Source: Exiguobacterium sp. Helios (lineage in GTDB: Bacteria > Bacillota > Bacilli > Exiguobacteriales > Exiguobacteriaceae). From it: a stretch of 64,000 bases of DNA. Below the pieces are notes generated by a model, which did not search any database, was not told where the DNA came from, and saw nothing but the letters and a program-made list of their open reading frames with translations. The DNA lies in assembly GCF_014524545.1 (NCBI RefSeq), contig NZ_CP053557.1, forward strand, positions 2,381,501-2,445,500. Direction: 5' to 3'. This document shows positions 1 through 64,000 of the stretch, one piece after another (the stretch's first letter is position 1; each line of letters begins with the position of its first letter). The translations under genes and the position numbers were made by a program.

Positions 1-640
1 CCGAGTTTGCCGCATCACGGAACGGTCCGTAATACGCGGAAGCATACTTGACGCCGTAACTCATGACCGGGATATGGCTGAAGCCGTTCTCATCCAGTCC
101 TTGGCGGATCGCTGCCACGAACCCGTCCATCATCGAAGACGGTGCAATGATATCGGCACCGGCACGCGCTTGTGAGACCGCTGTTTGGACATGTAACGGA
201 AGTGATGCATCATTATCGACGGTTCCGTCAGCAACGATGCCGCAGTGTCCTGTAGACGTGTATTCACATAAACACGTATCTGCGATGACCGTCAGTTGCG
301 GTGCAACTTTTTTAACGAGTCGTGTCGCTTCTTGAACGATCCCGTGATCATGAAATGCCCCTGTTCCCTGCTCATCTTTTAAATGATCGTGCGGTACGCC
401 GAACAGGATGACTGATTCAATACCAAGTGAAACGACTTCTTGGATTTCTGCTTCAAGATGATCGAGTGATAAGTTGAACACACCCGGCATCGAGCTGACT
501 TCCCGTTTGATGTCGTCCCCTTCCGCGATAAATAGCGGATAAATCAAATCGGATTTGTGCAAATGATTTTCCCGGACGAGTGAGCGTAATGACGCTGTAT
601 TGCGTAAGCGGCGGTGGCGTGCGAATTCTAATGTATTCAT
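1..640 (-). CDS. hemB: Delta-aminolevulinic acid dehydratase (porphobilinogen synthase), 5' part only
   Basis: The frame reads from an ATG at 640 down to the window edge, so about 213 N-terminal residues are seen and the C-terminal third lies outside. The enzyme condenses two 5-aminolevulinate molecules to porphobilinogen in cytosolic haem synthesis. It is recognised by the N-terminal run beginning [13 protein letters not shown]. It also has the cysteine cluster [13 protein letters not shown], which binds catalytic zinc in Zn-type enzymes. The ATG overlaps the hemD stop by four bases (ATGA), so translation is coupled to hemD. It is the last visible gene of hemA-hemC-hemD-hemB; hemL would normally follow but is out of view. 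Confidence 0.95.
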
Positions 641-1323
641 AACAGTTCCTCCTCTAAAATACAGTCAATCAGCCCGTCAAGCGTATAGACAGCAGCGACC
701 AGAAGCGGTGCCAAACCAGATCGTCGGGCGGCTTGCTCGGTGATTGGTCCGATCGTCACATAAGTCGCGGTCGTCCCCTTGCAAAATGGAGCAATCGCTT
801 CGACAGCTGAAGGACTTTGTAATCCAATATACGTAGCACGTTGCAGCACATCAGGCGGAAGCCCCCGTAACTTCGTTTCGTACGTGATGACTTCCAACAC
901 TTCAGCCGCAACGGCGTTTCTTAATCGTTCGAGCGGTTCTTGACGTGACCGGTTCCCGCGGGCAAAACAAATCCGTTGACCGGTCTCGAGAAGCGGTCGT
1001 AATTCTTCGACGAGCACATCCCCAGTAAAAGCGGATGGCATGAAATCAGGTGTCCGTCCCTGCCGGATTAACGCCGCCGCCGTTTTCGACCCGACGACGG
1101 CAATCTTTGTGTCCTGCAAAGACGGAAGCTGTGACTGGATACGTTCGACGCCGGTCGGACTCGTGACAATCAGCCAATCTAATGCTGTCGGCAATTGAAA
1201 GGCGACAGGAATCGTTTCGATGACCGGGTGATGGACGACTTCAATCTGTTGTGCCGCTAAACGCGCCACTTGCTCTGCAGTCGGCCGCCGACTCCCCGTC
1301 AAGACCAGTTGTTTATAAATCAT
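637..1323 (-). CDS. hemD: Uroporphyrinogen-III synthase
   Basis: This 228-residue protein cyclises hydroxymethylbilane to uroporphyrinogen III, inverting ring D. The family is poorly conserved in sequence. The assignment rests on position between hemC and hemB, on length, and on two matching alpha/beta halves with segments such as [14 protein letters not shown] and [14 protein letters not shown]. The open frame extends 64 residues further upstream, but that part lies inside hemC. The ATG at 1323 ([10 protein letters not shown]) overlaps the hemC 3' end by 11 bases, which is typical of a coupled operon, so it was chosen. Confidence 0.92.
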
Positions 1324-2239
1324 CCGGTAAAGATGCGAGAATTTCACGGCCACCCGCATCGAGAAGACGCGTCGCAACCGTTTGACCGAGTTGCATCGGA
1401 TCAAGTGATGTTTCCCGTTCAAGCAAGATTTGTTGTCCGTCCACTGAACCGAGGAATCCGACGAGTGTCGTCGACAAATCTTCGTTGATGGTCGCAAATC
1501 CACCGACAGGTACATGACAGCTTCCTTCGATTGCCGCTAAGAAAGAACGTTCGGCGAAGGCTACTTTTTCTGTCATCTGATCGTGGATCAAATTCAACAA
1601 GTCGCGCACTTCTTGATCGTTCGCTCGGCATTCGATTGCCAAAATTCCTTGTCCGACTGCGGGAATCATATCATCCGTTGAAATGTATTCCGAAACGATT
1701 TCATCCGACCAGCCCATCCGCTGAAGACCGGCAGCAGCAAGCAGAATGCCGTCAAACGGACCTGTTTTCAGCTTTTCAAGACGTGTATCGATGTTCCCAC
1801 GAATCGATTCGATTTTTAAATCCGGACGTAATTTGAGTAATTGGGAACCACGGCGTAAGCTGCTTGTTCCAACGATTGCGCCTTCCGGAAGCGAGTCCAG
1901 TCCGCCGCCTGTCATCGTAATCAAGGCATCACGCGCATCGACTCGTGCAGGTGTCGCGCCGATGATGAGCCCTGTCGGCAACTCAGACGGGAGATCTTTC
2001 ATGCTATGCACTGCAAAATCAATGTCTTCGTCAATCATCTGTTGTTCGATTTCTTTGACGAACAATCCTTTACCGCCGACTTTAGATAGTGTCACGTCAA
2101 GGATGCGGTCACCCTTCGTGATGATATTCTTGATTTCGAATTCGTATGGTGCACCTGCTTGTTTCAATTGTTCGATGACCCACTTTGTTTGTGTCATCGC
2201 AAGTTTTGAACTACGTGAACCTACTATGATTTTTCGCAT
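1313..2239 (-). CDS. hemC: Porphobilinogen deaminase (hydroxymethylbilane synthase)
   Basis: This 308-residue enzyme polymerises four porphobilinogens to hydroxymethylbilane. The N-terminus MRKIIVGSRSSKLAMTQT is diagnostic. The dipyrromethane cofactor cysteine is in EGSCHVPVGG near residue 240. A TTG 13 codons upstream is in frame, but the ATG beginning MRKII matches the family and has a G-rich ribosome-binding site just before it. hemC follows hemA directly; hemX, which separates them in Bacillus, is absent. Confidence 0.96.
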   Translation of the reverse strand: MRKIIVGSRSSKLAMTQTKWVIEQLKQAGAPYEFEIKNIITKGDRILDVTLSKVGGKGLFVKEIEQQMIDEDIDFAVHSMKDLPSELPTGLIIGATPARVDARDALITMTGGGLDSLPEGAIVGTSSLRRGSQLLKLRPDLKIESIRGNIDTRLEKLKTGPFDGILLAAAGLQRMGWSDEIVSEYISTDDMIPAVGQGILAIECRANDQEVRDLLNLIHDQMTEKVAFAERSFLAAIEGSCHVPVGGFATINEDLSTTLVGFLGSVDGQQILLERETSLDPMQLGQTVATRLLDAGGREILASLPDDL

Positions 2240-2257
2240 GCTGAAATCCCCCTGTAC

Positions 2258-2288
2258 AATAATAAAGGGGCGGCACAAGTCCGCCCCA
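2258..2288 (-). terminator. Terminator-like hairpin between hemA and hemC
   Basis: On the minus strand a 7-bp G/C stem (GGGGCGG, loop ACTTGTG, CCGCCCC) is followed by TTTATTATT. It sits in the short hemA–hemC gap. It may terminate or attenuate part of the transcript, or protect the hemA 3' end after processing. Which of these holds cannot be decided from sequence. Confidence 0.55.
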
Positions 2289-2321
2289 TGCTTTTCTATT
2301 GTAACACAATTCGGTCTATGT

Positions 2322-3662
2322 TCACCGATTCACAGCTTTCCGTTCAGCTGTTGTTTCTTCCTGTAACACCATTTCCTCAGCGGCACTGTCAAACAGTTCT
2401 TCGTCTAATGCAAACGTATCCATGAACTGCGCAATCCGTTGATCGGCATCTGGTTTTGCGGCTGCATCTTTGATATAGGATAATGGCTCGCGTAACAGTT
2501 GATTGATGATGGATTTCATGTGTTTTCCGATCACGGTTTTTTCCCGATTTGTCATGTTCGGCAACTTCCGCTCCAGGCTTTGCATTGTCTCTTGCTGGAT
2601 TTTAAGCGACTGGTCACGGAGTTCCGTAATGATCGGAACGACACCAAGTGTCGTCATCCACCCTTCGAACTCGGCAATCGCAGCTTCAATCCGGCGTTCG
2701 ATTTTTGCTGCTTCTTTCATTCGTTCTGCCATGTTTTGCTGGACGATCGACGTCAAATCATCGACATCATATAAATGAACACCCGGCAAGTCACCTGCCG
2801 TCGGTTCGATATCACGCGGAACCGCGATATCAATCAACAGGAAGGGACGATCACTTCGGAACAATTGTGCTGCAGCAATGTCTTCACGTTTGATGATTGC
2901 CCGTTTTGCTCCGGTTGAAGAAATAACGATGTCAGCCCGAAGCAGACCGCATTGCATTTCATTGATCGAATGTGCGGATCCTTCGAAACGATTCGCCACT
3001 TCTTCGGCTTTGGCCAGCGTCCGGTTAAAGACGGTGATATCACGGGCACCCGCTTCATACAGGTTAAGTGTCGTCAATTCGCCTGTTTCTCCGGCACCGA
3101 TGACCACGATGGATTTATCTTCAAGCGATCCAAGTAACTGTTCTGCGAGCGTGACGGCAGCTGCACTGACCGACACCGCATTTTCACCGATTCCCGTTTC
3201 AGCATGCGCGCGTTTCGCAAGCGTGACCGCTTCTTTAAACAATTTATTGAAAACCGTTCCTGTCGTCTCGAGTTTTTGTGCCGTGAAGAAACTGGTCTTC
3301 ACTTGCCCGAGAATCTGTGTTTCGCCGACAATCATCGAATCGAGCCCGCTCGTCACCCGGAAAAGATGCTTCATCGCGTCAAATCCCTCGTGAATGAACA
3401 AATACGGCTCTAATTCTTCCATCGTCAACCCAAACCAGTTCGCCAGAAAACGTTTTGTATAATAACGCCCTGTATGCGGCTGATCCGTAACAACATATAA
3501 TTCTGTCCGGTTGCATGTCGAAACGATGACGCTCTCGAAAATACTTTTTTCGTCACGTAGCGCAACGACCGCTCCCTTCATCTCATGTTCCCCAAATGAG
3601 ACTTGTTCGCGGATTGATACAGGCGCCGTCTTATTATTTAAACCGACAACTACGATATGCAT
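2322..3662 (-). CDS. hemA: Glutamyl-tRNA reductase
   Basis: The protein (446 residues) reduces glutamyl-tRNA(Glu) to glutamate-1-semialdehyde with NADPH, the committed step of the C5 pathway of haem synthesis. The start MHIVVVGLNNKTAPV is typical of the family. The thioester-forming nucleophile is the cysteine in STCNRTELYVV, about residue 50. The NADPH-binding glycine motif is VVIGAGETGE. A helical dimerisation region follows at the C-terminus. Length is normal. The gene starts the hem operon, and a PerR-type box overlaps its promoter. Confidence 0.97.
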   Translation of the reverse strand: MHIVVVGLNNKTAPVSIREQVSFGEHEMKGAVVALRDEKSIFESVIVSTCNRTELYVVTDQPHTGRYYTKRFLANWFGLTMEELEPYLFIHEGFDAMKHLFRVTSGLDSMIVGETQILGQVKTSFFTAQKLETTGTVFNKLFKEAVTLAKRAHAETGIGENAVSVSAAAVTLAEQLLGSLEDKSIVVIGAGETGELTTLNLYEAGARDITVFNRTLAKAEEVANRFEGSAHSINEMQCGLLRADIVISSTGAKRAIIKREDIAAAQLFRSDRPFLLIDIAVPRDIEPTAGDLPGVHLYDVDDLTSIVQQNMAERMKEAAKIERRIEAAIAEFEGWMTTLGVVPIITELRDQSLKIQQETMQSLERKLPNMTNREKTVIGKHMKSIINQLLREPLSYIKDAAAKPDADQRIAQFMDTFALDEELFDSAAEEMVLQEETTAERKAVNR

Positions 3663-3722
3663 GCGCTCTACCCCTTACGTCCAAAGATTTCATTCTCATC
3701 TATCTTTCGTTCTCTACTCTAC

Positions 3723-3750
3723 ATTATAACCATTATAAAAAAGATTCCAA
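3723..3750 (-). promoter_or_regulatory. hemA promoter overlapped by a PerR-type box
   Basis: On the minus strand a TTGGAA -35 (3745–3750) and TATAAT -10 (3723–3728) are separated by 16 bases. A 7-1-7 inverted repeat, TTATAACCATTATAA, at 3724–3738 overlaps the -10. It matches the PerR consensus TTATAATNATTATAA, read on the minus strand, at 13 of the 14 fixed positions. hemA operons of Bacillus are known PerR targets, so peroxide-inducible haem synthesis is the likely logic here. Direct binding is inferred. Confidence 0.8.
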
Positions 3751-3811
3751 TCAATTTATAAACTAAAATGAGTCGAAGTTGTGAAACTTATCTTCTTACC
3801 ATATCCCTCTC

Positions 3812-3858
3812 AGCAACAAAGTACAAACCCTCTGCTTTCATCATAAGCAGAGGGTTGT
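3812..3858 (-). terminator. Terminator after the AI-2E-family gene
   Basis: A perfect 12-bp stem (AACCCTCTGCTT at 3826–3837 with AAGCAGAGGGTT at 3845–3856) lies just below the stop at 3866. The following tract is only moderately T-rich on the minus strand. It would end the 3.9–11.3 kb operon before the hemA promoter. Confidence 0.7.
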
Positions 3859-3865
3859 GGATTTC

Positions 3866-5014
3866 TTATTTCGTCGAATCGGTAATGATCCGTGACTCCT
3901 CGATCTGGACATCCAACTTTTGTTGACGCAGACGATAAATCCGGGCAATGTTTTGAACGACGACTTTGGTCACGGCATACGTCGGGACCGCTAAGATGAC
4001 ACCGATGATGCCGCCAATTTTACCGGCAACGAGTAAGACGATGATGATGGTCAACGGGTGGACCTTCAACGTCTTCCCTTGGACGTAAGGTGAAATCAGA
4101 TTCGATTCAATCTGTTGGGCAACGACAATCGTAATGATGGCGTAGAGCGCTTTGATTGGATCATCGATGAATCCGACGATGACTGCAGGAACAGCACCGA
4201 TATAAGGTCCGAGATAAGGAATGATATTCGTGACCGTACAGAACAGCGCCAGCAGCAACGCATATTGAATGTCCGAGAGGAAGAATCCGATCAACGACAT
4301 GAGACCGACACATAACGAAACGATGACTTGACCATTCACATAATGTTTAACCGTCACATGCATGTCATGAAGAATTTTACGTGTTTCCGTTTCATAGCTT
4401 TTCGGTAAAAGTTTGACGACTGAATTCGGAAACTTATAACCGTCGAGTAACATGTAGACCAAAATGAATGGTACAAGCACGATGATCAGCACGGTCGAAG
4501 AAATGACACTGAAAATCGTCCCGACAGAGGTCGACACCGACTTGAACAACGTCCCGATGTAAGATGTCGCTTCATTCGTCCATTTATCAAACAAATCGGT
4601 ATTTTCATGTACCCAGTTGGAAATGAGTCGATTGTTCATCAGCTGATCCCGGAGGTTCAGCGTCTGGTCCCGCAGTTCGACGACCAGATTCGGAATGCTC
4701 GTTACGAAGTCCGAGACTTGCTCGACCAGAATCGGTCCGATGGATGCCACGGCAATCGTGATGACACCGAGAAATCCGAGCAGGACGATTAAAACAGCAA
4801 GACCCCGCTTCTTGACTCGCTTTTGCAGTGCATCAACAATTCCAAGTGTGAAGTAATAAAAAATACCGGCGATAATCAACGGTGGGAAAATCAGGGCTAA
4901 CATCACTTTAATCGGTTGGAATAAAAATGAGATTTTCGTTCCGACCCAGATGACTAAGAAGATCGTCAAAATCCAAAGTAAGGCTTTAAACCATTTGTTT
5001 CGAAGTAAATCCAC
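3866..5014 (-). CDS. AI-2E/PerM-family membrane protein (YtvI/YubA-like)
   Basis: A polytopic membrane protein of 382 residues in the AI-2 exporter/PerM family. It has an N-terminal pair of helices (about 10–60), a long soluble segment with helices (about 90–150), and C-terminal helices. The family signature region IPYLGPYIGAVPAVIVGF is near residue 265. The start is a GTG with a strong site (GTAGGAGG) eight bases upstream. It lies 25 bases after the glycosyltransferase gene, with no terminator between, so it appears to be the last gene of that operon. Family members are proposed transporters of varied substrates. Export of, or pressure relief linked to, the polysaccharide made by the neighbours is only inference. 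Confidence 0.85.
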   Translation of the reverse strand: MDLLRNKWFKALLWILTIFLVIWVGTKISFLFQPIKVMLALIFPPLIIAGIFYYFTLGIVDALQKRVKKRGLAVLIVLLGFLGVITIAVASIGPILVEQVSDFVTSIPNLVVELRDQTLNLRDQLMNNRLISNWVHENTDLFDKWTNEATSYIGTLFKSVSTSVGTIFSVISSTVLIIVLVPFILVYMLLDGYKFPNSVVKLLPKSYETETRKILHDMHVTVKHYVNGQVIVSLCVGLMSLIGFFLSDIQYALLLALFCTVTNIIPYLGPYIGAVPAVIVGFIDDPIKALYAIITIVVAQQIESNLISPYVQGKTLKVHPLTIIIVLLVAGKIGGIIGVILAVPTYAVTKVVVQNIARIYRLRQQKLDVQIEESRIITDSTK

Positions 5015-5039
5015 GAACAGTCCTCCTACGAGTTTACAA

Positions 5040-6488
5040 TCAACTTGTTTTTTCTTTCGCTTCTTCTGTTACGACATCATCCAGTCGTTGTCGTTCCATT
5101 TTACCCCATTGACCGCGTCCCGTCATGAACTGAATTAATCCGCCCAGTTTAAAGAACACGAGGATCGGCCGGTACCAAAACGATTCTGTCAGTGACCACA
5201 GGAACAATCGAATCAATTCCTTGACGTTTTTAAAGCGGTGCATCGTCCATTCTTCAAGCAAGACAGCCCCTGCCGATAATAATGAGCCATACAATAGAGC
5301 CACCGTCAACAGAACGATGCCAAACTCAAAATTTAGCGTTCCGACAAGTAGATTTAATGGAATGATGAAATAACCGATCAGTTCGACGATCGGACCTAAT
5401 AATTCAATCAAAAAGAAGTACAGCATCGAGACACTTCCGACAAAGCCGTAGCGCGGATTTCCAATCATCCGCTTATGCGTCCATAACGTTTCCGCCAGTC
5501 CACGATGCCAACGGCTCCGTTGTGAGCGTAAGACTTCCATCGTATCCGGTGCCTGAGTCCAGCAGACCGGTGACGGGACGTACTCAATTCGTTTGTCGAT
5601 ATCATTTTCTTTCATGTACCGGTGCAGCCGGACAACCAGTTCCATGTCCTCGCCGACAAGTCCTTCTTTGTACCCGCCAGCCTGAACAACGATTGCCTTT
5701 TGAAATAATCCAAAAGCCCCGGAAACGATAAGGAGCATGTTAAAACGGCTTAGCCCAAGACGACCGAACAGGAATGCCCGGAAGTACTCAATCATTTGCA
5801 TCAACACGATCCGTTGTTTTGGTGTCCGAATCTCAACAATTTCACCGCCCTCGATTGTACAGCCGTTGACGAGGAAAATCGATCCGCACGTCGCAATGAC
5901 ATCTTCATCGGACTCAACAATCGGTTTCATGACTTTCAAGAGCGCATCCCGCTCAAGAATTGAATCCGCGTCCAGTGAACAGAAATACGGATAACTGGAA
6001 TAGTCGATTCCGGCATTCAAAGCATCCGCCTTTCCGCCGTTTTCTTTATCGATGACAATCAAACGGGCATCGATTCGGGAACGGTAGACCTGTTTAACCG
6101 GTTGCGATCCAATCAGGATCCGTGGAAACCGCAATTCCTTTTCCAGTTCGTACATCTTAAACAGTTCACTCATTGTCCCGTCACTTGATCCGTCATTGAT
6201 GACAATGACTTCATGTTCCGGATAATCGAGTGCAAGCAACGCCTGAACACTCGTGACAATCGTATACTCTTCATTGTAAGCCGGAACAAGGATACTGACC
6301 GGTCGTGTATAAAGAGAACGCATCAACGGAAGATAAGAACTTTCCTTTCGTCGGAATCGTTGTTTTCGGACCATTTGTGCCGAAATCAGATACAACGAGG
6401 AATAGAAAATGATGACGAGAATCATATAAATCAGGACAGTCCATGATAAAACATCAATGATTTTTTGAATGGTTTCAGATGACAACAT
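5040..6488 (-). CDS. Processive family 2 glycosyltransferase, polysaccharide synthase type
   Basis: A 482-residue membrane enzyme resembling IcaA/PgaC, BcsA and hyaluronan synthases. One N-terminal helix (about 12–36) precedes the cytosolic GT-A domain. Catalytic features are the DG of INDGSSDG (about 99–100), DAD at about 173–175, ED at about 280–281 and Q323-x-x-R-W. The QxxRW motif marks processive synthases. Several C-terminal helices (about 350–455) and a WGKMER tail typical of this group follow. No PilZ domain is visible. The start overlaps the HEAT-repeat gene by 14 bases. The polymer is unknown; a beta-linked hexose or N-acetylhexosamine chain is the usual product of relatives. Confidence 0.88.
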   Translation of the reverse strand: MLSSETIQKIIDVLSWTVLIYMILVIIFYSSLYLISAQMVRKQRFRRKESSYLPLMRSLYTRPVSILVPAYNEEYTIVTSVQALLALDYPEHEVIVINDGSSDGTMSELFKMYELEKELRFPRILIGSQPVKQVYRSRIDARLIVIDKENGGKADALNAGIDYSSYPYFCSLDADSILERDALLKVMKPIVESDEDVIATCGSIFLVNGCTIEGGEIVEIRTPKQRIVLMQMIEYFRAFLFGRLGLSRFNMLLIVSGAFGLFQKAIVVQAGGYKEGLVGEDMELVVRLHRYMKENDIDKRIEYVPSPVCWTQAPDTMEVLRSQRSRWHRGLAETLWTHKRMIGNPRYGFVGSVSMLYFFLIELLGPIVELIGYFIIPLNLLVGTLNFEFGIVLLTVALLYGSLLSAGAVLLEEWTMHRFKNVKELIRLFLWSLTESFWYRPILVFFKLGGLIQFMTGRGQWGKMERQRLDDVVTEEAKEKTS

Positions 6489-7497
6489 GTTGTTTCATCT
6501 CCTTTGCTAGCCGTTCCGTCGCTTTTTGTTTCGCATAGCGGTCAGGATGATCTTTTGCGACAAGCGCCAACTGTTCGAGACCACCACAGGCAAGCAGGGC
6601 ATCAAATGCCGCCGTTCGTACCCACCAGGAACGACTGCCGACAAACGGTAGGATGTAGTCGACAGAATCCTTTGGTGTCACATTTTCTAAAAAGCGCAAA
6701 GCTAACATCTGCTCGACCCAACTCGTTTCGTCTTCCAGATAGGGAGTATAAAGCTGCCAGTCTTCTTCAAGACCAATCCGTGTCAGCGCACGCAACGCCC
6801 GTTTTCGGATTTCCGGATTGACGTCGTTCGTTTTGCTCCGGACCAGCTCTGCATATTTTGTCTCGTCGCGGTCATAAATCAGTTGGAGAATCGCCATTTG
6901 AAAAGACTCTGTCAGCTGATCAAAGTCTTTTATCCATGGCGATAAATCGTGACTTCGCCCGACAGCGAGTACCGCTCCAAAAAAACTGATCTCGTTCTTC
7001 TGTTTTGCTTCCTCGATGGCTAGGCTCGGAGAAATCGAGACCAACGTCCGGATGATGACGTCTTCTTCTTCTTTTGACAGTTGTTTATGCAATTTTTGCT
7101 GAAGAGTGTCAGCGACCGGACTTAACCGGAACTGCGCGATTGCTTCATAAGCATTTAGACGGCGATCTATCCGACGATGCCGGATTTGTTTTTGATAATA
7201 AGACAATAATTTCGTTTCGACATAACGGTAAATTTTTTCCTGATGCGCCTCGGTTGCCGTTAAATTCGTCAAAGCAAACAACTCCAGTTCAACCAAGTCT
7301 TCATTTCCCGGCACGATATCTGGCATGTCTGTTTGTTCACCTGTCGCATAATCGTAGATGTCGTCCCGAAAACGCAGTTGCCATGTCAGCCGGTTATCCT
7401 CTTGCCTAGCGCGTTTACGTTTTTGAATGACCAGATACATGAGAGCAGCCACCTGAAGAATGACGAGGATAAGGATGAAAGTCAGAATCCATCTCAT
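6475..7497 (-). CDS. Membrane-anchored HEAT-repeat protein
   Basis: 340 residues. One N-terminal transmembrane segment (about 4–24) is followed by a basic patch (QKRKRAR), which predicts the rest to be cytosolic. The remainder is helical, with degenerate HEAT-like repeats clearest at the C-terminal half (for example NPEIRKRALRALTRIGL and SWWVRTAAFDALLACGG). HEAT arrays serve as protein-binding scaffolds, so docking of the neighbouring synthase or receiver-like protein at the membrane is plausible. The start overlaps the stop of the receiver-like gene by four bases (ATGA), and its own end overlaps the glycosyltransferase gene. No enzymatic motif is seen. Confidence 0.7.
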   Translation of the reverse strand: MRWILTFILILVILQVAALMYLVIQKRKRARQEDNRLTWQLRFRDDIYDYATGEQTDMPDIVPGNEDLVELELFALTNLTATEAHQEKIYRYVETKLLSYYQKQIRHRRIDRRLNAYEAIAQFRLSPVADTLQQKLHKQLSKEEEDVIIRTLVSISPSLAIEEAKQKNEISFFGAVLAVGRSHDLSPWIKDFDQLTESFQMAILQLIYDRDETKYAELVRSKTNDVNPEIRKRALRALTRIGLEEDWQLYTPYLEDETSWVEQMLALRFLENVTPKDSVDYILPFVGSRSWWVRTAAFDALLACGGLEQLALVAKDHPDRYAKQKATERLAKEMKQHVVI

Positions 7498-8246
7498 TCG
7501 TTCATCCCCTCCAGTTTTCTGAGCCAGGCACGGAATTCTTCAATTTTAAGCGGCAACGTCATAACACCATCAACGCCACGTTCGATGGCGAGGACATGAT
7601 CCCGTTCACGGTTGTACATCGAAATCATGATGGCGTGAAACGGCATCACACTTTCTGTTTTAGCACGTAAGAGCAGTTCAAGACCGTCCGCACGTGGAAG
7701 CGCGGAAGAAAAGACCAACAGATACGGGCGCGTTGCTACATGTTCTTCCAAAAATGATTCTGTCCGTTCGTACACGGACAGATTCTCAAAACGGTTGGTC
7801 AGTTCCCGCTCCAAAAGACGCTGCAAATGCGGATCTTCGGTTACGATCACAGCGTCAACAATCCGCTGAACCCGTTTGTACCGGCTGATCCGATCGAGCA
7901 ATATGTCTTTGGTGATGGTCGCCGGTATCACTTCCCGCGCATTATCAAGCAGGTAAAGGGACACGTCCTCTTGATTCGGATTGAGGTAAAGAACCGGAAC
8001 CCGTTCCTCTTCAACAGCTTTGCTCGCGAGGACGACATCTGCATAAGAGATGTCTGTCCGAACACAATGTCCCTGTTCAATTAAAGCATTGACCGTTTCC
8101 GGCATTAAACCGACGGTATGAATAAAGACGACACCAGCAGTCGATTGTTCCACTTCTTCTTCTGACGCAACACGCGCAGAACTCGTTTCTTCGTCGACCG
8201 GTGTAATCGATGCATTAATCAGTTTCCACATGTCTTCCCGACGCAT
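7494..8246 (-). CDS. Response-regulator-like protein with receiver-type domain, no output domain
   Basis: 250 residues without signal or membrane segment. The second half (about 125–250) has the beta-alpha rhythm of a receiver domain. It includes DAVIVTEDPHLQRLLERELT at its start, YLLVFSSALPRADGLELL in the phospho-acceptor region, and IERGVDGVMTLPLKIEEFRAWL at its end. The usual phospho-accepting Asp is replaced by serine/alanine (VFSSALP), while the switch-region and Lys-Pro equivalents are partly kept (TLPLK). It is probably a pseudo-receiver acting by protein contact. The first half also looks like a degenerate receiver fold (VVFIHTVGLMPETVNALI). The ATG directly follows the stop of the hydrolase gene. 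Confidence 0.65.
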   Translation of the reverse strand: MRREDMWKLINASITPVDEETSSARVASEEEVEQSTAGVVFIHTVGLMPETVNALIEQGHCVRTDISYADVVLASKAVEEERVPVLYLNPNQEDVSLYLLDNAREVIPATITKDILLDRISRYKRVQRIVDAVIVTEDPHLQRLLERELTNRFENLSVYERTESFLEEHVATRPYLLVFSSALPRADGLELLLRAKTESVMPFHAIMISMYNRERDHVLAIERGVDGVMTLPLKIEEFRAWLRKLEGMNE

Positions 8247-11200
8247 TTATTTCACTCCCTTTTTGAATGCTTTCCGCATCGATTGATAGACGGGTTTTAA
8301 TTCTTCACGTTGTTGCGGATTCGTCCACTCTGACCAATTGTAGAATCCTCGGTCAGATTCCGGAATCCGAGTTGTTCCGATCTGGCCGGTCACTTCAATC
8401 CCTTCCGTGATCATCTTCGCCTCAAGCCCATCTTTCCAAAAATCTCCGATGATTTCATGTTTGCTTGGGTCCCGCATATTTAATAACATCCACGGGATCC
8501 GAAGTTCGATTTGCTTTTGCTTGATGTCAGAGATATCGGTCAAAATACTTTCCGGCGGTCCTTCATGCAGAATACCAGTGTCCCACTTCACGGCCGGTTT
8601 GATGATTTTTTTAGTGACCGGATCCCGTCTGGCGTAATCGAGCATTTGGTAGATTGGGTTAAAGTTTCCACTATTTTGCTTATCTGACGGTGGTTTGACC
8701 ATCTCAAACGATTTTTTCAAGCCGTAATGGTAGCGGAAGATGTCATACCGTTCATCGACATCCAAGCGTGCTTGATTGCCGATTGTCAAACGATATTCTG
8801 CTCCTTCGTCCAATTTTAACGGTCCGACTTGCAGATTGCCGTCATTCGGCTTCGTCGAAAAAGCGAGTGTCGTCGGTTCGACTTTTTTCCGGTCGATCCG
8901 CACATACAGATAGGCCTCATCCGATGTCATGTAAATGGCTTGACCGTCCGTTTCTGCTACCGGTGCATATCCTCTCCAGTCATCCATCTTGCCGTCAATC
9001 GTAATGTCGGCTCTTAAGAAACCGAGCATTCCGAAATGCTGCTCGCTCGTTTGGACATTTGACCAGCGCGGACGTGTGTTGGCGTCGTCATAGTCCATCG
9101 TATTCCACGTTCGTTTGAACCATTCGTCCTGCCAGATAAAGACCAGTCCTCCGGCCATCTTCGTTTCGACGATGTCTTGATATAACTTGGCCACGAGTTT
9201 GCCTTGATTTTCTTCACTGACATGACCTTGATCAAATCCATTCGGACCCAGATGGGTTTTCCCACGCGAACTCGGAATGCCGAATTCGGAAACGAGTAAC
9301 GGCATATCATGATAGTCTTTCATCCGCTTCAGATAACGGCTGTACGACTCTGATCCGGTATCCCCTTTACGTCCAAACTCTTCTTTGATGAAGGAAGGAT
9401 AGTATGGGTAAATATGATACGAGGCGAAGACGCCGCCTGCAAAGTCTTTTGTGGCCTGGATATGGTTGAAATCAATCGATACCAAGTCCTGTTCTTCCTC
9501 CACTTCCTTCGGATGCGCAAGCGGATCCGTTGTCGGCCAGTTCGTCGCTGCGATCGGCCGGGTCGTTTTGTAGGTATCGAGCTCATGCTGTGTCGCACTG
9601 TCCATCCGCCCGGCTAACCACGACTCGAACGGAGATGCCTCTTTTGTCGTCGTCACATATTTCCCGTCGTATCGAAGTCCTTTATTCTTTTTGTTTGTTC
9701 CGATTACGGCATCCGGTAACCATTCAATCCCGAACACAAATGCCGAGACGTATTGCGAAACATCTGACGTATAGGTTCCGGAAGCATGACCGACAACTTC
9801 TTTGACGACAGCATTGCCGTGAACCACGTCGACCATCCGCTTCGCTTCCGTATCCGTCATCTTCAAAAATTTCGGTTCGAAGGCATTTTTTAATTCCTCG
9901 AACGGTTTTTCTTCGACCCACATGCCTTGCATTAAATAAATCGGTGTTTTCGCCGTTTCATTGTAAGCTTTTAACGCATCATAAAAAGCGGGAGGATGGA
10001 GGGTATAAATCCGGATGGTATTGACGCCCATCTCGCCCATCTGCTTCAGCCACCGGTCGTATTCATTGCGGCTGATGGCGTGTTCTCCCGGGAAAGCGCC
10101 GGGACGTCCTAGCCCAACATTCACACCTTTAACAAAGTATGGTTTCCATTTTCCGTCTTGATACATTTCAAGTGTATCTTGACCAGAACGTGCCCGTGTA
10201 CGGACCGTCTGATTGTTAACTTTCGTTTGTGCCAACGGTTTAACTTGCGCCGACTGCTGTTTTACGACTTTCGTTTCTTTCAAGATACGACTGATCGTCG
10301 GTGCATAGACTTTCCAAAAGAATGCAGTCTCGCTGTCTGCACTATCCAAAATGAATTGCTTACGGAACCACTCGAGACCGGCATAACGATAGTAGCGCGG
10401 AATATCGGCCACATCTGTGAAGTCACCTGCAAAATAATGACCGCTTCCCTGTTTGACATATGCGGGGAATTCAAGTGGCAATTGCCGTTCACGCAACATG
10501 GCTTGTGTTTTCTTTGACGGATTCCAAGAGAAATGCGCCTGTTGTTCGCCTCCGTCAAGCTCCAACACTTCAAACCAGTAGTTGTAGCGGACTTCATCCT
10601 TCGCCTGTCCCTGGTTTTTATCCCATGTGTATAAAAGTGGCGTCTCATCATTGACGAAAAAGACTTCTTCCGTTGAGTCGTTGATGAAGACATAACCAGG
10701 TCCCGATAATTTAAATGCTTTATCTTTTGCCTGAAGCTTCAATTTATCAATGACGGTCTGATCGAGTCCCTGTAATTTTGTTAAGTCCGGGAAAAAGCGT
10801 CCGATCCATCCTGTCCATGCCGTACCAAACAATTGCCGAAACGCATTGGAGCGATCGGATGGTGTCGGGCTGGCTGCTGTATTAAACTCTGCGACGACTG
10901 TCTTTCCTTTTGAAATCGCATCTGTTGCCAATGCCACATCCTCAGCCGTCAGTCCGCCACGATGTTGTTCCTTACCATCGACGGTATAGGATTTCCCGTA
11001 CGTGTCCGTAAACAACAGGACATCCGCCTTTGATGCTTGTTTGAGCATCGTTTCGCCTTGCGTCCCGTCATAACGGTTTACGTAATCCGTGTATGTATAG
11101 TTCTTTCCCTCATTCTTCGTGATTTTCAAATGATTCAATAACCAGGTCGTTCCTGCATGCTCCCGTTGTTGTTTTCCTACCGTGTAATCAAACAGGATTA

Positions 11201-11294
11201 CGTTTAATGTCCGTTCCTTTTGAATGAACCAAATCAATAATGGTGTCAAAATCAAAAGGAGAATTACTGCTGCGATCCATTTATATCGCTTCAT
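8247..11294 (-). CDS. Membrane-anchored multidomain glycoside-hydrolase-like protein with C-terminal carbohydrate-binding-type domain
   Basis: 1015 residues, first gene of the operon. An N-terminal anchor (about 7–24) would place the rest outside the cell. Residues 30–320 form an alpha/beta domain with a glutamine-amidotransferase/ThuA-like look (KADVLLFTDTYGKSYTV). Residues 380–725 look like a clan-A (beta/alpha)8 hydrolase. Candidate acid/base is E524 in FGIEWLP and candidate nucleophile is E670 in LLVSEFG. Residues about 764–990 resemble a CBM9/DOMON-type sandwich (ITIDGKMDDWRGY). The open frame extends 96 residues upstream, but the ATG at 11294 starts the signal-anchor and has a GGAAAGGGA site. 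The Asn usually before the acid/base Glu is absent. Role inferred: trimming or binding the polymer made by the synthase. Confidence 0.75.
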   Translation of the reverse strand: MKRYKWIAAVILLLILTPLLIWFIQKERTLNVILFDYTVGKQQREHAGTTWLLNHLKITKNEGKNYTYTDYVNRYDGTQGETMLKQASKADVLLFTDTYGKSYTVDGKEQHRGGLTAEDVALATDAISKGKTVVAEFNTAASPTPSDRSNAFRQLFGTAWTGWIGRFFPDLTKLQGLDQTVIDKLKLQAKDKAFKLSGPGYVFINDSTEEVFFVNDETPLLYTWDKNQGQAKDEVRYNYWFEVLELDGGEQQAHFSWNPSKKTQAMLRERQLPLEFPAYVKQGSGHYFAGDFTDVADIPRYYRYAGLEWFRKQFILDSADSETAFFWKVYAPTISRILKETKVVKQQSAQVKPLAQTKVNNQTVRTRARSGQDTLEMYQDGKWKPYFVKGVNVGLGRPGAFPGEHAISRNEYDRWLKQMGEMGVNTIRIYTLHPPAFYDALKAYNETAKTPIYLMQGMWVEEKPFEELKNAFEPKFLKMTDTEAKRMVDVVHGNAVVKEVVGHASGTYTSDVSQYVSAFVFGIEWLPDAVIGTNKKNKGLRYDGKYVTTTKEASPFESWLAGRMDSATQHELDTYKTTRPIAATNWPTTDPLAHPKEVEEEQDLVSIDFNHIQATKDFAGGVFASYHIYPYYPSFIKEEFGRKGDTGSESYSRYLKRMKDYHDMPLLVSEFGIPSSRGKTHLGPNGFDQGHVSEENQGKLVAKLYQDIVETKMAGGLVFIWQDEWFKRTWNTMDYDDANTRPRWSNVQTSEQHFGMLGFLRADITIDGKMDDWRGYAPVAETDGQAIYMTSDEAYLYVRIDRKKVEPTTLAFSTKPNDGNLQVGPLKLDEGAEYRLTIGNQARLDVDERYDIFRYHYGLKKSFEMVKPPSDKQNSGNFNPIYQMLDYARRDPVTKKIIKPAVKWDTGILHEGPPESILTDISDIKQKQIELRIPWMLLNMRDPSKHEIIGDFWKDGLEAKMITEGIEVTGQIGTTRIPESDRGFYNWSEWTNPQQREELKPVYQSMRKAFKKGVK

Positions 11295-11395
11295 CTTTAC
11301 ACGTCCCTTTCCGTCCCCTTTGTTTTTTCTATTGTAACGTGAAAACAATCTATCGCATATATGGGAACTGCTTATTTCTGAAAGGTATATTTTGG

Positions 11396-11432
11396 ATAAA
11401 AAAAAGAAACGACTACCGTTAGGCAGTCGCTT
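11396..11432 (-). terminator. Terminator after ysxC
   Basis: On the minus strand the stem CGACTGCC–TAAC–GGTAGTCG is followed by TTTCTTTTTTTT. It separates the lon–ysxC unit from the promoter region (11295–11395) of the polysaccharide operon. Confidence 0.88.
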
Positions 11433-11445
11433 CGACTCATTTGAA

Positions 11446-12027
11446 TTATAAGTGATGGTAGATGGCTTCCCATGCTGCGTCGACACCTTCACCGGTTTCC
11501 GAAGAAAAGGGAATAAATGTGTCTTGCCCGTCAAACTGTAATTTCCGTTTAATCGCCGCAATCTGTTTATCCCGTTGACCACGCTTGATTTTATCGAGTT
11601 TCGTCGCTACGACGATGACCGATAAATCGTAGTATTTCAAGAAATCATACATGATGACATCATCTGCTGAAGGTTCATGGCGGATATCGACGAGGAGGAC
11701 TACCCCTTTTAAGATTTCACGTGTCGTGAAATACTTTTCCATCATCTTGCCCCATGCCTCACGCTCGGTTTTTGAAACTTTCGCATATCCATAACCGGGT
11801 ACATCGACAAACATGACTTCATCATTAATATTGAAGAAGTTTAACGTCTGTGTTTTACCCGGTTTTGATGATGTGCGGGCGAGTGCTTTTCGCTGAACAA
11901 GTTTGTTGATGAACGACGACTTTCCGACGTTCGAACGTCCGGCGAGTGCCACCTCTGGAAGGAGTGGTTCCGGATAATGTTCCGGATTGACACCACTCGT
12001 AATAAAATCTGCTTTATAAATTTTCAT
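11446..12027 (-). CDS. ysxC: Ribosome-biogenesis GTPase YsxC/EngB
   Basis: 193-residue GTPase needed for late assembly of the 50S subunit. G1 is GRSNVGKSS and G3 is DVPGYG; the T-rich switch I lies near [11 protein letters not shown]4 is TKLD and the terminal SSETGEG is the G5 region. Length matches the family. The ATG lies one base after the lon stop, so the two are co-transcribed, as in Bacillus. Confidence 0.96.
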
Positions 12028-12028
12028 G

Positions 12029-14338
12029 TTACTCTCCTTTTAATGCATGTTCGAGCACTTGATCCATTGTCGCGACCGGTATGAAGCGAATGCCGTCCCG
12101 GACCGTTTCAGGAATGTCATCGATATCACGTGTATTGTCTTGCGGCATCAAAATCGTCGTCAGACCCGCACGATGAGCGGCGAGTGACTTCTCTTTCAGA
12201 CCACCAATCGGCAAGACCCGTCCCCGTAATGTAATCTCTCCGGTCATCCCGACATCTCGCCGCACCGGACGTTTCGTCAAGGCGGAAATCAATGCTGTCG
12301 CGATCGTAATTCCTGCCGAAGGACCGTCTTTCGGGACTGCGCCTTCCGGAACGTGAATGTGGATGTCTTGTGTCTCATAAAAATTCGGATCAATCTTAAA
12401 CGCTTCCGCATTCGCCCGAACAAAGCTGTACGCCGTTTGAGCCGACTCCTGCATGACGTCTCCCAATTTCCCTGTTAACTGCAATTTTCCTTTACCTGGA
12501 GCGAGACTCACTTCAATCGTCAGTGTATCGCCCCCAAATGCAGTATACGCTAAACCGGTCACCGCGCCAATCGTATCTTCGAGTTCACTTTGACCGTAAC
12601 GGTAAATCGGTTTACCTAAAAAGTCAGGTAAATTACGTTTTGTGACCGTGACCCGTTTCTTTTCGCCCATCGCGATTTGTTTCGCCGCTTTTCGGCATAA
12701 CGCACCGATGACCCGCTCTAAACTCCGCACACCAGCTTCTCGTGTATACCGCCGCACGACCTCTTGTAAGGCATCCGGTTTAACCGTCAGTTGACTTTTT
12801 TTCAGGCCGTGCTCTTTTAATTGTTTTGACAATAAATGCCGGATGGCAATCTCTGTTTTTTCCTGTTCCGTATAGCCGCCGATTTGAATCAGTTCCATCC
12901 GGTCAAGCAGTGGCCCCGGAATATTTGAAACATCATTTGCGGTCGCAATGAACAGGACGTTTGATAAATCAAACGGTTCTTCGATATAGTGATCGGAAAA
13001 ACTGTTGTTTTGTTCCGGATCCAGCACTTCAAGCATCGCTGAAGACGGATCGCCCCGGAAATCGTTTGCCATCTTATCGATTTCATCGAGCAGGAAGACC
13101 GGGTTGTTTGTTCCGGCTTGTTTCAAGCCGCGAATGATGCGGCCGGGCATGGCTCCGATATAGGTCCGGCGGTGTCCTCGGATCTCGGCTTCATCACGGA
13201 CTCCACCAAGCGAGACACGTACGAATTTGCGCTCGAGCGCTGTAGCAATTGAACGGGCGAGTGAGGTCTTCCCTACTCCCGGAGGACCGGCCAGGCATAA
13301 AATCGGACCGCGTAACGAATCTGTCAACTGGCGGACTGCCAAGTATTCCAAAATCCGTTCTTTTACTTTCTCGAGACCGTAATGATCTTCATCTAATTGG
13401 TCCGATGCGGCTTCGACATTCAGGAAGTCGTCGGTCGCTTCGTTCCACGGAAGGGAAAAGAACCATTCGAGATAGTTTCGGATCACACCGTGTTCCGGAC
13501 TCGTTGCCGGCACGACGGAAAGACGATTAATCTCTTTTTCGATATTGATGACTGCCGTTTCCGACAAATCAAGCATTGCCAGTTTTTCTTTATACTTCAC
13601 GGCGTCACTTTCAGCGGAGACTGCTTCTCCACCAAGTTCCTGTTGAATCGTCTTCAGTTGTTCACGAAGATAGTATTCACGTTGCGACTGTTCAATCGTC
13701 TTTTTCGTCCGTTCCCGCATTTCGCGTTCCAGTTCGACGACTTCATATTCATGTTTCATGACATCAAGCAGCATGACCCCGCGTTCAACCGGATCGTTTT
13801 CTTCGAGGAATTCCTGTTTTTTCGCGATGTCGATCGGCAATTTCGACGCGATGTAATCCGTCAACGAGTCGAGTCGTTCATATGTTTCAAAACGACGTCG
13901 TTCGTCCGTCCCGATTCCTTTGATGCGTGATACCAATTGCCCGAACTGTTCCTTGATCAGACGGACGAGCGCTTCCTGCTTCGCCCCTTTGATGTCTGCT
14001 TTTTCAATCGGTTCAATGTTTGCTTGGTACCCTTCGTCCGTTTCCGTTACTTGATCAATCCGGACACGTTCTTTACCGATGACCCGCACGCGGACCGTAT
14101 CGTTTCCAAGCTCACTCATTTTTGCAATCTGAACAAGTGTACCGATCGTATGCAGGCCGTCAACAGACGGTTCTGCTTCCGGATCACGTTGCGTAACGAC
14201 GACCAGATCAATTTCATGTTCTTTCGACGCCAGTAATGCTTTTAGCGAGACAGGACGCCCGACATCAATCGTCAGGCCGATTAATGGGTATGCGACGACA
14301 CCACGTAGTGGCAATAATGGATATTGTTTTGTCTTCAT
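12029..14338 (-). CDS. lon: ATP-dependent protease Lon
   Basis: 769 residues: N-terminal substrate-binding domain (about 1–200), coiled-coil linker, AAA+ domain with Walker A GPPGVGKT and Walker [10 protein letters not shown], then the C-terminal serine protease domain. The catalytic Ser is in PKDGPSAGI and the partner Lys in the [14 protein letters not shown] region. It degrades misfolded and regulatory proteins in the cytosol. The start [11 protein letters not shown] has the site TTAGGAGGAG; the open frame extends seven codons further up without a better site. The sporulation paralogue lonB, which sits between lon and clpX in Bacillus, is absent. Confidence 0.97.
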
Positions 14339-14354
14339 CAAAAATCTCCTCCTA

Positions 14355-14398
14355 AACAAAAAGACTCGGAAAGGCGTACAAGTAGCCTCCGAGCCGAT
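14355..14398 (-). terminator. Terminator after clpX
   Basis: On the minus strand a G/C-rich imperfect stem (GGCTCGGAGGC with GCCTTTCCGAGTC) is followed by TTTTTGTTT. It separates clpX from lon. Confidence 0.85.
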
Positions 14399-14409
14399 TT
14401 GTCACGGTG

Positions 14410-15675
14410 TTACGCCGTTTCTTTTTCTTTACCATGTTCAATTGTGCCATCTTTCAACTCGAGCGTTGGACCGCGTTTTCCAGTCAACGTTTCCGCTGTG
14501 ATGATGACTTTCGCAATATCTTCACGCGATGGAATCTCAAACATGATATCAAGCATCGTTTCTTCAATGATTGAACGAAGACCACGTGCTCCTGTTTTCC
14601 GTTCAATTGCAAGTTTCGCAATCTCAACGAGTGCATCATCTGTGAAGTCGAGTTCGACATCATCCAGTTGAAGCATTTTTTTGTATTGTTTGACGAGTGC
14701 ATTTTTCGGTTTTGTTAAGATTTGAACGAGCGCTTCTTCGTCAAGTGGCTCAAGTGTCGCCATGACAGGTAAACGTCCGATGAATTCCGGAATCAATCCG
14801 AATTTCTGCAAATCTTCCGGTAAAGCAGCCGCAAGGATTTCTTTTTGTGTCAGGTTACGGTTCTCAGAATCGTTTCCGAATCCGATGACCTTTTTACCAA
14901 GACGACGTTTAATCGATTGATCGATTCCGTCAAAGGCACCACCGACGATGAACAAGATGTTCGTCGTATCGATTTGAATGAATTCTTGATGCGGATGTTT
15001 CCGGCCACCTTGTGGCGGAACGCTCGCAACTGTACCTTCTAAGATTTTCAGAAGCGCTTGTTGTACACCTTCACCTGAGACATCACGTGTAATCGACGGA
15101 TTCTCAGATTTACGGGCAATTTTATCGATTTCATCGATGTAGATGATACCTTTTTCTGCTTTTTCGACATCATAGTCAGCAGCTTGAATGAGTTTTAAGA
15201 GAATGTTCTCAACATCTTCCCCAACATATCCGGCTTCCGTCAGACTTGTTGCATCCGCGATTGCGAACGGAACATTCAGAATACGGGCCATCGTTTGTGC
15301 GAGGAGTGTCTTACCACTACCAGTCGGTCCAATCATGACGATGTTCGATTTAGACAATTCCACGTCGTCAGCACGTCCACCAGCATTGATCCGTTTATAA
15401 TGATTGTACATCGCGACAGATAACGATTTTTTTGCTTTTTCCTGTCCGATGACATAGTCATTTAAAGTCGCACGGATTTCATGCGGTTTTGGTACGTTCT
15501 TCAGTTCGACTTCTTCTTCTGTACCAAGCTCTTCTTCGACGATCTCATTACAGAGTTCGATACATTCATCGCAAATGTATACGCCAGGTCCAGCAACAAG
15601 TTTGCGCACTTGTTCTTGTGTCTTTCCGCAGAAAGAACATTTTAGCTGACCTTTTTCTTCGTTAAATTTAAACAT
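14410..15675 (-). CDS. clpX: ATP-dependent Clp protease ATP-binding subunit ClpX
   Basis: 421 residues. It unfolds substrates and feeds them to ClpP in the cytosol. The N-terminal zinc-binding domain has the C4 pattern CSFCGK…CDEC (about residues 11–38). The AAA+ module has Walker A GPTGSGKT, Walker [11 protein letters not shown] and sensor motifs near [10 protein letters not shown]. The loop GFIPEFIGR-type region ([11 protein letters not shown]) is present. The start [16 protein letters not shown] is the family start; the open frame runs 19 codons further upstream without support. Confidence 0.98.
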
Positions 15676-15747
15676 AAAGGTCCACCCCTTTAACGTGGAA
15701 TTTGGATAGATCCGTTTCGCATCTATTCTCACGTTTTACTATTTATG

Positions 15748-15777
15748 ATTGTAGCATGAACAAGGAAACTCTTTCAA
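15748..15777 (-). promoter_or_regulatory. clpX promoter
   Basis: Minus-strand TTGAAA (15772–15777), 18-base spacer, extended -10 TGCTACAAT (TACAAT at 15748–15753). It lies about 70 bases above the clpX start, after the tig terminator. Confidence 0.6.
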
Positions 15778-15846
15778 ATCTTGGATGAGCGTTTTACAGT
15801 TTGATTTGAAAAATATAATTTTGTTTGTCCTTGTTTGACCTATCGT

Positions 15847-15891
15847 ACAAAAAAATCGACTTCAAGACCAGAAATTGGTCTTGAAGTCGAT
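15847..15891 (-). terminator. Terminator after tig
   Basis: A perfect 16-bp stem (ATCGACTTCAAGACCA at 15855–15870 with its complement at 15876–15891) is followed on the minus strand by a seven-T tract. Confidence 0.95.
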
Positions 15892-15908
15892 CCTGTTCGG
15901 TTGTTTGC

Positions 15909-17201
15909 TTATTTTGCTTTTGCGTTGTCAACGAGAACGTCGATTGCTTTACGGAACTGAAGATCACCTTTAAGTGTATCCAATCCGCCTTGTGGTGCAA
16001 GCATCGTTTCGAGTTGATCTGCAGGAATGTTGTAGAGTTCAGACATCGATTGAAGTTCAGCTTGCGCTTCTTCTTCAGTGACTTCGATTTTTTCATCTGC
16101 AACGATCTGTTTAAGAACGAGACGAGCTTTAACGCGCTCTTCTGCTTGTTCTTTCATTTCAGTGCGCATCGCCTCTTCAGTCGTTCCAGTTAACTGGAAG
16201 TACATGTTAAGGTCAATTCCTTGTGACTGAATGCGTTGTGTGAATTCTTGGACCATACGTTCAACTTCGTTTTCAACCATGACTTCTGGAAGATCAACTG
16301 TTGCGTTTTTAGTCGCAGCTTCAACCAACTCATCACGCATTGAAGCATCAGCTTCTTGTTTGCGTGTGTTTTCAAGACGTGTACGAATTTTTGTTTTCAA
16401 CTCATCAAGAGAAGAAACTTCTTCGTCCATTTCTTTAGCGAACTCATCTGTCAATTCAGGAAGTTCTTGTGCTTTGATTTCGTGGATTGTTACTTTGAAT
16501 ACGACTGGTTTTCCAGCGAGTGATGCTTCATGGTACTCTTCTGGGAACGTGACGTCGATATCTTTTTGCTCGCCTGATTTAAGACCAACCATCTGCTCTT
16601 CAAATCCTGGGATGAAGTTTCCAGACCCGATGACGAGTGAGTAGTTTTCTGCAGTACCGCCGTCGAATTGGTTTTCACCATCGAAACCTGCGAAGTCGAA
16701 TACGACTGTATCGCCATTTTCGATCGCGCCGTCTTCTTTAACGACGAGCTCTGCACCGCGTTCTTGCATTGTTTTGAGTTCAGCATCGACATCTTCGTCT
16801 GTAACGTCTGTTTCGACTGCTGTGTACTCAAGACCTTTGTACTCACCGAGTGTTGCGTCCGGCTCAATCACGAATGTGATTTTGAACTCAACTGGTTTTC
16901 CTTTTTCGAGTGTTTCAACGTCAATGTTATCAAGCGCGATTGGCTCGATTCCAGATTCGACGACAGCACCTTCGATTGTGTCTTGATATAAGATATCAAG
17001 TGCATCTTGGTAAAGTGCTTCTTCGCCGTACATTTTGTTAAACATTGCGCGTGGCATTTTTCCTTTACGGAAACCTGGTGTGTTCAATGTCTTAACGACT
17101 TTTTTGAACGCTTGGTCTACCGCTTTATCAAATGCTTCAGCAGGCGCTTCATACGTGAGAACGCCGAGGCTACCTGATTGTTTTTCCCATTTTGCAGTCA
17201 T
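15909..17201 (-). CDS. tig: Trigger factor (ribosome-associated chaperone and prolyl isomerase)
   Basis: 430 residues. The N-terminal ribosome-docking domain carries the GFRKGKMP signature (about 44–51). The FKBP-type peptidyl-prolyl isomerase domain is at about 150–245 (GDTVVFDFAGFDG, GLKSGEQKDI), followed by the helical C-terminal chaperone domain. It binds nascent chains at the ribosome exit. MTAKWEKQSG is chosen as the start because it matches the family and follows GGAGGGACTCAGC. tig next to clpX and lon is conserved in Bacilli. Confidence 0.97.
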   Translation of the reverse strand: MTAKWEKQSGSLGVLTYEAPAEAFDKAVDQAFKKVVKTLNTPGFRKGKMPRAMFNKMYGEEALYQDALDILYQDTIEGAVVESGIEPIALDNIDVETLEKGKPVEFKITFVIEPDATLGEYKGLEYTAVETDVTDEDVDAELKTMQERGAELVVKEDGAIENGDTVVFDFAGFDGENQFDGGTAENYSLVIGSGNFIPGFEEQMVGLKSGEQKDIDVTFPEEYHEASLAGKPVVFKVTIHEIKAQELPELTDEFAKEMDEEVSSLDELKTKIRTRLENTRKQEADASMRDELVEAATKNATVDLPEVMVENEVERMVQEFTQRIQSQGIDLNMYFQLTGTTEEAMRTEMKEQAEERVKARLVLKQIVADEKIEVTEEEAQAELQSMSELYNIPADQLETMLAPQGGLDTLKGDLQFRKAIDVLVDNAKAK

Positions 17202-17309
17202 GCTGAGTCCCTCCAAAAATGTCAATTAGCGTACGTGTGTGTACAACAAGTCACATTATAGCACAATCGTTCTGAGGATTACCACTGTTGAACAAGGCAT
17301 TCTCTTGAA

Positions 17310-18332
17310 TTAGAGAAGTAATGCCTGCTCATACTGTTTCCCTTCCGGTAACACGAAATGAACAGCCTGATAAATCTTTTCAGCTTGTTCACTCAAGTCG
17401 GATGGTGGTGATTCCGAAATGAAATCGAGTTCAGTCAATTCATCGACCGCATCCAACCACTTCTGCCAGCCGTCGCCCCCCTTCAGTGTTTCATTTGGAA
17501 AGACGATTTGATACCAATTCATGAACAACAGTGCCTTGAACGGATCCATTCGTTTTAACTTAAACGTCTCATCACTAAAAGCCTGTAGTTCCATCGCCTG
17601 TCTCGCCACATGTCTGTTGAGTTGATCCGGATCTTCAAAGACATGCTCTACCCGGATGGACGGAATGTATATCTGCACCGGAAATAGATCCACATTCTGA
17701 GGCAGTTGTGGAAGTAACGCCTGAATGACGAGAACACTCTGTTCTTTGACATCTTCTCCCGTGAGGTAGTCATGAACGATATAGTGGACGAAAGAAGGAT
17801 TCGTTCTTAAATCGATTTGTCCGATCGAACGAAACTGTTCCTCCATCGTCCCGAGCCGGTAAAGCTCGACCCACTCACCTTCATCTGCGTGCATAGGTGA
17901 TGTTTCACGGATCTTCACATAGGAGGAATCATCCGTTTGTCGCGCATTCCCCTTCTTACGCGAAAGCGATTGGGCCATTTCGTCTAATTTTAATGCAAGA
18001 CCATAAGGAAGATAGGGAGAGGCAGTTCGTAAGGCCACGTTAAACGAATACCGCTCTCCCTTTTCATACATGAACAGCGCGATGAGTTGTTCGACACCGT
18101 CTACATCCAGAAAAGGATCTGCCACTTGTAAATAAGCTTCCACACCATGTTCAGTTGTCAAAAAAGCTTCCTGAATCGTGTAGAGTACATAGAGAACGTC
18201 TTCTTCTGTTTTCCAGTCCTCCAATTGCACGAGCTCAGCTGCCAACTCGTCTTGGCTCAATCTGGCAAGCCGCTTGCGTTCGTCTTCCAAGGGTTGTTCC
18301 ATCCAACGTGATTGCGACTGATTCACAGTCAT
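17310..18332 (-). CDS. Unrecognised protein at the position of Bacillus ysoA
   Basis: 340 residues, acidic, helical, no signal peptide or membrane segment. I do not recognise conserved catalytic motifs. The N-terminal part is charged (EQPLEDERKRLARLSQDELAAELVQL). The middle carries SVLVIQALLPQLPQN and a stretch rich in beta-prone residues (VQIYIPSIRVEHVF). It occupies the place held by the similarly sized TPR-repeat gene ysoA downstream of tig in B. subtilis, but clear TPR units are not visible here. The ATG at 18332 lies very close to the AAAGGTGG site; a GTG two codons later (18326) has better spacing. Function unknown. Confidence 0.7.
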   Translation of the reverse strand: MTVNQSQSRWMEQPLEDERKRLARLSQDELAAELVQLEDWKTEEDVLYVLYTIQEAFLTTEHGVEAYLQVADPFLDVDGVEQLIALFMYEKGERYSFNVALRTASPYLPYGLALKLDEMAQSLSRKKGNARQTDDSSYVKIRETSPMHADEGEWVELYRLGTMEEQFRSIGQIDLRTNPSFVHYIVHDYLTGEDVKEQSVLVIQALLPQLPQNVDLFPVQIYIPSIRVEHVFEDPDQLNRHVARQAMELQAFSDETFKLKRMDPFKALLFMNWYQIVFPNETLKGGDGWQKWLDAVDELTELDFISESPPSDLSEQAEKIYQAVHFVLPEGKQYEQALLL

Positions 18333-18353
18333 CCCACCTTTTTCATATCTGTC

Positions 18354-18878
18354 TTACTTTGTGAACGGATCAAGCAAAGACGTCCAGTTCGAGATAGCCT
18401 CTTGTAATTGCCCCGCCTGTTCGATTCCCATTTTGTTAAGTGTATCCAAGGAAACATCCGTTTCCAATAACCGTGTGATGTCTTCCGATTGATTCACGTA
18501 CTGCTCAAGTTTTTCACTTAAGTTCTTCAGTTCTGCTGGCGGACTGTCTAAGTTTGCAAGCCGTTCATCAATCTGGTTCAATTCTTCGTTCAACTGTTGG
18601 ACCGTTCCATCATTTTTTAATTGTTCGATTTGCTGATCCAGGGCTTGTTCCGGATTCGCCGCATCACGTGCTTCCGTCGCTGCTTGATCGAGCTTTGTCG
18701 ATAACTCAGATGTCACTTGCGACGTATCCTTGGCAATGTCTTGCAATTGTCCTGCATAATCGACACTATTCTTTACGTCTGTCACTTGCTGTTTTGCATT
18801 ATCCACTGTATCCGTAACCTCGCTACAGCCGGCTAAAGCCACTGTCAAGACGAGGATTCCACTCATTCTCTTTAACAT
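18354..18878 (-). CDS. Small secreted lipoprotein with coiled-coil character
   Basis: 174 residues. A type II signal peptide ends in the lipobox ALAGC with Cys18 as the lipidation site, so the protein should be anchored to the outer face of the membrane. The mature part is acidic, Q/D/E-rich and helical with heptad-like spacing (QVTDVKNSVDYAGQLQDIAK; LNEELNQIDERLANLDS). It resembles DUF6376-type Bacillus lipoproteins in length and in the NSVDYAG region, but that is a tentative match. The start MLKRMSG has an AAGGGA site nine bases upstream and was preferred over two in-frame ATGs above it. It is 21 bases upstream of the 340-residue gene and probably co-transcribed. Confidence 0.75.
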   Translation of the reverse strand: MLKRMSGILVLTVALAGCSEVTDTVDNAKQQVTDVKNSVDYAGQLQDIAKDTSQVTSELSTKLDQAATEARDAANPEQALDQQIEQLKNDGTVQQLNEELNQIDERLANLDSPPAELKNLSEKLEQYVNQSEDITRLLETDVSLDTLNKMGIEQAGQLQEAISNWTSLLDPFTK

Positions 18879-18929
18879 CCTTATCATCCCTTTCAAGTTC
18901 ATGATACCTTAAGTATACCCGAAAAAAGG

Positions 18930-18972
18930 GATAAAAAAAAGAGACCTCCCTCATAAGGGAAGCCTCTATTTT
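18930..18972 (-). terminator. Terminator after tRNA-Arg
   Basis: On the minus strand the stem AGAGGCTTCCCT–TATG–AGGGAGGTCTCT is followed by eight Ts, directly after the tRNA. Confidence 0.92.
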
Positions 18973-18980
18973 AATTATAG

Positions 18981-19054
<74 letters not shown>

Positions 19055-19120
19055 GTGTCAACACGAATAAACTATACTAAAACAATTCTTTCGTGTCAAT
19101 CACATTCGCAAAAACTCTTT

Positions 19121-19627
19121 TTAAAGCATTCCCTCGAGATACAGGGCATTGATTCTTTCGCCTGTCAAATCATAAAAATCAACCGTAAATTGATTATTTT
19201 CTACCGTCAACAAGGCATATGTCTTTTCCGGGCGATGACGTGGCATCCGAATCGAGCCCGGATTGATAAATAATTTCCCGTCCCGCTGTTCGGCTTTCGC
19301 GACATGCGAATGACCGTATAAAACGATTGCTGCCGCTTTCTGATCGGCATGGTGAACCAATTGATCAAGACTGTACTTGACGTCCTGCCGATGACCGTGG
19401 ACACATAAGACACGAAACGGTCCTAGCTCTTCAACGACGTCGTCCGGAAAATCATTCCCATAATCACAGTTCCCTTTCACAACACGATAGGGGTATAACG
19501 ATTCGGCATCTCTTGTCAGTTGGGAATCACCGCAATGAAAGGCAACATCTGCTTCTTGGTGGCGGTTGAATATCGTCAATAGTTCCTGATCGAGACCATG
19601 GCTGTCACTTACGATTAACGCTTTCAT
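19121..19627 (-). CDS. ysnB: YfcE/YsnB-family metallophosphoesterase
   Basis: 168 residues with the complete calcineurin-like metal-binding set: DSHG (about 8–11), HCGD, GNCD, HGH and GHSH. The family hydrolyses phosphodiesters with Mn or similar metals; the physiological substrate is not settled. It follows rdgB by six bases in the conserved murI–rph–rdgB–ysnB order of Bacilli. The ATG at the head of MKALIVSDSHG is the natural start. Confidence 0.9.
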   Translation of the reverse strand: MKALIVSDSHGLDQELLTIFNRHQEADVAFHCGDSQLTRDAESLYPYRVVKGNCDYGNDFPDDVVEELGPFRVLCVHGHRQDVKYSLDQLVHHADQKAAAIVLYGHSHVAKAEQRDGKLFINPGSIRMPRHRPEKTYALLTVENNQFTVDFYDLTGERINALYLEGML

Positions 19628-19633
19628 TTAAAA

Positions 19634-20230
19634 TCACTCTCCCAAAAAAGTAGTTAATGTCGCTTCAAGTTTTCGCAACGCTTGTCCACGATGACTGATG
19701 GCCGCCTTTTCACTTTTCGTTAATTCGGCCGCCGTCTGATTTAAGGGCGGAATAATAAACAATGGATCATAACCAAAACCGTTTGTTCCTTTTAATTCAA
19801 ATCCAATCCGTCCTTCCATCGTCCCACGGACAGTCAATGTTTCACCCGACGGTTTTGCCAGTGACAAAGCACAGACAAATCGAGCTGTTCGCTGTTCTGC
19901 CGGTGTGTCCGCTAACTTTTCTAACAGCAACGCGTTATTAGCAGCATCTGACTTGTCCTCTCCTGCAAAACGGGCCGAGTAGACACCCGGTGCTCCGTCT
20001 AACGCATCCACTTCAAGCCCGGAGTCGTCCGACAGTACGGCATGACCAAAATAGGCCGCTGCCTCTTTGGATTTCAATTCCGCATTTTCTTCAAATGTCG
20101 ATCCGGTCTCTTCGGTCTCAGGCGCCGTCTCATAATCCAGTAAGGATTCAACGTCGTATCCGAGTCTTCCAAGCATCGCCTGAAACTCACCGACTTTTCC
20201 GGGATTTCTCGTTGCTACGATAATTTTCAT
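19634..20230 (-). CDS. rdgB: Non-canonical purine NTP pyrophosphatase (RdgB/HAM1)
   Basis: 198 residues. It hydrolyses ITP, dITP and XTP to monophosphates, keeping deaminated purines out of nucleic acids. The start [16 protein letters not shown] holds the substrate-binding T/SxNxxK motif. [24 protein letters not shown] and GFGYDPLF are family signatures. An in-frame extension of 11 codons exists upstream but lies inside rph. The chosen ATG overlaps the rph stop as ATGA. Confidence 0.95.
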
Positions 20231-20979
20231 CCGTGTTCCACCTCTTCCCCGACATACCACCACGAGGCGCCTAACGATTGTTCCGCCGCATGGAGGAGTT
20301 CTTCAATACCCTTTTCCCCAAGTTCGAGCATATCGAGCATTTCTTTGCGAGAAAAGGTTGCTTCTTCTCCTGTCGCTTGGAGTTCGACGATTTTCCCGGA
20401 CGATGTCATGACGAGATTCAAGTCGACATCTGCCGCTGCGTCTTCTTCATAACAAAGATCAAGCAATAACTCCGTCCCGACTTTCCCGACCGATACTGCT
20501 GCTATTCCTTCTTTGATTGGTGTATCCGTCAGCTTACCGCTTTGAATCAATCCGTCAACCGCTAAGACGAGCGCCAGGAAACCACCTGTAATGGCCGCTG
20601 TCCGGGTTCCACCATCTGCTTGAAGAACATCACAATCAATCCAAACCGTCCGTTCGCCTAATTTCTCAAGATTGACGACAGACCGCAATGCCCGGCTGAT
20701 CAATCGTTGAATTTCCATCGTCCGTCCTGTCTGCTTGCCTCGAACGGATTCCCGACCTGTCCGTTGTGCTGTCGCCCGCGGTAACATCGCATACTCGGCA
20801 TTGATCCATCCGTGTCGTTTCCCACGCAGGAAGGGCGGTACTTTTTCTTCGACCGTCGCTGTACATAAGACCCGTGTATCACCAACCGATATCAGCACCG
20901 ATCCTTCTGCGTGTTTATTGACACCCGTCTCGAACTGAATCGTTCGCATGTCTGCTTGTGCTCTTTGATCTAAACGCAT
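20227..20979 (-). CDS. rph: Ribonuclease PH
   Basis: 250 residues. A phosphorolytic 3'-5' exoribonuclease that trims tRNA 3' ends. Family hallmarks are the [18 protein letters not shown] region, the [20 protein letters not shown] phosphate-binding segment, and [18 protein letters not shown]. It overlaps murI by 10 bases and rdgB by 4. In Bacillus gerM lies just upstream; it is absent here. Confidence 0.96.
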
Positions 20980-21785
20980 TTTTCTTCCTCCGTTCCTAAC
21001 ACTAACCGTTTTGCCTGGACCGGTTGATTTAACCAGTCACTGGCGATTCGTTCAAAAGAGCGTGTATCACCGGTCGCATGATAGACATGCTCCGGAACGG
21101 TATCGTGTGCTGATGTGATGCCGTTATAATCAAGCAAAGCACTTACTTCAAGTGCGGTTTCGTCTCCCGAAGAAATCAGCTGGACGTCTGGTCCGATGAC
21201 TCGTCCAATGACTTCTGCAAGCAACGGATAATGTGTACACCCTAAAATCAGTGTATCCATATCGTACGAAAGCAAGGGTTTTAAAGTGTTCGCAACGACA
21301 CGTTCCACATACGGTCCACTTGTCTGGGATGATTCAACAAGCGGGACGAACGGTGGGCAGGCCAACGACTCGACGACGACTTGTCCCTCGACATGACGTA
21401 ATGCTTTTTCATACGAGTTACTTTCAATCGTCATTTTCGTACCGATGACACCGATTCGTTTCGAACGTGTGACTTTAACCGCAGCCCGTGCACCCGGATC
21501 GATGACACCGATGATTGGAATCGACAACTTTTGCCGGGCTTCCTTCAGGACGACGGCTGTCGCCGTATTGCAGGCGATGACAATCAATTTCACATCTTGG
21601 GCGACAAGAAAATCAATCATCTCCCACGTAAATTGACGAATTTCTTCTTCCGGCCGAGGACCATACGGACACCGTAACGTATCTCCGACATATATGATTT
21701 GTTCATGGGGCAGCTGACGCATCAATTCACGTGCGACCGTCAATCCACCAACCCCAGAATCTAATACTCCAATTGATCTATTCAC
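20970..21785 (-). CDS. murI: Glutamate racemase
   Basis: 271 residues, cofactor-independent racemase supplying D-glutamate for peptidoglycan. The two catalytic cysteines are in VIACNTAT (about residue 73) and [10 protein letters not shown] (about residue 185). The N-terminus [22 protein letters not shown] is family-typical. It is the first gene of the murI–rph–rdgB–ysnB unit. Confidence 0.96.
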
Positions 21786-21821
21786 GATTTCCCCTCACTT
21801 TCCTCTCATCTCATATGGTAA

Positions 21822-21855
21822 CAAAAAAGGACGACGGTGCAAGACCGGCGTCCAA
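21822..21855 (-). terminator. Terminator after the HPr gene
   Basis: The stem GGACGCCGGT–CTTGC–ACCGTCGTCC is followed on the minus strand by TTTTTTG. It lies just below the HPr stop. Confidence 0.9.
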
Positions 21856-21872
21856 GAATGTACGATAAAGGA

Positions 21873-22136
21873 TTACTGAGCAAGACCTTCGCTTGTCAGC
21901 ATATCTGAAAGAGTCGTGATAGCTTCAGAAGCATCGTCACCGTTTGCAACGATTTTGATGTCTGAGTCTTTTGCGATTCCGAGTGAAAGAACACCCATAA
22001 TCGACTTGAGGTTTACAGTCTTTCCGTTGTATTCCAAGTTGATGTCTGATTGGAATTTAGAAGCTGTGTTGACGAGTTGTGTTGCCGGACGAGCATGAAT
22101 GCCTGAATCCGCGATGACTTTGAATGTTTTTTCCAT
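21873..22136 (-). CDS. ptsH: Phosphocarrier protein HPr
   Basis: 87 residues. His15 in [10 protein letters not shown] is the site phosphorylated by enzyme I. The regulatory Ser46 is in [12 protein letters not shown], the target of HPr kinase in Gram-positives. Because position 15 is His rather than Gln, this is HPr and not Crh. It passes phosphate to sugar EII proteins and, as P-Ser-HPr, serves catabolite repression with CcpA. The gene is not followed by ptsI but by its own terminator, unlike the usual ptsHI operon. Confidence 0.93.
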
Positions 22137-22201
22137 GATTAAGAAATCTCCCTCCACTAATAACGTACTAGTGAGTCGTTTTCGAATATGTGAACTCATT
22201 A

Positions 22202-22663
22202 TCAAATGATAACGGATTCGAATCGATTCTGCAAGGAATTTTTATATGCTTCATTCCATGGAAAGGCATTCCCGGAACGATCAATCTGAACCATCGAGGT
22301 CCGTCCTGTAAACATCAATTCCTCTTGTTCGCTAAACGCTGCGTAATGCACATCACACGAAGCCGTACCGACCTGTACAGGATAGGCGTAGACGGCAAGA
22401 CGGGCCCGCGGATAGACTTGTCGGATGTAGTTACACTGTGCATCCGCGACGACGACGATGCCGTCGTCAGCAAGCGAGTAGCCCGTTTCTTCTAGCATCA
22501 GAGTCCGGACATCTTCGAAATAAACGAAGGGAACCCGATTATTCATATGACCGTAAGCGTCGGTTTCAGCGAACCGGACCGCGACATCAAGTCGCGTCCC
22601 GTGTTTCATCTGTTCCAACCATGGATCTAAATCATTGATATAACTAGGTACACGCACAATCAT
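22202..22663 (-). CDS. Acyl-CoA thioesterase-like hotdog protein (YsmA-like)
   Basis: 153 residues with a 4HBT-type hotdog fold. The segment [25 protein letters not shown] holds the conserved D/N active-site region of this thioesterase group. It lies downstream of sdhB, where ysmA sits in Bacillus; gerE, normally between them, is missing. The ATG has a GGAGG site eight bases upstream. Substrate unknown; acyl-CoA is likely from the family. Confidence 0.85.
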
Positions 22664-22678
22664 TTCCTCCTTAAACTA

Positions 22679-22708
22679 TAAAAAGAAGGAGCATCGCCCC
22701 TTCTTTAA
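22679..22708 (-). terminator. Terminator after sdhB
   Basis: Stem AAGAAGG–GGCGATG–CTCCTTCTT with a T run on the minus strand, below the sdhB stop. Confidence 0.75.
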
Positions 22709-22723
22709 TTTTACGTTTTTGTA

Positions 22724-23530
22724 TTAATGACTAACTGCTTCACCCGTACGTCCTTCGTCACTTCCGAAGAATTTCTTGAATGAGTGCAATGTCGTCTGAC
22801 GGTTCATTGCCGCGATTGATGTTGTCAGTGGAATCCCTTTCGGACACACTTCAACACAGTTTTGTGCGTTTCCACACTGCATGATTCCGCCGTCTTCCAT
22901 CAAAGCTTCAAGACGCTCTTCTTTGTGGAACGCACCGGTTGGATGCGAGTTGAAGAGACGGACTTGCGAAAGCGCTGCCGGTCCGATGAAGTTCGACCGG
23001 TCATTGACGTTCGGACACGCTTCCAGACAGACACCGCATGTCATACATTTCGAAAGTTCATATGCCCACTGGCGTTTGTTTTCCGGCATCCGTGGTCCCG
23101 GACCTAAATCATACGTACCGTCGATCGGTACCCAAGCTTTGACTTTCTTCAAAGCATCAAACATCCGTTGACGGTCGACCTGAAGGTCACGGACAATCGG
23201 GAACGTCTGCATCGGTTGAAGACGAATCGGTTGCTCGAGCTTGTCGACAAGTGCTGTACATGATTGACGGGGCGTTCCGTTGATAACCATTGAACACGCG
23301 CCACATACTTCTTCGAGACAGCCCATATCCCAGTTGATCGGTGTCGTTTTTTCTCCGGCTGCATTGACCGGATTACGACGAATCTCCATCAAGGCCGAAA
23401 TGACGTTCATGTTCGGGCGGTAAGGGACTTCAAATGCTTCATCATATGCTTTACCATCTGGTCCATCTTGACGTTGGACGATGAATTGAACCGGCTTTTG
23501 ATTCGTTTTCTGTTCGAGTGGTGTCGCCAT
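22724..23530 (-). CDS. sdhB: Succinate dehydrogenase iron-sulfur subunit
   Basis: 268 residues. [2Fe-2S] ligands are in CLEEVCGACSM…C, [4Fe-4S] ligands in CMTCGVCLEACP, and [3Fe-4S] ligands in CGNAQNCVEVCPKG. It carries electrons from the flavoprotein to the membrane quinone site of complex II. It overlaps the sdhA stop by one base and ends the sdhCAB operon. Confidence 0.98.
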   Translation of the reverse strand: MATPLEQKTNQKPVQFIVQRQDGPDGKAYDEAFEVPYRPNMNVISALMEIRRNPVNAAGEKTTPINWDMGCLEEVCGACSMVINGTPRQSCTALVDKLEQPIRLQPMQTFPIVRDLQVDRQRMFDALKKVKAWVPIDGTYDLGPGPRMPENKRQWAYELSKCMTCGVCLEACPNVNDRSNFIGPAALSQVRLFNSHPTGAFHKEERLEALMEDGGIMQCGNAQNCVEVCPKGIPLTTSIAAMNRQTTLHSFKKFFGSDEGRTGEAVSH

Positions 23531-25293
23531 TATGCCTTCACCTCTTTCTTCGACTTCTTGCTATAGTCGCGCTTACGTGGTGGAATCAATGATGTATCGA
23601 CTTCTTCGTAATAGATTTCCGGATGACCGTTCGTATAACGGGCCATCGTTGTTTTCAAGAACCGTTCGTCATCACGTTCCGGGAAGTCCGGTTTGTAATG
23701 GGCACCACGGCTCTCGTCCCGTTTCAGGGCTCCAAGCGTAATCGCTTCCGCAAGATCAAGCATATGATCGAGTTGACGGATGAATGATGCGCCCTGGTTG
23801 CTCCAACGTGCTGTATCCGTTGCCGAAATACGTGTGAAGCGGTCACGGAGTTCCTTGATTTTCTCAAGCGTTTGCTCGAGTTTGTCATTGTAACGGACAA
23901 CCGTGACATTATCTGTCATGACTTCACCGAGTTCACGGTGAATTTGATACGCATTTTCCGTACCTTCCATCGCGAGGATGTCGTTGAAACGGTTGATTTC
24001 TGCAATCTTATGTGCTTCGACGACTTCTTGCGGCATTTCATGGACAGACTGATCGAGATCGTTCATGTAAGCGATGGCTGCCGGTCCAGCGACCATTCCG
24101 CCGTATACGGCAGACAATAATGAGTTCGCCCCTAGACGGTTACCGCCATGCATCGAGTAATCACACTCACCGGATGCAAATAAGCCCGGGATGTTCGTCA
24201 TTTGATCATAATCGACCCATAATCCACCCATTGAGTAATGGACTGCCGGGAAGATTTTCATCGGTACTTTTCGTGGATCATCTCCGACGAATTTTTCGTA
24301 GATTTCAAGAATCCCACCCAGTTTGACGTCCAGTTCTTTTGCATCTTTGTGGGAAAGGTCAAGGTAGACCATGTTTTCCCCGTTGACACCAAGCTTCTGA
24401 TTGACACAAACATCAAAGATTTCGCGCGTCGCGATATCACGTGGCACAAGATTTCCGTAAGCCGGATATTTTTCTTCCAGGAAGTACCATGGCTTGCCGT
24501 CTTTATACGTCCAGACGCGTCCGCCTTCACCACGTGCTGATTCGCTCATGAGACGCAGTTTATCATCCCCCGGAATCGCTGTCGGGTGAATCTGAATAAA
24601 CTCGCCGTTCGCATAAATGGCACCTTGACGGTAGACAGCTGCCGCCGCCTGCCCTGTGTTGATCACCGAGTTTGTTGATTTTCCGAAGATAACCCCCGGA
24701 CCGCCTGTTGCTAAAATGACTGAGTCAGCTGCGAACGCTTCGATTTCCATCGAACGTAAGTTTTGACATACCGCACCGCGACAAATACCTTCTTCATCGA
24801 TGATTGCACGAAGGAATTCCCATCCTTCATATTTTTCTACCAAACCTTGCGCTTCGAACTTACGGACCTGTTCGTCGAGTGCATACAACAATTGTTGACC
24901 TGTCGTCGCACCGGCATAAGCCGTCCGGTGATGTAATGTTCCTCCGAAACGACGGAAATCAAGCAATCCCTCCGGTGTCCGGTTGAACATGACACCCATC
25001 CGGTCGAACATGTGGATGATTTTCGGTGCTGCTTCCGTCATCTTTTGAACGGGTGGTTGGTTGGCTAAGAAATCGCCGCCATATACCGTATCGTCCAAAT
25101 GTTGGTAAGGTGAGTCACCTTCCCCTTTCGTGTTGACGGCCCCGTTGATCCCCCCCTGCGCACAAACGGAGTGTGAACGTTTGACGGGCACAAGTGAAAA
25201 TAATTTAACGGGTACACCTTGTTCTGCTGCTTTTATCGTAGCCATCAAACCGGCGAGTCCTCCACCGATGATGACAAGATTCTTATTCGCCAT
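23530..25293 (-). CDS. sdhA: Succinate dehydrogenase flavoprotein subunit
   Basis: 587 residues. It oxidises succinate to fumarate in the TCA cycle. The FAD-binding start is NLVIIGGGLAGLMATIKAAE. The covalent-FAD His lies in KRSHSVCAQGGINGA. HRTAYAGATTGQ and SMGGLWVDYDQMT are substrate-site and FAD-cap segments. The ATG at 25293 (MANKNLV) matches homologues; the open frame extends 12 codons further into the sdhC end region. Confidence 0.98.
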   Translation of the reverse strand: MANKNLVIIGGGLAGLMATIKAAEQGVPVKLFSLVPVKRSHSVCAQGGINGAVNTKGEGDSPYQHLDDTVYGGDFLANQPPVQKMTEAAPKIIHMFDRMGVMFNRTPEGLLDFRRFGGTLHHRTAYAGATTGQQLLYALDEQVRKFEAQGLVEKYEGWEFLRAIIDEEGICRGAVCQNLRSMEIEAFAADSVILATGGPGVIFGKSTNSVINTGQAAAAVYRQGAIYANGEFIQIHPTAIPGDDKLRLMSESARGEGGRVWTYKDGKPWYFLEEKYPAYGNLVPRDIATREIFDVCVNQKLGVNGENMVYLDLSHKDAKELDVKLGGILEIYEKFVGDDPRKVPMKIFPAVHYSMGGLWVDYDQMTNIPGLFASGECDYSMHGGNRLGANSLLSAVYGGMVAGPAAIAYMNDLDQSVHEMPQEVVEAHKIAEINRFNDILAMEGTENAYQIHRELGEVMTDNVTVVRYNDKLEQTLEKIKELRDRFTRISATDTARWSNQGASFIRQLDHMLDLAEAITLGALKRDESRGAHYKPDFPERDDERFLKTTMARYTNGHPEIYYEEVDTSLIPPRKRDYSKKSKKEVKA

Positions 25294-25312
25294 GTTGTTA
25301 GTTCCCCTTTCC

Positions 25313-25930
25313 TTACAACACGCCTGCAAACGTCAAGATCGAGCGTACGCCTACAAACGATAATCCGATGAATACGAGGGCTGCCACATAAGACATCGCT
25401 TTTTGAGAAGCGGGTGATTGTGTGATTCCCCATGTGATGCAGAACGTCCAGAGACCATTCGCCAAGTGGAACGTCGTCGCTAAAATTCCGACGATGTAGA
25501 AGGCAAGCATGAATCCGTTATCGACGATATTTTGCATCATACTCGCATCAACTGCCGTACCCATTGCTGCTGCAATCCGTGTTTCCCAAACGTGCCATGT
25601 GATGAACACGACGAGGAAAATACCTGAAAAGCGTTGTAGCACATACATCCAGTTCCGGAAGTATGTATAACGACCTGTGTTCGCGGAACCTGTAAATGCG
25701 ATGTAAACACCGTAGATACCGTGCAGGATGATTGGAATGAAGATGACAAACACTTCCAAGAACAACCGATACGGAACGCTCCCCACGACTTCCGCAGCCT
25801 TATTAAAGTCTTCCTCCCCACGAACGATGAAATAGTTCGTCGTAAAATGAGAAAGTAAAAATAACCCGATTGGAATGACGCCGAGCAGTGAGTGTATTTT
25901 ACGCCCCACGAAATCACGATGATTCGCCAT
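25313..25930 (-). CDS. sdhC: Succinate dehydrogenase cytochrome b558 subunit
   Basis: 205 residues with five predicted transmembrane helices, the Bacillus-type di-haem anchor. Likely haem-ligand histidines are in KIHSLLGVIPIG, LSHFTTNYF, LHGIYG, TWHVWETRI and FHLANGLW. MANHRDFVGRKIHS is the family start. It begins the sdhCAB operon, diverging from yslB. Confidence 0.95.
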   Translation of the reverse strand: MANHRDFVGRKIHSLLGVIPIGLFLLSHFTTNYFIVRGEEDFNKAAEVVGSVPYRLFLEVFVIFIPIILHGIYGVYIAFTGSANTGRYTYFRNWMYVLQRFSGIFLVVFITWHVWETRIAAAMGTAVDASMMQNIVDNGFMLAFYIVGILATTFHLANGLWTFCITWGITQSPASQKAMSYVAALVFIGLSFVGVRSILTFAGVL

Positions 25931-26018
25931 CCAAATCCCCCCTTTTGTTTGCCAATCAAACGTTGGCGCATTTTGGTAGAAAAGCGCTTTCATAAGGAAA
26001 TTCGTCTTTTCATCACTT

Positions 26019-26047
26019 ATTCTACTCCTGTCCTTTTTATAAGACAA
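26019..26047 (-). promoter_or_regulatory. sdhC promoter
   Basis: Minus-strand TTGTCT (26042–26047), 17-base spacer, TAGAAT (26019–26024), about 90 bases above the sdhC start. Confidence 0.6.
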
Positions 26048-26064
26048 CCCGAGCCGTTGCATTT

Positions 26065-26084
26065 AACTGCAAATAACTGCAAAT
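26065..26084. repeat. Tandem 10-bp repeat between divergent sdhC and yslB
   Basis: AACTGCAAAT occurs twice head to tail at 26065–26074 and 26075–26084. The 10-bp period places both copies on one helix face, upstream of both promoters. It could be an activator or repressor site; no known regulator motif was recognised. Confidence 0.6.
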
Positions 26085-26154
26085 TTTTTCAGGAAAACAA
26101 TGACCGAGGAGAATTACCCCGCTATAATAGTTTCAGAGATAGGAGTGATTGTTG

Positions 26155-26574
26155 ATGGATTCAGTACCAACGCCCTCTTCCGCATTCGGAATCGAACTGA
26201 TTCGCGACTATGTGCTGATGGATTTACTAGGAACAGATTATCGCCATGTCATCTATTGGGCAGGCAAGCGACTGGCACGTGAATTCCCGATCTTAAGTGC
26301 CGAAGAAGCGACTCCCTTTTTTTACGAAGCAGGTTGGGGACATCTCGAACTAAAGAAACAAAAAGGAAACTCCCTGAGTTTTTTATTAACACCGCCCGAA
26401 TCGACACGCCTCGACCGTCCTGCAGGTTATTTTCAACTGGAAGCCGGCTTTTTAGCGGAACAATTTTCCCGACTGCATGGTTGTGTGGCTGAAGGATACG
26501 CTGAATTAAATAAAACCCACGTGCAGATTTTAATTGAGATGGATCCAAAAGATCCGATTGAACGTTCACTTTGA
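26155..26574 (+). CDS. yslB: YslB-family protein (DUF2507)
   Basis: 139 residues, cytosolic, no catalytic motif recognised. The segment GIELIRDYVLMDLLGTDYRHVIYWAGKRLARE and a following hydrophobic fold with GYFQLEAGFLAEQ match the small V4R/DUF2507 type found upstream of sdhC in Bacillus. Position and divergent orientation agree. The ATG at 26155 is spaced correctly from AGGAG; a TTG two codons up is in frame. A TATAAT at 26123–26128 is the probable -10. Confidence 0.85.
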   Translation: MDSVPTPSSAFGIELIRDYVLMDLLGTDYRHVIYWAGKRLAREFPILSAEEATPFFYEAGWGHLELKKQKGNSLSFLLTPPESTRLDRPAGYFQLEAGFLAEQFSRLHGCVAEGYAELNKTHVQILIEMDPKDPIERSL

Positions 26575-26683
26575 AATCCGGACAGGAGTTTGAAGGCAAA
26601 CCTCGAATTCTTGAAACATGAAACCTTTTTAGTTTGATTGCCGTATCAATACTCAGTCGCATCTACCAAAGGAGGAATTTTTT

Positions 26684-27298
26684 ATGTTCAAGAAACTAGC
26701 AGCCGATTTAACAGGATTCAGTGATATTGGGCAAGTGATTCACCCGGACGATTTTGACAAGGCCGCCGCGGATGACTATGTGTTACATGAAGACGGCGAA
26801 AAAATTTATTTTTTAATCAAATCGAAAACAGATGAGTATTGTTTTACGAACCTAGCGCTTGTTCACCTTGATGGCGAAAGTGCCGTCAGCTCAAAACGTG
26901 TTCTCTATCGTTATCCATATGCGCATTACCCGATTCGTCATGTCATGTTTGAAACAGCCGGTACAGTCGACCTTGATGTCGAAATCAAGTTCGAAATCGG
27001 TGGAAAACATTACTCGATTGATGTCGATAAAAAACAGCTTGAACACGTGAAGGATCTCTACAAAGCACTTCTTGCGATTGCCGAGAAGCAATACGAAGGA
27101 CAAAAAATGCTTGAGTTCGCCAACAGTTCACTCAATCATTCCGTGACGATTCTCGGCGGTCTTCGCCAAGGCGACATGAATGTCCCGCAAACGTTCAAAG
27201 ACTTATCGCAAGAGTCGTTCGACTGGTTACAGGGTCATTATTACAAATGGAATCAAAAAGACTTTGGTTCGTTCTACGAAAAATATATTAACAATTAA
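26684..27298 (+). CDS. Bacterial PH-domain protein, YvbH-like
   Basis: 204 residues. The N-terminal part (about 1–125) looks like the bPH fold of the DUF1696/YvbH group (MFKKLAADLTGFSDIGQVI; YCFTNLALVHLDGESAVSSK). The remainder (about 130–204) matches the helical YvbH extension (SLNHSVTILGGLRQGD). Such proteins are soluble and probably oligomeric; function is unknown. A strong GGAGG site precedes the ATG. It stands alone and ends at a bidirectional terminator. Confidence 0.8.
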   Translation: MFKKLAADLTGFSDIGQVIHPDDFDKAAADDYVLHEDGEKIYFLIKSKTDEYCFTNLALVHLDGESAVSSKRVLYRYPYAHYPIRHVMFETAGTVDLDVEIKFEIGGKHYSIDVDKKQLEHVKDLYKALLAIAEKQYEGQKMLEFANSSLNHSVTILGGLRQGDMNVPQTFKDLSQESFDWLQGHYYKWNQKDFGSFYEKYINN

Positions 27299-27334
27299 AA
27301 CCAATGCTTTAACTTAATCTGAAGGACCACTATA

Positions 27335-27397
27335 AAAAACGCGCCAGCCTCTCGCTTTCTATCAGAAATCCGAGGGAATGGCGCGTTTCTTTTTTTA
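27335..27397. terminator. Bidirectional terminator between yvbH-like gene and uvrC
   Basis: The stem AAACGCGCCA…TGGCGCGTTT (27338–27387) has an A run on the left and a T run on the right, so it serves both converging genes. Confidence 0.88.
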
Positions 27398-27399
27398 TT

Positions 27400-29184
27400 T
27401 TATTCTTCATTCGTCTGACTGAGATATTCCGCAACCGTCTCCGCTAACTTAACGGGTAAGCCCGCTTCCGTCAGCTGTTCGATGTTCGCTTTCTTCAAAC
27501 TCCGCATCGATCCAAAATGACGGATCAACTGTTGACGGCGTTTTGGCCCCACTCCGGGAATATCGTCAAGCAACGACCGGGTCATTCCTTTTGAGCGCAA
27601 TGACCGGTGGAATGTGATGGCAAATCGATGGACCTCGTCTTGCATACGTTGCAGCAGATAAAACGCACTCGAACGTGGATGCAGTTCAATCAACTGCCCG
27701 CCTTCCCCGAACAATAATTGACTCGTCCGGTGCTTATCATCTTTTTTCAGTGAGCCGACCGGCAGGGATAACCCCAGTTCATCTTGAATGACTTCAAGTG
27801 CCGCATTTAATTGGCCGAGTCCACCATCAATCAAAACGAGATCCGGTAATCGAGCTCCTTCGAGCAGAAGGCGTCGGTAACGCCGTCTGACGATTTCCCG
27901 CATCGATTCATAATCATCCGGTCCTTTGACCGTCTTGATTTTAAATTTGCGATACTCTTTTTTGAGCGGCTTCCCGTCTTCGAAAACGACGAGTGCCGAA
28001 ACGGCATCAGCACCTTGGATATTGGCATTATCAATGATTTCAATCCGCGATAACGGATGGATCCCAATCGCATCGGCAAGTTCCTGGACGGCCTGAACGG
28101 TTTTCTTTTCATCACGGGCAATCAGTTCGAACCGTTCGCCGATTGCATTCTCCGCATTTTTCGTCGCAAGATCAAGCAACTTACGTTTTGACCCTCGCAC
28201 CGGGACATGGACACGCAAATCAAGCGCTTCTTTGAGCAACATCTGATTGACGAGGGGGGGCACATAAATTTCGCTGGGCTTGATATTTTTTTCGTAGAAC
28301 TGAACGATAAAACTCTCGAGCTCTTCTGCCGGTGTTCCGTAAATCGGAAACAGTGATACATCGCGCTCGATCATTTTTCCGCCACGCAGGAAGAAGACCT
28401 GGACACACATCCATCCTTTATCGACATAAATCCCGAAGACATCCCGGGCAGTCAAATCTGCTGTAATCATATTTTGCTTATTCATGATGGATTCAATCGC
28501 CCGAATTTGGTCACGCAACTCCCCTGCCCGCTCGAATTCCATCTCCTCCGCTGCAACACTCATCTTTTGTTGCAACGACTGGACCAGGTCTTTTGTTTCT
28601 CCCGACAAGAAACGGCGGATTTCCGAAACGATGTCTTTTTGAACGCCTTCTAGGTTCGGAATTTCGCAAGGACCGAGACATTGACCAATATGATAATACA
28701 AACACAATTTCTTCGGCATCGGCTGACATTTTCGCAATGGATACAATCGGTCGAGCAGACGTTTCGTTTCGTTCGCAGCATAGGCGTTCGGATAAGGACC
28801 AAAGTAATGTCCGCCGTCTTTTTTTAATTTACGGGTCGTAATCAGACGCGGATACGTCTCATTCGTAATTTTAAGATACGGATAGGATTTATCATCCTTC
28901 AGCATGATGTTGTATTTCGGATCGTGTTTCTTGATCAGCGTCATCTCAAGAAGCAAGGCTTCGAGCTCGCTTCCAGTGATGATGTATTCAAAATCACGAA
29001 TGTCTGCGACAAGCCGTTCTGTCTTTAAATCATGCGCTCCGGTGAAATAAGACCGGACACGGTTCTTTAAATTTTTGGCTTTTCCGACATAAATGACCTC
29101 ATCGAATTGATTTTTATGCAGATAGCAGCCTGGTTCGTCAGGTAAAAGGGATAATTTCGCCTTAATATGTTCTTGATGACTCAC
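27400..29184 (-). CDS. uvrC: Excinuclease ABC subunit C
   Basis: 594 residues. It makes both incisions in nucleotide excision repair. The N-terminal GIY-YIG nuclease is represented by [19 protein letters not shown]. The UVR segment for UvrB contact is at about 200–235 ([19 protein letters not shown]). The C-terminal endonuclease has [14 protein letters not shown], and the end is a helix-hairpin-helix ([17 protein letters not shown]). I start it at the GTG (29184), which has GGAAGGAGA eight bases upstream, rather than a GTG six codons earlier. Confidence 0.97.
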
Positions 29185-29266
29185 AAAAATGTCTCCTTCC
29201 ACCGTTTCTAGTTTTACGTTATAGGGTAAATATCATACATTGATTATGACACATGGGGGATAAAAA

Positions 29267-30589
29267 ATGCGTACATACGATTGCATTGTAATAGGTACAG
29301 GCTCAGCCGGGAATCAAGCAGCTTATAAATTTGCTGAAAAAGGACTTAACGTCGCCATCATCGAAAATTTCACACCGGGCGGTACGTGTGCCCAACGCGG
29401 TTGTGATGCTAAAAAGATTCTACTCACCGGCAGTGAAGCAAAGGATGCCGTCGAACGTCTGCTGGGATATGGACTAAAAGGTCTTGTATCCATTGACTGG
29501 CGCCAACTGATGGAACGGAAAAATGAATACACACGCGCCATCCCGGAACAAACCCGAAATCGGTATGATGACTTGGGTATTGACTACTATCACGGTGAAC
29601 CGCGTTTTCTATCCAATAAAAAGCTTCTGGTTGATGATATCGAGTTGGAGGCCGAACAATTTTTGATTGCGACCGGCCTTCGACCACGCGAGCTGTCCGT
29701 TCCCGGAAGTGAACGTTTTCTCAACAGTAATGAATTTCTGGAATTACGGGATGTCCCCCGTCGCCTGGTTTGCATAGGTGGAGGATACATTTCGTTTGAA
29801 TTTGCTCACCTGGCACGAATCGCCGGTGCCGAAGTGACGATTCTTCTTCGTTCAAGTGCACTTAAACAATTTGAACACGAATTGGTTTCCGTCTTGCTCG
29901 AAGCGACACAAGCGCTCGGTATTCAGATTCTTCATGAAACGGAAGCCGTATCATACTCGGACACGACGTTGACGCTTTCCGACGGAACACGCTTAGAAGC
30001 TGACGTTGTCTTGAATGCAACAGGTCGTATCGCAAGCATCGAACATTTGCAATTGGAAAAAGCAGGTGTTGTTTACGAAGAAAAAGGAATCCATGTGAAC
30101 GACTATTTACAGTCTTCCGCTCCGAACATTTATGCAGCGGGTGATGTCGCAGTCAGCGGAAACCCTGCCTTGACTCCTTTCGCTGGGACGGAAGGACGTC
30201 TTGCGGCCTGTAACATGCTTGAAGGTAATAGACGCCGACTGGAGTTACTTCCTGTGCCGAGTATCGTCTTTACCACGCCGAACCTTGCAAAAGTCGGGCA
30301 GACGGAGGCCAGTCTAAAACAAAACAATACAAGATACCGCGGAAAATTAATTGATACCTCGAGTTGGCAAACAAATGTCCGAATCAAAGACCCGTTCGCT
30401 CGGGCAAAAGTATTGATCGGGGAAGACGATCAGATTCTTGGGGCACATTTCATCGGCGTCCATGCTGCAGAACTGGCCAATTATTTTTCGTTCGCGATGC
30501 AACACCGGATTCCAAGCTCCGCCTTGCAAAAAACAAGTTTTTCTTATCCGACACCGGCATCTGACATTGCTTCGTTACTTGAAGACTGA
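29267..30589 (+). CDS. Glutathione-reductase-like flavoprotein with altered C-terminal dyad
   Basis: 440 residues. FAD motif IVIGTGSAGNQAAYKFAE, redox cysteines C41 and C46 in GGTCAQRGCDAKK, NAD(P) motif LVCIGGGYISFEFAHLA, and second FAD motif NIYAAGDVA. The C-terminal interface, HPTxxE in true glutathione or lipoamide enzymes, reads SYPTPASD here. The catalytic His is replaced by Tyr427 and the Glu by Asp433. It probably belongs to a distinct disulfide-oxidoreductase group; substrate unknown. Next to it lies a VOC-fold gene 22 bases downstream, suggesting a shared operon. Confidence 0.85.
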   Translation: MRTYDCIVIGTGSAGNQAAYKFAEKGLNVAIIENFTPGGTCAQRGCDAKKILLTGSEAKDAVERLLGYGLKGLVSIDWRQLMERKNEYTRAIPEQTRNRYDDLGIDYYHGEPRFLSNKKLLVDDIELEAEQFLIATGLRPRELSVPGSERFLNSNEFLELRDVPRRLVCIGGGYISFEFAHLARIAGAEVTILLRSSALKQFEHELVSVLLEATQALGIQILHETEAVSYSDTTLTLSDGTRLEADVVLNATGRIASIEHLQLEKAGVVYEEKGIHVNDYLQSSAPNIYAAGDVAVSGNPALTPFAGTEGRLAACNMLEGNRRRLELLPVPSIVFTTPNLAKVGQTEASLKQNNTRYRGKLIDTSSWQTNVRIKDPFARAKVLIGEDDQILGAHFIGVHAAELANYFSFAMQHRIPSSALQKTSFSYPTPASDIASLLED

Positions 30590-30611
30590 TTGATGAAAGC
30601 GAGGGGTTAAC

Positions 30612-30989
30612 ATGGTTCGTTACGGATATACGATTCTATACATTACTGATCCCGTAAAGACCCGCCTGTTCTATCATGATCTGCTTGGGCTTCCGATTAA
30701 AGCTGAGCATGGAAGTTATACGGAATTTGACACCGGATCAACGATTCTTGCCTTCAATACAAAAGAAGACGTTCGTTCCATCATTCCCTATGAAATTCCG
30801 GACAAAACCGTTCAACAATCGATGGAACTTGGTTTTGTGACGGAGGATGTGGCTCATTTGTATGAACAGATTAAAAAGGCCGGTCACAAAACCATCTTGC
30901 CTCCGACTGAAAAACCGTGGGGGCAAACTGTTGCCTACGTGCTCGATCCGGACGGTCATTTGATTGAACTTTGTTCGCCGATAAATTGA
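30612..30989 (+). CDS. Glyoxalase/VOC-superfamily protein
   Basis: 125 residues, one VOC module of two beta-alpha-beta-beta-beta units. ILYITDPVKTRLFYHDLLGLP starts the first unit and LGFVTEDVAHLYEQIKKAGH the second. It ends DPDGHLIEL, with the metal-ligand Glu of the fold. Substrate unknown; members act on glyoxal adducts, fosfomycin or aromatic rings. Coupled in position to the upstream flavoprotein. Confidence 0.85.
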   Translation: MVRYGYTILYITDPVKTRLFYHDLLGLPIKAEHGSYTEFDTGSTILAFNTKEDVRSIIPYEIPDKTVQQSMELGFVTEDVAHLYEQIKKAGHKTILPPTEKPWGQTVAYVLDPDGHLIELCSPIN

Positions 30990-30996
30990 TTTCACT

Positions 30997-31036
30997 CAAA
31001 AAAGGCATTCCGTCGATTGACGGAATGCCTTTTGAA
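30997..31036. terminator. Bidirectional terminator between VOC gene and trxA
   Basis: AAAAGGCATTCCGTC–GATT–GACGGAATGCCTTTT, a perfect 15-bp stem with A/T flanks, between converging genes. Confidence 0.93.
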
Positions 31037-31049
31037 AGTGTGCTTAGAA

Positions 31050-31361
31050 TCAGTTTGATGTTTCGACGAATTCTTTTAATGCATCTTTAGGCATGAAGCC
31101 CATTGTTTTGTTAACCGGTTGACCGTCTTTGAACAAGACGAGTGTCGGAATACTTTGGACTTGGAAAGCTCCAGCGACTTCCGGGTTAGCGTCAACATCA
31201 ACTTTAACGATTTTCACGTTTTCCATGTCTGCATCGAGTTCTTCAAGAACAGGAGCAAGCATGCGACAAGGTCCGCACCATGTTGCCCAGAAATCAACGA
31301 GAACGAGACCTTCTTGTGTATCTTCTTTAAACGATTGGCTAGTTGCGTGTACGATTGCCAT
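31050..31361 (-). CDS. trxA: Thioredoxin
   Basis: 103 residues with the WCGPC active site ([17 protein letters not shown]) and cis-Pro in [12 protein letters not shown]. It reduces protein disulfides in the cytosol. The open frame extends 39 residues upstream, but [11 protein letters not shown] has the AGGAGG site and family length. Confidence 0.97.
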
Positions 31362-31427
31362 TGAGAAAAACCTCCTATTTTTAGATTGGTTTGATTTATT
31401 TATCGAACCCATCTTTTTACTGACTTG

Positions 31428-31455
31428 AGTATAGCACAGCCCTACCTTACAACAA
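31428..31455 (-). promoter_or_regulatory. trxA promoter
   Basis: Minus-strand TTGTTG (31450–31455), 16-base spacer, extended -10 TGCTATACT (TATACT at 31428–31433), about 65 bases above the start. Confidence 0.6.
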
Positions 31456-31483
31456 ACGAAACTGCTCAGACAAGTCATAGCAA

Positions 31484-31522
31484 GAAAAAAGAAGCAAAGA
31501 AGTTACTCTTCGCTTCCTTTCC
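31484..31522 (-). terminator. Terminator after etfA
   Basis: Stem GAAGCGAAGAG–TAA–CTTCTTTGCTTC followed by TTTTTTC on the minus strand, directly after etfA. Confidence 0.88.
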
Positions 31523-31528
31523 GCTGTC

Positions 31529-32491
31529 TTAATGGACAAGCATTTTTTTGAATTCTGCTGTTAACAACGGGACGACATCAAATAGGTCGCCGACGATTCC
31601 GTAATCTGCCACCGAGAAGATATTCGCTTCCGGGTCTTTGTTGATGGCGACGATGACTTTCGCGTTCGACATGCCGGCTAAATGTTGAATCGCACCGGAA
31701 ATCCCGCAAGCGATATACAAGTCGGGTGTGACGACTTTACCCGTCTGACCGATTTGCAGGGCATAGTCACAATAGTCTGCATCACACGCACCACGTGATG
31801 CACCGACTGCGCCGCCGAGTAAATCAGCCAGTTCTTGAAGCGGTGCAAACCCATCCGAACTTTTGACCCCCCGTCCACCGGCAACGATGACTTTTGCTTC
31901 CGATAGATCGACTCCGCCCGTTGCTTTTCGAACGACTTCCGAAACGATTGTCCGTAAATCCTTCAATTCAACGGTTACCGATTCGACAGTCCCTTCGGAA
32001 GAGCCTTCAGCCAGTGGTTCGATGTTGTTCGGGCGGACTGTAAAGAGCGTTTTTCCTTCTGATACCTTTACTTTTTCAAAAGCTTTTCCTGAATAGATCG
32101 GTCGGATGAAAGAAGCATCTTCTCCCGTTCCTTCGATTGACGTGACATCACTGATCAATCCCGCTTGCAGTTTCGCTGCAATTTTCGGTGATAGGTCTTT
32201 ACCGAGTGATGTATGACCAAATACGATGACGTCTGGCGCAACACGATCCAGCAGTTGCATGAAGACTTGTCCGTATCCGTCCGGTGTGTAATGCTGCAAT
32301 CGCTCGTCTTCAACGACGAGGACGTGATGGGCGCCTCGTGTCGCAAGTTGTGCTGCATCTGCCGCCACGTTTTGTCCGATTAAGGCAACTACGACTTCAT
32401 CTGCCACTAGATTTGCTGCTGCAATTGCTTCAAATGATACATTTCGTAAATTCCCGTCCCGTGATTCCGCAAGTACAAGTGCTTTTGACAT
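31529..32491 (-). CDS. etfA: Electron transfer flavoprotein alpha subunit
   Basis: 320 residues. The C-terminal FAD domain carries VIVAGGRGVKSSDGF, GASRGACDADYCDYALQIGQTGKVV and CGISGAIQHLAGM, the ETF-alpha signatures. With EtfB it takes electrons from acyl-CoA dehydrogenases during beta-oxidation. It starts 15 bases after etfB. Confidence 0.97.
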   Translation of the reverse strand: MSKALVLAESRDGNLRNVSFEAIAAANLVADEVVVALIGQNVAADAAQLATRGAHHVLVVEDERLQHYTPDGYGQVFMQLLDRVAPDVIVFGHTSLGKDLSPKIAAKLQAGLISDVTSIEGTGEDASFIRPIYSGKAFEKVKVSEGKTLFTVRPNNIEPLAEGSSEGTVESVTVELKDLRTIVSEVVRKATGGVDLSEAKVIVAGGRGVKSSDGFAPLQELADLLGGAVGASRGACDADYCDYALQIGQTGKVVTPDLYIACGISGAIQHLAGMSNAKVIVAINKDPEANIFSVADYGIVGDLFDVVPLLTAEFKKMLVH

Positions 32492-32506
32492 ATCGTTTCT
32501 TCCCCC

Positions 32507-33280
32507 TTAAACAACTTTTGCTTCGTTGCGTAATAATGAAGCGAGTTCCTGGACCTGTGTCGACAAATCACCTTCTAGAATTTTACCGGCTGCTTTATTT
32601 GGCGGCAAAAAGCGTTCGACCGTTTCAAGACGGGGTGCAAGTTCATCCTCATCTAATTCAAGATCAGATAATTCGAGCTCTTCGAGTGGTTTCTTTTTCG
32701 CTTTCATGATGCCCGGAAGACTTGGATAACGGGGCTCGTTTAATCCTTGTTGTGCCGTGACGAGCAATGGTAACGATGTTTTAATGACCTCCGTATCCCC
32801 TTCCGAGTCACGTGTTACGACAGCATCCGTTCCGTTTAACTCCAGTTTCGTAATCGTCGTGACATACGGGATGTCAAGCAGTTCTGCGACGCGCGGAGCG
32901 ACTTGCCCGCTTCCTCCGTCAACCGCTACATTCCCGGCGATGATCAGATCGACCTTCTGTTCCTTGAGATATCCGGCCAAAACTTCTGAAATCGAATAGT
33001 GATCCGCTTCTTCAATATCGTCTTCAATCGAAATCCGGACTGCCTGATCTGCTCCCATCGCAAGCGCCGTCCGCAGTTCTTTGTCTGCATCTTCCGGTCC
33101 GACGGTGACAACCGTCACCGTTCCGGATTGTGCATCCCGTACACGGATCGCTTCTTCGACTGCATATTCGTCATAAGGATTGATGATGAATTCTGCACCA
33201 TCCTCTTCGATTTGACCATTTTCGAGCTGAATTGCTTCTTCCGTATCAAATGTTCGTTTTAACAAGACGTAGATTTCCAT
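32507..33280 (-). CDS. etfB: Electron transfer flavoprotein beta subunit
   Basis: 257 residues, AMP-binding partner of EtfA. Recognised by NPYDEYAVEEAIRVRDAQSG, AGNVAVDGGSGQVAPRVAELLD and the C-terminal EtfA-binding helix region. A GAGGGGGAA site precedes the ATG. In Bacillus, fadB lies between fadR and etfB; here an 81-base gap holds no gene. Confidence 0.97.
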   Translation of the reverse strand: MEIYVLLKRTFDTEEAIQLENGQIEEDGAEFIINPYDEYAVEEAIRVRDAQSGTVTVVTVGPEDADKELRTALAMGADQAVRISIEDDIEEADHYSISEVLAGYLKEQKVDLIIAGNVAVDGGSGQVAPRVAELLDIPYVTTITKLELNGTDAVVTRDSEGDTEVIKTSLPLLVTAQQGLNEPRYPSLPGIMKAKKKPLEELELSDLELDEDELAPRLETVERFLPPNKAAGKILEGDLSTQVQELASLLRNEAKVV

Positions 33281-33361
33281 TCTTCGTTCCCCCTCGTATC
33301 AACTTCTATTGACCACCATCATTTTTGTATCCGCTTACAAAAAGTTTTTCATGAAAAGGGC

Positions 33362-33940
33362 TTAACTCAGCCCTTTAATTAACATGCGATGAATACCGTG
33401 ACGCGTTTCGAGCAACTCGTATTTAAACCCGCTCGCCATCCAGCTCGTCACGACCTCGTCAATCGTGCCGAACACCATTTGCCGTGCCAAACGATAATCC
33501 AGCTCGTTTGAGAACTCTCCCGATTCCATCCCGTTTCGAATCACACGATCAATCAGATGGAGATACGGTTTTAAAACCGTTGCGATATTATGGCGCATCT
33601 CTTGATTCGATTGGCGTAACTCGATTTGCGTGACGACGGCCAAATCATAATCAACCGACAACTGTTCAAGATGCGCTTCAATGAGCGCTGCCAGTTGTTG
33701 TGTCGCTGATTGATGATGTGCGATTTGCGCCTCCGAATATTCGATGAAACTACCCATCTTGGCTTGGAACAAAGAAATTAATAAGTGCTCCTTGTTCTTG
33801 AAGTAAAGATAAATCGTTCCATCCGCTACGCCTGCTTCTTTCGCGATAGCTGTTACTTTGGCACCGTGGTAGCCATTTTTCGCAATCACCTTCACTGCCG
33901 CATCAATGATGCGATCACTCTTAGACATCGTTCTTTTCAT
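33362..33940 (-). CDS. fadR: TetR-family fatty-acid degradation regulator, FadR-like
   Basis: 192 residues. The N-terminal helix-turn-helix (DRIIDAAVKVIAKNGYHGAK…DGTIYLYFKNKEHLL) is TetR-type and closely resembles Bacillus FadR. Beside lcfA and etfBA it should repress beta-oxidation genes and release DNA on binding long-chain acyl-CoA. The ATG at 33940 has AGGAGA eight bases upstream. An 18-bp FadR-type operator lies 25 bases above the start, implying autoregulation. Confidence 0.92.
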   Translation of the reverse strand: MKRTMSKSDRIIDAAVKVIAKNGYHGAKVTAIAKEAGVADGTIYLYFKNKEHLLISLFQAKMGSFIEYSEAQIAHHQSATQQLAALIEAHLEQLSVDYDLAVVTQIELRQSNQEMRHNIATVLKPYLHLIDRVIRNGMESGEFSNELDYRLARQMVFGTIDEVVTSWMASGFKYELLETRHGIHRMLIKGLS

Positions 33941-33964
33941 AAGGCTATCTCCTAACACATAAAA

Positions 33965-33982
33965 TGAATGATGGTTCATTCA
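33965..33982. promoter_or_regulatory. FadR operator at the fadR promoter
   Basis: TGAATGATGGTTCATTCA is an inverted repeat with the conserved TGAATGA/TCATTCA arms of Bacillus FadR boxes. It lies at or just after the predicted start of transcription from the fadR promoter, a position that blocks initiation. Confidence 0.88.
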
Positions 33983-33987
33983 TATTT

Positions 33988-34015
33988 ATTCTATCATGTC
34001 ATTTCGAGCTGTCAA
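33988..34015 (-). promoter_or_regulatory. fadR promoter
   Basis: Perfect TTGACA -35 (34010–34015), 16-base spacer, extended -10 TGATAGAAT (TAGAAT at 33988–33993) on the minus strand. The -35 overlaps the lcfA stop codon. Confidence 0.75.
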
Positions 34016-35685
34016 CTGCTTTCTTCCAGTTGTTTGGCCCGTTCTTCCTCGACTAAGACACGGCGCAGGATTTTCCCGACAAACGTTTTTGGTAACTCTT
34101 GTCTGAACTCATATTGCTTCGGCACTTTGAATGACGCCAAACTTTTCCGGCAGAAGTGATCCAGTTCCTCTTCTGTCGTCTTCATGTCATCTTTCAAAAC
34201 GATGAAGGCTTTGACTGTTTCTCCACGGTAGGCGTCCGGCACACCGATGACGACTGCTTCTTTGACCGCCGGATGTTCGTACAAAATCTCTTCGACTTCC
34301 CGGGGATAAATATTGAATCCCGAGGCGATAATCAAATCTTTTTTCCGATCAACAATCCGGAAATAATGGTCCTCTCCGATATATCCAAGATCACCTGTGT
34401 GCAACCATCCGTCACGCAGAACAGCCTGCGTATCTTCCGGACGTTTCCAGTATCCTTTCATGACTTGCGGACCACGGACAAGAATCTCCCCGATTTCTCC
34501 TGGTGCAGCCGGCGTTTCTCCGTCCGGTTGAACGATTTTCGCCATCGTATCCGAAACAGGAATTCCGACTGTTCCGGGAACCCGTTTATCCCAAATACAG
34601 TTCGTATGCGTCACCGGACTTGTTTCCGACAACCCGTATCCTTCGACGATCCGCCCGCCCGTTACCTGTTCAAATTTTTCTTGTACTTCAACCGGTAACG
34701 GTGCCGATCCTGAAATACACGCTTCGATTGAGGATAAATCATATTTTTTCAATTTTGGATGATTCAACAATCCGACATACATCGTCGGTGCACCTGGAAA
34801 CAGGCTTGGTTTTTCTTTATCGATCGTCTTCAAGACTTGTTCTAAGTCAAATTTCGGTAAAATGATCTGTTCATATGCATTGAACATACCGAAGTTCAAG
34901 TTACATGTCATACCGTAGACATGGAAATAAGGGACGACTGCCAACAGCTTTTTCCCGTCTCCCCGTGAATATTTATAGAACCAATGACTGATCTGTTCGA
35001 CATTGGCACTTAGATTAAAGTGCGTCAACATGACTCCTTTAGGCGCACCGGTCGTTCCGCCTGTATATTGTAACACTGCGATATCTTCTTTTGGGTCGAC
35101 ACTCACCGGTTCAATCATCCCACTCCCGCGATGGGACAGAAAAGGAATCGATCCTGTAGTATCAATGATGATATTATTGTCTTTCCGGGACTTGATCGGA
35201 TACAGTTTATTTTTAGGAAATGGCAGATAATCAGCAATGCTTGTCGTGACAACGGTTTTTAAACGTGTATTCGCTTTGACACGTGAAGCTTTCGGATACA
35301 GCAAATCGAGTGTGACGAGCATCTTCGCGCCTGAGTCGACGAGAATTTGTTCCAGTTCACGGTCCGTATATAACGGATTGACTTGAACAACGATTCCACC
35401 GGCGTACAGCACTGCATAGTAACTGATTATATACTGCGGACAGTTCGGCAACATCAAACCGACGCGATCCCCCTTCTCAAGCCCGGCATCTTGCAACACT
35501 TGTGCAAAACTCCGGGCTTCCTGCCGTACTTCCTGAAACGTCATACGTTTCCCGAGAAAACTAAGGGCTCTCCGCTCCGGAAACTCATCTGCCGCCTCTT
35601 CAAGTGCCTGATAAAGCGGTACTTCACGATAGTCGATTGATGCAGGTACTTGTGCCGGATAATCCTTTAACCATGCTGAATCCAT
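34012..35685 (-). CDS. lcfA: Long-chain-fatty-acid--CoA ligase
   Basis: 557 residues of the ANL superfamily. The ATP/AMP motif YTGGTTGAPKGVMLTH is at about 218–233. GYGLSETSPVTH, WLHTGDLGYIGEDHYFRIVDRKKDLI and the C-terminal catalytic Lys region (KTFVGKILRR) complete the set. It activates long-chain fatty acids for beta-oxidation. It leads the lcfA–fadR–etfBA block and has a FadR-type operator in its leader. Confidence 0.96.
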   Translation of the reverse strand: MDSAWLKDYPAQVPASIDYREVPLYQALEEAADEFPERRALSFLGKRMTFQEVRQEARSFAQVLQDAGLEKGDRVGLMLPNCPQYIISYYAVLYAGGIVVQVNPLYTDRELEQILVDSGAKMLVTLDLLYPKASRVKANTRLKTVVTTSIADYLPFPKNKLYPIKSRKDNNIIIDTTGSIPFLSHRGSGMIEPVSVDPKEDIAVLQYTGGTTGAPKGVMLTHFNLSANVEQISHWFYKYSRGDGKKLLAVVPYFHVYGMTCNLNFGMFNAYEQIILPKFDLEQVLKTIDKEKPSLFPGAPTMYVGLLNHPKLKKYDLSSIEACISGSAPLPVEVQEKFEQVTGGRIVEGYGLSETSPVTHTNCIWDKRVPGTVGIPVSDTMAKIVQPDGETPAAPGEIGEILVRGPQVMKGYWKRPEDTQAVLRDGWLHTGDLGYIGEDHYFRIVDRKKDLIIASGFNIYPREVEEILYEHPAVKEAVVIGVPDAYRGETVKAFIVLKDDMKTTEEELDHFCRKSLASFKVPKQYEFRQELPKTFVGKILRRVLVEEERAKQLEESS

Positions 35686-35704
35686 TCCATTCCCTCCCTG
35701 TAAC

Positions 35705-35722
35705 TGAATTACTATTCATTTT
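35705..35722. promoter_or_regulatory. FadR-type operator upstream of lcfA
   Basis: TGAATTACTATTCATTTT matches the Bacillus FadR consensus TGAATGAMTANTCATTCA at 15 of 18 positions and lies 20 bases above the lcfA start, just after a minus-strand TATAAT (35726–35731). Confidence 0.75.
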
Positions 35723-35810
35723 TATTATACGTTTAATTCAGCCATAGCGGCTAGTCTTCTGTTAAAATAAATTTCATTTTTTCCAAATAACAGGTATTTT
35801 AAAACATACC

Positions 35811-35845
35811 AAAAAAACACCCGTGAGATTTCACGAGTGGTTGAC
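35811..35845 (-). terminator. Terminator after the YitT-family gene
   Basis: Stem ACCACTCGTGA–AA–TCTCACGGGTGT followed by TTTTTTT on the minus strand. Confidence 0.88.
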
Positions 35846-35857
35846 GCTTTAAGACAT

Positions 35858-36751
35858 TTAACGGGATGGATACGTAAATCCTTCCCCGATGACTTCCCGT
35901 ACTTTATGAATGACGACAAAGGCACGCGGATCGGCCGCTTCGACGATTTGTTTCAATGGCGCCAGCTGACGTTTGTCGACAATCATGTATAACATGTCGT
36001 TTTTCTGTTTCGTAAAATGACCGTGACTGTGGATGACGGTCGCACTGCGTCCCAGTGTTTCAGTCAAGATCGTCGCGATTTCTTCCTGACGGTGACTAAT
36101 GATCGTGACGGCTTCCCGGACGTTCAATCCTTCACTGACCAAATCAATTAAATACGAACCGATGATGATGGCAATTAACGTATACAGCATCGTTTCTTCG
36201 CCGAACAAAAATCCGGACGCCCCGACAACCGTCACATCGATGATGAACATGGATACGGCAATTCCTAAATTCAGATATTTATTCATCAACCGGGCGATGA
36301 TGACACCACCGCCGGTCGTTCCACCTGCCCGGATGACAAGACCGATTCCGAGACCGATCAAGATTCCGGCATAGACTGTCCCGATCAGCCGGCTGTCGGA
36401 ACTCGTCGCGAGTGACGCCGTTGACGACAGGACAAATGAGGTCGTTGCAACGGAAATGACAGAATAGATCATCGTTTTCCGACTTAAGAAGCGATAGCCG
36501 ACGACAAACAGTAATGCATTCGCAATTAACGAGACTAAACCGGTATCCCACCCATACAGGTAGTAGAAGATGACGGTAATCCCGATCAATCCTCCTTCAG
36601 ACAAGTCATTCGGAATCGTGAAGTAGTTGATGCCGAACGCCAGGATAGCTGAACCGATGATGACCCAAAAGATATCTTTCCAGGAAATCAGTTGCATCGC
36701 TTCAAAGGCGCGCCGCCGTATTTCATTCGTATTAGTTTTTTTGACGTTCAT
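35858..36751 (-). CDS. YitT-family membrane protein (DUF161 + DUF2179)
   Basis: 298 residues. Five or so transmembrane segments occupy about 25–200 (IFWVIIGSAILAFGINYFTIPNDLSEGG is the family start). A cytosolic DUF2179 domain follows (VTIISHRQEEIATIL…DMLYMIVDKRQL). Members are paralogous in Bacilli and of unsettled function; a transport or sensing role is assumed. MNVKKTNTN at 36751 has a GGAGG site. Confidence 0.88.
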   Translation of the reverse strand: MNVKKTNTNEIRRRAFEAMQLISWKDIFWVIIGSAILAFGINYFTIPNDLSEGGLIGITVIFYYLYGWDTGLVSLIANALLFVVGYRFLSRKTMIYSVISVATTSFVLSSTASLATSSDSRLIGTVYAGILIGLGIGLVIRAGGTTGGGVIIARLMNKYLNLGIAVSMFIIDVTVVGASGFLFGEETMLYTLIAIIIGSYLIDLVSEGLNVREAVTIISHRQEEIATILTETLGRSATVIHSHGHFTKQKNDMLYMIVDKRQLAPLKQIVEAADPRAFVVIHKVREVIGEGFTYPSR

Positions 36752-36787
36752 AGTCGTTTCCTCCTTCATTTTTTTGTGTCCTGCCAA

Positions 36788-36825
36788 TAAAAATTCCGTA
36801 CTGAATCGATCTCAGTACGGAATAA
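36788..36825 (-). terminator. Terminator after the small membrane ORF
   Basis: Stem ATTCCGTACTGA–GATCGAT–TCAGTACGGAAT followed by TTTTATT on the minus strand. It ends the mutS2–DUF350–small ORF transcript before the YitT gene. Confidence 0.9.
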
Positions 36826-36847
36826 TCACTCGGCAGAGCCAGTTCTT

Positions 36848-36931
36848 TTAATTCATAAAAATCCATAACAGACCGACGACCAAAAAGGCAATCGATACAC
36901 CGAACATGATTTTTGCTAATCGTTCTAACAC
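36848..36931 (-). CDS. 27-residue single-span membrane protein, coupled to the DUF350 gene
   Basis: A GTG four bases after the DUF350 stop opens a 27-codon frame ending TAA. The product starts with a short amphipathic, basic segment (LERLAKI) followed by one hydrophobic span, MFGVSIAFLVVGLLWIFMN. GGGGTG lies five bases upstream of the GTG. The frame ends just before a strong terminator, so it exactly fills the space between DUF350 and the terminator. I infer a translated small membrane protein; an internal ATG could give a 19-residue form. Confidence 0.6.
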   Translation of the reverse strand: MLERLAKIMFGVSIAFLVVGLLWIFMN

Positions 36932-36935
36932 CTGT

Positions 36936-37343
36936 TCACCCCACTAACGCTGAACCAATCACATAAGACATCCCGATCGATAACGAACAGGAGATGATGC
37001 CGACAGCGATATTTCCTTTTTCGATCTCCCGGTCGACCGGAAGATTCGGAGTTAAGAATTCAAAAATCCAATAGGTCGAAATCAATAGTAAAAATCCGAA
37101 GGCACTCTCTAAAAAGATTGCTCCGACACGCTGTTCACTTTGAACAGCAAAATGCACGATATTTGCCAGACCAATGATTTTACCACTGGTCGCCAGCGCC
37201 ACAGCGATGTTTCCACTCTTGATATGTTCCCAGTTTCGGTACCGGGTTGTCAACTCAAAAAGTGCCAGACCCATGATGATCAATAGTCCCGCAACCGAAT
37301 ATAAAGCTGTCGTATAGACATAGACGTTTTCAAAAATATTCAC
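36936..37343 (-). CDS. yshE: DUF350 membrane protein (YshE-like)
   Basis: 135 residues with four predicted transmembrane helices in two repeated halves (LIIMGLALFELTTRYRNWEHIKSGNIAVALATSGKIIG and the matching DREIEKGNIAVGIISCSLSIG). DUF350 function is not established. It follows mutS2 as yshE does in Bacillus. The start is a GTG 12 bases after the mutS2 stop. Confidence 0.88.
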   Translation of the reverse strand: MNIFENVYVYTTALYSVAGLLIIMGLALFELTTRYRNWEHIKSGNIAVALATSGKIIGLANIVHFAVQSEQRVGAIFLESAFGFLLLISTYWIFEFLTPNLPVDREIEKGNIAVGIISCSLSIGMSYVIGSALVG

Positions 37344-37354
37344 CTAACCGCGCC

Positions 37355-39721
37355 TCATTTCAATTCGATGATCGTCACGCCATGTCCACCTTCACCTTGA
37401 CCGCCTAAACGATGCGTTTTGACATGACGGTTGCCACGTAGATATTCTTGTACTCCTTGACGCATCGCTCCTGTCCCGAGACCATGGATGACACGAATCT
37501 GTTCGTAGTTGGATAACAATGCCTGATCCATGAACCGGTCGAGCTTGGCCAGCCCTTCCTCGACGCGGACACCACGTAAGTCCAGTTCGGCTGAAGCAGC
37601 GGATTGTTTCGTAATGCTTGTTCCACCGGAGCGTTTTTTAGTTTTCGAAGCCGTTTTCACTTCCCCGACTTTGGCGAGATCCCCCGGCTTGACGTTTACT
37701 TTCATGATGCCGACTTGAACCGTATATTCACCATTCGAATTTTGATTGATGATATATCCTTTTTGGTTGAACGTCGTCACTTTTACTTCTTCACCTTTTG
37801 CAAATACCGGAGCCTGGTTCGTTTTTGCTTTGACCTTGGCAATCCGTTGATCTTGTAACGAAGGTTTCGCTTGCTCGAGCTGTTTACGGGCTTCAATCAG
37901 TTCGTGCTCTTTGACAGCTCCCGCGTCACGTAATTCTTTCAGACGTTTGATGACAGCTTCCGCTTCTTTTTGTGCCCGTTCGACTGCACGCGTTGCCTTT
38001 TCTTCTGCTTTGGCCAGGATTTCATTTTTTTCTTGATGAATCTCTGCTTGTTCCCGCTCGAATTCTTCCCGTTCTTCCACTAATCGTTGTTGCTCCTGCA
38101 ACAATTCCCGCTCTAAGGATTCAGCACGTTGTTTTGCTTCCTCGAGTCGTCCGATCATCGTTTCAACAGACTGGGCGTCCGTTCCGACTTGATCGCGGGC
38201 CGCATCAATGACACGGTCATCTAACCCAAGTCGTTTCGAAATTTCAAAGGCATTCGAACGTCCCGGTACACCAATCAGCAAGCGATACGTCGGACTGAGC
38301 GACTCGACATCAAACTCCATCGAGGCATTAACAACGCCTTCCCGGTTGTAACCGTACGCTTTCAGCTCCGAATAGTGAGTCGTCGCAGCGACACGTGCCC
38401 CGCGTCGTTTCACTTCATCCAAGATGGCAATCGCAAGTGCCGCCCCTTCCGTCGGATCGGTTCCGGCTCCGAGCTCGTCAAACAGGACAAGACTCATGAA
38501 ATCAATTTTCCCCATCATCGAAACAATGTTCGTCATGTGGGAACTGAATGTCGAGAGATTTTGTTCGATGGACTGCTCGTCCCCGATATCCGCATAAATC
38601 GCGTCAAAAACACTCAACTCTGTCTCATCCGCTGCCGGCACGTATAACCCGGATTGGACCATCAATTGCAGTAAACCGATTGTTTTCAGCGTGACGGTTT
38701 TCCCGCCAGTATTCGGTCCCGTGATGACAAGTGACGTAAACTCACCGCCGAGCGAGACCGTGATCGGTACGACTTCATCATCCGGAATGAACGGGTGCCG
38801 TGCTTCTTTCAGGACGATATGACGATTTTCATTTAATTTTGGTTCAACGGCACGAATCGTGTGACCGTATAAGGCTTTTGCCATGATGAAATCAAGTTCT
38901 GCCAAGACGTCGACGTTGATTCGAAGTGAATCACCAACCGAGCCGACCAGCGCCGAAAGTTGGGCTAAAATCCGTTCGATTTCCGCTCGTTCTTTAAGGC
39001 GGGCTTCCTGAATTTCATTGTTGGCGGCAACGACTGCTTGCGGCTCAATGAACAAAGTCGCACCGGACGCCGATTGGTCATGGACAATTCCGCCAAAAGC
39101 TTGACGGTACTCTTGTTTGACAGGTACACAATAACGATCATTCCGCATCGTGACGATGGCGTCGGATAACATCTTCGACTTACTGCGTAATACACCGTCG
39201 ATTTTCGAGCGGACCTGCCCTTCGAGGGAGCGTAATTGACTCCGTAAAGAGCGAAGTTTATCGCTTGCCGAGTCTTGAACGGTTCCTTGATCATCGATGG
39301 CGTGACGAATTCCTTGTTCGATTTCCACCAGTTTCGTAATCTGCTCGATCCGGCTATCAAGCGCCGGTAATCGGAGATCCGGGTGATCTTCATGCAACCG
39401 TTCCTGGAAGGCTTTGACTTGACGTCCGGAATAGACGACGTCGGCAACTGCCAACAATTCACTGGTCGAGAGGACAGAGCCGATTTCCGCCCGTTTTACC
39501 TCACTGCGGACATCCGTCAGTCCACCAAACGGGTAACGGTCGCGCAGCCGGTAGACTGTCGTCGCTTCTGTCGTCAAAGCAAGCAACGATTTCACCTGCT
39601 CGAAATCTTCCGCCGGCTCCATCTTCCGCACAAATTGAGCCCCCAGTGAACTGGCTGTTTGTTTTGCGAGTAGTTCTTTTAATTTATCGTATTCTAATAC
39701 ACGTAGTGCATTGGTATTCAT
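37355..39721 (-). CDS. mutS2: Endonuclease MutS2
   Basis: 788 residues. The core and clamp domains precede the ABC-type ATPase with Walker A ITGPNTGGKT and Walker B LVLFDELGAGTDPTEGAAL. A long charged coiled coil (about 520–620) is followed by KOW-like and C-terminal Smr nuclease domains (LDLRGVRVEEG, HGLGTGAMR). Related proteins suppress recombination or split collided ribosomes. It begins one base below the polX stop. Confidence 0.96.
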   Translation of the reverse strand: MNTNALRVLEYDKLKELLAKQTASSLGAQFVRKMEPAEDFEQVKSLLALTTEATTVYRLRDRYPFGGLTDVRSEVKRAEIGSVLSTSELLAVADVVYSGRQVKAFQERLHEDHPDLRLPALDSRIEQITKLVEIEQGIRHAIDDQGTVQDSASDKLRSLRSQLRSLEGQVRSKIDGVLRSKSKMLSDAIVTMRNDRYCVPVKQEYRQAFGGIVHDQSASGATLFIEPQAVVAANNEIQEARLKERAEIERILAQLSALVGSVGDSLRINVDVLAELDFIMAKALYGHTIRAVEPKLNENRHIVLKEARHPFIPDDEVVPITVSLGGEFTSLVITGPNTGGKTVTLKTIGLLQLMVQSGLYVPAADETELSVFDAIYADIGDEQSIEQNLSTFSSHMTNIVSMMGKIDFMSLVLFDELGAGTDPTEGAALAIAILDEVKRRGARVAATTHYSELKAYGYNREGVVNASMEFDVESLSPTYRLLIGVPGRSNAFEISKRLGLDDRVIDAARDQVGTDAQSVETMIGRLEEAKQRAESLERELLQEQQRLVEEREEFEREQAEIHQEKNEILAKAEEKATRAVERAQKEAEAVIKRLKELRDAGAVKEHELIEARKQLEQAKPSLQDQRIAKVKAKTNQAPVFAKGEEVKVTTFNQKGYIINQNSNGEYTVQVGIMKVNVKPGDLAKVGEVKTASKTKKRSGGTSITKQSAASAELDLRGVRVEEGLAKLDRFMDQALLSNYEQIRVIHGLGTGAMRQGVQEYLRGNRHVKTHRLGGQGEGGHGVTIIELK

Positions 39722-41437
39722 TTACTTCACTCCTAAACGTTTTCGATCAAAAAAAGCACGTGCTTCTTTTGCAGTCCACGTATTAATGACATCGGATGGC
39801 TCCAAATATGCTTTACGTGCATGCAGGACACCAAGTTTCATATCTTCTAACATTTCCGGACGATGGGTATCGGTATTGATCATGATTTTAACCCCTGCCG
39901 CCTTCGCTTTTGCAAGGGACGAGGCGGTTAAATCAAACCGTCCGGGATTTGCATTCATCTCCAGTGCCGTCCCGGTTTCAGCCGCCAACTCGACGAGTCG
40001 ATCGATGTTGACTGCATATCCGTCCCGCCGTCCGATGATCCGTCCGGTCGGATGGGCAATTAAGGAGACATAGGGATTCCGACAGGCATTTTCAAGCCGT
40101 TGCATGATTTCCTCTTCCGTCTGATCAAACTTGGAATGAATCGAGGCGATGACATAGTCCATCTCTTGTAAAAATTCATTCTCGTAATCCAGTGAACCAT
40201 CCGGTAAAATATCCATCTCGACCCCGCATAAAATCGTCATTGCCGGATGTTTTTTGCGTGCTGCTTCAATTTCGACACGCTGCTTCCGCAATCGTTCTTC
40301 CGTCAATCCATTGACGAATTTCATATATTTACTGTGATCGGTAATCGCCATCCAGGAATATCCCCGCGCCGCACAAGCATCGACGAGTTCATCGACAGAC
40401 AACGTACCGTCCGACCATGTCGTGTGCATATGGACATCCGCTTTGATATCCGCCTCTTGAATCAACTTGTCTAAATCTGCTTCGAACTCCAGACGACCTG
40501 CTCGCAACTCCGGTGGGATGAACGGCAAATCATAACGGGCAAACAGCTCCTGTTCCGTTTTTGGCTGGAACAGACCGTCCTTGGTTTCGACACCATACTC
40601 CGAAATGCTTTCGCCGCGCTCTTTCGCCAGTTGCCGCATCCGGACATTATGATCTTTTGAGCCCGTAAAGTGATGTAACGTCGAAGCAAATGCCAAATCA
40701 TCCACTAATCGGAAATCAACTGCAATATACGCATCGTCCCGTTTGAGGACAATCGAGACCTTCGTTTCCCCGGCAGCAATGATTTCATCGATTTGTTCAA
40801 TTTCAAGCAATTGTGCTTTCACTTCTTTTGGTTGATCTGTCGAGATGATGAAATCGAGATCCTTACAAGTTTCTTCCGCACGCCGAAAACTTCCTCCGAC
40901 TTCAAAACGAATGATCTGATCAATCCTGGCTAATGTCCGCTCCAGTTCACTGACACTTTTGCGCATCACACCATACGGTAATCGTTCTGGTCGCGTCTCG
41001 AACGTTTCCAGTGCCTTACTGTATTTTTCGACGGTCTTTTTTCCGAAGCCTGGCATTGCTTCCACTGTACCATCCGCCAGTTTCTCAGCGAAGGAATCTG
41101 CATCAATGACCCCGACTTCATGCAATTTTGCTAATTTCTTCCCACCAAGTCCCGGAATCTTCAATAAGGCGATCAATCCTTCCGGCACCTGTTGTTCCAG
41201 TTCTGTCAAAGCTGTACTCGTTCCGGTTTCACGAAATTCTTCAAGTACTGTGGCCGTACCTTTACCGATTCCTTTCATCGCTGTAAAGTCTTCAATTGCC
41301 ATGAAATCCAGTTCTGCCGCTTCAAGCAGACTCGCTGCCTTTCGAAACGCATTGATTTTAAACGGATTTTCCCCTTTTACTTCGAGATAAACTGAAATTC
41401 TTTCTAAATGTCGAATCGCATCTTGTATCGTCCGCAT
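39722..41437 (-). CDS. polX: Family X DNA polymerase with PHP domain
   Basis: 571 residues. Helix-hairpin-helix segments (about 45–130), nucleotidyltransferase palm with GGSFRRAEETCKDLDFIIST holding metal Asp residues, and a C-terminal PHP phosphoesterase/exonuclease (HMHTTWSDG; ITDHSKYMKFVNGL; AHPTGR). It fills short gaps in base-excision repair. The ATG at 41437 (MRTIQDAIRHLE) is preferred over one six codons upstream. Confidence 0.96.
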   Translation of the reverse strand: MRTIQDAIRHLERISVYLEVKGENPFKINAFRKAASLLEAAELDFMAIEDFTAMKGIGKGTATVLEEFRETGTSTALTELEQQVPEGLIALLKIPGLGGKKLAKLHEVGVIDADSFAEKLADGTVEAMPGFGKKTVEKYSKALETFETRPERLPYGVMRKSVSELERTLARIDQIIRFEVGGSFRRAEETCKDLDFIISTDQPKEVKAQLLEIEQIDEIIAAGETKVSIVLKRDDAYIAVDFRLVDDLAFASTLHHFTGSKDHNVRMRQLAKERGESISEYGVETKDGLFQPKTEQELFARYDLPFIPPELRAGRLEFEADLDKLIQEADIKADVHMHTTWSDGTLSVDELVDACAARGYSWMAITDHSKYMKFVNGLTEERLRKQRVEIEAARKKHPAMTILCGVEMDILPDGSLDYENEFLQEMDYVIASIHSKFDQTEEEIMQRLENACRNPYVSLIAHPTGRIIGRRDGYAVNIDRLVELAAETGTALEMNANPGRFDLTASSLAKAKAAGVKIMINTDTHRPEMLEDMKLGVLHARKAYLEPSDVINTWTAKEARAFFDRKRLGVK

Positions 41438-41452
41438 GTTCAATTCTCCCCT

Positions 41453-41480
41453 CAAAAAAAGCTCCCATTCAACGGGAGCA
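41453..41480 (-). terminator. Terminator-like hairpin between cvpA and polX
   Basis: GCTCCCGTTGAATGGGAGC followed by TTTTTTTG on the minus strand, in the 45-base cvpA–polX gap. It would end or reduce the zapA–cvpA transcript; polX may need read-through or a promoter nearby. Confidence 0.85.
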
Positions 41481-41482
41481 CG

Positions 41483-42031
41483 TTATTTTATCAAACCGAC
41501 TTTTTGCATCAACCAATCTGCAAGCACTGGTGTATGTTGAATCATGAACGAGGCTAAACTCGAATTTGCAATGGCATCCTGAATCGACTGAACCGGCGCG
41601 AAGGCGGCCAAGAATAAAATCAGGAAGATGAAAATATACATCTCGATGAATCCGAATACTCCACCCAATAGACCTTTTACCTGCTTGAGAACCGGAATAT
41701 TCGTCAGTGAATCAAACATCGCAATGATGATGGATAACACGATTTTCGTCACAAAAAACAAGACGATGAACCAAAAGGCTTTGTAAAACACTTCATCCAA
41801 ACCGACTGAACTCGGGATGGAAAACATCGTCAAATCAATTCCGGCATCATCCAGCGTCGATGGATAGGGAATCCATAACTTGAACTTCTCGGCCAGTTCA
41901 TCGTAAAACGATAAAGCGACGATAAACGAGATAATCAAGCTTAATAAATGACCTATCTGTAACACTGCACCCCGACGGACGCCCGTCATCGTACCTAAAG
42001 CTAAAAACAATAAGATAACAAGAGAAATCAT
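41483..42031 (-). CDS. CvpA-family membrane protein (YshB-like)
   Basis: 182 residues with four transmembrane segments, starting MISLVILLFLALGTMTGVRRGAVLQIGHLLSLI, the typical CvpA N-terminus. Function in Bacilli is unknown (colicin V production in E. coli). It lies two bases after zapA. Confidence 0.88.
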   Translation of the reverse strand: MISLVILLFLALGTMTGVRRGAVLQIGHLLSLIISFIVALSFYDELAEKFKLWIPYPSTLDDAGIDLTMFSIPSSVGLDEVFYKAFWFIVLFFVTKIVLSIIIAMFDSLTNIPVLKQVKGLLGGVFGFIEMYIFIFLILFLAAFAPVQSIQDAIANSSLASFMIQHTPVLADWLMQKVGLIK

Positions 42032-42033
42032 GT

Positions 42034-42270
42034 TTAAAGTTCACCCAAATTCTTTTTGATTTTGACATAATCACTACCGATATTGAGAGCTGCCAAGACA
42101 GCAATTTGTCGAACGTCGAGTTGTGGTGCCTGGTCTCTGATTTCACGAATTTTTGTATCCACGAGGAGACCCACTTCGCGTACATGTTCAGGTGACTCCG
42201 TTCCGACAATCGTATAATCGTTTCCTGCAATATGAATCGTCGTCCGGTTCAACCCTTCTGAATCAGCCAT
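42034..42270 (-). CDS. zapA: Cell division protein ZapA
   Basis: 78 residues. It binds and bundles FtsZ at the division ring. NRTTIHIAGNDYTIVGTESPEHVREV is the ZapA head, followed by a helix rich in charged residues. The start MADSEG has GAGGAGGA upstream. Conserved rnhC/zapA/cvpA order. Confidence 0.93.
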   Translation of the reverse strand: MADSEGLNRTTIHIAGNDYTIVGTESPEHVREVGLLVDTKIREIRDQAPQLDVRQIAVLAALNIGSDYVKIKKNLGEL

Positions 42271-42389
42271 TTTCCTGTCCTCCTCATACTTTGCTTCATT
42301 CATATAGTACCATCATTTTTGAAATAGGAAAAGAAGTCCACCATCCGACTTAAGGATGGTATGCTTATTTCCGAAAGGGTGATTAAGCC

Positions 42390-43310
42390 ATGGGAACAGT
42401 CGTTTTAAAGTTAACAAAAGAAAAACAAGAAACCGTCATTTCGGATTTTGGACGTCATCAAGTCTCTCCTCCTCCGTATGCACGTTTCGCCGCCCGAACA
42501 ACCGGATGTATTTTGACCGTCTATAATTCAGGTAAAGTCATGTTTCAAGGGCAAGAAGCAGAAACAGTTGCTGCCCGGTATGGCTCGCCTGTTGCAAAAA
42601 AAGCAGCTTCGACGGCAAGCGGCTCTTTACCTGAAGGATTTGCCAATTGGTCGGTTGTCGGCAGTGATGAAGTCGGAAAAGGTGACTTTTTTGGTCCCTT
42701 AGTCGTCGTTGCTGCTTATGTCGACAGCACGAAAATCAAACTGGTCCGTGAGCTCGGGGTCCGTGACTCTAAAAATGTCTCTGATCCGGAAATCCGAACG
42801 ATTGCGCGTGATCTGCATGCTGTCATTTCTTATGAATATCGTATCCTTCATAATCCGGATTACAATCAAATGCAACGGACGATGACACAAGGCAAAATGA
42901 CCGCCCTGCTTCATAATGCGGCGCTTAATGGATTACTCACTCAACTGGAAGAACCGCCGCAAGCCATCTTAATTGATCAATTCGCCGAAAAGGCCACCTA
43001 TTATAAACATCTTTCCGGAGAAACAAAACAAGTCAAAGACAATGTCTATTTTTCAACGAAAGCAGAAGGATTACATGTCGCTGTCGCGGCAGCTTCTATC
43101 CTAGCACGGGCCATCTTCTTAAAGGAGATGGACAAATTGAGCCGACAGACCGGCATGGAAATTCCTAAAGGAGCCGGTGCTAAAGTCGACCAGGTCGCTG
43201 CTTCCCTCTTGTTAAAATACGGACCTGAACGCTTACAAGAATGGACAAAATATCATTTTGCCAATACGAAAAAAGCAGAAGCTTTAGCTGAGAAAAGAAA
43301 CCGACCATAA
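42390..43310 (+). CDS. rnhC: Ribonuclease HIII
   Basis: 306 residues. An N-terminal TBP-like substrate-binding domain (about 1–85) precedes the RNase H fold starting GSDEVGKGDFFGPLVVVA, with D/E metal ligands and the later Asp in LIDQFAEK. It cleaves RNA in RNA–DNA hybrids. It diverges from zapA. Confidence 0.96.
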   Translation: MGTVVLKLTKEKQETVISDFGRHQVSPPPYARFAARTTGCILTVYNSGKVMFQGQEAETVAARYGSPVAKKAASTASGSLPEGFANWSVVGSDEVGKGDFFGPLVVVAAYVDSTKIKLVRELGVRDSKNVSDPEIRTIARDLHAVISYEYRILHNPDYNQMQRTMTQGKMTALLHNAALNGLLTQLEEPPQAILIDQFAEKATYYKHLSGETKQVKDNVYFSTKAEGLHVAVAAASILARAIFLKEMDKLSRQTGMEIPKGAGAKVDQVAASLLLKYGPERLQEWTKYHFANTKKAEALAEKRNRP

Positions 43311-43330
43311 TCAAAAATGGTCGGTTTTTC
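43300..43330. terminator. Terminator between rnhC and murE
   Basis: ACCGACCAT–AATCAAAA–ATGGTCGGT with five Ts on the right. It ends rnhC and may also serve murE, whose stop is at its right edge. Confidence 0.85.
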
Positions 43331-44798
43331 ACATGGCAGACTCTTGACCGGATAATCGAATCAGTTCATCCGTTAAAATCTTGATTTCATCGAACGGAAC
43401 ATGCTCCGTCCCAATCTGTTCAAACCGTTCATGTCCTTTACCGACGATGACCATCCGCTTTCCGGCCAATGCAATCTTTGCCGCAATCTGAAGTGCTTCT
43501 TTTCGTGACTCATGACACGTAATGATTTTCCGGGGAGCGATGTCACTCAGAAGCTCTTTAATGATCTGCTGCGGGTTTTCGTGCCTCGGGTCATGAACCG
43601 TCACGATGATTCCATCACAATACTGACTGGCAATACGTCCCATCACTGCCCGTTTGGAACGATCCCGTTCACCGGCTGCACTCAATACCAGATATAAGGG
43701 TTCACCCGGAAGAGACAATGCTTTCAGACATTTCTCCAGTCCGTCCGGTGTATGTGCATAATCAATATACACTTCACACCCCTCGAACGGAATCTGTTCC
43801 AAGCGTCCTTTTGGCAAACGAAGTTCCGGTATGTGTCGAATCAATTGGTACATATTGACTTCACCTGCCTGCATCAGTCCGATTGCCGCCGCAAGATTCG
43901 CCGCATTGAAGTCTCCAAGAAGAAAGACCGGAACCTCAGTCACTGTCCCGTCAATCCGGACACTGACTGTTTCTTCTTTCCATTCCACCGTGATGGGTGC
44001 TTCCGACAACGCATTTGTCGCATACCAAGTGACAGGTACCCCTTCCGCTGCTCTCGCCATGACGTGGCTCGCCGGATCAGCTTCATTAAGAATGACCGCT
44101 TGACCACCGCTCGTTGCGACTTGTTTAAACAACAAGGCTTTTGCCTCCGCATATTCTTCCATCGAGGCATGATAGTCGAGATGATCATGGGTCAGGTTCG
44201 TAAACGCCGCTGCATAAAACTGTACTCCTTCGACGCGCCCTTCCATTAAAGCATGGGAAGAAACTTCGATTATACAATCCGTGACGCCCTGCTCGACCAT
44301 TTGATGTAACAGACGATGTAAAATGATGGCTTCCGGTGTCGTATTCGGTGTATCAATCATCTCTCCGTCAATCATCGCACCAATCGTACTGATCATTCCT
44401 ACCTTATGTCCGGCAGCACGGAATAAATCATAGGTCAATTTTGTTGTAGTCGTTTTTCCGTTCGTACCTGTTATTCCATAAACCCGCATTCTTTGACTCG
44501 GATGGCCGTAAAACAAATCCGCCACTTGTCCTGCAGCATGTTTTGTATCCTGTAACATGACGACCGGAACGGCTAATCCACGTAATGGCTCTTCCGCTAA
44601 AATTGCAACGGCTCCGTTTGCAACGGCCTCTTCGGCATACTGATGACCATCAACGGTATAACCGCGTACACAAATAAACAGACTCCCGTTTGTCACTTCG
44701 CGCGAGTCTGTCGCGATACTCGTGATGGAGGGATTTTCTTCGCATGTAAGTTGGAATGGAGCAATTAATTCTGACAGATGTTTATATGGACGATTCAT
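43329..44798 (-). CDS. murE: UDP-MurNAc-tripeptide synthetase (MurE-type ligase)
   Basis: 489 residues. The Mur-ligase set is complete: DSREVTNGSLFICVRG (UDP-sugar binding), GITGTNGKTTTTKL (ATP), carbamylated-Lys region HDHLDYHASMEEYAEAKALLF, and YIDYAHTPDGLEK. It adds the third amino acid to UDP-MurNAc-L-Ala-D-Glu. The specificity motif, DNPR in diaminopimelate enzymes, reads HDPRHENP here: the Arg is kept but Asn is replaced by Asp. Exiguobacterium walls are reported to contain L-lysine, so the substrate is uncertain. The gene stands alone, away from the division–cell-wall cluster. Confidence 0.9.
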   Translation of the reverse strand: MNRPYKHLSELIAPFQLTCEENPSITSIATDSREVTNGSLFICVRGYTVDGHQYAEEAVANGAVAILAEEPLRGLAVPVVMLQDTKHAAGQVADLFYGHPSQRMRVYGITGTNGKTTTTKLTYDLFRAAGHKVGMISTIGAMIDGEMIDTPNTTPEAIILHRLLHQMVEQGVTDCIIEVSSHALMEGRVEGVQFYAAAFTNLTHDHLDYHASMEEYAEAKALLFKQVATSGGQAVILNEADPASHVMARAAEGVPVTWYATNALSEAPITVEWKEETVSVRIDGTVTEVPVFLLGDFNAANLAAAIGLMQAGEVNMYQLIRHIPELRLPKGRLEQIPFEGCEVYIDYAHTPDGLEKCLKALSLPGEPLYLVLSAAGERDRSKRAVMGRIASQYCDGIIVTVHDPRHENPQQIIKELLSDIAPRKIITCHESRKEALQIAAKIALAGKRMVIVGKGHERFEQIGTEHVPFDEIKILTDELIRLSGQESAM

Positions 44799-45262
44799 GA
44801 TGTAGGTTCTCTCCTCCTAAGTTTAAGCGAACGGTGACATTGTTCAGACCGGTTTTGCCGCTAAAAAATACAGGTCATCTCATCTCCAGTTAAACTTCAG
44901 GTGATGATGATAAAATTAAGTTAAGTAATGAAAGAGTACATCTCCGACCTTTTTAACATGTATTGTTATTCAGAATCAAAGGTATCATTCGACGAATTCA
45001 GCGCAGTATCGAACAACAGCTCTCTTTTCGTAAAATTACCCTATTTCCGGCAAGCTGTAACGTTTTATTTTTAATAGCCGATCATTTTGGCTTCTAGAAA
45101 TTTCAAACCCTTCATTTAATGTGCTTAACTAATCCGCTATGTGCTTAACTAATGTGGTGACTCCATCATCCGATTGATGCACGACGACTACTCGAATCGA
45201 CTGCTAGCTGCATCAATTACCTTCATGTTGACCATCCTTTCCGCTTCCTTCAGAAAAATCAC
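44799..45262. other. Intergenic region between murE and marR
   Basis: The whole murE–marR gap is 531 bases; this left part has no convincing gene on either strand. It has TTAA-rich blocks (for example AATTAAGTTAAGTAATG near 44913–44930) and the direct repeat listed separately. It presumably holds the murE promoter at its left end, though I see no strong one. Confidence 0.6.
45119..45153. repeat. Direct repeat ATGTGCTTAACTAAT ×2
   Basis: Two exact 15-bp copies at 45119–45133 and 45139–45153 with a 20-bp period, two helix turns. The core CTTAACTA resembles half of the large palindrome at the marR promoter 150 bases away, so it could be an accessory binding site. This link is inference. Confidence 0.65.
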
Positions 45263-45320
45263 TTGTCATCGTGTCATCGATCCGGTATACTCCTTTAAGT
45301 TAACTAGTTAACTTAAAGGA
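45263..45320 (+). promoter_or_regulatory. marR promoter with 30-bp perfect palindrome
   Basis: TTGTCA (45263–45268), 17-base spacer and TATACT (45286–45291) form a good sigma-A promoter. A perfect 30-bp palindrome follows at 45291–45320, with arms TCCTTTAAGTTAACT and AGTTAACTTAAAGGA. It covers the -10 edge, the transcription start and, at its right end, the AAAGGAG ribosome-binding site of marR. Palindromes of this kind are typical MarR operators. In RNA the same sequence could fold and hide the ribosome-binding site. Confidence 0.88.
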
Positions 45321-45329
45321 GTTTTTTAT

Positions 45330-45767
45330 ATGAACACATTTCAAGAAGATTTGTTAGGACAATTATCCAAAGTAGCACGCCTCGCCAAACGTGATATCGA
45401 TGCGGCGCTTCTGCCTTTTTCATTACACACCGGACAATGGGGTTTAATCAAAGCGGTCGCCATTCTCGAACCCGTTTCGCAAGTTGCCTTATCTAAATAC
45501 TTAGTCATTGAAAAACCCGCTGTCACCAAGACCGTTGCGCGTCTCGAAGAGTTGGGCTACATCACGCGAACGGGTTCTGGGCGTAAACGCCTGATTACTT
45601 TAACCCCTTCCGCCCGTCAGTCTTATCGTGAAATCGATCAAGCAGTCCAGTCGGCTCATCGTGCATTTCTGCAACCTGTTTCAGTCGACGACCAAACCAT
45701 CATTGCAGCAGTCATGACACAATTACTGGCAACACACCGTCCAGATGAACAGGAGGATTCCCTTTGA
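45330..45767 (+). CDS. MarR-family transcriptional regulator
   Basis: 145 residues with a winged helix: QVALSKYLVIEKPAVTKTVARLEELGYITRTGSGRKRLITLTPSARQ includes recognition helix and wing. It is expected to bind the 30-bp palindrome before its own gene and to repress itself and the co-transcribed transporter until an inducer, probably a small aromatic or drug, binds. The stop overlaps the next gene's start (TTGA). Confidence 0.92.
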   Translation: MNTFQEDLLGQLSKVARLAKRDIDAALLPFSLHTGQWGLIKAVAILEPVSQVALSKYLVIEKPAVTKTVARLEELGYITRTGSGRKRLITLTPSARQSYREIDQAVQSAHRAFLQPVSVDDQTIIAAVMTQLLATHRPDEQEDSL

Positions 45768-46948
45768 AAAACCGTTTATTTCATCGTCATTACGTGCTGA
45801 CTTTATTGATTAATCTGTTGTTGTTCATTACATTTTATCTACTCAATGCTTCGCTTCCGTTACTTGCCGCTAAACAATTTGATGTTTCTCAAGCTGCACT
45901 TGGCTGGGTCGTGACCAGCTTCATTTTAGCAACCGTCTGTTCCCGACCATTGATTGGTCATTGGCTTGACCGCCATGATGTCAAACGGATGCTGTTAATT
46001 TCAGCAGCATTGTTTACAACAATGAGTGTCTTCTATCTGTTGGTTCTTCCTTTGAATTCTTTTTTGTATCTCATCATCATCCGCATTTTTCACGGTTTTA
46101 GTTTCGGAATGTTATCTTCATCCATCAGCTTGGCCGTAACGACACTCATTCCGAAAACCCGCCAAGGTGAAGGCATGGGGTACTTTGTTTTATCCATGAA
46201 TCTCGCATCCGTTCTCGGACCGGTCATTGGACTCAGTTTGATTCAACACGATGCCTTTTTCCTTTATTTCATCACAGTCGCACTGCTTGCATTCGTTTCA
46301 CTCGTACTGATGATCCGTTTGCCGTTGACGAGTCAACATGTACCGAATACGCGGGTATTCCGGCTTCATCAATCACTTTTCCTGTCTCGTCCGTTATTAT
46401 TACTTGCAACTGCTCTGGCCGGTGTCGCAATCTCCAGTACAGCGGCTTTTATTTCGCTGTATACGGATTCGATTGGCCATATTTCCTACGCCTCTTACTT
46501 TTATGCCCTCGTCGCCCTTGGCATGGTGGCAATCCGTCCGCTTGCCGGCAGATGGTTTGACCAAAAAGGACCAGGCTTCGTTTTATTTCCTTCTTACCTG
46601 CTCTATGGTCTCGGTTTTATTCTCTTAGGAGTTTTCCCTTCGTTACCCGGGTTACTTTTGGCTGCACTCATCATCGGAATCGGATCGGCTTCGATTTTCC
46701 CTGGACTCCAGACGGTGATGCTGACCTATGCCGCACCACACCAAAAAGGGAAAGCCATTTCCACCTTTTTCTTGGCTTACGACAGCGGGTTTGGTCTCGG
46801 CGCATTACTACTGTCGGGTCTTGCAGCCAAAATCGGCTACTCGAATATGTTTTTGTTTTGCAGTGCCATCGTCCTCACAAGTGGTTTCATCTACTTTATT
46901 TTCAACCGCCGAAATGAACCACCGCATGAGCAAGAACTTGCTTCATGA
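45764..46948 (+). CDS. MFS transporter, drug-efflux type
   Basis: 394 residues with 12 predicted helices. The motif-A-like loop between helices 2 and 3 reads RPLIGHWLDRHDVKRML, and a second copy in the C half reads RPLAGRWFDQKG. It is expected to export small molecules using the proton gradient. The start is a TTG overlapping the marR stop, eight bases after AGGAGG. Substrate unknown. Confidence 0.9.
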   Translation: MKNRLFHRHYVLTLLINLLLFITFYLLNASLPLLAAKQFDVSQAALGWVVTSFILATVCSRPLIGHWLDRHDVKRMLLISAALFTTMSVFYLLVLPLNSFLYLIIIRIFHGFSFGMLSSSISLAVTTLIPKTRQGEGMGYFVLSMNLASVLGPVIGLSLIQHDAFFLYFITVALLAFVSLVLMIRLPLTSQHVPNTRVFRLHQSLFLSRPLLLLATALAGVAISSTAAFISLYTDSIGHISYASYFYALVALGMVAIRPLAGRWFDQKGPGFVLFPSYLLYGLGFILLGVFPSLPGLLLAALIIGIGSASIFPGLQTVMLTYAAPHQKGKAISTFFLAYDSGFGLGALLLSGLAAKIGYSNMFLFCSAIVLTSGFIYFIFNRRNEPPHEQELAS

Positions 46949-46962
46949 TTTTCTGTATGTAT

Positions 46963-47005
46963 CAAAAGGGAGCTGGATGTACATTCATCCAGCTCCCTTT
47001 TTCGG
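46963..47005. terminator. Bidirectional terminator between MFS gene and pheT
   Basis: AAAAGGGAGCTGGATG–TACATT–CATCCAGCTCCCTTTTT: perfect 14–15-bp stem with A/T flanks, between converging genes. Confidence 0.95.
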
Positions 47006-47050
47006 GCAATCATTTACTTTTGAGTACATCTTGAACGCTGTATGACACGA

Positions 47051-49447
47051 TTAAGAACGTAACTCGGCTTCAAACGATGATTGAAGAGCTTCGATTACTT
47101 GTTGATGGGCTGTCGCGACTTCTTCATCGACGAGTGTCCGTTCTTTATTTTGATACCGTAACGAGAATGCAAACGACTTTTGATCGGCTCCGACATTATC
47201 ACCGGTATACACATCAAACAGTTCCACTTGTTTCAACAGAGGACCTGCTGCTTGCATGATGACGGCTTCGACTTCACTCGCAGATACTTCACGCTTCAGC
47301 ACAACCGCGACGTCACGTGTCATCGATGGGAAACGTGAAATCTCTTGGTAGACGCGAGCTTCTTTTGAGTGCAATGTCATCGCATCGAGTTCGAAGACAT
47401 ATACTTCCTTCAGACCGTATTCTTCTTTAGATAATCCAGGATGAACTTGTCCGACAAAGCCAATTGCTTCACCGTCAAGGAAAATCCGTGCCGTCCGGCC
47501 CGGGTGCATCGATTGCATGGCTACAGCTTCATACGTTAAGGAGACATCAAGTGCTTCGGCGAGCGTCTCGACGATTCCTTTCATGACGAAGAAGTCTGCT
47601 TTGACATGCGTCCCGTGAACACGGTGTTGCTCTGCCAGCCCTACCATGATTCCTGCTACCATTTCTTGTTCAAGAGGCAAGGTCTCAAGTGAAGCATCAC
47701 GTTGCAGATAAACACTTCCGAGTTCATAGTAGGCAAGGTCTGCATGTTGCCGCGCCGCATTGTGTTGTGCGACTTCAAGCAATCCTGGAATCAACGAGGT
47801 CCGGAGTGTTGAACGGGCTTCACTGATCGGCATCGCTAGTTTAACAGGATGTAAATCCTGCTGTTCGTTGAATTGCATTGCGCGTTGCTCACTCGTCAAG
47901 GAGTACGTAATCGCTTGTGAGAGACCTGCACCTTGAAGAAGGTGACGAATCTTACGGCGATGCTGGTTACGTTTTGGTAAGAAACCGCGACTCGCTTCCC
48001 GCGGTAGGCTTGACGTCAACGCATCATATCCGTAAAGACGGGCGACCTCTTCCGCTAAATCAGCCGGAATCATTAAATCTTGACGACGTGTCGGTACACT
48101 GACTGTCAATGCATCTGCTGACAGCTCGACTTCAAGACCAAGACGTTCGAGCAAATCTTTCATGACAGTTCCTTCAATTTCCATACCAAGACGGTGGTTA
48201 ATATACGAGACACTACCTTCAATCAGATGATCCTCCAGTTGAAGTGTACCGGCTTGGGCTGTTCCGGATAATACCGTACCTCCTGCAAGTTCAGCAATCA
48301 GCATTGCGGCCCGATCAAGTGCCAACACGACACGACGCGGATCGACACCTTTCTCAAAACGCGAGCTCGAATCCGAACGAAGACCTAACACGCGGCTTGT
48401 TTTCCGAACGGATGCCGGTGCAAAGTAAGCAGATTCGAGGACAATCGAAGTCGTCGTTGTATCAACTTCCGTGTTCGCTCCCCCCATGACACCGGCAAGT
48501 GCCACCGGACGTTCGCCGTCTGTAATGACGAGCATTGACGGATCAAGTGTCCGTTCAACTTCATCTAATGTCTGGAACGTTTCACCGGCTTTTGCTTGGC
48601 GCACGACGATTTGTTGTCCTAATTTTTTTGCATCAAAAGCATGCAACGGTTGTCCCGTCTCCAGTAAGACGAAGTTCGTGATGTCGACGACATTGTTAAT
48701 GGGGCGGATTCCGTTCGCGATCAGACGATTTTTTAGCCATAATGGGGATTCAACGATTGTAATATCACGAATTTCCCGGGCCGCATAAAACGTACAGGCT
48801 TCCGAGTCCAGTTGAACGGTGACTTGAGTCGATGCCGTTCCCTCAGGTACTTCGACGTCCGGGAAGACAGGTGTTGAATTCAAGATTCCAGCAACTTCGT
48901 GTGCCACGCCGTACATACTCAAACAATCCGAACGGTTCGGCGTCAATCCGAGTTCCAATACCTCATCATGCAGACCAAGCAATTCAAGGACGTCCTGACC
49001 CGGTGTGACCGGTTCACGGAACGTATGAATGCCATCCTGTTCATCTTCACGGATGTATTTTTTCTCAAATCCGAGTTCTTCAAGCGAACAGATCATGCCT
49101 TCTGAAACAACACCACGCAGTTTAGCGCGTTTGATTTTAATGCCAGGCAGACGGGCTCCGACACGAGCGACGATGACATCTTGTCCGGCATCGACATTCG
49201 GTGCACCACAAACGATTTGAACCGGCTTTTCTTGCCCGATATCGACCGTCGTGACGTTTAATTTATCGGCTTCCGGGTGTTTTTCTTTCGTCAGAACACG
49301 ACCGACGACGATATTACTTAAGTCAGCATCCCGCACCTCGACAGATTCGACTTCAATCCCACTTTTCGTAATCAAGTCAGCTAATTCCTGACCTGTCTTC
49401 TGACGAACATCAACAAATTCCTGTAACCATTGTTTTGAGACTAACAT
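47051..49447 (-). CDS. pheT: Phenylalanine--tRNA ligase beta subunit
   Basis: 798 residues. N-terminal EMAP/tRNA-binding domain (about 40–150), B3/B4 editing domain, B5 domain, catalytic-like core and C-terminal anticodon-binding FDX-ACB domain (PSMTRDVAVVLKREVSASEVE). It forms the alpha2beta2 synthetase with PheS, 12 bases upstream. Confidence 0.97.
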   Translation of the reverse strand: MLVSKQWLQEFVDVRQKTGQELADLITKSGIEVESVEVRDADLSNIVVGRVLTKEKHPEADKLNVTTVDIGQEKPVQIVCGAPNVDAGQDVIVARVGARLPGIKIKRAKLRGVVSEGMICSLEELGFEKKYIREDEQDGIHTFREPVTPGQDVLELLGLHDEVLELGLTPNRSDCLSMYGVAHEVAGILNSTPVFPDVEVPEGTASTQVTVQLDSEACTFYAAREIRDITIVESPLWLKNRLIANGIRPINNVVDITNFVLLETGQPLHAFDAKKLGQQIVVRQAKAGETFQTLDEVERTLDPSMLVITDGERPVALAGVMGGANTEVDTTTTSIVLESAYFAPASVRKTSRVLGLRSDSSSRFEKGVDPRRVVLALDRAAMLIAELAGGTVLSGTAQAGTLQLEDHLIEGSVSYINHRLGMEIEGTVMKDLLERLGLEVELSADALTVSVPTRRQDLMIPADLAEEVARLYGYDALTSSLPREASRGFLPKRNQHRRKIRHLLQGAGLSQAITYSLTSEQRAMQFNEQQDLHPVKLAMPISEARSTLRTSLIPGLLEVAQHNAARQHADLAYYELGSVYLQRDASLETLPLEQEMVAGIMVGLAEQHRVHGTHVKADFFVMKGIVETLAEALDVSLTYEAVAMQSMHPGRTARIFLDGEAIGFVGQVHPGLSKEEYGLKEVYVFELDAMTLHSKEARVYQEISRFPSMTRDVAVVLKREVSASEVEAVIMQAAGPLLKQVELFDVYTGDNVGADQKSFAFSLRYQNKERTLVDEEVATAHQQVIEALQSSFEAELRS

Positions 49448-49459
49448 CTGTTTTCCCCC

Positions 49460-50482
49460 TTAAAACTGTTCGCTGAAGCGAACGTCATTCGTATAGAAGT
49501 GGCGAATATCATCAACACCATATTTCAACATGGCGATTCGTTCAATCCCCATTCCGAAGGCGAAGCCAGACATTTTCGTACTGTCATATTCCGCCATTTC
49601 AAGCACGTGCGGATGAACCATACCTGCTCCTAAAATTTCAATCCAACCTGTCTGCTTACAGATGTTGCAGCCTTTACCGCCACATTTAAAACAGGACACA
49701 TCGACTTCGACCGATGGTTCAGTGAACGGGAAGAAGCTTGGACGTAAACGAATTTCACGTGCTTCACCGAACATTTGTTTAACGAATGCTTCAAGTGTTC
49801 CTTTTAAGTCTGCCATTGAAATCTCTTCGCCGACGACCAGACCTTCGACTTGCATGAATTGGTGCGAGTGCGTCGCATCATCTTCATCCCGGCGATAGAC
49901 TTTTCCGGGACAAAGAATCCGGATGGGTTCACCTTTTGAAGCGAGCATCGTCCGCGCTTGTACCGGTGATGTATGGGTACGCATTAAAATCTCATCCGTG
50001 ATGTAAAACGAATCCTGCATATCACGGGCCGGATGATCTTTCGGCAAATTCAACATTTCGAAGTTGAACAAGTCCTGTTCGACTTCCGGACCTTCAGCAA
50101 TCGTATAGCCAAGTCCGACAAAGATATCTTCGATTTCATCCGTTACTTGTTGCAGTAAATGCGCTTGTCCGACCTGTTTCGGACGACCCGGAAGTGTTAC
50201 ATCAATCGCTTCGAGCGCTAATTTCGCATCCATTTCCTGTTGTTTTACATCGACAAGGCGTTGTTCGAGTTCTGTTTGAATCACACCGCGGACGGCATTC
50301 GCGATTTCTCCAACGACCGGTCGTTCTTCTGCTGAAAGTTTTCCCATTCCCCGGAGAACTTCTGTAATTGGTCCCTTTTTACCAAGATATTTCACCCGGA
50401 CGTCGTTTAATTCTTTTTGTGTACTTGCCTGCTTGACCAGTTGTAGCGCTTCATCACGCAATGCTTCTAATTGTTCACGCAT
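49460..50482 (-). CDS. pheS: Phenylalanine--tRNA ligase alpha subunit
   Basis: 340 residues, class II synthetase catalytic subunit. The N-terminal coiled coil is followed by [18 protein letters not shown], the motif 2 region [19 protein letters not shown] and motif 3 [18 protein letters not shown] start it at the ATG at 50482, which has AAAGGAG eight bases upstream, rather than the in-frame GTG three codons earlier. Expression is controlled by a T-box leader. Confidence 0.97.
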
Positions 50483-50499
50483 ATTCCTCACTCCTTTTC

Positions 50500-50760
50500 C
50501 AAATAAAAAAATCGTCCCTCCGGCAAAATGCCGAAGGGACGATTCAATTTAATCGTGGTACCACCCTTGTTCGACCTGAATTCCTCAAGTCCTCAAGTGG
50601 CGCGGTAACGGGCGCCTCCCGTCACGATCTCTCGTGCGACTCCGGAGTGAATTCAGCTAGCAGACTCGTAAAGAAGCTCCCAGTCTAAGGCTTCCTCTCC
50701 CTGATCGAATCGTTTTCTAACCTACTCTGTTCCATCGTTGTCTAGGTAAATATGATGCTG
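50500..50760 (-). ncRNA. T-box leader of pheST (Phe)
   Basis: Minus-strand leader of about 260 bases. It has a 5' stem I region, the T-box AGGGTGGTACCACG (near 50553–50567) forming the antiterminator, and a terminator hairpin CGTCCCTTCGGC…GCCGGAGGGACG with a T run (50501–50543). A likely specifier is TTC at 50649–50651 in the context GAATTCAC. Uncharged tRNA-Phe would pair with it and allow read-through. Confidence 0.93.
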
Positions 50761-50766
50761 TAATTC

Positions 50767-50795
50767 ACTTTAGCATGAACGTTCCTTGGATTCAA
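50767..50795 (-). promoter_or_regulatory. pheST promoter
   Basis: Minus-strand TTGAAT (50790–50795), 17-base spacer, extended -10 TGCTAAAGT (50767–50772). The -35 overlaps the end of the methyltransferase gene. Confidence 0.65.
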
Positions 50796-51547
50796 TCAGC
50801 CGGAGCAAAATGATACAGTAAAATACCAGCGGCAACTGCCGCATTTAAGGACTCTGCTTTTCCGCGAATCGGGATGTATGCCCGACCATCACACTGATCA
50901 AGCAACTCGGGAGCAACACCTTGCGCTTCGTTTCCGATAATCAATCCGATGGCACCCAGGTTCTCAACATCTGTGTAAGGTTGAGCTCCACGTAAGTCAG
51001 TCCCTAAAATGAAGACACCCAGTTCATGTAAGTCTTGAACGGCTTCTTCAAGTGACATCATGATGACCGGTAAATGGAAGATGGATCCTTGTGTCGCCCG
51101 GAGGACTTTACTGTTGTAGACATCAACCGTTCCATGTCCGATGATCACTCCGTCGAATCCGGCAGCATCTGCCGTCCGAATCATTGTACCGACATTACCT
51201 GGATCCTGAAGACGGTCGAGTAAGAGGTAACGTCCGCGTTCCAAGCGTTCAGTTTGCTGTTTCATCTCACAGACAGCAAAAATCCCTTGTGTCGTTTCTG
51301 TTTCAGAGAGTACTTTTGCGACTGATTCATCAATCGTGATCAAATCAGCGGCATTCTTTTTCCACGAACCCGGTACTTGAACATCTTCGCGCACGATTAA
51401 CTCTTTAATGATTCCGGCACGAACGGCTTCTTCGACTAAATGTTCCCCTTCAATCAGGAAACGTTTTGTTTGCAGACGTCCTTTTTTAGTCAGTAATTTT
51501 TTCCATTGTTTAACGATTTCGTTTTTTGCAGATGAAATGTGTTTCAT
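50792..51547 (-). CDS. SpoU/TrmH-family RNA 2'-O-methyltransferase (YsgA-like)
   Basis: 251 residues. N-terminal L30e-like substrate-binding domain (about 1–90), then the trefoil-knot SPOUT domain with motif 1 LLDRLQDPGNVGTMIRTADAAGFDGVI, motif 2 LIIGNEAQGVAPELL and motif 3 IPIRGKAESLNAAVAAGILLY. It methylates a ribose in rRNA or tRNA using SAM; the exact target is unknown. It overlaps no gene but starts four bases below the M42 peptidase stop. Confidence 0.93.
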   Translation of the reverse strand: MKHISSAKNEIVKQWKKLLTKKGRLQTKRFLIEGEHLVEEAVRAGIIKELIVREDVQVPGSWKKNAADLITIDESVAKVLSETETTQGIFAVCEMKQQTERLERGRYLLLDRLQDPGNVGTMIRTADAAGFDGVIIGHGTVDVYNSKVLRATQGSIFHLPVIMMSLEEAVQDLHELGVFILGTDLRGAQPYTDVENLGAIGLIIGNEAQGVAPELLDQCDGRAYIPIRGKAESLNAAVAAGILLYHFAPAD

Positions 51548-51550
51548 AGT

Positions 51551-52633
51551 TTACCCCTCGTAAATCGCTTGGACCGTCTCTGCATCTAAACGTTTTGTTA
51601 CCGCGACGATCAAGTCCACGGCTGCTTCGAAATCTGCTTTATGCATGATTGAAACATTTGTATGCAGGTAGCGAATCGGAACAGTCAGTGCAAGAGAAGG
51701 CACACCTGTATGAGACAGATGGAATTTCGCTGCATCTGTTCCACCACCCGGTGTCAGATCCAATTGATATTTAATGTTTTCTTCTTTAGCAACAGTTGTG
51801 ACAAAATCAATCAATCCACGGTGTGCAATCATTGTGGCATCAAACAGGATGACTTGAACGCCTTCTCCGAGTTTCGACAAAGCTTCACGGTCCGTCATAC
51901 CTGGTGTGTCTCCTGGAATTCCTGTATCGACTGCAAACGCAATCGTCGGGCGAAGCAGATTTGCAATCGTTTGAGCACCGCGTAAGCCGACTTCTTCCTG
52001 CACGGTAGCACCGGCAAAAATCGTATTCGGGTGCCCCTCTTCTTTTAAGCGTTTGATCGCTTCGATTGCAATGGCGCACCCGACACGGTTATCCCACGCT
52101 TTTGCCATCAAGAAATTATCATTTTTCATCACAGTAAATTCGCAATGCGGAACAACCGTATCTCCCGGTCGGATCCCCCACCCCTCGACTTCTTCTTTCG
52201 AAGTAGCGCCGATATCGATGAACATCTCTTTGATATCGACTGGTTTATTGCGCGCTTCCGGTGGTAAAACATGAGGTGGTTTCGCACCAATCACACCTGG
52301 AATGACTTCGCCAGATGACGTGACAATATTCATACGCTGCGCAAGAAGAACCTGTCCCCACCATCCACCGAGTGGTTGGAAGCGAAGGAATCCCTTCTCA
52401 TCAATCTTCGTGACCATGAATCCGACCTCGTCCATATGCCCGGCAATCAAAATCCGTGGTGCATCTTCTCCCGCCCCTTGACGTTCGGCAAACAAACTGC
52501 CTAATCCATCTTGATGGAAGTTTTCTGCATGCGGTTCGAGATATTCGCGCATTAATTGACGTACTTCTTTCTCATTTCCGGGAACACCCGTTGCGTCCGT
52601 AAGACGTTTCAGCATATGTAATTGTTCATTCAT
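51551..52633 (-). CDS. M42-family metallo-aminopeptidase (YsdC-like)
   Basis: 360 residues. Metal ligands and catalytic residues are in AGHMDEVGFMV, AKAWDNRVGCAIAIEA and ATVQEEVGLRGAQ, plus FAVDTG and the late SHTGVPSLALTVPIRYLHTNVS. Members form dodecameric tetrahedral aminopeptidases or glucanase-related enzymes; a cytosolic peptidase is most likely. It lies between the dUTPase and methyltransferase genes in an apparent operon. Confidence 0.92.
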   Translation of the reverse strand: MNEQLHMLKRLTDATGVPGNEKEVRQLMREYLEPHAENFHQDGLGSLFAERQGAGEDAPRILIAGHMDEVGFMVTKIDEKGFLRFQPLGGWWGQVLLAQRMNIVTSSGEVIPGVIGAKPPHVLPPEARNKPVDIKEMFIDIGATSKEEVEGWGIRPGDTVVPHCEFTVMKNDNFLMAKAWDNRVGCAIAIEAIKRLKEEGHPNTIFAGATVQEEVGLRGAQTIANLLRPTIAFAVDTGIPGDTPGMTDREALSKLGEGVQVILFDATMIAHRGLIDFVTTVAKEENIKYQLDLTPGGGTDAAKFHLSHTGVPSLALTVPIRYLHTNVSIMHKADFEAAVDLIVAVTKRLDAETVQAIYEG

Positions 52634-52645
52634 CTGATTTCCTCC

Positions 52646-53128
52646 TCAGTAACCGTTGTCTTGGCGAACGTGATTCGCCTCGTTTTTCGCGACATAAGCT
52701 TTGAAAATCATTTCTTGTGTAAATCCAAGTGTAGCACCTAATGCGAGATAAGCACCAATCAGAACATCGTAACTTTGTTCTGTCCGCGAAATCGCAAACA
52801 CGTTTGTCTTATTATAGACATCTAAAAACGCATCTGTCGCCGTCAGGTAGTAATCACCTTCGACAAATTCGTTTTTACGATACTCTAAAGAAAGTCCTAA
52901 CGAAAGTAGAAAATGGACACCATCCACATACTCTTCGAGAATCGTGACTTGAGCCGATGGTCCTTTTGTCGACCAGAATTTAAAACAACGCGTTTCGTTC
53001 GCAAGCTCACCAAGCTCCACTAATAGCGCCAGCAAACGTTCATCAAATTGATTTCCCGTCAAATTATGTTCTGACTGAATCCGTTTATCCAATTGTTCCT
53101 GCATTTCAAAAAGTGTCAACCAGTCCAT
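52646..53128 (-). CDS. Dimeric dUTP diphosphatase (dUTPase_2/MazG-like fold)
   Basis: 160 residues, all-alpha. Metal ligands are E…E in LALLVELGELANETRCFKFWS and E…D in ILEEYVDGVHFLLSLG, with a further K/N-rich terminal helix (AYVAKNEANHVRQDNGY). It converts dUTP to dUMP, which keeps uracil out of DNA and supplies dTMP synthesis. It is the dimeric type, unrelated to trimeric dUTPases. Confidence 0.9.
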   Translation of the reverse strand: MDWLTLFEMQEQLDKRIQSEHNLTGNQFDERLLALLVELGELANETRCFKFWSTKGPSAQVTILEEYVDGVHFLLSLGLSLEYRKNEFVEGDYYLTATDAFLDVYNKTNVFAISRTEQSYDVLIGAYLALGATLGFTQEMIFKAYVAKNEANHVRQDNGY

Positions 53129-53198
53129 CTTAATTCTCCTTTTAATCTAAAAAAATTGCCTCAGCCCATAAAATGCGCTTTTTTATTTTACCATGAAT

Positions 53199-53236
53199 CC
53201 AAAAAAAACGCCGGAGAATTAAATTCCCCGACGAAT
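53199..53236 (-). terminator. Terminator after rplT
   Basis: Stem CGTCGGGGAAT–TTA–ATTCTCCGGCG followed by eight Ts on the minus strand. It ends infC-rpmI-rplT. Confidence 0.92.
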
Positions 53237-53244
53237 TGTAGAAC

Positions 53245-53604
53245 TTAAGCGTTCAATTTTGCTTTTGCTGTGTCAGCAAGTGAAGCAAATGCAGTTGCAT
53301 CTGTAACTGCGAGGTCAGCGAGCATCTTACGGTTAACGTCGATACCTGCTAATTTAAGACCATGCATCATGCGGCTGTAAGAAAGACCGTTGATACGTGC
53401 AGCCGCATTGATCCGAGTGATCCAGAGGCGACGGAAGTCACGTTTCTTTTGACGACGGTCACGGTAAGCATACATGAGAGATTTCATGACCTGCTGTTTT
53501 GCAACCTTGAAGAGTGTATGTTTCGAGCCGTAATAGCCCTTAGCTAATTTGAGTTGTTTTTTACGACGTTGACGAGTCGTATATCCGCCTTTTACGCGTG
53601 GCAT
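53245..53604 (-). CDS. rplT: Ribosomal protein L20
   Basis: 119 residues, basic: [26 protein letters not shown] at the RNA-binding tail and [23 protein letters not shown] in the core. It is an early 50S assembly protein. In Bacilli L20 represses this operon by binding the infC leader. Confidence 0.98.
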
Positions 53605-53641
53605 ATAAATTCCCTCCTAAATCTGTGTACGATTGGGTAAA

Positions 53642-53836
53642 TTACTTAGCGATCATGTGACGGATACGTTTAAAGTCACCCGATGATACCATGCTAGCTT
53701 TACGTAATTTACGTTTCGCTTTAGTTGATTTGTTACCGAATAAGTGGCTTGTGTAAGCACGACCACGTTTCAATTTACCAGAAGCAGTACGTTTGAAACG
53801 CTTAGAAGCACCGCGGTGCGATTTCATTTTAGGCAT
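53642..53836 (-). CDS. rpmI: Ribosomal protein L35
   Basis: 64 residues, [25 protein letters not shown] and terminal HMIAK. Small basic 50S protein, between infC and rplT. Confidence 0.98.
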
Positions 53837-53863
53837 GAGAGATTCCCTCCTACTTCGATTCGA

Positions 53864-54379
53864 TTAGTCTTCTTTCTTTGGAGCAAGCACTAGGAACATG
53901 CTGCGTCCTTCCATCTTCGGTCTCTGTTCAATGACACCGAACTCGCTTAATTCTGTAGCGAGACGTTCGAGGACACGTCTACCGATTTCTGAGTGAGTGA
54001 TGGCACGTCCGCGGAAACGAATGCTCGCTTTCACTTTGTTACCATTCTCCAAGAATTTCTTCGCATTACGGAACTTCGTTTGGAAGTCATTCTCCTCGAT
54101 TGTCGGGCTGAGACGGACTTCTTTCATCTGAATCACTTTCTGATTCTTCCGAGTTTCTTTGTCCTTTTTTTGTAACTCAAAACGGTATTTACCGTAGTCC
54201 ATGATTTTACATACTGGCGGCGTAGCTTGTGGTGCGACCATGACGAGGTCAAGGTCAGCTTCCTCAGCTAAACGTAACGCTTCTGTACGCGACTGGACTC
54301 CAAGTTGAGCACCATCCGCTCCGATAAGACGAACTTCTCGAGCGCGAATGCCTTCATTGATTAACAGATCTTTGCTAAT
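53864..54379 (-). CDS. infC: Translation initiation factor IF-3, ATT start
   Basis: 171 residues. IF-3 keeps the 30S subunit free and checks start-codon choice. [22 protein letters not shown] is the N-domain start. [23 protein letters not shown] and the C-domain [15 protein letters not shown] follow. No ATG or GTG in range has a ribosome-binding site. ATT at 54377–54379 sits eight bases after GGAGG and gives the family N-terminus. ATT starts are the known device by which IF-3 limits its own synthesis. Confidence 0.93.
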
Positions 54380-54581
54380 GGTTAGCACCTCCATCGTGCA
54401 GAGCACGAAAAATGAATGATATAAAACGCTATAAAAAAAGCGTCGGCAGTTTTTCCCGCCCACACTCATAAAGTATACAATAGTCAGAGAACACTCTACT
54501 ATCACATATCATCATGATGGACCAGCATAGATTGCTATACGTGGTGAGAAGCGGGATGCTTCTGCTTTGTTGTCATTTCAC
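54380..54581 (-). ncRNA. infC leader, probable L20-binding leader with terminator
   Basis: About 200 bases of leader on the minus strand. It has a hairpin GAAGC–ATCCC–GCTTC followed by TCACC, and a later terminator-like element CTGCCGACGCTTTTTTTATAGCG just before the ribosome-binding site. Position and design fit the L20 autoregulatory leader of Bacilli, where L20 promotes termination. The pseudoknot was not derived in full. Confidence 0.65.
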
Positions 54582-54587
54582 TTTGCT

Positions 54588-54617
54588 ATCATAGCACTTG
54601 TTTTCCCTCGATGTCAA
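54588..54617 (-). promoter_or_regulatory. infC operon promoter
   Basis: TTGACA (54612–54617), 18-base spacer and extended -10 TGCTATGAT (TATGAT at 54588–54593) on the minus strand. Confidence 0.75.
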
Positions 54618-54765
54618 GCCGCTATATCTGTTCGGTTAGAACGTTGCTCAGATACTTGATTATAATAGCAATCCTGTCTCGTTTTAGCAAGAAGTTTCTA
54701 AGGTTGTTACCCTGGGTAAATAAAAAAGGGCAGAAAAAGTTTTCAGAATTTGCAGAGCATTATTC

Positions 54766-54794
54766 TTTATTTAGAATAATTATTGTTTTATAAT
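54766..54794 (+). promoter_or_regulatory. katA promoter with PerR-like site
   Basis: A TATAAT -10 is at 54789–54794, with a weak TTTATT 17 bases above it. Between them TTAGAATAATTATTG (54771–54785) matches the PerR 7-1-7 box at 11 of 14 fixed positions. PerR control of vegetative catalase is established in Bacilli; here it is inferred. Confidence 0.7.
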
Positions 54795-54827
54795 CAATGT
54801 AATCTTTTACATAAGGGGGAGTTATTA

Positions 54828-56297
54828 ATGAATGAAAAACGATTAACCACTAATCAAGGTGTTCCGATTGGCGACAATCAGAATTCGCGCACGGCAGGTC
54901 GTAGAGGTCCTACATTACTCGAAGACTATCAATTGATTGAGAAAATGGCCCACTTCGACCGGGAACGTGTTCCGGAACGTGTCGTTCACGCCCGCGGTTT
55001 TGGTGCACACGGGGTCTTCACAGTGAAAAACTCGATGAAGAAATATACAAAAGCTGCGTTCCTTCAAAACGAAGGTACAGAGGTTCCTGTATTCGCTCGT
55101 TTCTCAACCGTTATTCACGGTACACATTCTCCTGAAACATTACGCGATCCACGCGGCTTCTCGGTTAAGTTCTATACAGAAGAAGGAAACTGGGATTTCG
55201 TCGGTAATAACTTACCGGTCTTCTTCATTCGTGATGCGATGAAATTTCCGGATATGGTCCACTCGCTAAAACCGGATCCACGTACGAATATTCAAGATCC
55301 GGACCGCTACTGGGACTTCATGACATTGCGTCCGGAATCGACAAACATGTTGATGCACCTGTTTACAGATGAAGGTATTCCGGCAAGCTACCGTAAAATG
55401 CGCGGTTCATCCGTCCATGCTTTTAAATGGGTGAATGCACACGGAAATACGGTTTATGTCAAATTGCGTTGGGTGCCGAAAGTCGGTGTCCATAACCTGA
55501 CAGCGGACGAAGCGACAGAAATTCAAGGAAAAGATTTCAACCATGCTTCAAACGATACGTTCCAAGCAATCGAAGACGGAGACTTCCCGGAGTGGGATCT
55601 GTTCGTCCAAGTTCTTGACCCGTCAGATGTCGACAATTTTGACTTTGATCCGCTCGATGCAACAAAAGACTGGTTCGAAGATGTCATCCCGTTCCAACAT
55701 GTCGGCACAATGGTCTTAAACAAAAACGTCGATAACTACTTTGCTGAAACTGAATCAGTCGGTTTTAACCCGGGTGTCTTAATTCCAGGCATGTTGCCTT
55801 CTGAAGATAAGTTGCTTCAAGGACGTCTCTTCTCTTATTCAGATACGCAACGTTACCGGATCGGAACAAACTACCAACAGTTGCCGATCAACTGTCCGTT
55901 CGCTCAAGTCAACAACTACCAACGTGATGGTGCAATGCCGGTCGGACAGCAATCAAGCCCGGTCAACTATGAACCGAACCGTTATCAGGATGAGCCGAAA
56001 CAGACACCGGAATACACGGAAGAAAACCAACCGTTGTATGATGACATCCATGGCCGTCTCGAAATCGAAAAAACTAACAACTTCGGTCAAGCCGGTGAAG
56101 TATACCGTCGCATGACAGAAGAAGAACAAATGGCACTCCTGAACAATTTAGTGGATGACTTAAAACAAGTCCGCCATGAGAATACCGTCTTGCTTGCCAT
56201 CTGTAACTTCTACCGCGCGGATGAGTCTCTTGGTAAAAAATTGTCAGAAGCGTTACAAGTCGATATCCAACCGTTCTTACAACAAATGCAAAAATAA
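54828..56297 (+). CDS. katA: Haem catalase (monofunctional, small-subunit)
   Basis: 489 residues. It converts hydrogen peroxide to water and oxygen. Active-site His54 is in RVVHARGFGAHG, Asn127 in VGNNLPVFFIRD, and the haem-ligand Tyr in RLFSYSDTQRYRIG. No C-terminal large-subunit domain is present. The N-terminal RRGPTLLEDYQLIEKMAHFDRERVPERVVHARG and NNFGQAGEVYRRM suggest the clade that includes the highly active Exiguobacterium enzymes, though clade needs a tree. MNEKRL at 54828 has AAGGGGGAG upstream; an in-frame start 15 codons earlier lies in the promoter. Confidence 0.95.
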   Translation: MNEKRLTTNQGVPIGDNQNSRTAGRRGPTLLEDYQLIEKMAHFDRERVPERVVHARGFGAHGVFTVKNSMKKYTKAAFLQNEGTEVPVFARFSTVIHGTHSPETLRDPRGFSVKFYTEEGNWDFVGNNLPVFFIRDAMKFPDMVHSLKPDPRTNIQDPDRYWDFMTLRPESTNMLMHLFTDEGIPASYRKMRGSSVHAFKWVNAHGNTVYVKLRWVPKVGVHNLTADEATEIQGKDFNHASNDTFQAIEDGDFPEWDLFVQVLDPSDVDNFDFDPLDATKDWFEDVIPFQHVGTMVLNKNVDNYFAETESVGFNPGVLIPGMLPSEDKLLQGRLFSYSDTQRYRIGTNYQQLPINCPFAQVNNYQRDGAMPVGQQSSPVNYEPNRYQDEPKQTPEYTEENQPLYDDIHGRLEIEKTNNFGQAGEVYRRMTEEEQMALLNNLVDDLKQVRHENTVLLAICNFYRADESLGKKLSEALQVDIQPFLQQMQK

Positions 56298-56305
56298 TGT
56301 TTCCA

Positions 56306-56345
56306 TAAAAAAAGTCTATTCCGTAAAGGAATAGACTTTTTTTAT
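56306..56345. terminator. Bidirectional terminator between katA and the beta-helix gene
   Basis: AAAAAAAGTCTATTCC–GTAAA–GGAATAGACTTTTTTT, a perfect 16-bp stem. The minus-strand gene's stop lies within its right edge. Confidence 0.95.
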
Positions 56346-57538
56346 GGAACAAAATTAAAGCGTTCCGATGTTTCCGCCGAAAAAACACCTAACTTGGAAA
56401 ACAAAACGACTTGATTTACTGTTGCTTGATTTACTTCGTTCTGACGAAAGCTCAGTTTTTCTTTATCCGTAAACCGATTGTACAGCGGCTTGAATCCATA
56501 ATTGACGTGTGGCTGAAATTGAATGGCCCGGTCGATCTTTTCCAGACGATTCTGTTTGATGCTGCCACCGACTACTCCTCGTCCCAAAATAGCGATGCCT
56601 TTCCCATCTGGACGGTGAACGTTTCGAATCGTATTGTATTGAATGACCGGTTGGTTCCAGTTCATCATTGAAATCGCATGATCTTTCGTCCCGTCAATCA
56701 CGTTATTTAAAATACGGACCGCCGTATGCGGACGATCTTGAGAGTATTGGTGTGTGCCGATTGCGACATTAACATTGGTGAAGTCGTTATTTCGAATCGT
56801 GATGTCATGATTCGGTGTCCGGTCTTGCGCCGACCATTTCCATTGAAATCCTTTCGTGACCGGATCCGGCGTATCCAGATTAATGGATTCATTCGGACCT
56901 GTCCCGGCAATCATCTTCGCATCGACAAAGTGCATGTTTTCAATGAGTGCCGTTTTTGTCGCATCCAGTTCAATCGCATGCGATCCTTGTTGATGACGGA
57001 TCGTGATTCCCCCGAGATACAGATTTTCATTATGTGCGATGGCAAAAGCCGAGCCGCGCGGAAAATAATTCAAATCGATTTGAGCACTTCCCCGTCCGAT
57101 GATTTTGATATTTTTGGATCCACTGTATGTTCCGACCGTTGTATTTAACCGTAAAACAGAGGGCGGTACTAAATCAAAGATACTTGTTGTTGCTTGAAGC
57201 TTTGGCGTCCCGGTCTCCTTCGTCTTCTTGATGATGACACCATCCTCTAAAATGATGGTCGTATTGGAAGGAATCCCGACGCGTAACGGGGAAAGATACA
57301 CGCCTTTTGACAAGACTAACGTCCCTCCGCCTTCTGCCTCGATTTTTTCAAGGTACGACCGGAGAGTATAATGATTTTTGGTTTGGCTATTATATGTCGA
57401 ATAAGCGCGAAGTGCAGGATCAATTGGCTCTGTCTGTGGCGTAATCCGGTAACTTTTCATACTGATCGCATGTTCTGTATCAGGTAAAAGCAGAAATACC
57501 AAGACCAGACATACTCCGAGCATCATTCTTCTTTTCAT
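56342..57538 (-). CDS. Secreted right-handed beta-helix protein (pectin-lyase fold)
   Basis: 398 residues with an N-terminal signal peptide (about 1–25, MKRRMMLGVCLVLVFLLLPD). The rest has repeating coil-length units rich in N/I/V: NTTIILEDGVIIK, SKNIKIIGRGSAQIDL, ENLYLGGITIRHQQGSHAIEL, NHDITIRNNDFTNVNVAIG, TAVRILNNVIDGTKDHAISM, and so on. These match the parallel beta-helix of pectate lyases, polysaccharide lyases and epimerases (PbH1 repeats). A catalytic trio is not obvious. It is probably extracellular, acting on or binding a polysaccharide. It stands alone between two terminators. Confidence 0.8.
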   Translation of the reverse strand: MKRRMMLGVCLVLVFLLLPDTEHAISMKSYRITPQTEPIDPALRAYSTYNSQTKNHYTLRSYLEKIEAEGGGTLVLSKGVYLSPLRVGIPSNTTIILEDGVIIKKTKETGTPKLQATTSIFDLVPPSVLRLNTTVGTYSGSKNIKIIGRGSAQIDLNYFPRGSAFAIAHNENLYLGGITIRHQQGSHAIELDATKTALIENMHFVDAKMIAGTGPNESINLDTPDPVTKGFQWKWSAQDRTPNHDITIRNNDFTNVNVAIGTHQYSQDRPHTAVRILNNVIDGTKDHAISMMNWNQPVIQYNTIRNVHRPDGKGIAILGRGVVGGSIKQNRLEKIDRAIQFQPHVNYGFKPLYNRFTDKEKLSFRQNEVNQATVNQVVLFSKLGVFSAETSERFNFVP

Positions 57539-57593
57539 TTTTTCATCTCCCTTCCCTGTCCCTATTATCGGTATTCAGACATAGAATCTGTAG

Positions 57594-57633
57594 GACAAAA
57601 AAAGAGGGCAGCTGTGAGCCACCCTCTTATTGC
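57594..57633 (-). terminator. Terminator after thrS
   Basis: Stem AAGAGGGTGGC–TCACA–GCTGCCCTCTT followed by TTTTTTG on the minus strand. Confidence 0.93.
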
Positions 57634-57646
57634 TATTACTAAATCC

Positions 57647-59587
57647 TTATTTTGAACGGTTTGCGATTTCTTGTTCCAAATCACTGACGAACTGTTCCAG
57701 TGATGCGTTGCTTGAATCTTTTGAACCGTAACGGCGGATATTGACTTCACGCGCTTCGATTTCTTTATCACCCAGAACGAGCATGACCGGTACTTTGTTG
57801 ACTTGCGCTTCCCGAATCCGGTAACCGAGTTTTTCATCCCGGAAATCTGTCTCGACACGAATCCCTTTTTTCAAGAGCATCGTTTTGATTTCACGTGCGT
57901 AGTCTTCATGTACGCTTGAGACCGGGATCAATTTGACTTGAACGGGTGCGAGCCACGTCGGGAACGCTCCTTTGTACTCTTCAATCAAGTACGCTACGAA
58001 TCGTTCCATCGTCGAGACAACACCACGGTGTAAGACGACAGGACGATGATCTTGTCCGTCGTTTCCTTTATACGTCAGCTCAAAGCGTTCAGGCAAGAGG
58101 AAGTCGAGTTGGACGGTCGACAGCGTTTCATCTTTACCGAGCGCTGTGCGGACCTGCACGTCAAGCTTCGGTCCGTAGAATGCGGCTTCGCCCTCTGCTT
58201 CGAAGTACGGCAGTTCGAGCTCATCCATCGTTTCTTTTAACTCACGCTGCGCCATTTCCCAAATCGCATCGTTGTCGAAGTATTTTTCTTTATCGGCCGG
58301 ATCACGGTACGACAGACGGAACTTGTAGTCTGTGATGCCGAAGTCGGCATATACTTCCTGAATCAAGTGGACGATTGCTTTGAACTCTTCCTTCATTTGG
58401 TCCGGACGAACAAACGTATGTCCATCATTGAGAACCATGTAACGGACACGCTGAAGACCTGTTAACGCACCCGACATCTCATACCGGTGCATACCGCCGA
58501 GTTCTGCAACGCGGAGCGGTAAGTCACGGTACGACCGCGGTTCATTTTTATAAATCATCATATGGTGCGGACAGTTCATCGGACGGAGAACCAACTCTTC
58601 ATTATCCATCTCCATTTTCGGAAACATATCATCTTGATAGTGATCCCAGTGTCCTGATGTTTTGTACAATTCAACCGAACCAAGAACCGGCGTATAGACG
58701 TGCTCGTATCCGAGTTCAAGTTCTTTATCGACGATATAACGCTCGACCGTCCGGCGGATGGCCGCCCCTTTTGGTAACCACATCGGTAATCCTTGTCCGA
58801 CATCTTGAGATGTGAAGAACAAGTCGAGTTCTTTGCCGAGTTTTCGGTGATCGCGTTCTTTCGCTTCCGCCAAGAAATGAAGGTGTTGTTTCAGTTGGTC
58901 TTTGTTTGCCCATGCTGTTCCGTAAATCCGTTGCAACATCTTATTTTTCGAATCCCCACGCCAGTAAGCACCGGCGATGCTCATCAATTTGAAGACTTGT
59001 AACTTAGCCGTCGCCGGCACATGTGGTCCGCGGCATAAGTCGAAGAACTCGCCTTGACGATAGAACGTTAAATCCTGATCGGCAGGAATCGATTCAATCA
59101 ATTCGATTTTAAGCGGATCATTTAATTCCTGATAAACAGCTAATGCTTCATCGCGTGAAACGACTTCCCGCTCAATCGGTAAGTTTTCACCGGCAATCTT
59201 ATTCATCATCTTTTCGATTTCCGGCAGGTCTTCCTCTGTCAGGCGGCGCTCCATATCGATGTCGTAGTAAAACCCGTTTTCGATCGTCGGTCCGATTCCG
59301 AGATGGATCGTTTCGTCCGGGTACAGGCGTTTAATTGCTTGTGCCATTAAGTGAGCAGATGAGTGACGGATTAAATCCAGTCCTTCTTCCGAATCCGGCA
59401 TGACGAGTTCAATCGAACCATCTTGCTCAATCGGACGACGGTAATCGATGACTTGTCCGTTTAATTTTGCGGCAAACGCTTTTTTCCGTAATCCCGGGCT
59501 GATTGAAGCGGCGACTTCTTCAGCTGTCGTTCCGGCTGTAAATTCCTTTACTGCACCATCTGGAAATGTAAGAGCAATGTTTGACAT
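57647..59587 (-). CDS. thrS: Threonine--tRNA ligase
   Basis: 646 residues. N-terminal TGS domain (about 1–62), editing domain with [11 protein letters not shown] and the Cys-containing [13 protein letters not shown] region. The class II core has [12 protein letters not shown] and [18 protein letters not shown]-terminal anticodon domain (about 540–646) follows. The start follows TAGGGGGAAG, and a T-box leader lies upstream. Confidence 0.98.
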
Positions 59588-59602
59588 GACTGCTTCCCCC
59601 TA

Positions 59603-59866
59603 TAAATTAAAATAAAAAAGACCCATCCCTCAAAAAGGGACGAGTCTCAATCTCGTGGTACCACCCTCGTTCCCGAACATGTTTCCATGCACCGGCTCGA
59701 ACACGCGATAACGGGCGTGACACGCAAGCGGATTAGCCCCGCTTGAGCTATGAGGGAGTAAAGAAATGACGGATTCCATGAGAAGCTTTCACCATCCTTC
59801 TCTCGCTTGTTTGGTCCCTGTTCATTTTTCATGTCCTCAATCGTAGCTGACATCTATACAGATCGT
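59603..59866 (-). ncRNA. T-box leader of thrS (Thr)
   Basis: Minus-strand leader with the T-box GAGGGTGGTACCACGAGA (59651–59668). A terminator hairpin GACTCGTCCCTTTTTGAGGGATGGGTC with a T run follows (59614–59646). ACT at 59757–59759, in TTTACTCCC, is a possible Thr specifier by analogy with the Phe leader, but the stem I fold was not worked out. Confidence 0.9.
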
Positions 59867-59872
59867 GTCCTT

Positions 59873-59902
59873 AGTATAGCGAAAGTCGAACTTCTTTGAC
59901 AA
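59873..59902 (-). promoter_or_regulatory. thrS promoter
   Basis: TTGTCA (59897–59902), 18-base spacer and TATACT (59873–59878) on the minus strand, placing the start at about 59866. Confidence 0.65.
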
Positions 59903-59908
59903 GAGAAA

Positions 59909-60826
59909 TTAATAGCGCCGTCGGTTTTCGCCTAAAAACTCGACCGGATTCGTCGTCGTCCGGATCCGTTCCATCAGACGCATCGCTTTTAGTTTATCTC
60001 CCTGGTCATTCGTAATCCCGAAATGCAACTCCAGTTCGTCATACGACAGGTTGGAACTGAACAGGGTCGGCAGACGGTGCATCATGCGGTATTGCAGGAT
60101 GATTCCGAATAATTCATCGCGGACCCACGGACTGATTGACTCCGCTCCGATGTCGTCAATCAACAAAACCGGTACAGTCTGAAAACTTTCCAAAAACGTA
60201 TCGAAACTGTCCGACCGGATCCGCCGCTTCGCTTCCGAGACGAAACCGGGTGCATGAACCAAAATTGTCGCAACCCGTTCCTTTTTTAATGCATTCCCGA
60301 TTGCAGCAAGCAAATACGTTTTCCCGACACCAAAACTGCCGTGCAGGTACAATCCTTTGACTTGTTGTTTTGAACGGACTGTATTTAAAAACTGTGAAGC
60401 TGCACGCAAAGCGAGCTTCCGGTCCGTCGTCGTCAAATCAAAGTCACTGAAGTTCGCATCCCGGACTTCATCCGGTAAGAACAGACTTTTAAATTTCTTT
60501 TCGAGAGCCCGCTCGTTTTCACGGTCGCGTAACGCCTGGGTTTTTTCATAAGCAACCATGATCTGACCTTTTTCTAAATGCAGGACAGGTTGATACCCTT
60601 CGATGACGGCCTTCTTTTCAATGATTTGATTCCCGTGCATCTGTTCAGCATACTCGTTTAGTTTCAGCATGCCCCGTTCAATCGTCCGTTGATCAATTTC
60701 CGGGTGCGTCCGTAAAAACATGATAACTCCCGGATGTGACAAGACACGCTGATGAATGGCTCGAACCGATTCTGCCACGTCCGGCCGGTTTAAAATCTTT
60801 TCAATCGATGATTGGATATGTTCCAT
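59909..60826 (-). CDS. dnaI: Primosomal helicase loader DnaI
   Basis: 305 residues. The N-terminal domain contacts the replicative helicase. The AAA+ domain has Walker A LHGSFGVGKTYLL and Walker B VLLIDDIGAES, with an ISPWVRDELFGIIL arginine-finger region. It loads DnaC helicase with DnaB and DnaD. It follows dnaB by 12 bases, as in Bacillus. Confidence 0.95.
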   Translation of the reverse strand: MEHIQSSIEKILNRPDVAESVRAIHQRVLSHPGVIMFLRTHPEIDQRTIERGMLKLNEYAEQMHGNQIIEKKAVIEGYQPVLHLEKGQIMVAYEKTQALRDRENERALEKKFKSLFLPDEVRDANFSDFDLTTTDRKLALRAASQFLNTVRSKQQVKGLYLHGSFGVGKTYLLAAIGNALKKERVATILVHAPGFVSEAKRRIRSDSFDTFLESFQTVPVLLIDDIGAESISPWVRDELFGIILQYRMMHRLPTLFSSNLSYDELELHFGITNDQGDKLKAMRLMERIRTTTNPVEFLGENRRRY

Positions 60827-60838
60827 CTCACTACTCCT

Positions 60839-62194
60839 TTATTTGCCTTTGAGTTCCCGCAGAATCCGTTCCATTTCTTCATCATCTGGCACCTCAGCTT
60901 CAAAACTGGCTTTTTTCGTCGCTTCATATTGCTGTTGTTTTTCTTTTTCTTCCTGCAACCATTTCGGATTCGGCCCGGTCGCATTGGAACGACCTCTTCG
61001 TCCACCGACCGTTTGCCGTGAACGCTCTTGTTTCTGATCCTGCTTTTTCGAAATCAATTCGTCCTGTTCTTTCGTTTTCGCCAATGCTTCGGCTGCCGTG
61101 ACGTATCCTTTTTGTTTCCAGTCATCCACGATCGAGAGAAGGAAGTTCTTACTGAAACGGTTATCCTTTTTAATGACTAACGCATAATAATAGGCTGCGT
61201 TGACGATTCCGGACGACATCTCATAGTCGATGATCAATTGCTGAATCAACTCTTCATCACGCTCCGACAGTGCTTTGACTTTTCTTAGTTTCGCAACGTA
61301 ATGCTTCGGATGCGTTCCTTCCATCGTCTCCGTTTCGCTCAGCTCCCCGACCTCTACTTCTTCGAGAACGGCAACCTTGGCTTTCTTTTCCCGGCTGAGT
61401 TTCTGCTTCGCCGACAGCATCATCTGTTTACACCGTTCTTGCTTCTCACTGTCCGTCATCGGCAAGTACGCTTCATGACGGAAACGGGCGTTCAGGAGTT
61501 CTGCCATGAGGGCTTCGTTCGATTGTGTGACGTACGCCAGTTTCAACAACAGATGGTCAATCGATTTCGTATAAAAACTGCGTGGCAAGAAGCGATCGGT
61601 TTGGCGTTTCATTTCTTCAAGGTCAAACGAATAATCAAATTCGTAAGCTGCCCGTTCCTGTTTCGCATAGGATTTCGGCTGATGCGCAGAGGCGAGTCCT
61701 GCCTTGACGTCAAATACTTGATCAAACCGGACAGTCCGGTCGACGACGTTTTTCGGTAGCGGATCAGTCCGGAAACGATTTTGTAAAGCACGGAAACGAA
61801 TTTCGCCGACGCGGTAGAACAGTAAGCTCGACAGCACCCCATCGTTTAAAAATGTGTTTGGTGCTAACGGGACACGGATTTGATAGACATAACGGTAAGC
61901 GGCCTGTTTCGCTTCAAAGGTCCGGATCAAACCAATCCCCTCGAGCTTAAACAGTTCTTCTTTGAATTCATCGACTGAAAATCCGAGCAGCGTGCCGAGT
62001 TCTGCATGCGAGATGTATTGCGATTTCGTCTTACCGGGAATCATCTCGCTCCAAAACGTTTGGTACAGACCAAGCGCTTTCACACCGATAATTGGTTGAT
62101 ACAGATAGTAGAGGGACTGATATGCTTCCCGGTCGACGACACCATTACTCATGATCAAGCAGAGATCGGTCCCTGACAATTCACGTTCCATCAT
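60839..62194 (-). CDS. dnaB: Replication initiation and membrane-attachment protein DnaB
   Basis: 451 residues from the chosen start. It is the Gram-positive co-loader of the replicative helicase, unrelated to E. coli DnaB. N-terminal winged-helix region (DREAYQSLYYLYQPIIGVKALGLYQTFW) and C-terminal DnaB/DnaD domain (LIQQLIIDYEMSSGIVNAAYYYAL…YVTAAEALA). The ATG at 62194 has GAAGGG nine bases upstream. The ATG three codons earlier directly abuts that site. Confidence 0.94.
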   Translation of the reverse strand: MMERELSGTDLCLIMSNGVVDREAYQSLYYLYQPIIGVKALGLYQTFWSEMIPGKTKSQYISHAELGTLLGFSVDEFKEELFKLEGIGLIRTFEAKQAAYRYVYQIRVPLAPNTFLNDGVLSSLLFYRVGEIRFRALQNRFRTDPLPKNVVDRTVRFDQVFDVKAGLASAHQPKSYAKQERAAYEFDYSFDLEEMKRQTDRFLPRSFYTKSIDHLLLKLAYVTQSNEALMAELLNARFRHEAYLPMTDSEKQERCKQMMLSAKQKLSREKKAKVAVLEEVEVGELSETETMEGTHPKHYVAKLRKVKALSERDEELIQQLIIDYEMSSGIVNAAYYYALVIKKDNRFSKNFLLSIVDDWKQKGYVTAAEALAKTKEQDELISKKQDQKQERSRQTVGGRRGRSNATGPNPKWLQEEKEKQQQYEATKKASFEAEVPDDEEMERILRELKGK

Positions 62195-62213
62195 TTGCTT
62201 CATCCCTTCTTTC

Positions 62214-62260
62214 GTGAGAAAAAGAGAGGGCGTTCTGAACAGTCAGACGACCTCTCCTTC
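62214..62260 (-). terminator. Terminator-like hairpin between nrdR and dnaB
   Basis: GGAGAGG…CCCTCTC with a 20-base loop followed by TTTTTCTC on the minus strand. The long loop makes it weaker than the others; dnaB may also be read through. Confidence 0.6.
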
Positions 62261-62261
62261 A

Positions 62262-62744
62262 TTAGGTTTGATTTTCCCGTTCAGTGTCTTGATGACGTTC
62301 CATCAATTCGGATAATTCCTGGAAAAAGACATTGATGTCTTTAAATTGCTTATAGACACTGGCAAACCGGACATACGCTACTTCATCGACAGAAGCGAGT
62401 TCATTCAGCACGAGTCGTCCGACCTGTTCGCTCGGAATTTCATGTTGTGCCGTTGCTCGTAGTGTTTTTTCAACCCGGCTGACGACTGTTTCCAGTTGTT
62501 CAATGGAAATCGGGCGTTTTTCACATGCTCGGACTAATCCACGCAAGATTTTGTCCCGATTGAATTCGTCACGTGTTCCATCTTTTTTGACGATGATGAG
62601 AGGCGTTTGTTCTACCATCTCAAATGTCGTAAAGCGATAGCCACATGATTCACATTCCCGCCGTCTGCGAATCGAACCAAAATCTTGCACGGGTCTCGAA
62701 TCTAATACTTTTGTCCCGTTATAGTTGCAGGCTGGACAACGCAT
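62262..62744 (-). CDS. nrdR: Transcriptional repressor NrdR
   Basis: 160 residues. N-terminal zinc ribbon CPACNYNG…CESCGYRF, then an ATP-cone ([27 protein letters not shown]). It senses ATP/dATP and represses ribonucleotide reductase genes. Length and start are standard. Confidence 0.97.
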
Positions 62745-62757
62745 GTCGTACCTCCAT

Positions 62758-63126
62758 TCACGTAATTTCTTTCGTACCGATCATTTTTAAACGATACGTC
62801 GAATCAAGCTCCTGATAAATGGATTCAATCCATTTTTCAAGATCGGGACCAAGCAAACCGTCGCGGTGCAGGAACAAATCAACAGCCGTACGGCCGGATC
62901 CCACCATGATGACAGTCGCCAGACCATCTAAGCCAGGTGCACTAAACGCAAGTTCTCCGCGCCCTTGATCGATCCGCTTAACTTTTCCCTGTTGTTTTGT
63001 TACTGTCGCTTCCACCCCCGTAAATAGCATCTCTACGGTCGCTGCATAGTAATGGGTCCGTAACTTTTCGTTTTTATGTGTATCTGACGTTTCCATTTGT
63101 TTTTGTAACCGTTCTTTCAGTCCCAT
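62758..63126 (-). CDS. Unrecognised small protein between speD and nrdR
   Basis: 122 residues, no signal or membrane segment. A charged N-terminal 40 residues precede an alpha/beta part ([44 protein letters not shown]). The end [19 protein letters not shown] is helical then beta. No catalytic motif was recognised. It lies 13 bases above nrdR, so the two are probably co-transcribed. Bacillus has no gene here to my knowledge. Confidence 0.65.
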
Positions 63127-63184
63127 TCCCTCATCACCCTTTTTCTGTTTTCTTCTACTATTAAGAATAACAGACGTCAGACAT

Positions 63185-63218
63185 ATTAAAAAGCCCTCGC
63201 CATAAGACGAGGGCTTGT
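63185..63218 (-). terminator. Terminator after speD
   Basis: AAGCCCTCG–TCTTATGG–CGAGGGCTT followed by TTTTAAT on the minus strand. Confidence 0.92.
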
Positions 63219-63233
63219 TGATTCGTGTTTTTG

Positions 63234-63620
63234 TCAGTTAACGTGCTGAACCTTAGCAGCCGGAACTTCAACAGGTCCCATACCACGTGGAATTTCGACA
63301 TTTTCACGGATTTTCGCATCGAGTCCGTCAGCGATATAATGCGCTGCGATGGCCGGATCGATTCGATCGCCACATGTAAATACATCAACAGATGCATAAC
63401 CATGCTCTGGGAAACTGTGAATCGTTAAATGCGATTCAGAAATAATAACGACGCCGCTGACGCCGTGTGGAGCAAACTTATGGAATGCGACTTCGCGTAC
63501 TTCCGCACCTGCTTGAAGTGCTGCATCAACAAAAAGTCGTTCTACAAATTCCATGTCGTTCAATTTTTCAGGATTACAATCCCAAAGTTCTGCAATAATG
63601 TGTCTTCCCATAGTATCCAT
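63234..63620 (-). CDS. speD: S-adenosylmethionine decarboxylase proenzyme
   Basis: 128 residues, the short bacterial class. It supplies the aminopropyl donor for spermidine. The chain self-cleaves at the Ser of [17 protein letters not shown], generating the pyruvoyl group. FTCGD holds the catalytic Cys. [16 protein letters not shown] matches Bacillus SpeD. The open frame extends 11 codons further, but the ATG at 63620 follows the GGGGGGA site. Confidence 0.96.
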
Positions 63621-63764
63621 TTGTGGATCCCCCCTACATTCAATGGTCTTCAAAGTAGTTGATCACTTACTTTGCGCCTGAGTCGTTCGCACCCACGGGG
63701 GAAAGTTAGTCCAGAGAGGTCCTAACCCTTTAAGCTGCGATTGCCAGACCGATTGAAGTTCACG
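63621..63764 (-). ncRNA. Structured leader of speD
   Basis: About 144 bases between the predicted transcription start and speD. It includes a hairpin GTTAGGACC–TCTCT–GGACTAAC (near 63695–63716) and a G/C-rich block with GTGGGTGCGAACGACTCAGGCGC (interrupted repeats of GGCGC/GTGGG type) near 63671–63695. No known riboswitch class was recognised. Length and structure suggest a regulatory leader, perhaps sensing a polyamine or SAM; that is inference. Confidence 0.5.
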
Positions 63765-63770
63765 ATTTGA

Positions 63771-63799
63771 ATTATAGCGAGTATCAAAAAGATACACAA
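63771..63799 (-). promoter_or_regulatory. speD promoter
   Basis: Minus-strand TTGTGT (63794–63799), 17-base spacer and consensus TATAAT (63771–63776). Confidence 0.7.
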
Positions 63800-63833
63800 G
63801 GATAAATTTCGAATTTTAATATATTTTCTCGAA

Positions 63834-63866
63834 GAAAACGCTCTACAGGTTGCTGTAGAGCGATTC
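63834..63866 (-). terminator. Terminator after gapB
   Basis: CGCTCTACAG–CAAC–CTGTAGAGCG followed by TTTTCTTC on the minus strand. Confidence 0.92.
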
Positions 63867-63878
63867 TTCATTATTATT

Positions 63879-64000
63879 TTATTTTAACTCCAGTTGTTTT
63901 TGTTCGTTTCCGCTTGCCTCGATATGTGCACCAACCAGATGAACGAGATCGACGACACGACATGAGTATCCCCACTCATTGTCATACCAAGCGAGGACTT
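63879..64000 (-). CDS. gapB: Glyceraldehyde-3-phosphate dehydrogenase, 3' end only
   Basis: The last 40 codons are visible. [20 protein letters not shown] is the invariant C-terminal segment of phosphorylating GAPDH. Its place before speD and nrdR matches gapB of B. subtilis, the gluconeogenic NADP-dependent isoform. Isoform cannot be judged from this fragment. Confidence 0.88.

Follow-up and report, generated by a model that had tools for sequence, protein, structure and literature searches.

The 64,000-nucleotide stretch of Exiguobacterium sp. Helios DNA analysed here (the window) contains five genes packed so tightly that they look like one operon. They encode a hydrolase, a receiver-like (REC-like) protein, a HEAT-repeat protein, a GT2 glycosyltransferase and an AI-2E family permease. 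This raises the question of which of them belong together, and whether they form a polysaccharide system distinct from those already described.

Gene order and transcription signals

The ORF coordinates bore out the five ORFs and junctions of the earlier note, all on the minus strand between 3866 and 11294 (Table 1). The hydrolase and REC-like genes directly abut (8247 / 8246), the REC-like and HEAT genes share an ATGA overlap at 7494-7497, the HEAT and GT2 genes overlap by 14 bases (6475-6488), and 25 bases separate GT2 from AI-2E. The claim of tight coupling without an internal terminator also held. Strong hairpins only flank the unit, and weaker terminator-like matches within genes were close to the level expected by chance (14 versus 9.7 after shuffling). 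Comparison of intergenic sequences showed a terminator-like hairpin 3' of engB in all genomes compared, and the putative -10 region GTTACAAT was kept in 9/9 cassette-bearing Exiguobacterium sequences.

Table 1. Features of the locus, in window coordinates
Feature	Position	Strand	Remarks
Hydrolase	8247..11294	-	ATG at 11294; TM helix, N-domain, TIM barrel, C-terminal beta-sandwich
Pseudo-receiver (REC-like) protein	7494..8246	-	N-terminal 126 aa and C-terminal receiver fold
HEAT-repeat protein	6475..7497	-	One N-terminal TM helix, aa 6-24
Processive GT2 polysaccharide synthase, membrane-embedded	5040..6488	-	GT2 motifs, PF00535
AI-2E family permease, downstream resident gene	3866..5014	-	PF01594; co-linear, outside the system
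Putative promoter -10 region GTTACAAT	11331..11338	-	Upstream of hydrolase gene
Terminator-like hairpin, engB/cassette interval	11406..11433	-	Strong; precedes the unit, after engB
Terminator-like hairpin after AI-2E	3826..3856	-	Strong; closes the unit

A swappable four-gene cassette beside a resident gene

The AI-2E assignment is clear (PF01594, 1.6e-74, 251.5 bits versus a cut-off of 34.3 in the Pfam search). The gene also has hemA and engB as its neighbours in those Exiguobacterium genomes that lack the rest of the unit, and it occupies the same hemA-engB slot in the sister genus; in both settings it has its own promoter-like intergenic region. Because it holds this slot without the cassette, AI-2E is a resident bystander, a mere neighbour and not a component. 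Of the five genes, AI-2E alone breaks the joint conservation, an outcome that the earlier note had named as refuting. The earlier note had counted AI-2E as a member of the system that may help transport. On that reading all five genes would cooperate, with AI-2E as exporter of the polymer or of a precursor. The short GT2/AI-2E gap, with no terminator in it, and the co-linearity of the genes in cassette-bearing genomes would fit that proposal. It is nevertheless hardly credible, given the independent placement of AI-2E, its absence beside HEAT-GT2 in every locus found outside Exiguobacterium, and the fact that processive GT2 synthases push out their own product, as established for BcsA and HAS. 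A role as exporter was rejected on genomic context. AI-2E may now be transcribed by read-through from the cassette promoter.

The real unit is therefore a swappable cassette of four genes: REC-like, HEAT, GT2 and hydrolase. It was carried by 14 of the 19 Exiguobacterium genomes; the same slot was empty in four and held a true PNAG (ica/pga) operon in one. In that operon PgaC/IcaA scored 536.8 bits (cut-off 422.3) and both a deacetylase (IcaB/PgaB) and PgaD/IcaD were present. All four cassette genes are under purifying selection, though dS is near saturation, and REC-like is the fastest-evolving of them.

The GT2 synthase and its HEAT partner

The GT2 protein matches PF00535 (1.3e-21) and has the D, DxD, (G)ED and Q(Q/R)xRW motifs, together with the TM helices, that characterize processive synthases; D99, D173/D175, GED 279-281 and QRxRW 323-327 were invariant in 26 homologs. 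The HEAT protein (HEAT_2, 1.6e-10) kept its N-terminal TM helix in 25/25 homologs. Among the 80 closest GT2 relatives, whose loci were selected by GT2 similarity alone, HEAT was found directly upstream of GT2 in 79, and the sole exception begins at a contig edge. The pair spans many phyla, from Bacillota to Bacteroidota, and extends to archaea; one scan of species genomes returned at least 571 GT2 relatives. A receiver preceded HEAT in 58 of the 80 loci. It was absent or located elsewhere in the other 22 and is hence no universal component. Five plasmid records, as publicly annotated, are in line with this arrangement. The retention of this order far beyond the genus lends sequence-level support to the idea, put forward in the earlier note, that the receiver-like and HEAT proteins may form a membrane-docked regulatory module.

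The accessory genes of relatives vary. Diderm versions add a TPR/YaiO outer-membrane barrel, and Paenibacillus-type versions include a UDP-glucose dehydrogenase, as in has operons, some also with GlmS and a nucleotidyl transferase. A Planococcus version adjoins polyphosphate polymerase, DUF4956 and CotH genes, all listed as accessory in Gram-positive pel operons (PMC7112168). These data bear on whether GT2 might make a glycolipid or decorate a wall polymer instead of producing a free polysaccharide, as the diversity of GT2 enzymes and the occurrence of the HEAT-GT2 pair in archaeal hosts with other envelopes would allow. We consider this unlikely, since the Q(R)xRW motif and multi-TM layout are those of processive synthases, the diderm TPR and beta-barrel partners suit polymer export, and the cassette swaps with PNAG at one slot.

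Relation to known polysaccharide systems

Of the NCBIfam synthase models, PgaC_IcaA gave GT2 the highest score, 128.5 bits against a cut-off of 422.3; CelA gave 44.8 bits (cut-off 699.1). Neither PgaD/IcaD nor IcaB/PgaB was found among the five ORFs or the flanking housekeeping genes, and the operon contains no PilZ or BcsB. The partners that the earlier note had reported missing were indeed absent, no PilZ, BcsB, deacetylase or IcaC-like gene adjoining the operon within the window. PNAG, cellulose and Pel membership were rejected on the cut-offs and the missing parts. The description of a processive GT2 synthase operon unlike ica, pga, bcs, pel or alg stands. A divergent PNAG system making PNAG might still be considered, as PgaCD/IcaAD provides the nearest curated GT2 model and fills the same slot in a relative. 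It is quite unlikely: the score is far under the family cut-off, the cassette has neither PgaD/IcaD nor a deacetylase, and GT2 shares only 31% identity with that relative's true PgaC.

The Pel synthase PelF is a GT4 enzyme. Neither a PelF-type GT4 synthase nor a PelG-like gene occurs in the operon, where the synthase is a GT2, HEAT takes the place of PelE/PelG and there is no PelA deacetylase; in addition, REC domains flank the GGDEF domain of relatives. There are also likenesses. The Bacillus cereus Gram-positive Pel system is pelDEADAFG, with PelD as receptor, and streptococcal PelD has no GGDEF domain (PMC7112168). PelD, a degenerate GGDEF with RxxD acting as receptor in a polysaccharide operon, resembles the regulators of same-slot relatives; the absence of GGDEF from the streptococcal protein roughly parallels the decay in Exiguobacterium, and the CotH, polyphosphate polymerase and DUF4956 genes are common to the Planococcus relative.

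Processive GT2 motifs are shared with BcsA/BcsB and hyaluronan synthase, from which the cassette differs by its HEAT partner and the lack of PilZ and BcsB. YdaM is likewise a GT2 synthase. The Bacillus subtilis ydaJKLMN operon, a putative exopolysaccharide operon, encodes the c-di-GMP receptor YdaK, in which GGDEF is degenerate but the I-site intact (PMC7064775). It resembles the present cassette in operon type and GT2 synthase, and the same-slot relatives in having a degenerate-GGDEF receptor, but YdaK, a membrane protein, lacks REC, the operon is not reported to encode a HEAT protein and the accessory genes are others. A literature search of open-licence papers found no published description of a HEAT-GT2 system, and a large operon survey (PMC7112194) nowhere mentions HEAT or YaiO.

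A proposed path from GGDEF regulator to pseudo-receiver

REC-like scored just under the Response_reg cut-off (8.6e-7), and its C-terminal half is predicted to adopt a receiver fold (pLDDT >90). In 9/9 Exiguobacterium homologs examined the acceptor Asp has given way to Ser or Thr (Ser in the window protein), in agreement with the earlier note, and the conserved receiver Lys to Leu. In Bacillaceae the receiver slot is occupied by an Hpt-REC-GGDEF-REC protein, beside which same-slot relatives have a hybrid histidine kinase. The receiver-like assignment thus stood as a pseudo-receiver and was refined to the last receiver of this larger protein.

Among 20 degenerate GGDEFs, the I-site Arg (80%) and Asp (90%) were the best retained of 39 conserved columns, and the GGDEF positions were down to 5-30%; RxxD was present in 15/20 of these same-slot homologs, the GGDEF motif being lost. 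Judged by sequence, these relatives appear to be of the PelD/YdaK type, a degenerate GGDEF with a retained, putatively c-di-GMP-binding I-site. The I-site Arg was absent in 9/9 Exiguobacterium homologs. Absence of c-di-GMP signalling does not explain this loss, as each of the 19 Exiguobacterium genomes encodes 19-35 GGDEF domains and 1-2 PilZ.

MAFFT alignments had suggested a GGDEF remnant in the window protein. Profile comparison, with HEAT as control, and structure prediction left this origin of the N-terminal 126 residues unproven: the N-terminal half had no significant match to GGDEF (hhalign E about 0.5, versus 4e-14 for short Planococcaceae-type homologs) and its model had pLDDT <50. 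Since the fastest-evolving gene of the cassette no longer encodes the acceptor Asp, the Lys or the I-site Arg, the pseudo-receiver might be a dying remnant without function. This is very unlikely, as the gene is intact in every cassette-bearing locus examined, it overlaps with the start of HEAT, dN stays far under dS (itself near saturation) in both halves, and 43 N-half positions are invariant among six homologs.

Proposed mechanism

Which genes are present and conserved, which motifs are kept or lost, the swapping at the slot and the fold matches are direct observations; the polysaccharide nature of the product, the role of HEAT and the substrate of the hydrolase are inferred. The four genes probably form a cassette, complete in itself, that makes a cell-surface polysaccharide by the synthase-dependent route, with a HEAT partner, a docked regulator derived from phosphorelay and c-di-GMP signalling and a remodelling hydrolase, AI-2E being a bystander. 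GT2 would polymerise a nucleotide sugar and extrude the chain by way of a membrane channel of its own. The HEAT protein, anchored in the membrane, would serve GT2 as a dedicated partner: it would dock the receiver-family protein to the synthase and would gate or stabilise GT2. The ancestral Bacillaceae form may have been a docked Hpt-REC-GGDEF-REC regulator fed by the hybrid kinase; several lineages would have lost GGDEF catalysis and kept the c-di-GMP-binding I-site, and Exiguobacterium would also have lost the I-site Arg and the phospho-acceptor, leaving a phosphorylation-independent scaffold.

We are evenly divided on a broader proposal, that HEAT-GT2 represents a class of synthase-dependent polysaccharide systems not yet described and common to bacteria and archaea, in which membrane HEAT is an obligate co-subunit and docking platform for receiver/c-di-GMP regulators, and a diguanylate cyclase became a c-di-GMP receptor and then a pseudo-receiver scaffold. 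If true, a large polysaccharide-synthase family (the at least 571 relatives) has a common control logic and a universal partner that has so far escaped notice, and this would account for the polymers on the surface of many Bacillaceae, Planococcaceae and Paenibacillaceae without ica, bcs or pel. It would also offer a natural series on one synthase, from active GGDEF to I-site only to neither, that is from c-di-GMP enzyme to receptor to scaffold. The REC-slot proteins of Anoxybacillus (GGEEF), Lysinibacillus (RKTD only) and Exiguobacterium (neither) illustrate the three states.

A membrane-tethered hydrolase

The extracellular, membrane-tethered hydrolase may trim, release or remodel the polymer; if so, this uncharacterised enzyme could serve as a tool against such biofilms. 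No Pfam family was found in 30 of 31 homologs and no hit exceeded the cut-off, none of the 31 matched Pfam CBM9, and the hydrolase had no direct sequence match in the PDB. Its predicted architecture comprises a TM helix (aa 3-24), an N-domain (about 30-345), a clan-A-like TIM barrel (about 355-760) and a C-terminal beta-sandwich (about 775-1015). The putative acid/base E524 and putative nucleophile E670, both invariant in the 31 homologs, sit in the model at the C-terminal ends of strands beta-4 and beta-7, as in clan GH-A. The structure search, which covered mainly the barrel and hardly the N-domain and C-terminal sandwich, gave GH157 as the best PDB fold match (Z 29.3, rmsd 2.5 A over 314 residues). 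The barrel fold and the position of both Glu resemble those of GH157 endo-beta-1,3-glucanases (LaGH157), but the hydrolase is only 17% identical, carries an N-domain, a TM anchor and a C-terminal beta-sandwich in addition, and belongs to a sequence family outside Pfam.

Gene organisation of the cassette

The earlier note had described a five-gene polysaccharide operon; its observation is sound, its interpretation half right. The five tightly packed minus-strand ORFs are real, with every junction exactly as it stated, and its family assignments held when family profiles were compared. The receiver-like (REC-like) protein indeed lacks the acceptor aspartate: a serine takes its place in a receiver fold predicted at pLDDT > 90. 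The element GTTACAAT lies 5' of the hydrolase gene and is kept in 9/9 cassette-bearing Exiguobacterium sequences compared.

Coordinates of the ORFs, flanking hairpins and PNAG operon (window positions unless a locus is named)
Feature	Position	Strand
Hydrolase ORF	8247-11294	minus
REC-like ORF	7494-8246	minus
HEAT ORF	6475-7497	minus
GT2 ORF	5040-6488	minus
AI-2E ORF	3866-5014	minus
Terminator-like hairpin, one border of the five-ORF unit	11433-11406	
Terminator-like hairpin, other border of the five-ORF unit	3856-3826	
ica/pga-like PNAG operon	L180 (genome G006) 6658-9286	minus

HEAT and GT2 form the core of the system

Scanning genomes with a GT2 profile gave at least 571 relatives, of which the best 80, selected on GT2 similarity alone, were retained; all reading frames of their neighbourhoods were scanned with custom profiles. 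A HEAT ORF lay directly upstream of GT2 on the same strand in 79 of these 80, and the single exception starts at a contig edge. HEAT-GT2 is the core of the system. Among the best 80, hosts include Bacillaceae, Planococcaceae, Paenibacillaceae and Clostridium on the Bacillota side, as well as Solirubrobacter, Acidobacteriota, Bacteroidota, Elusimicrobia, Neomarinimicrobiota, Proteobacteria, Trueperaceae and two archaeal MAGs, many of the matches outside Bacillota being MAGs. Public annotations of complete plasmids are consistent with this: they list a response regulator, YaiO barrel, HEAT and GT2 in Mesorhizobium, TPR, HEAT and GT in Deinococcus, a response regulator, HEAT and GT2 in Haloarcula, and HEAT and GT in Bacteroides and Planococcus. 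The N-terminal TM helix is present in 25/25 aligned HEAT proteins, and across 26 aligned homologs the catalytic motifs of GT2 do not vary. In Paenibacillus sp. V4I3 (L138, 9995-11411), a frame change divides GT2 into ORFs of 97 and 381 aa, through either a sequencing error or pseudogene formation.

From this conserved neighbourhood we infer polymer and mechanism, and the cassette (REC-like, HEAT, GT2 and hydrolase genes) would be a variant among synthase-dependent polysaccharide systems.

AI-2E is a resident neighbour of an exchangeable slot

AI-2E, previously counted as part of the system and possibly serving transport, is a neighbouring, resident gene. The hydrolase and GT2 occur, each in single copy, in the same 14/19 Exiguobacterium genomes. 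Four of the remaining genomes carry only AI-2E (92-94% identical) between engB and hemA, with a 152-156 bp intergenic region containing its own promoter-like sequence; four genomes of the sister genus share this arrangement (54-57% identity). The four genes were therefore gained or lost upstream of AI-2E, whose intergenic region is shrunk to a short gap 3' of GT2 in cassette-bearing genomes. AI-2E adjoined the cassette in none of the other organisms examined. In a phylogeny built from five neighbouring proteins, cassette distribution was patchy even between near-identical strains, hence repeated loss or transfer.

In G006, the deepest-branching Exiguobacterium sampled, the engB to AI-2E slot holds a complete ica/pga-like PNAG operon. 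Its synthase scored 536.8 bits with PgaC/IcaA (cut-off 422.3) and PgaD 33.1 (cut-off 31.45), while the IcaB-like deacetylase, at 210 bits, fell below its cut-off of 248. No PNAG synthase of this type was found in the other 18 Exiguobacterium genomes searched. One locus thus holds either a PNAG system or the HEAT-GT2 cassette, or lacks both, a swap that provides context evidence for the cassette doing a comparable job.

Decay of the receiver-slot regulator

A receiver is encoded just upstream of HEAT in 58/80 loci. In many Bacillaceae it is the final domain of Hpt-REC-GGDEF-REC, and there the hydrolase gene is often followed by genes for a single-domain receiver and for a hybrid histidine kinase. 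Among receiver-slot proteins with an alignable GGDEF region, GG(D/E)EF is kept in 21 and lost in 20. In the 20 degenerate domains, the c-di-GMP-binding I-site retains its Arg in 80% and its Asp in 90%, the highest among 39 conserved columns, whereas the motif positions G, G, E and E are down to 5, 30, 10 and 10%. Such a pattern is the signature of a cyclase converted into a c-di-GMP receptor, a change that experiments have shown for B. cereus PelD (PMC7112168) and for YdaK in B. subtilis (PMC7064775).

Shorter receiver-slot proteins (about 270-340 aa, most of them from Planococcaceae) still match GGDEF profiles (hhalign 98.2%, E 4e-14). The N-terminal half of the Exiguobacterium protein reached only E of about 0.5 (hhalign), no stronger a match than the HEAT control, so that calling it a GGDEF remnant would be a guess. 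In the homolog alignment this protein lacks both the I-site Arg and the phospho-acceptor, although Exiguobacterium is rich in GGDEF domains. Its gene is under purifying selection (dN well below dS, dS being near-saturated). The simplest interpretation is that the protein has a structural role.

Hydrolase and accessory genes

The hydrolase model (pLDDT 81.8) comprises a TM helix, an N-domain, a TIM barrel and a C-terminal beta-sandwich. Among solved folds the barrel comes closest to GH157 (Z 29.3, rmsd 2.5 A, 314 aligned, 17% identity), with GH2 beta-glucuronidases following at about Z 26. E524 and E670, invariant in 31 homologs, sit in the model where strands beta-4 and beta-7 end, as do the glutamates of clan GH-A; the protein probably acts as a retaining beta-glycosidase or transglycosidase. 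It is present in 80/300 genomes of the class (29/118 genera). In L091, L093, L124, L129, L130, L141 and L074 the N-domain is a stand-alone protein of 355-435 aa right after GT2, without TIM barrel, and the hydrolase part is therefore optional; another uncharacterised gene often follows (about 565 aa in L074, L093 and L130).

Paenibacillus-type clusters (L061, L062, L063, L067, L069) run hydrolase-HEAT-GT2-receiver, then UDP-glucose dehydrogenase, some also with GlmS and a nucleotidyl transferase. This enzyme set points, for this lineage and not necessarily for Exiguobacterium, to a polymer of uronic-acid or amino-sugar type, and suggests a hyaluronan-like or uronic product. A TPR/YaiO-like outer-membrane barrel occurs in 12/80 loci, all diderm-type, and those tested scored above the cut-off of NCBIfam TIGR04390. 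The TPR plus barrel layout is that of the exporters PgaA and BcsC. TPR and YaiO barrel were seen in one protein in the diderm HEAT-GT2 loci L136, L146, L149, L153, L155, L161 and L185, which suggests that YaiO family barrels are polysaccharide exporters.

On a Planococcus maritimus plasmid (L190, 1-7401), HEAT-GT2 adjoins polyphosphate polymerase, DUF4956 and CotH genes, the same accessory genes as reported alongside pel operons of Gram-positive bacteria, and a Qat defence gene is found close by. On a Bacteroides finegoldii plasmid (L188), genes for a chondroitinase-family polysaccharide lyase and DUF4838 lie beside the HEAT-GT pair.
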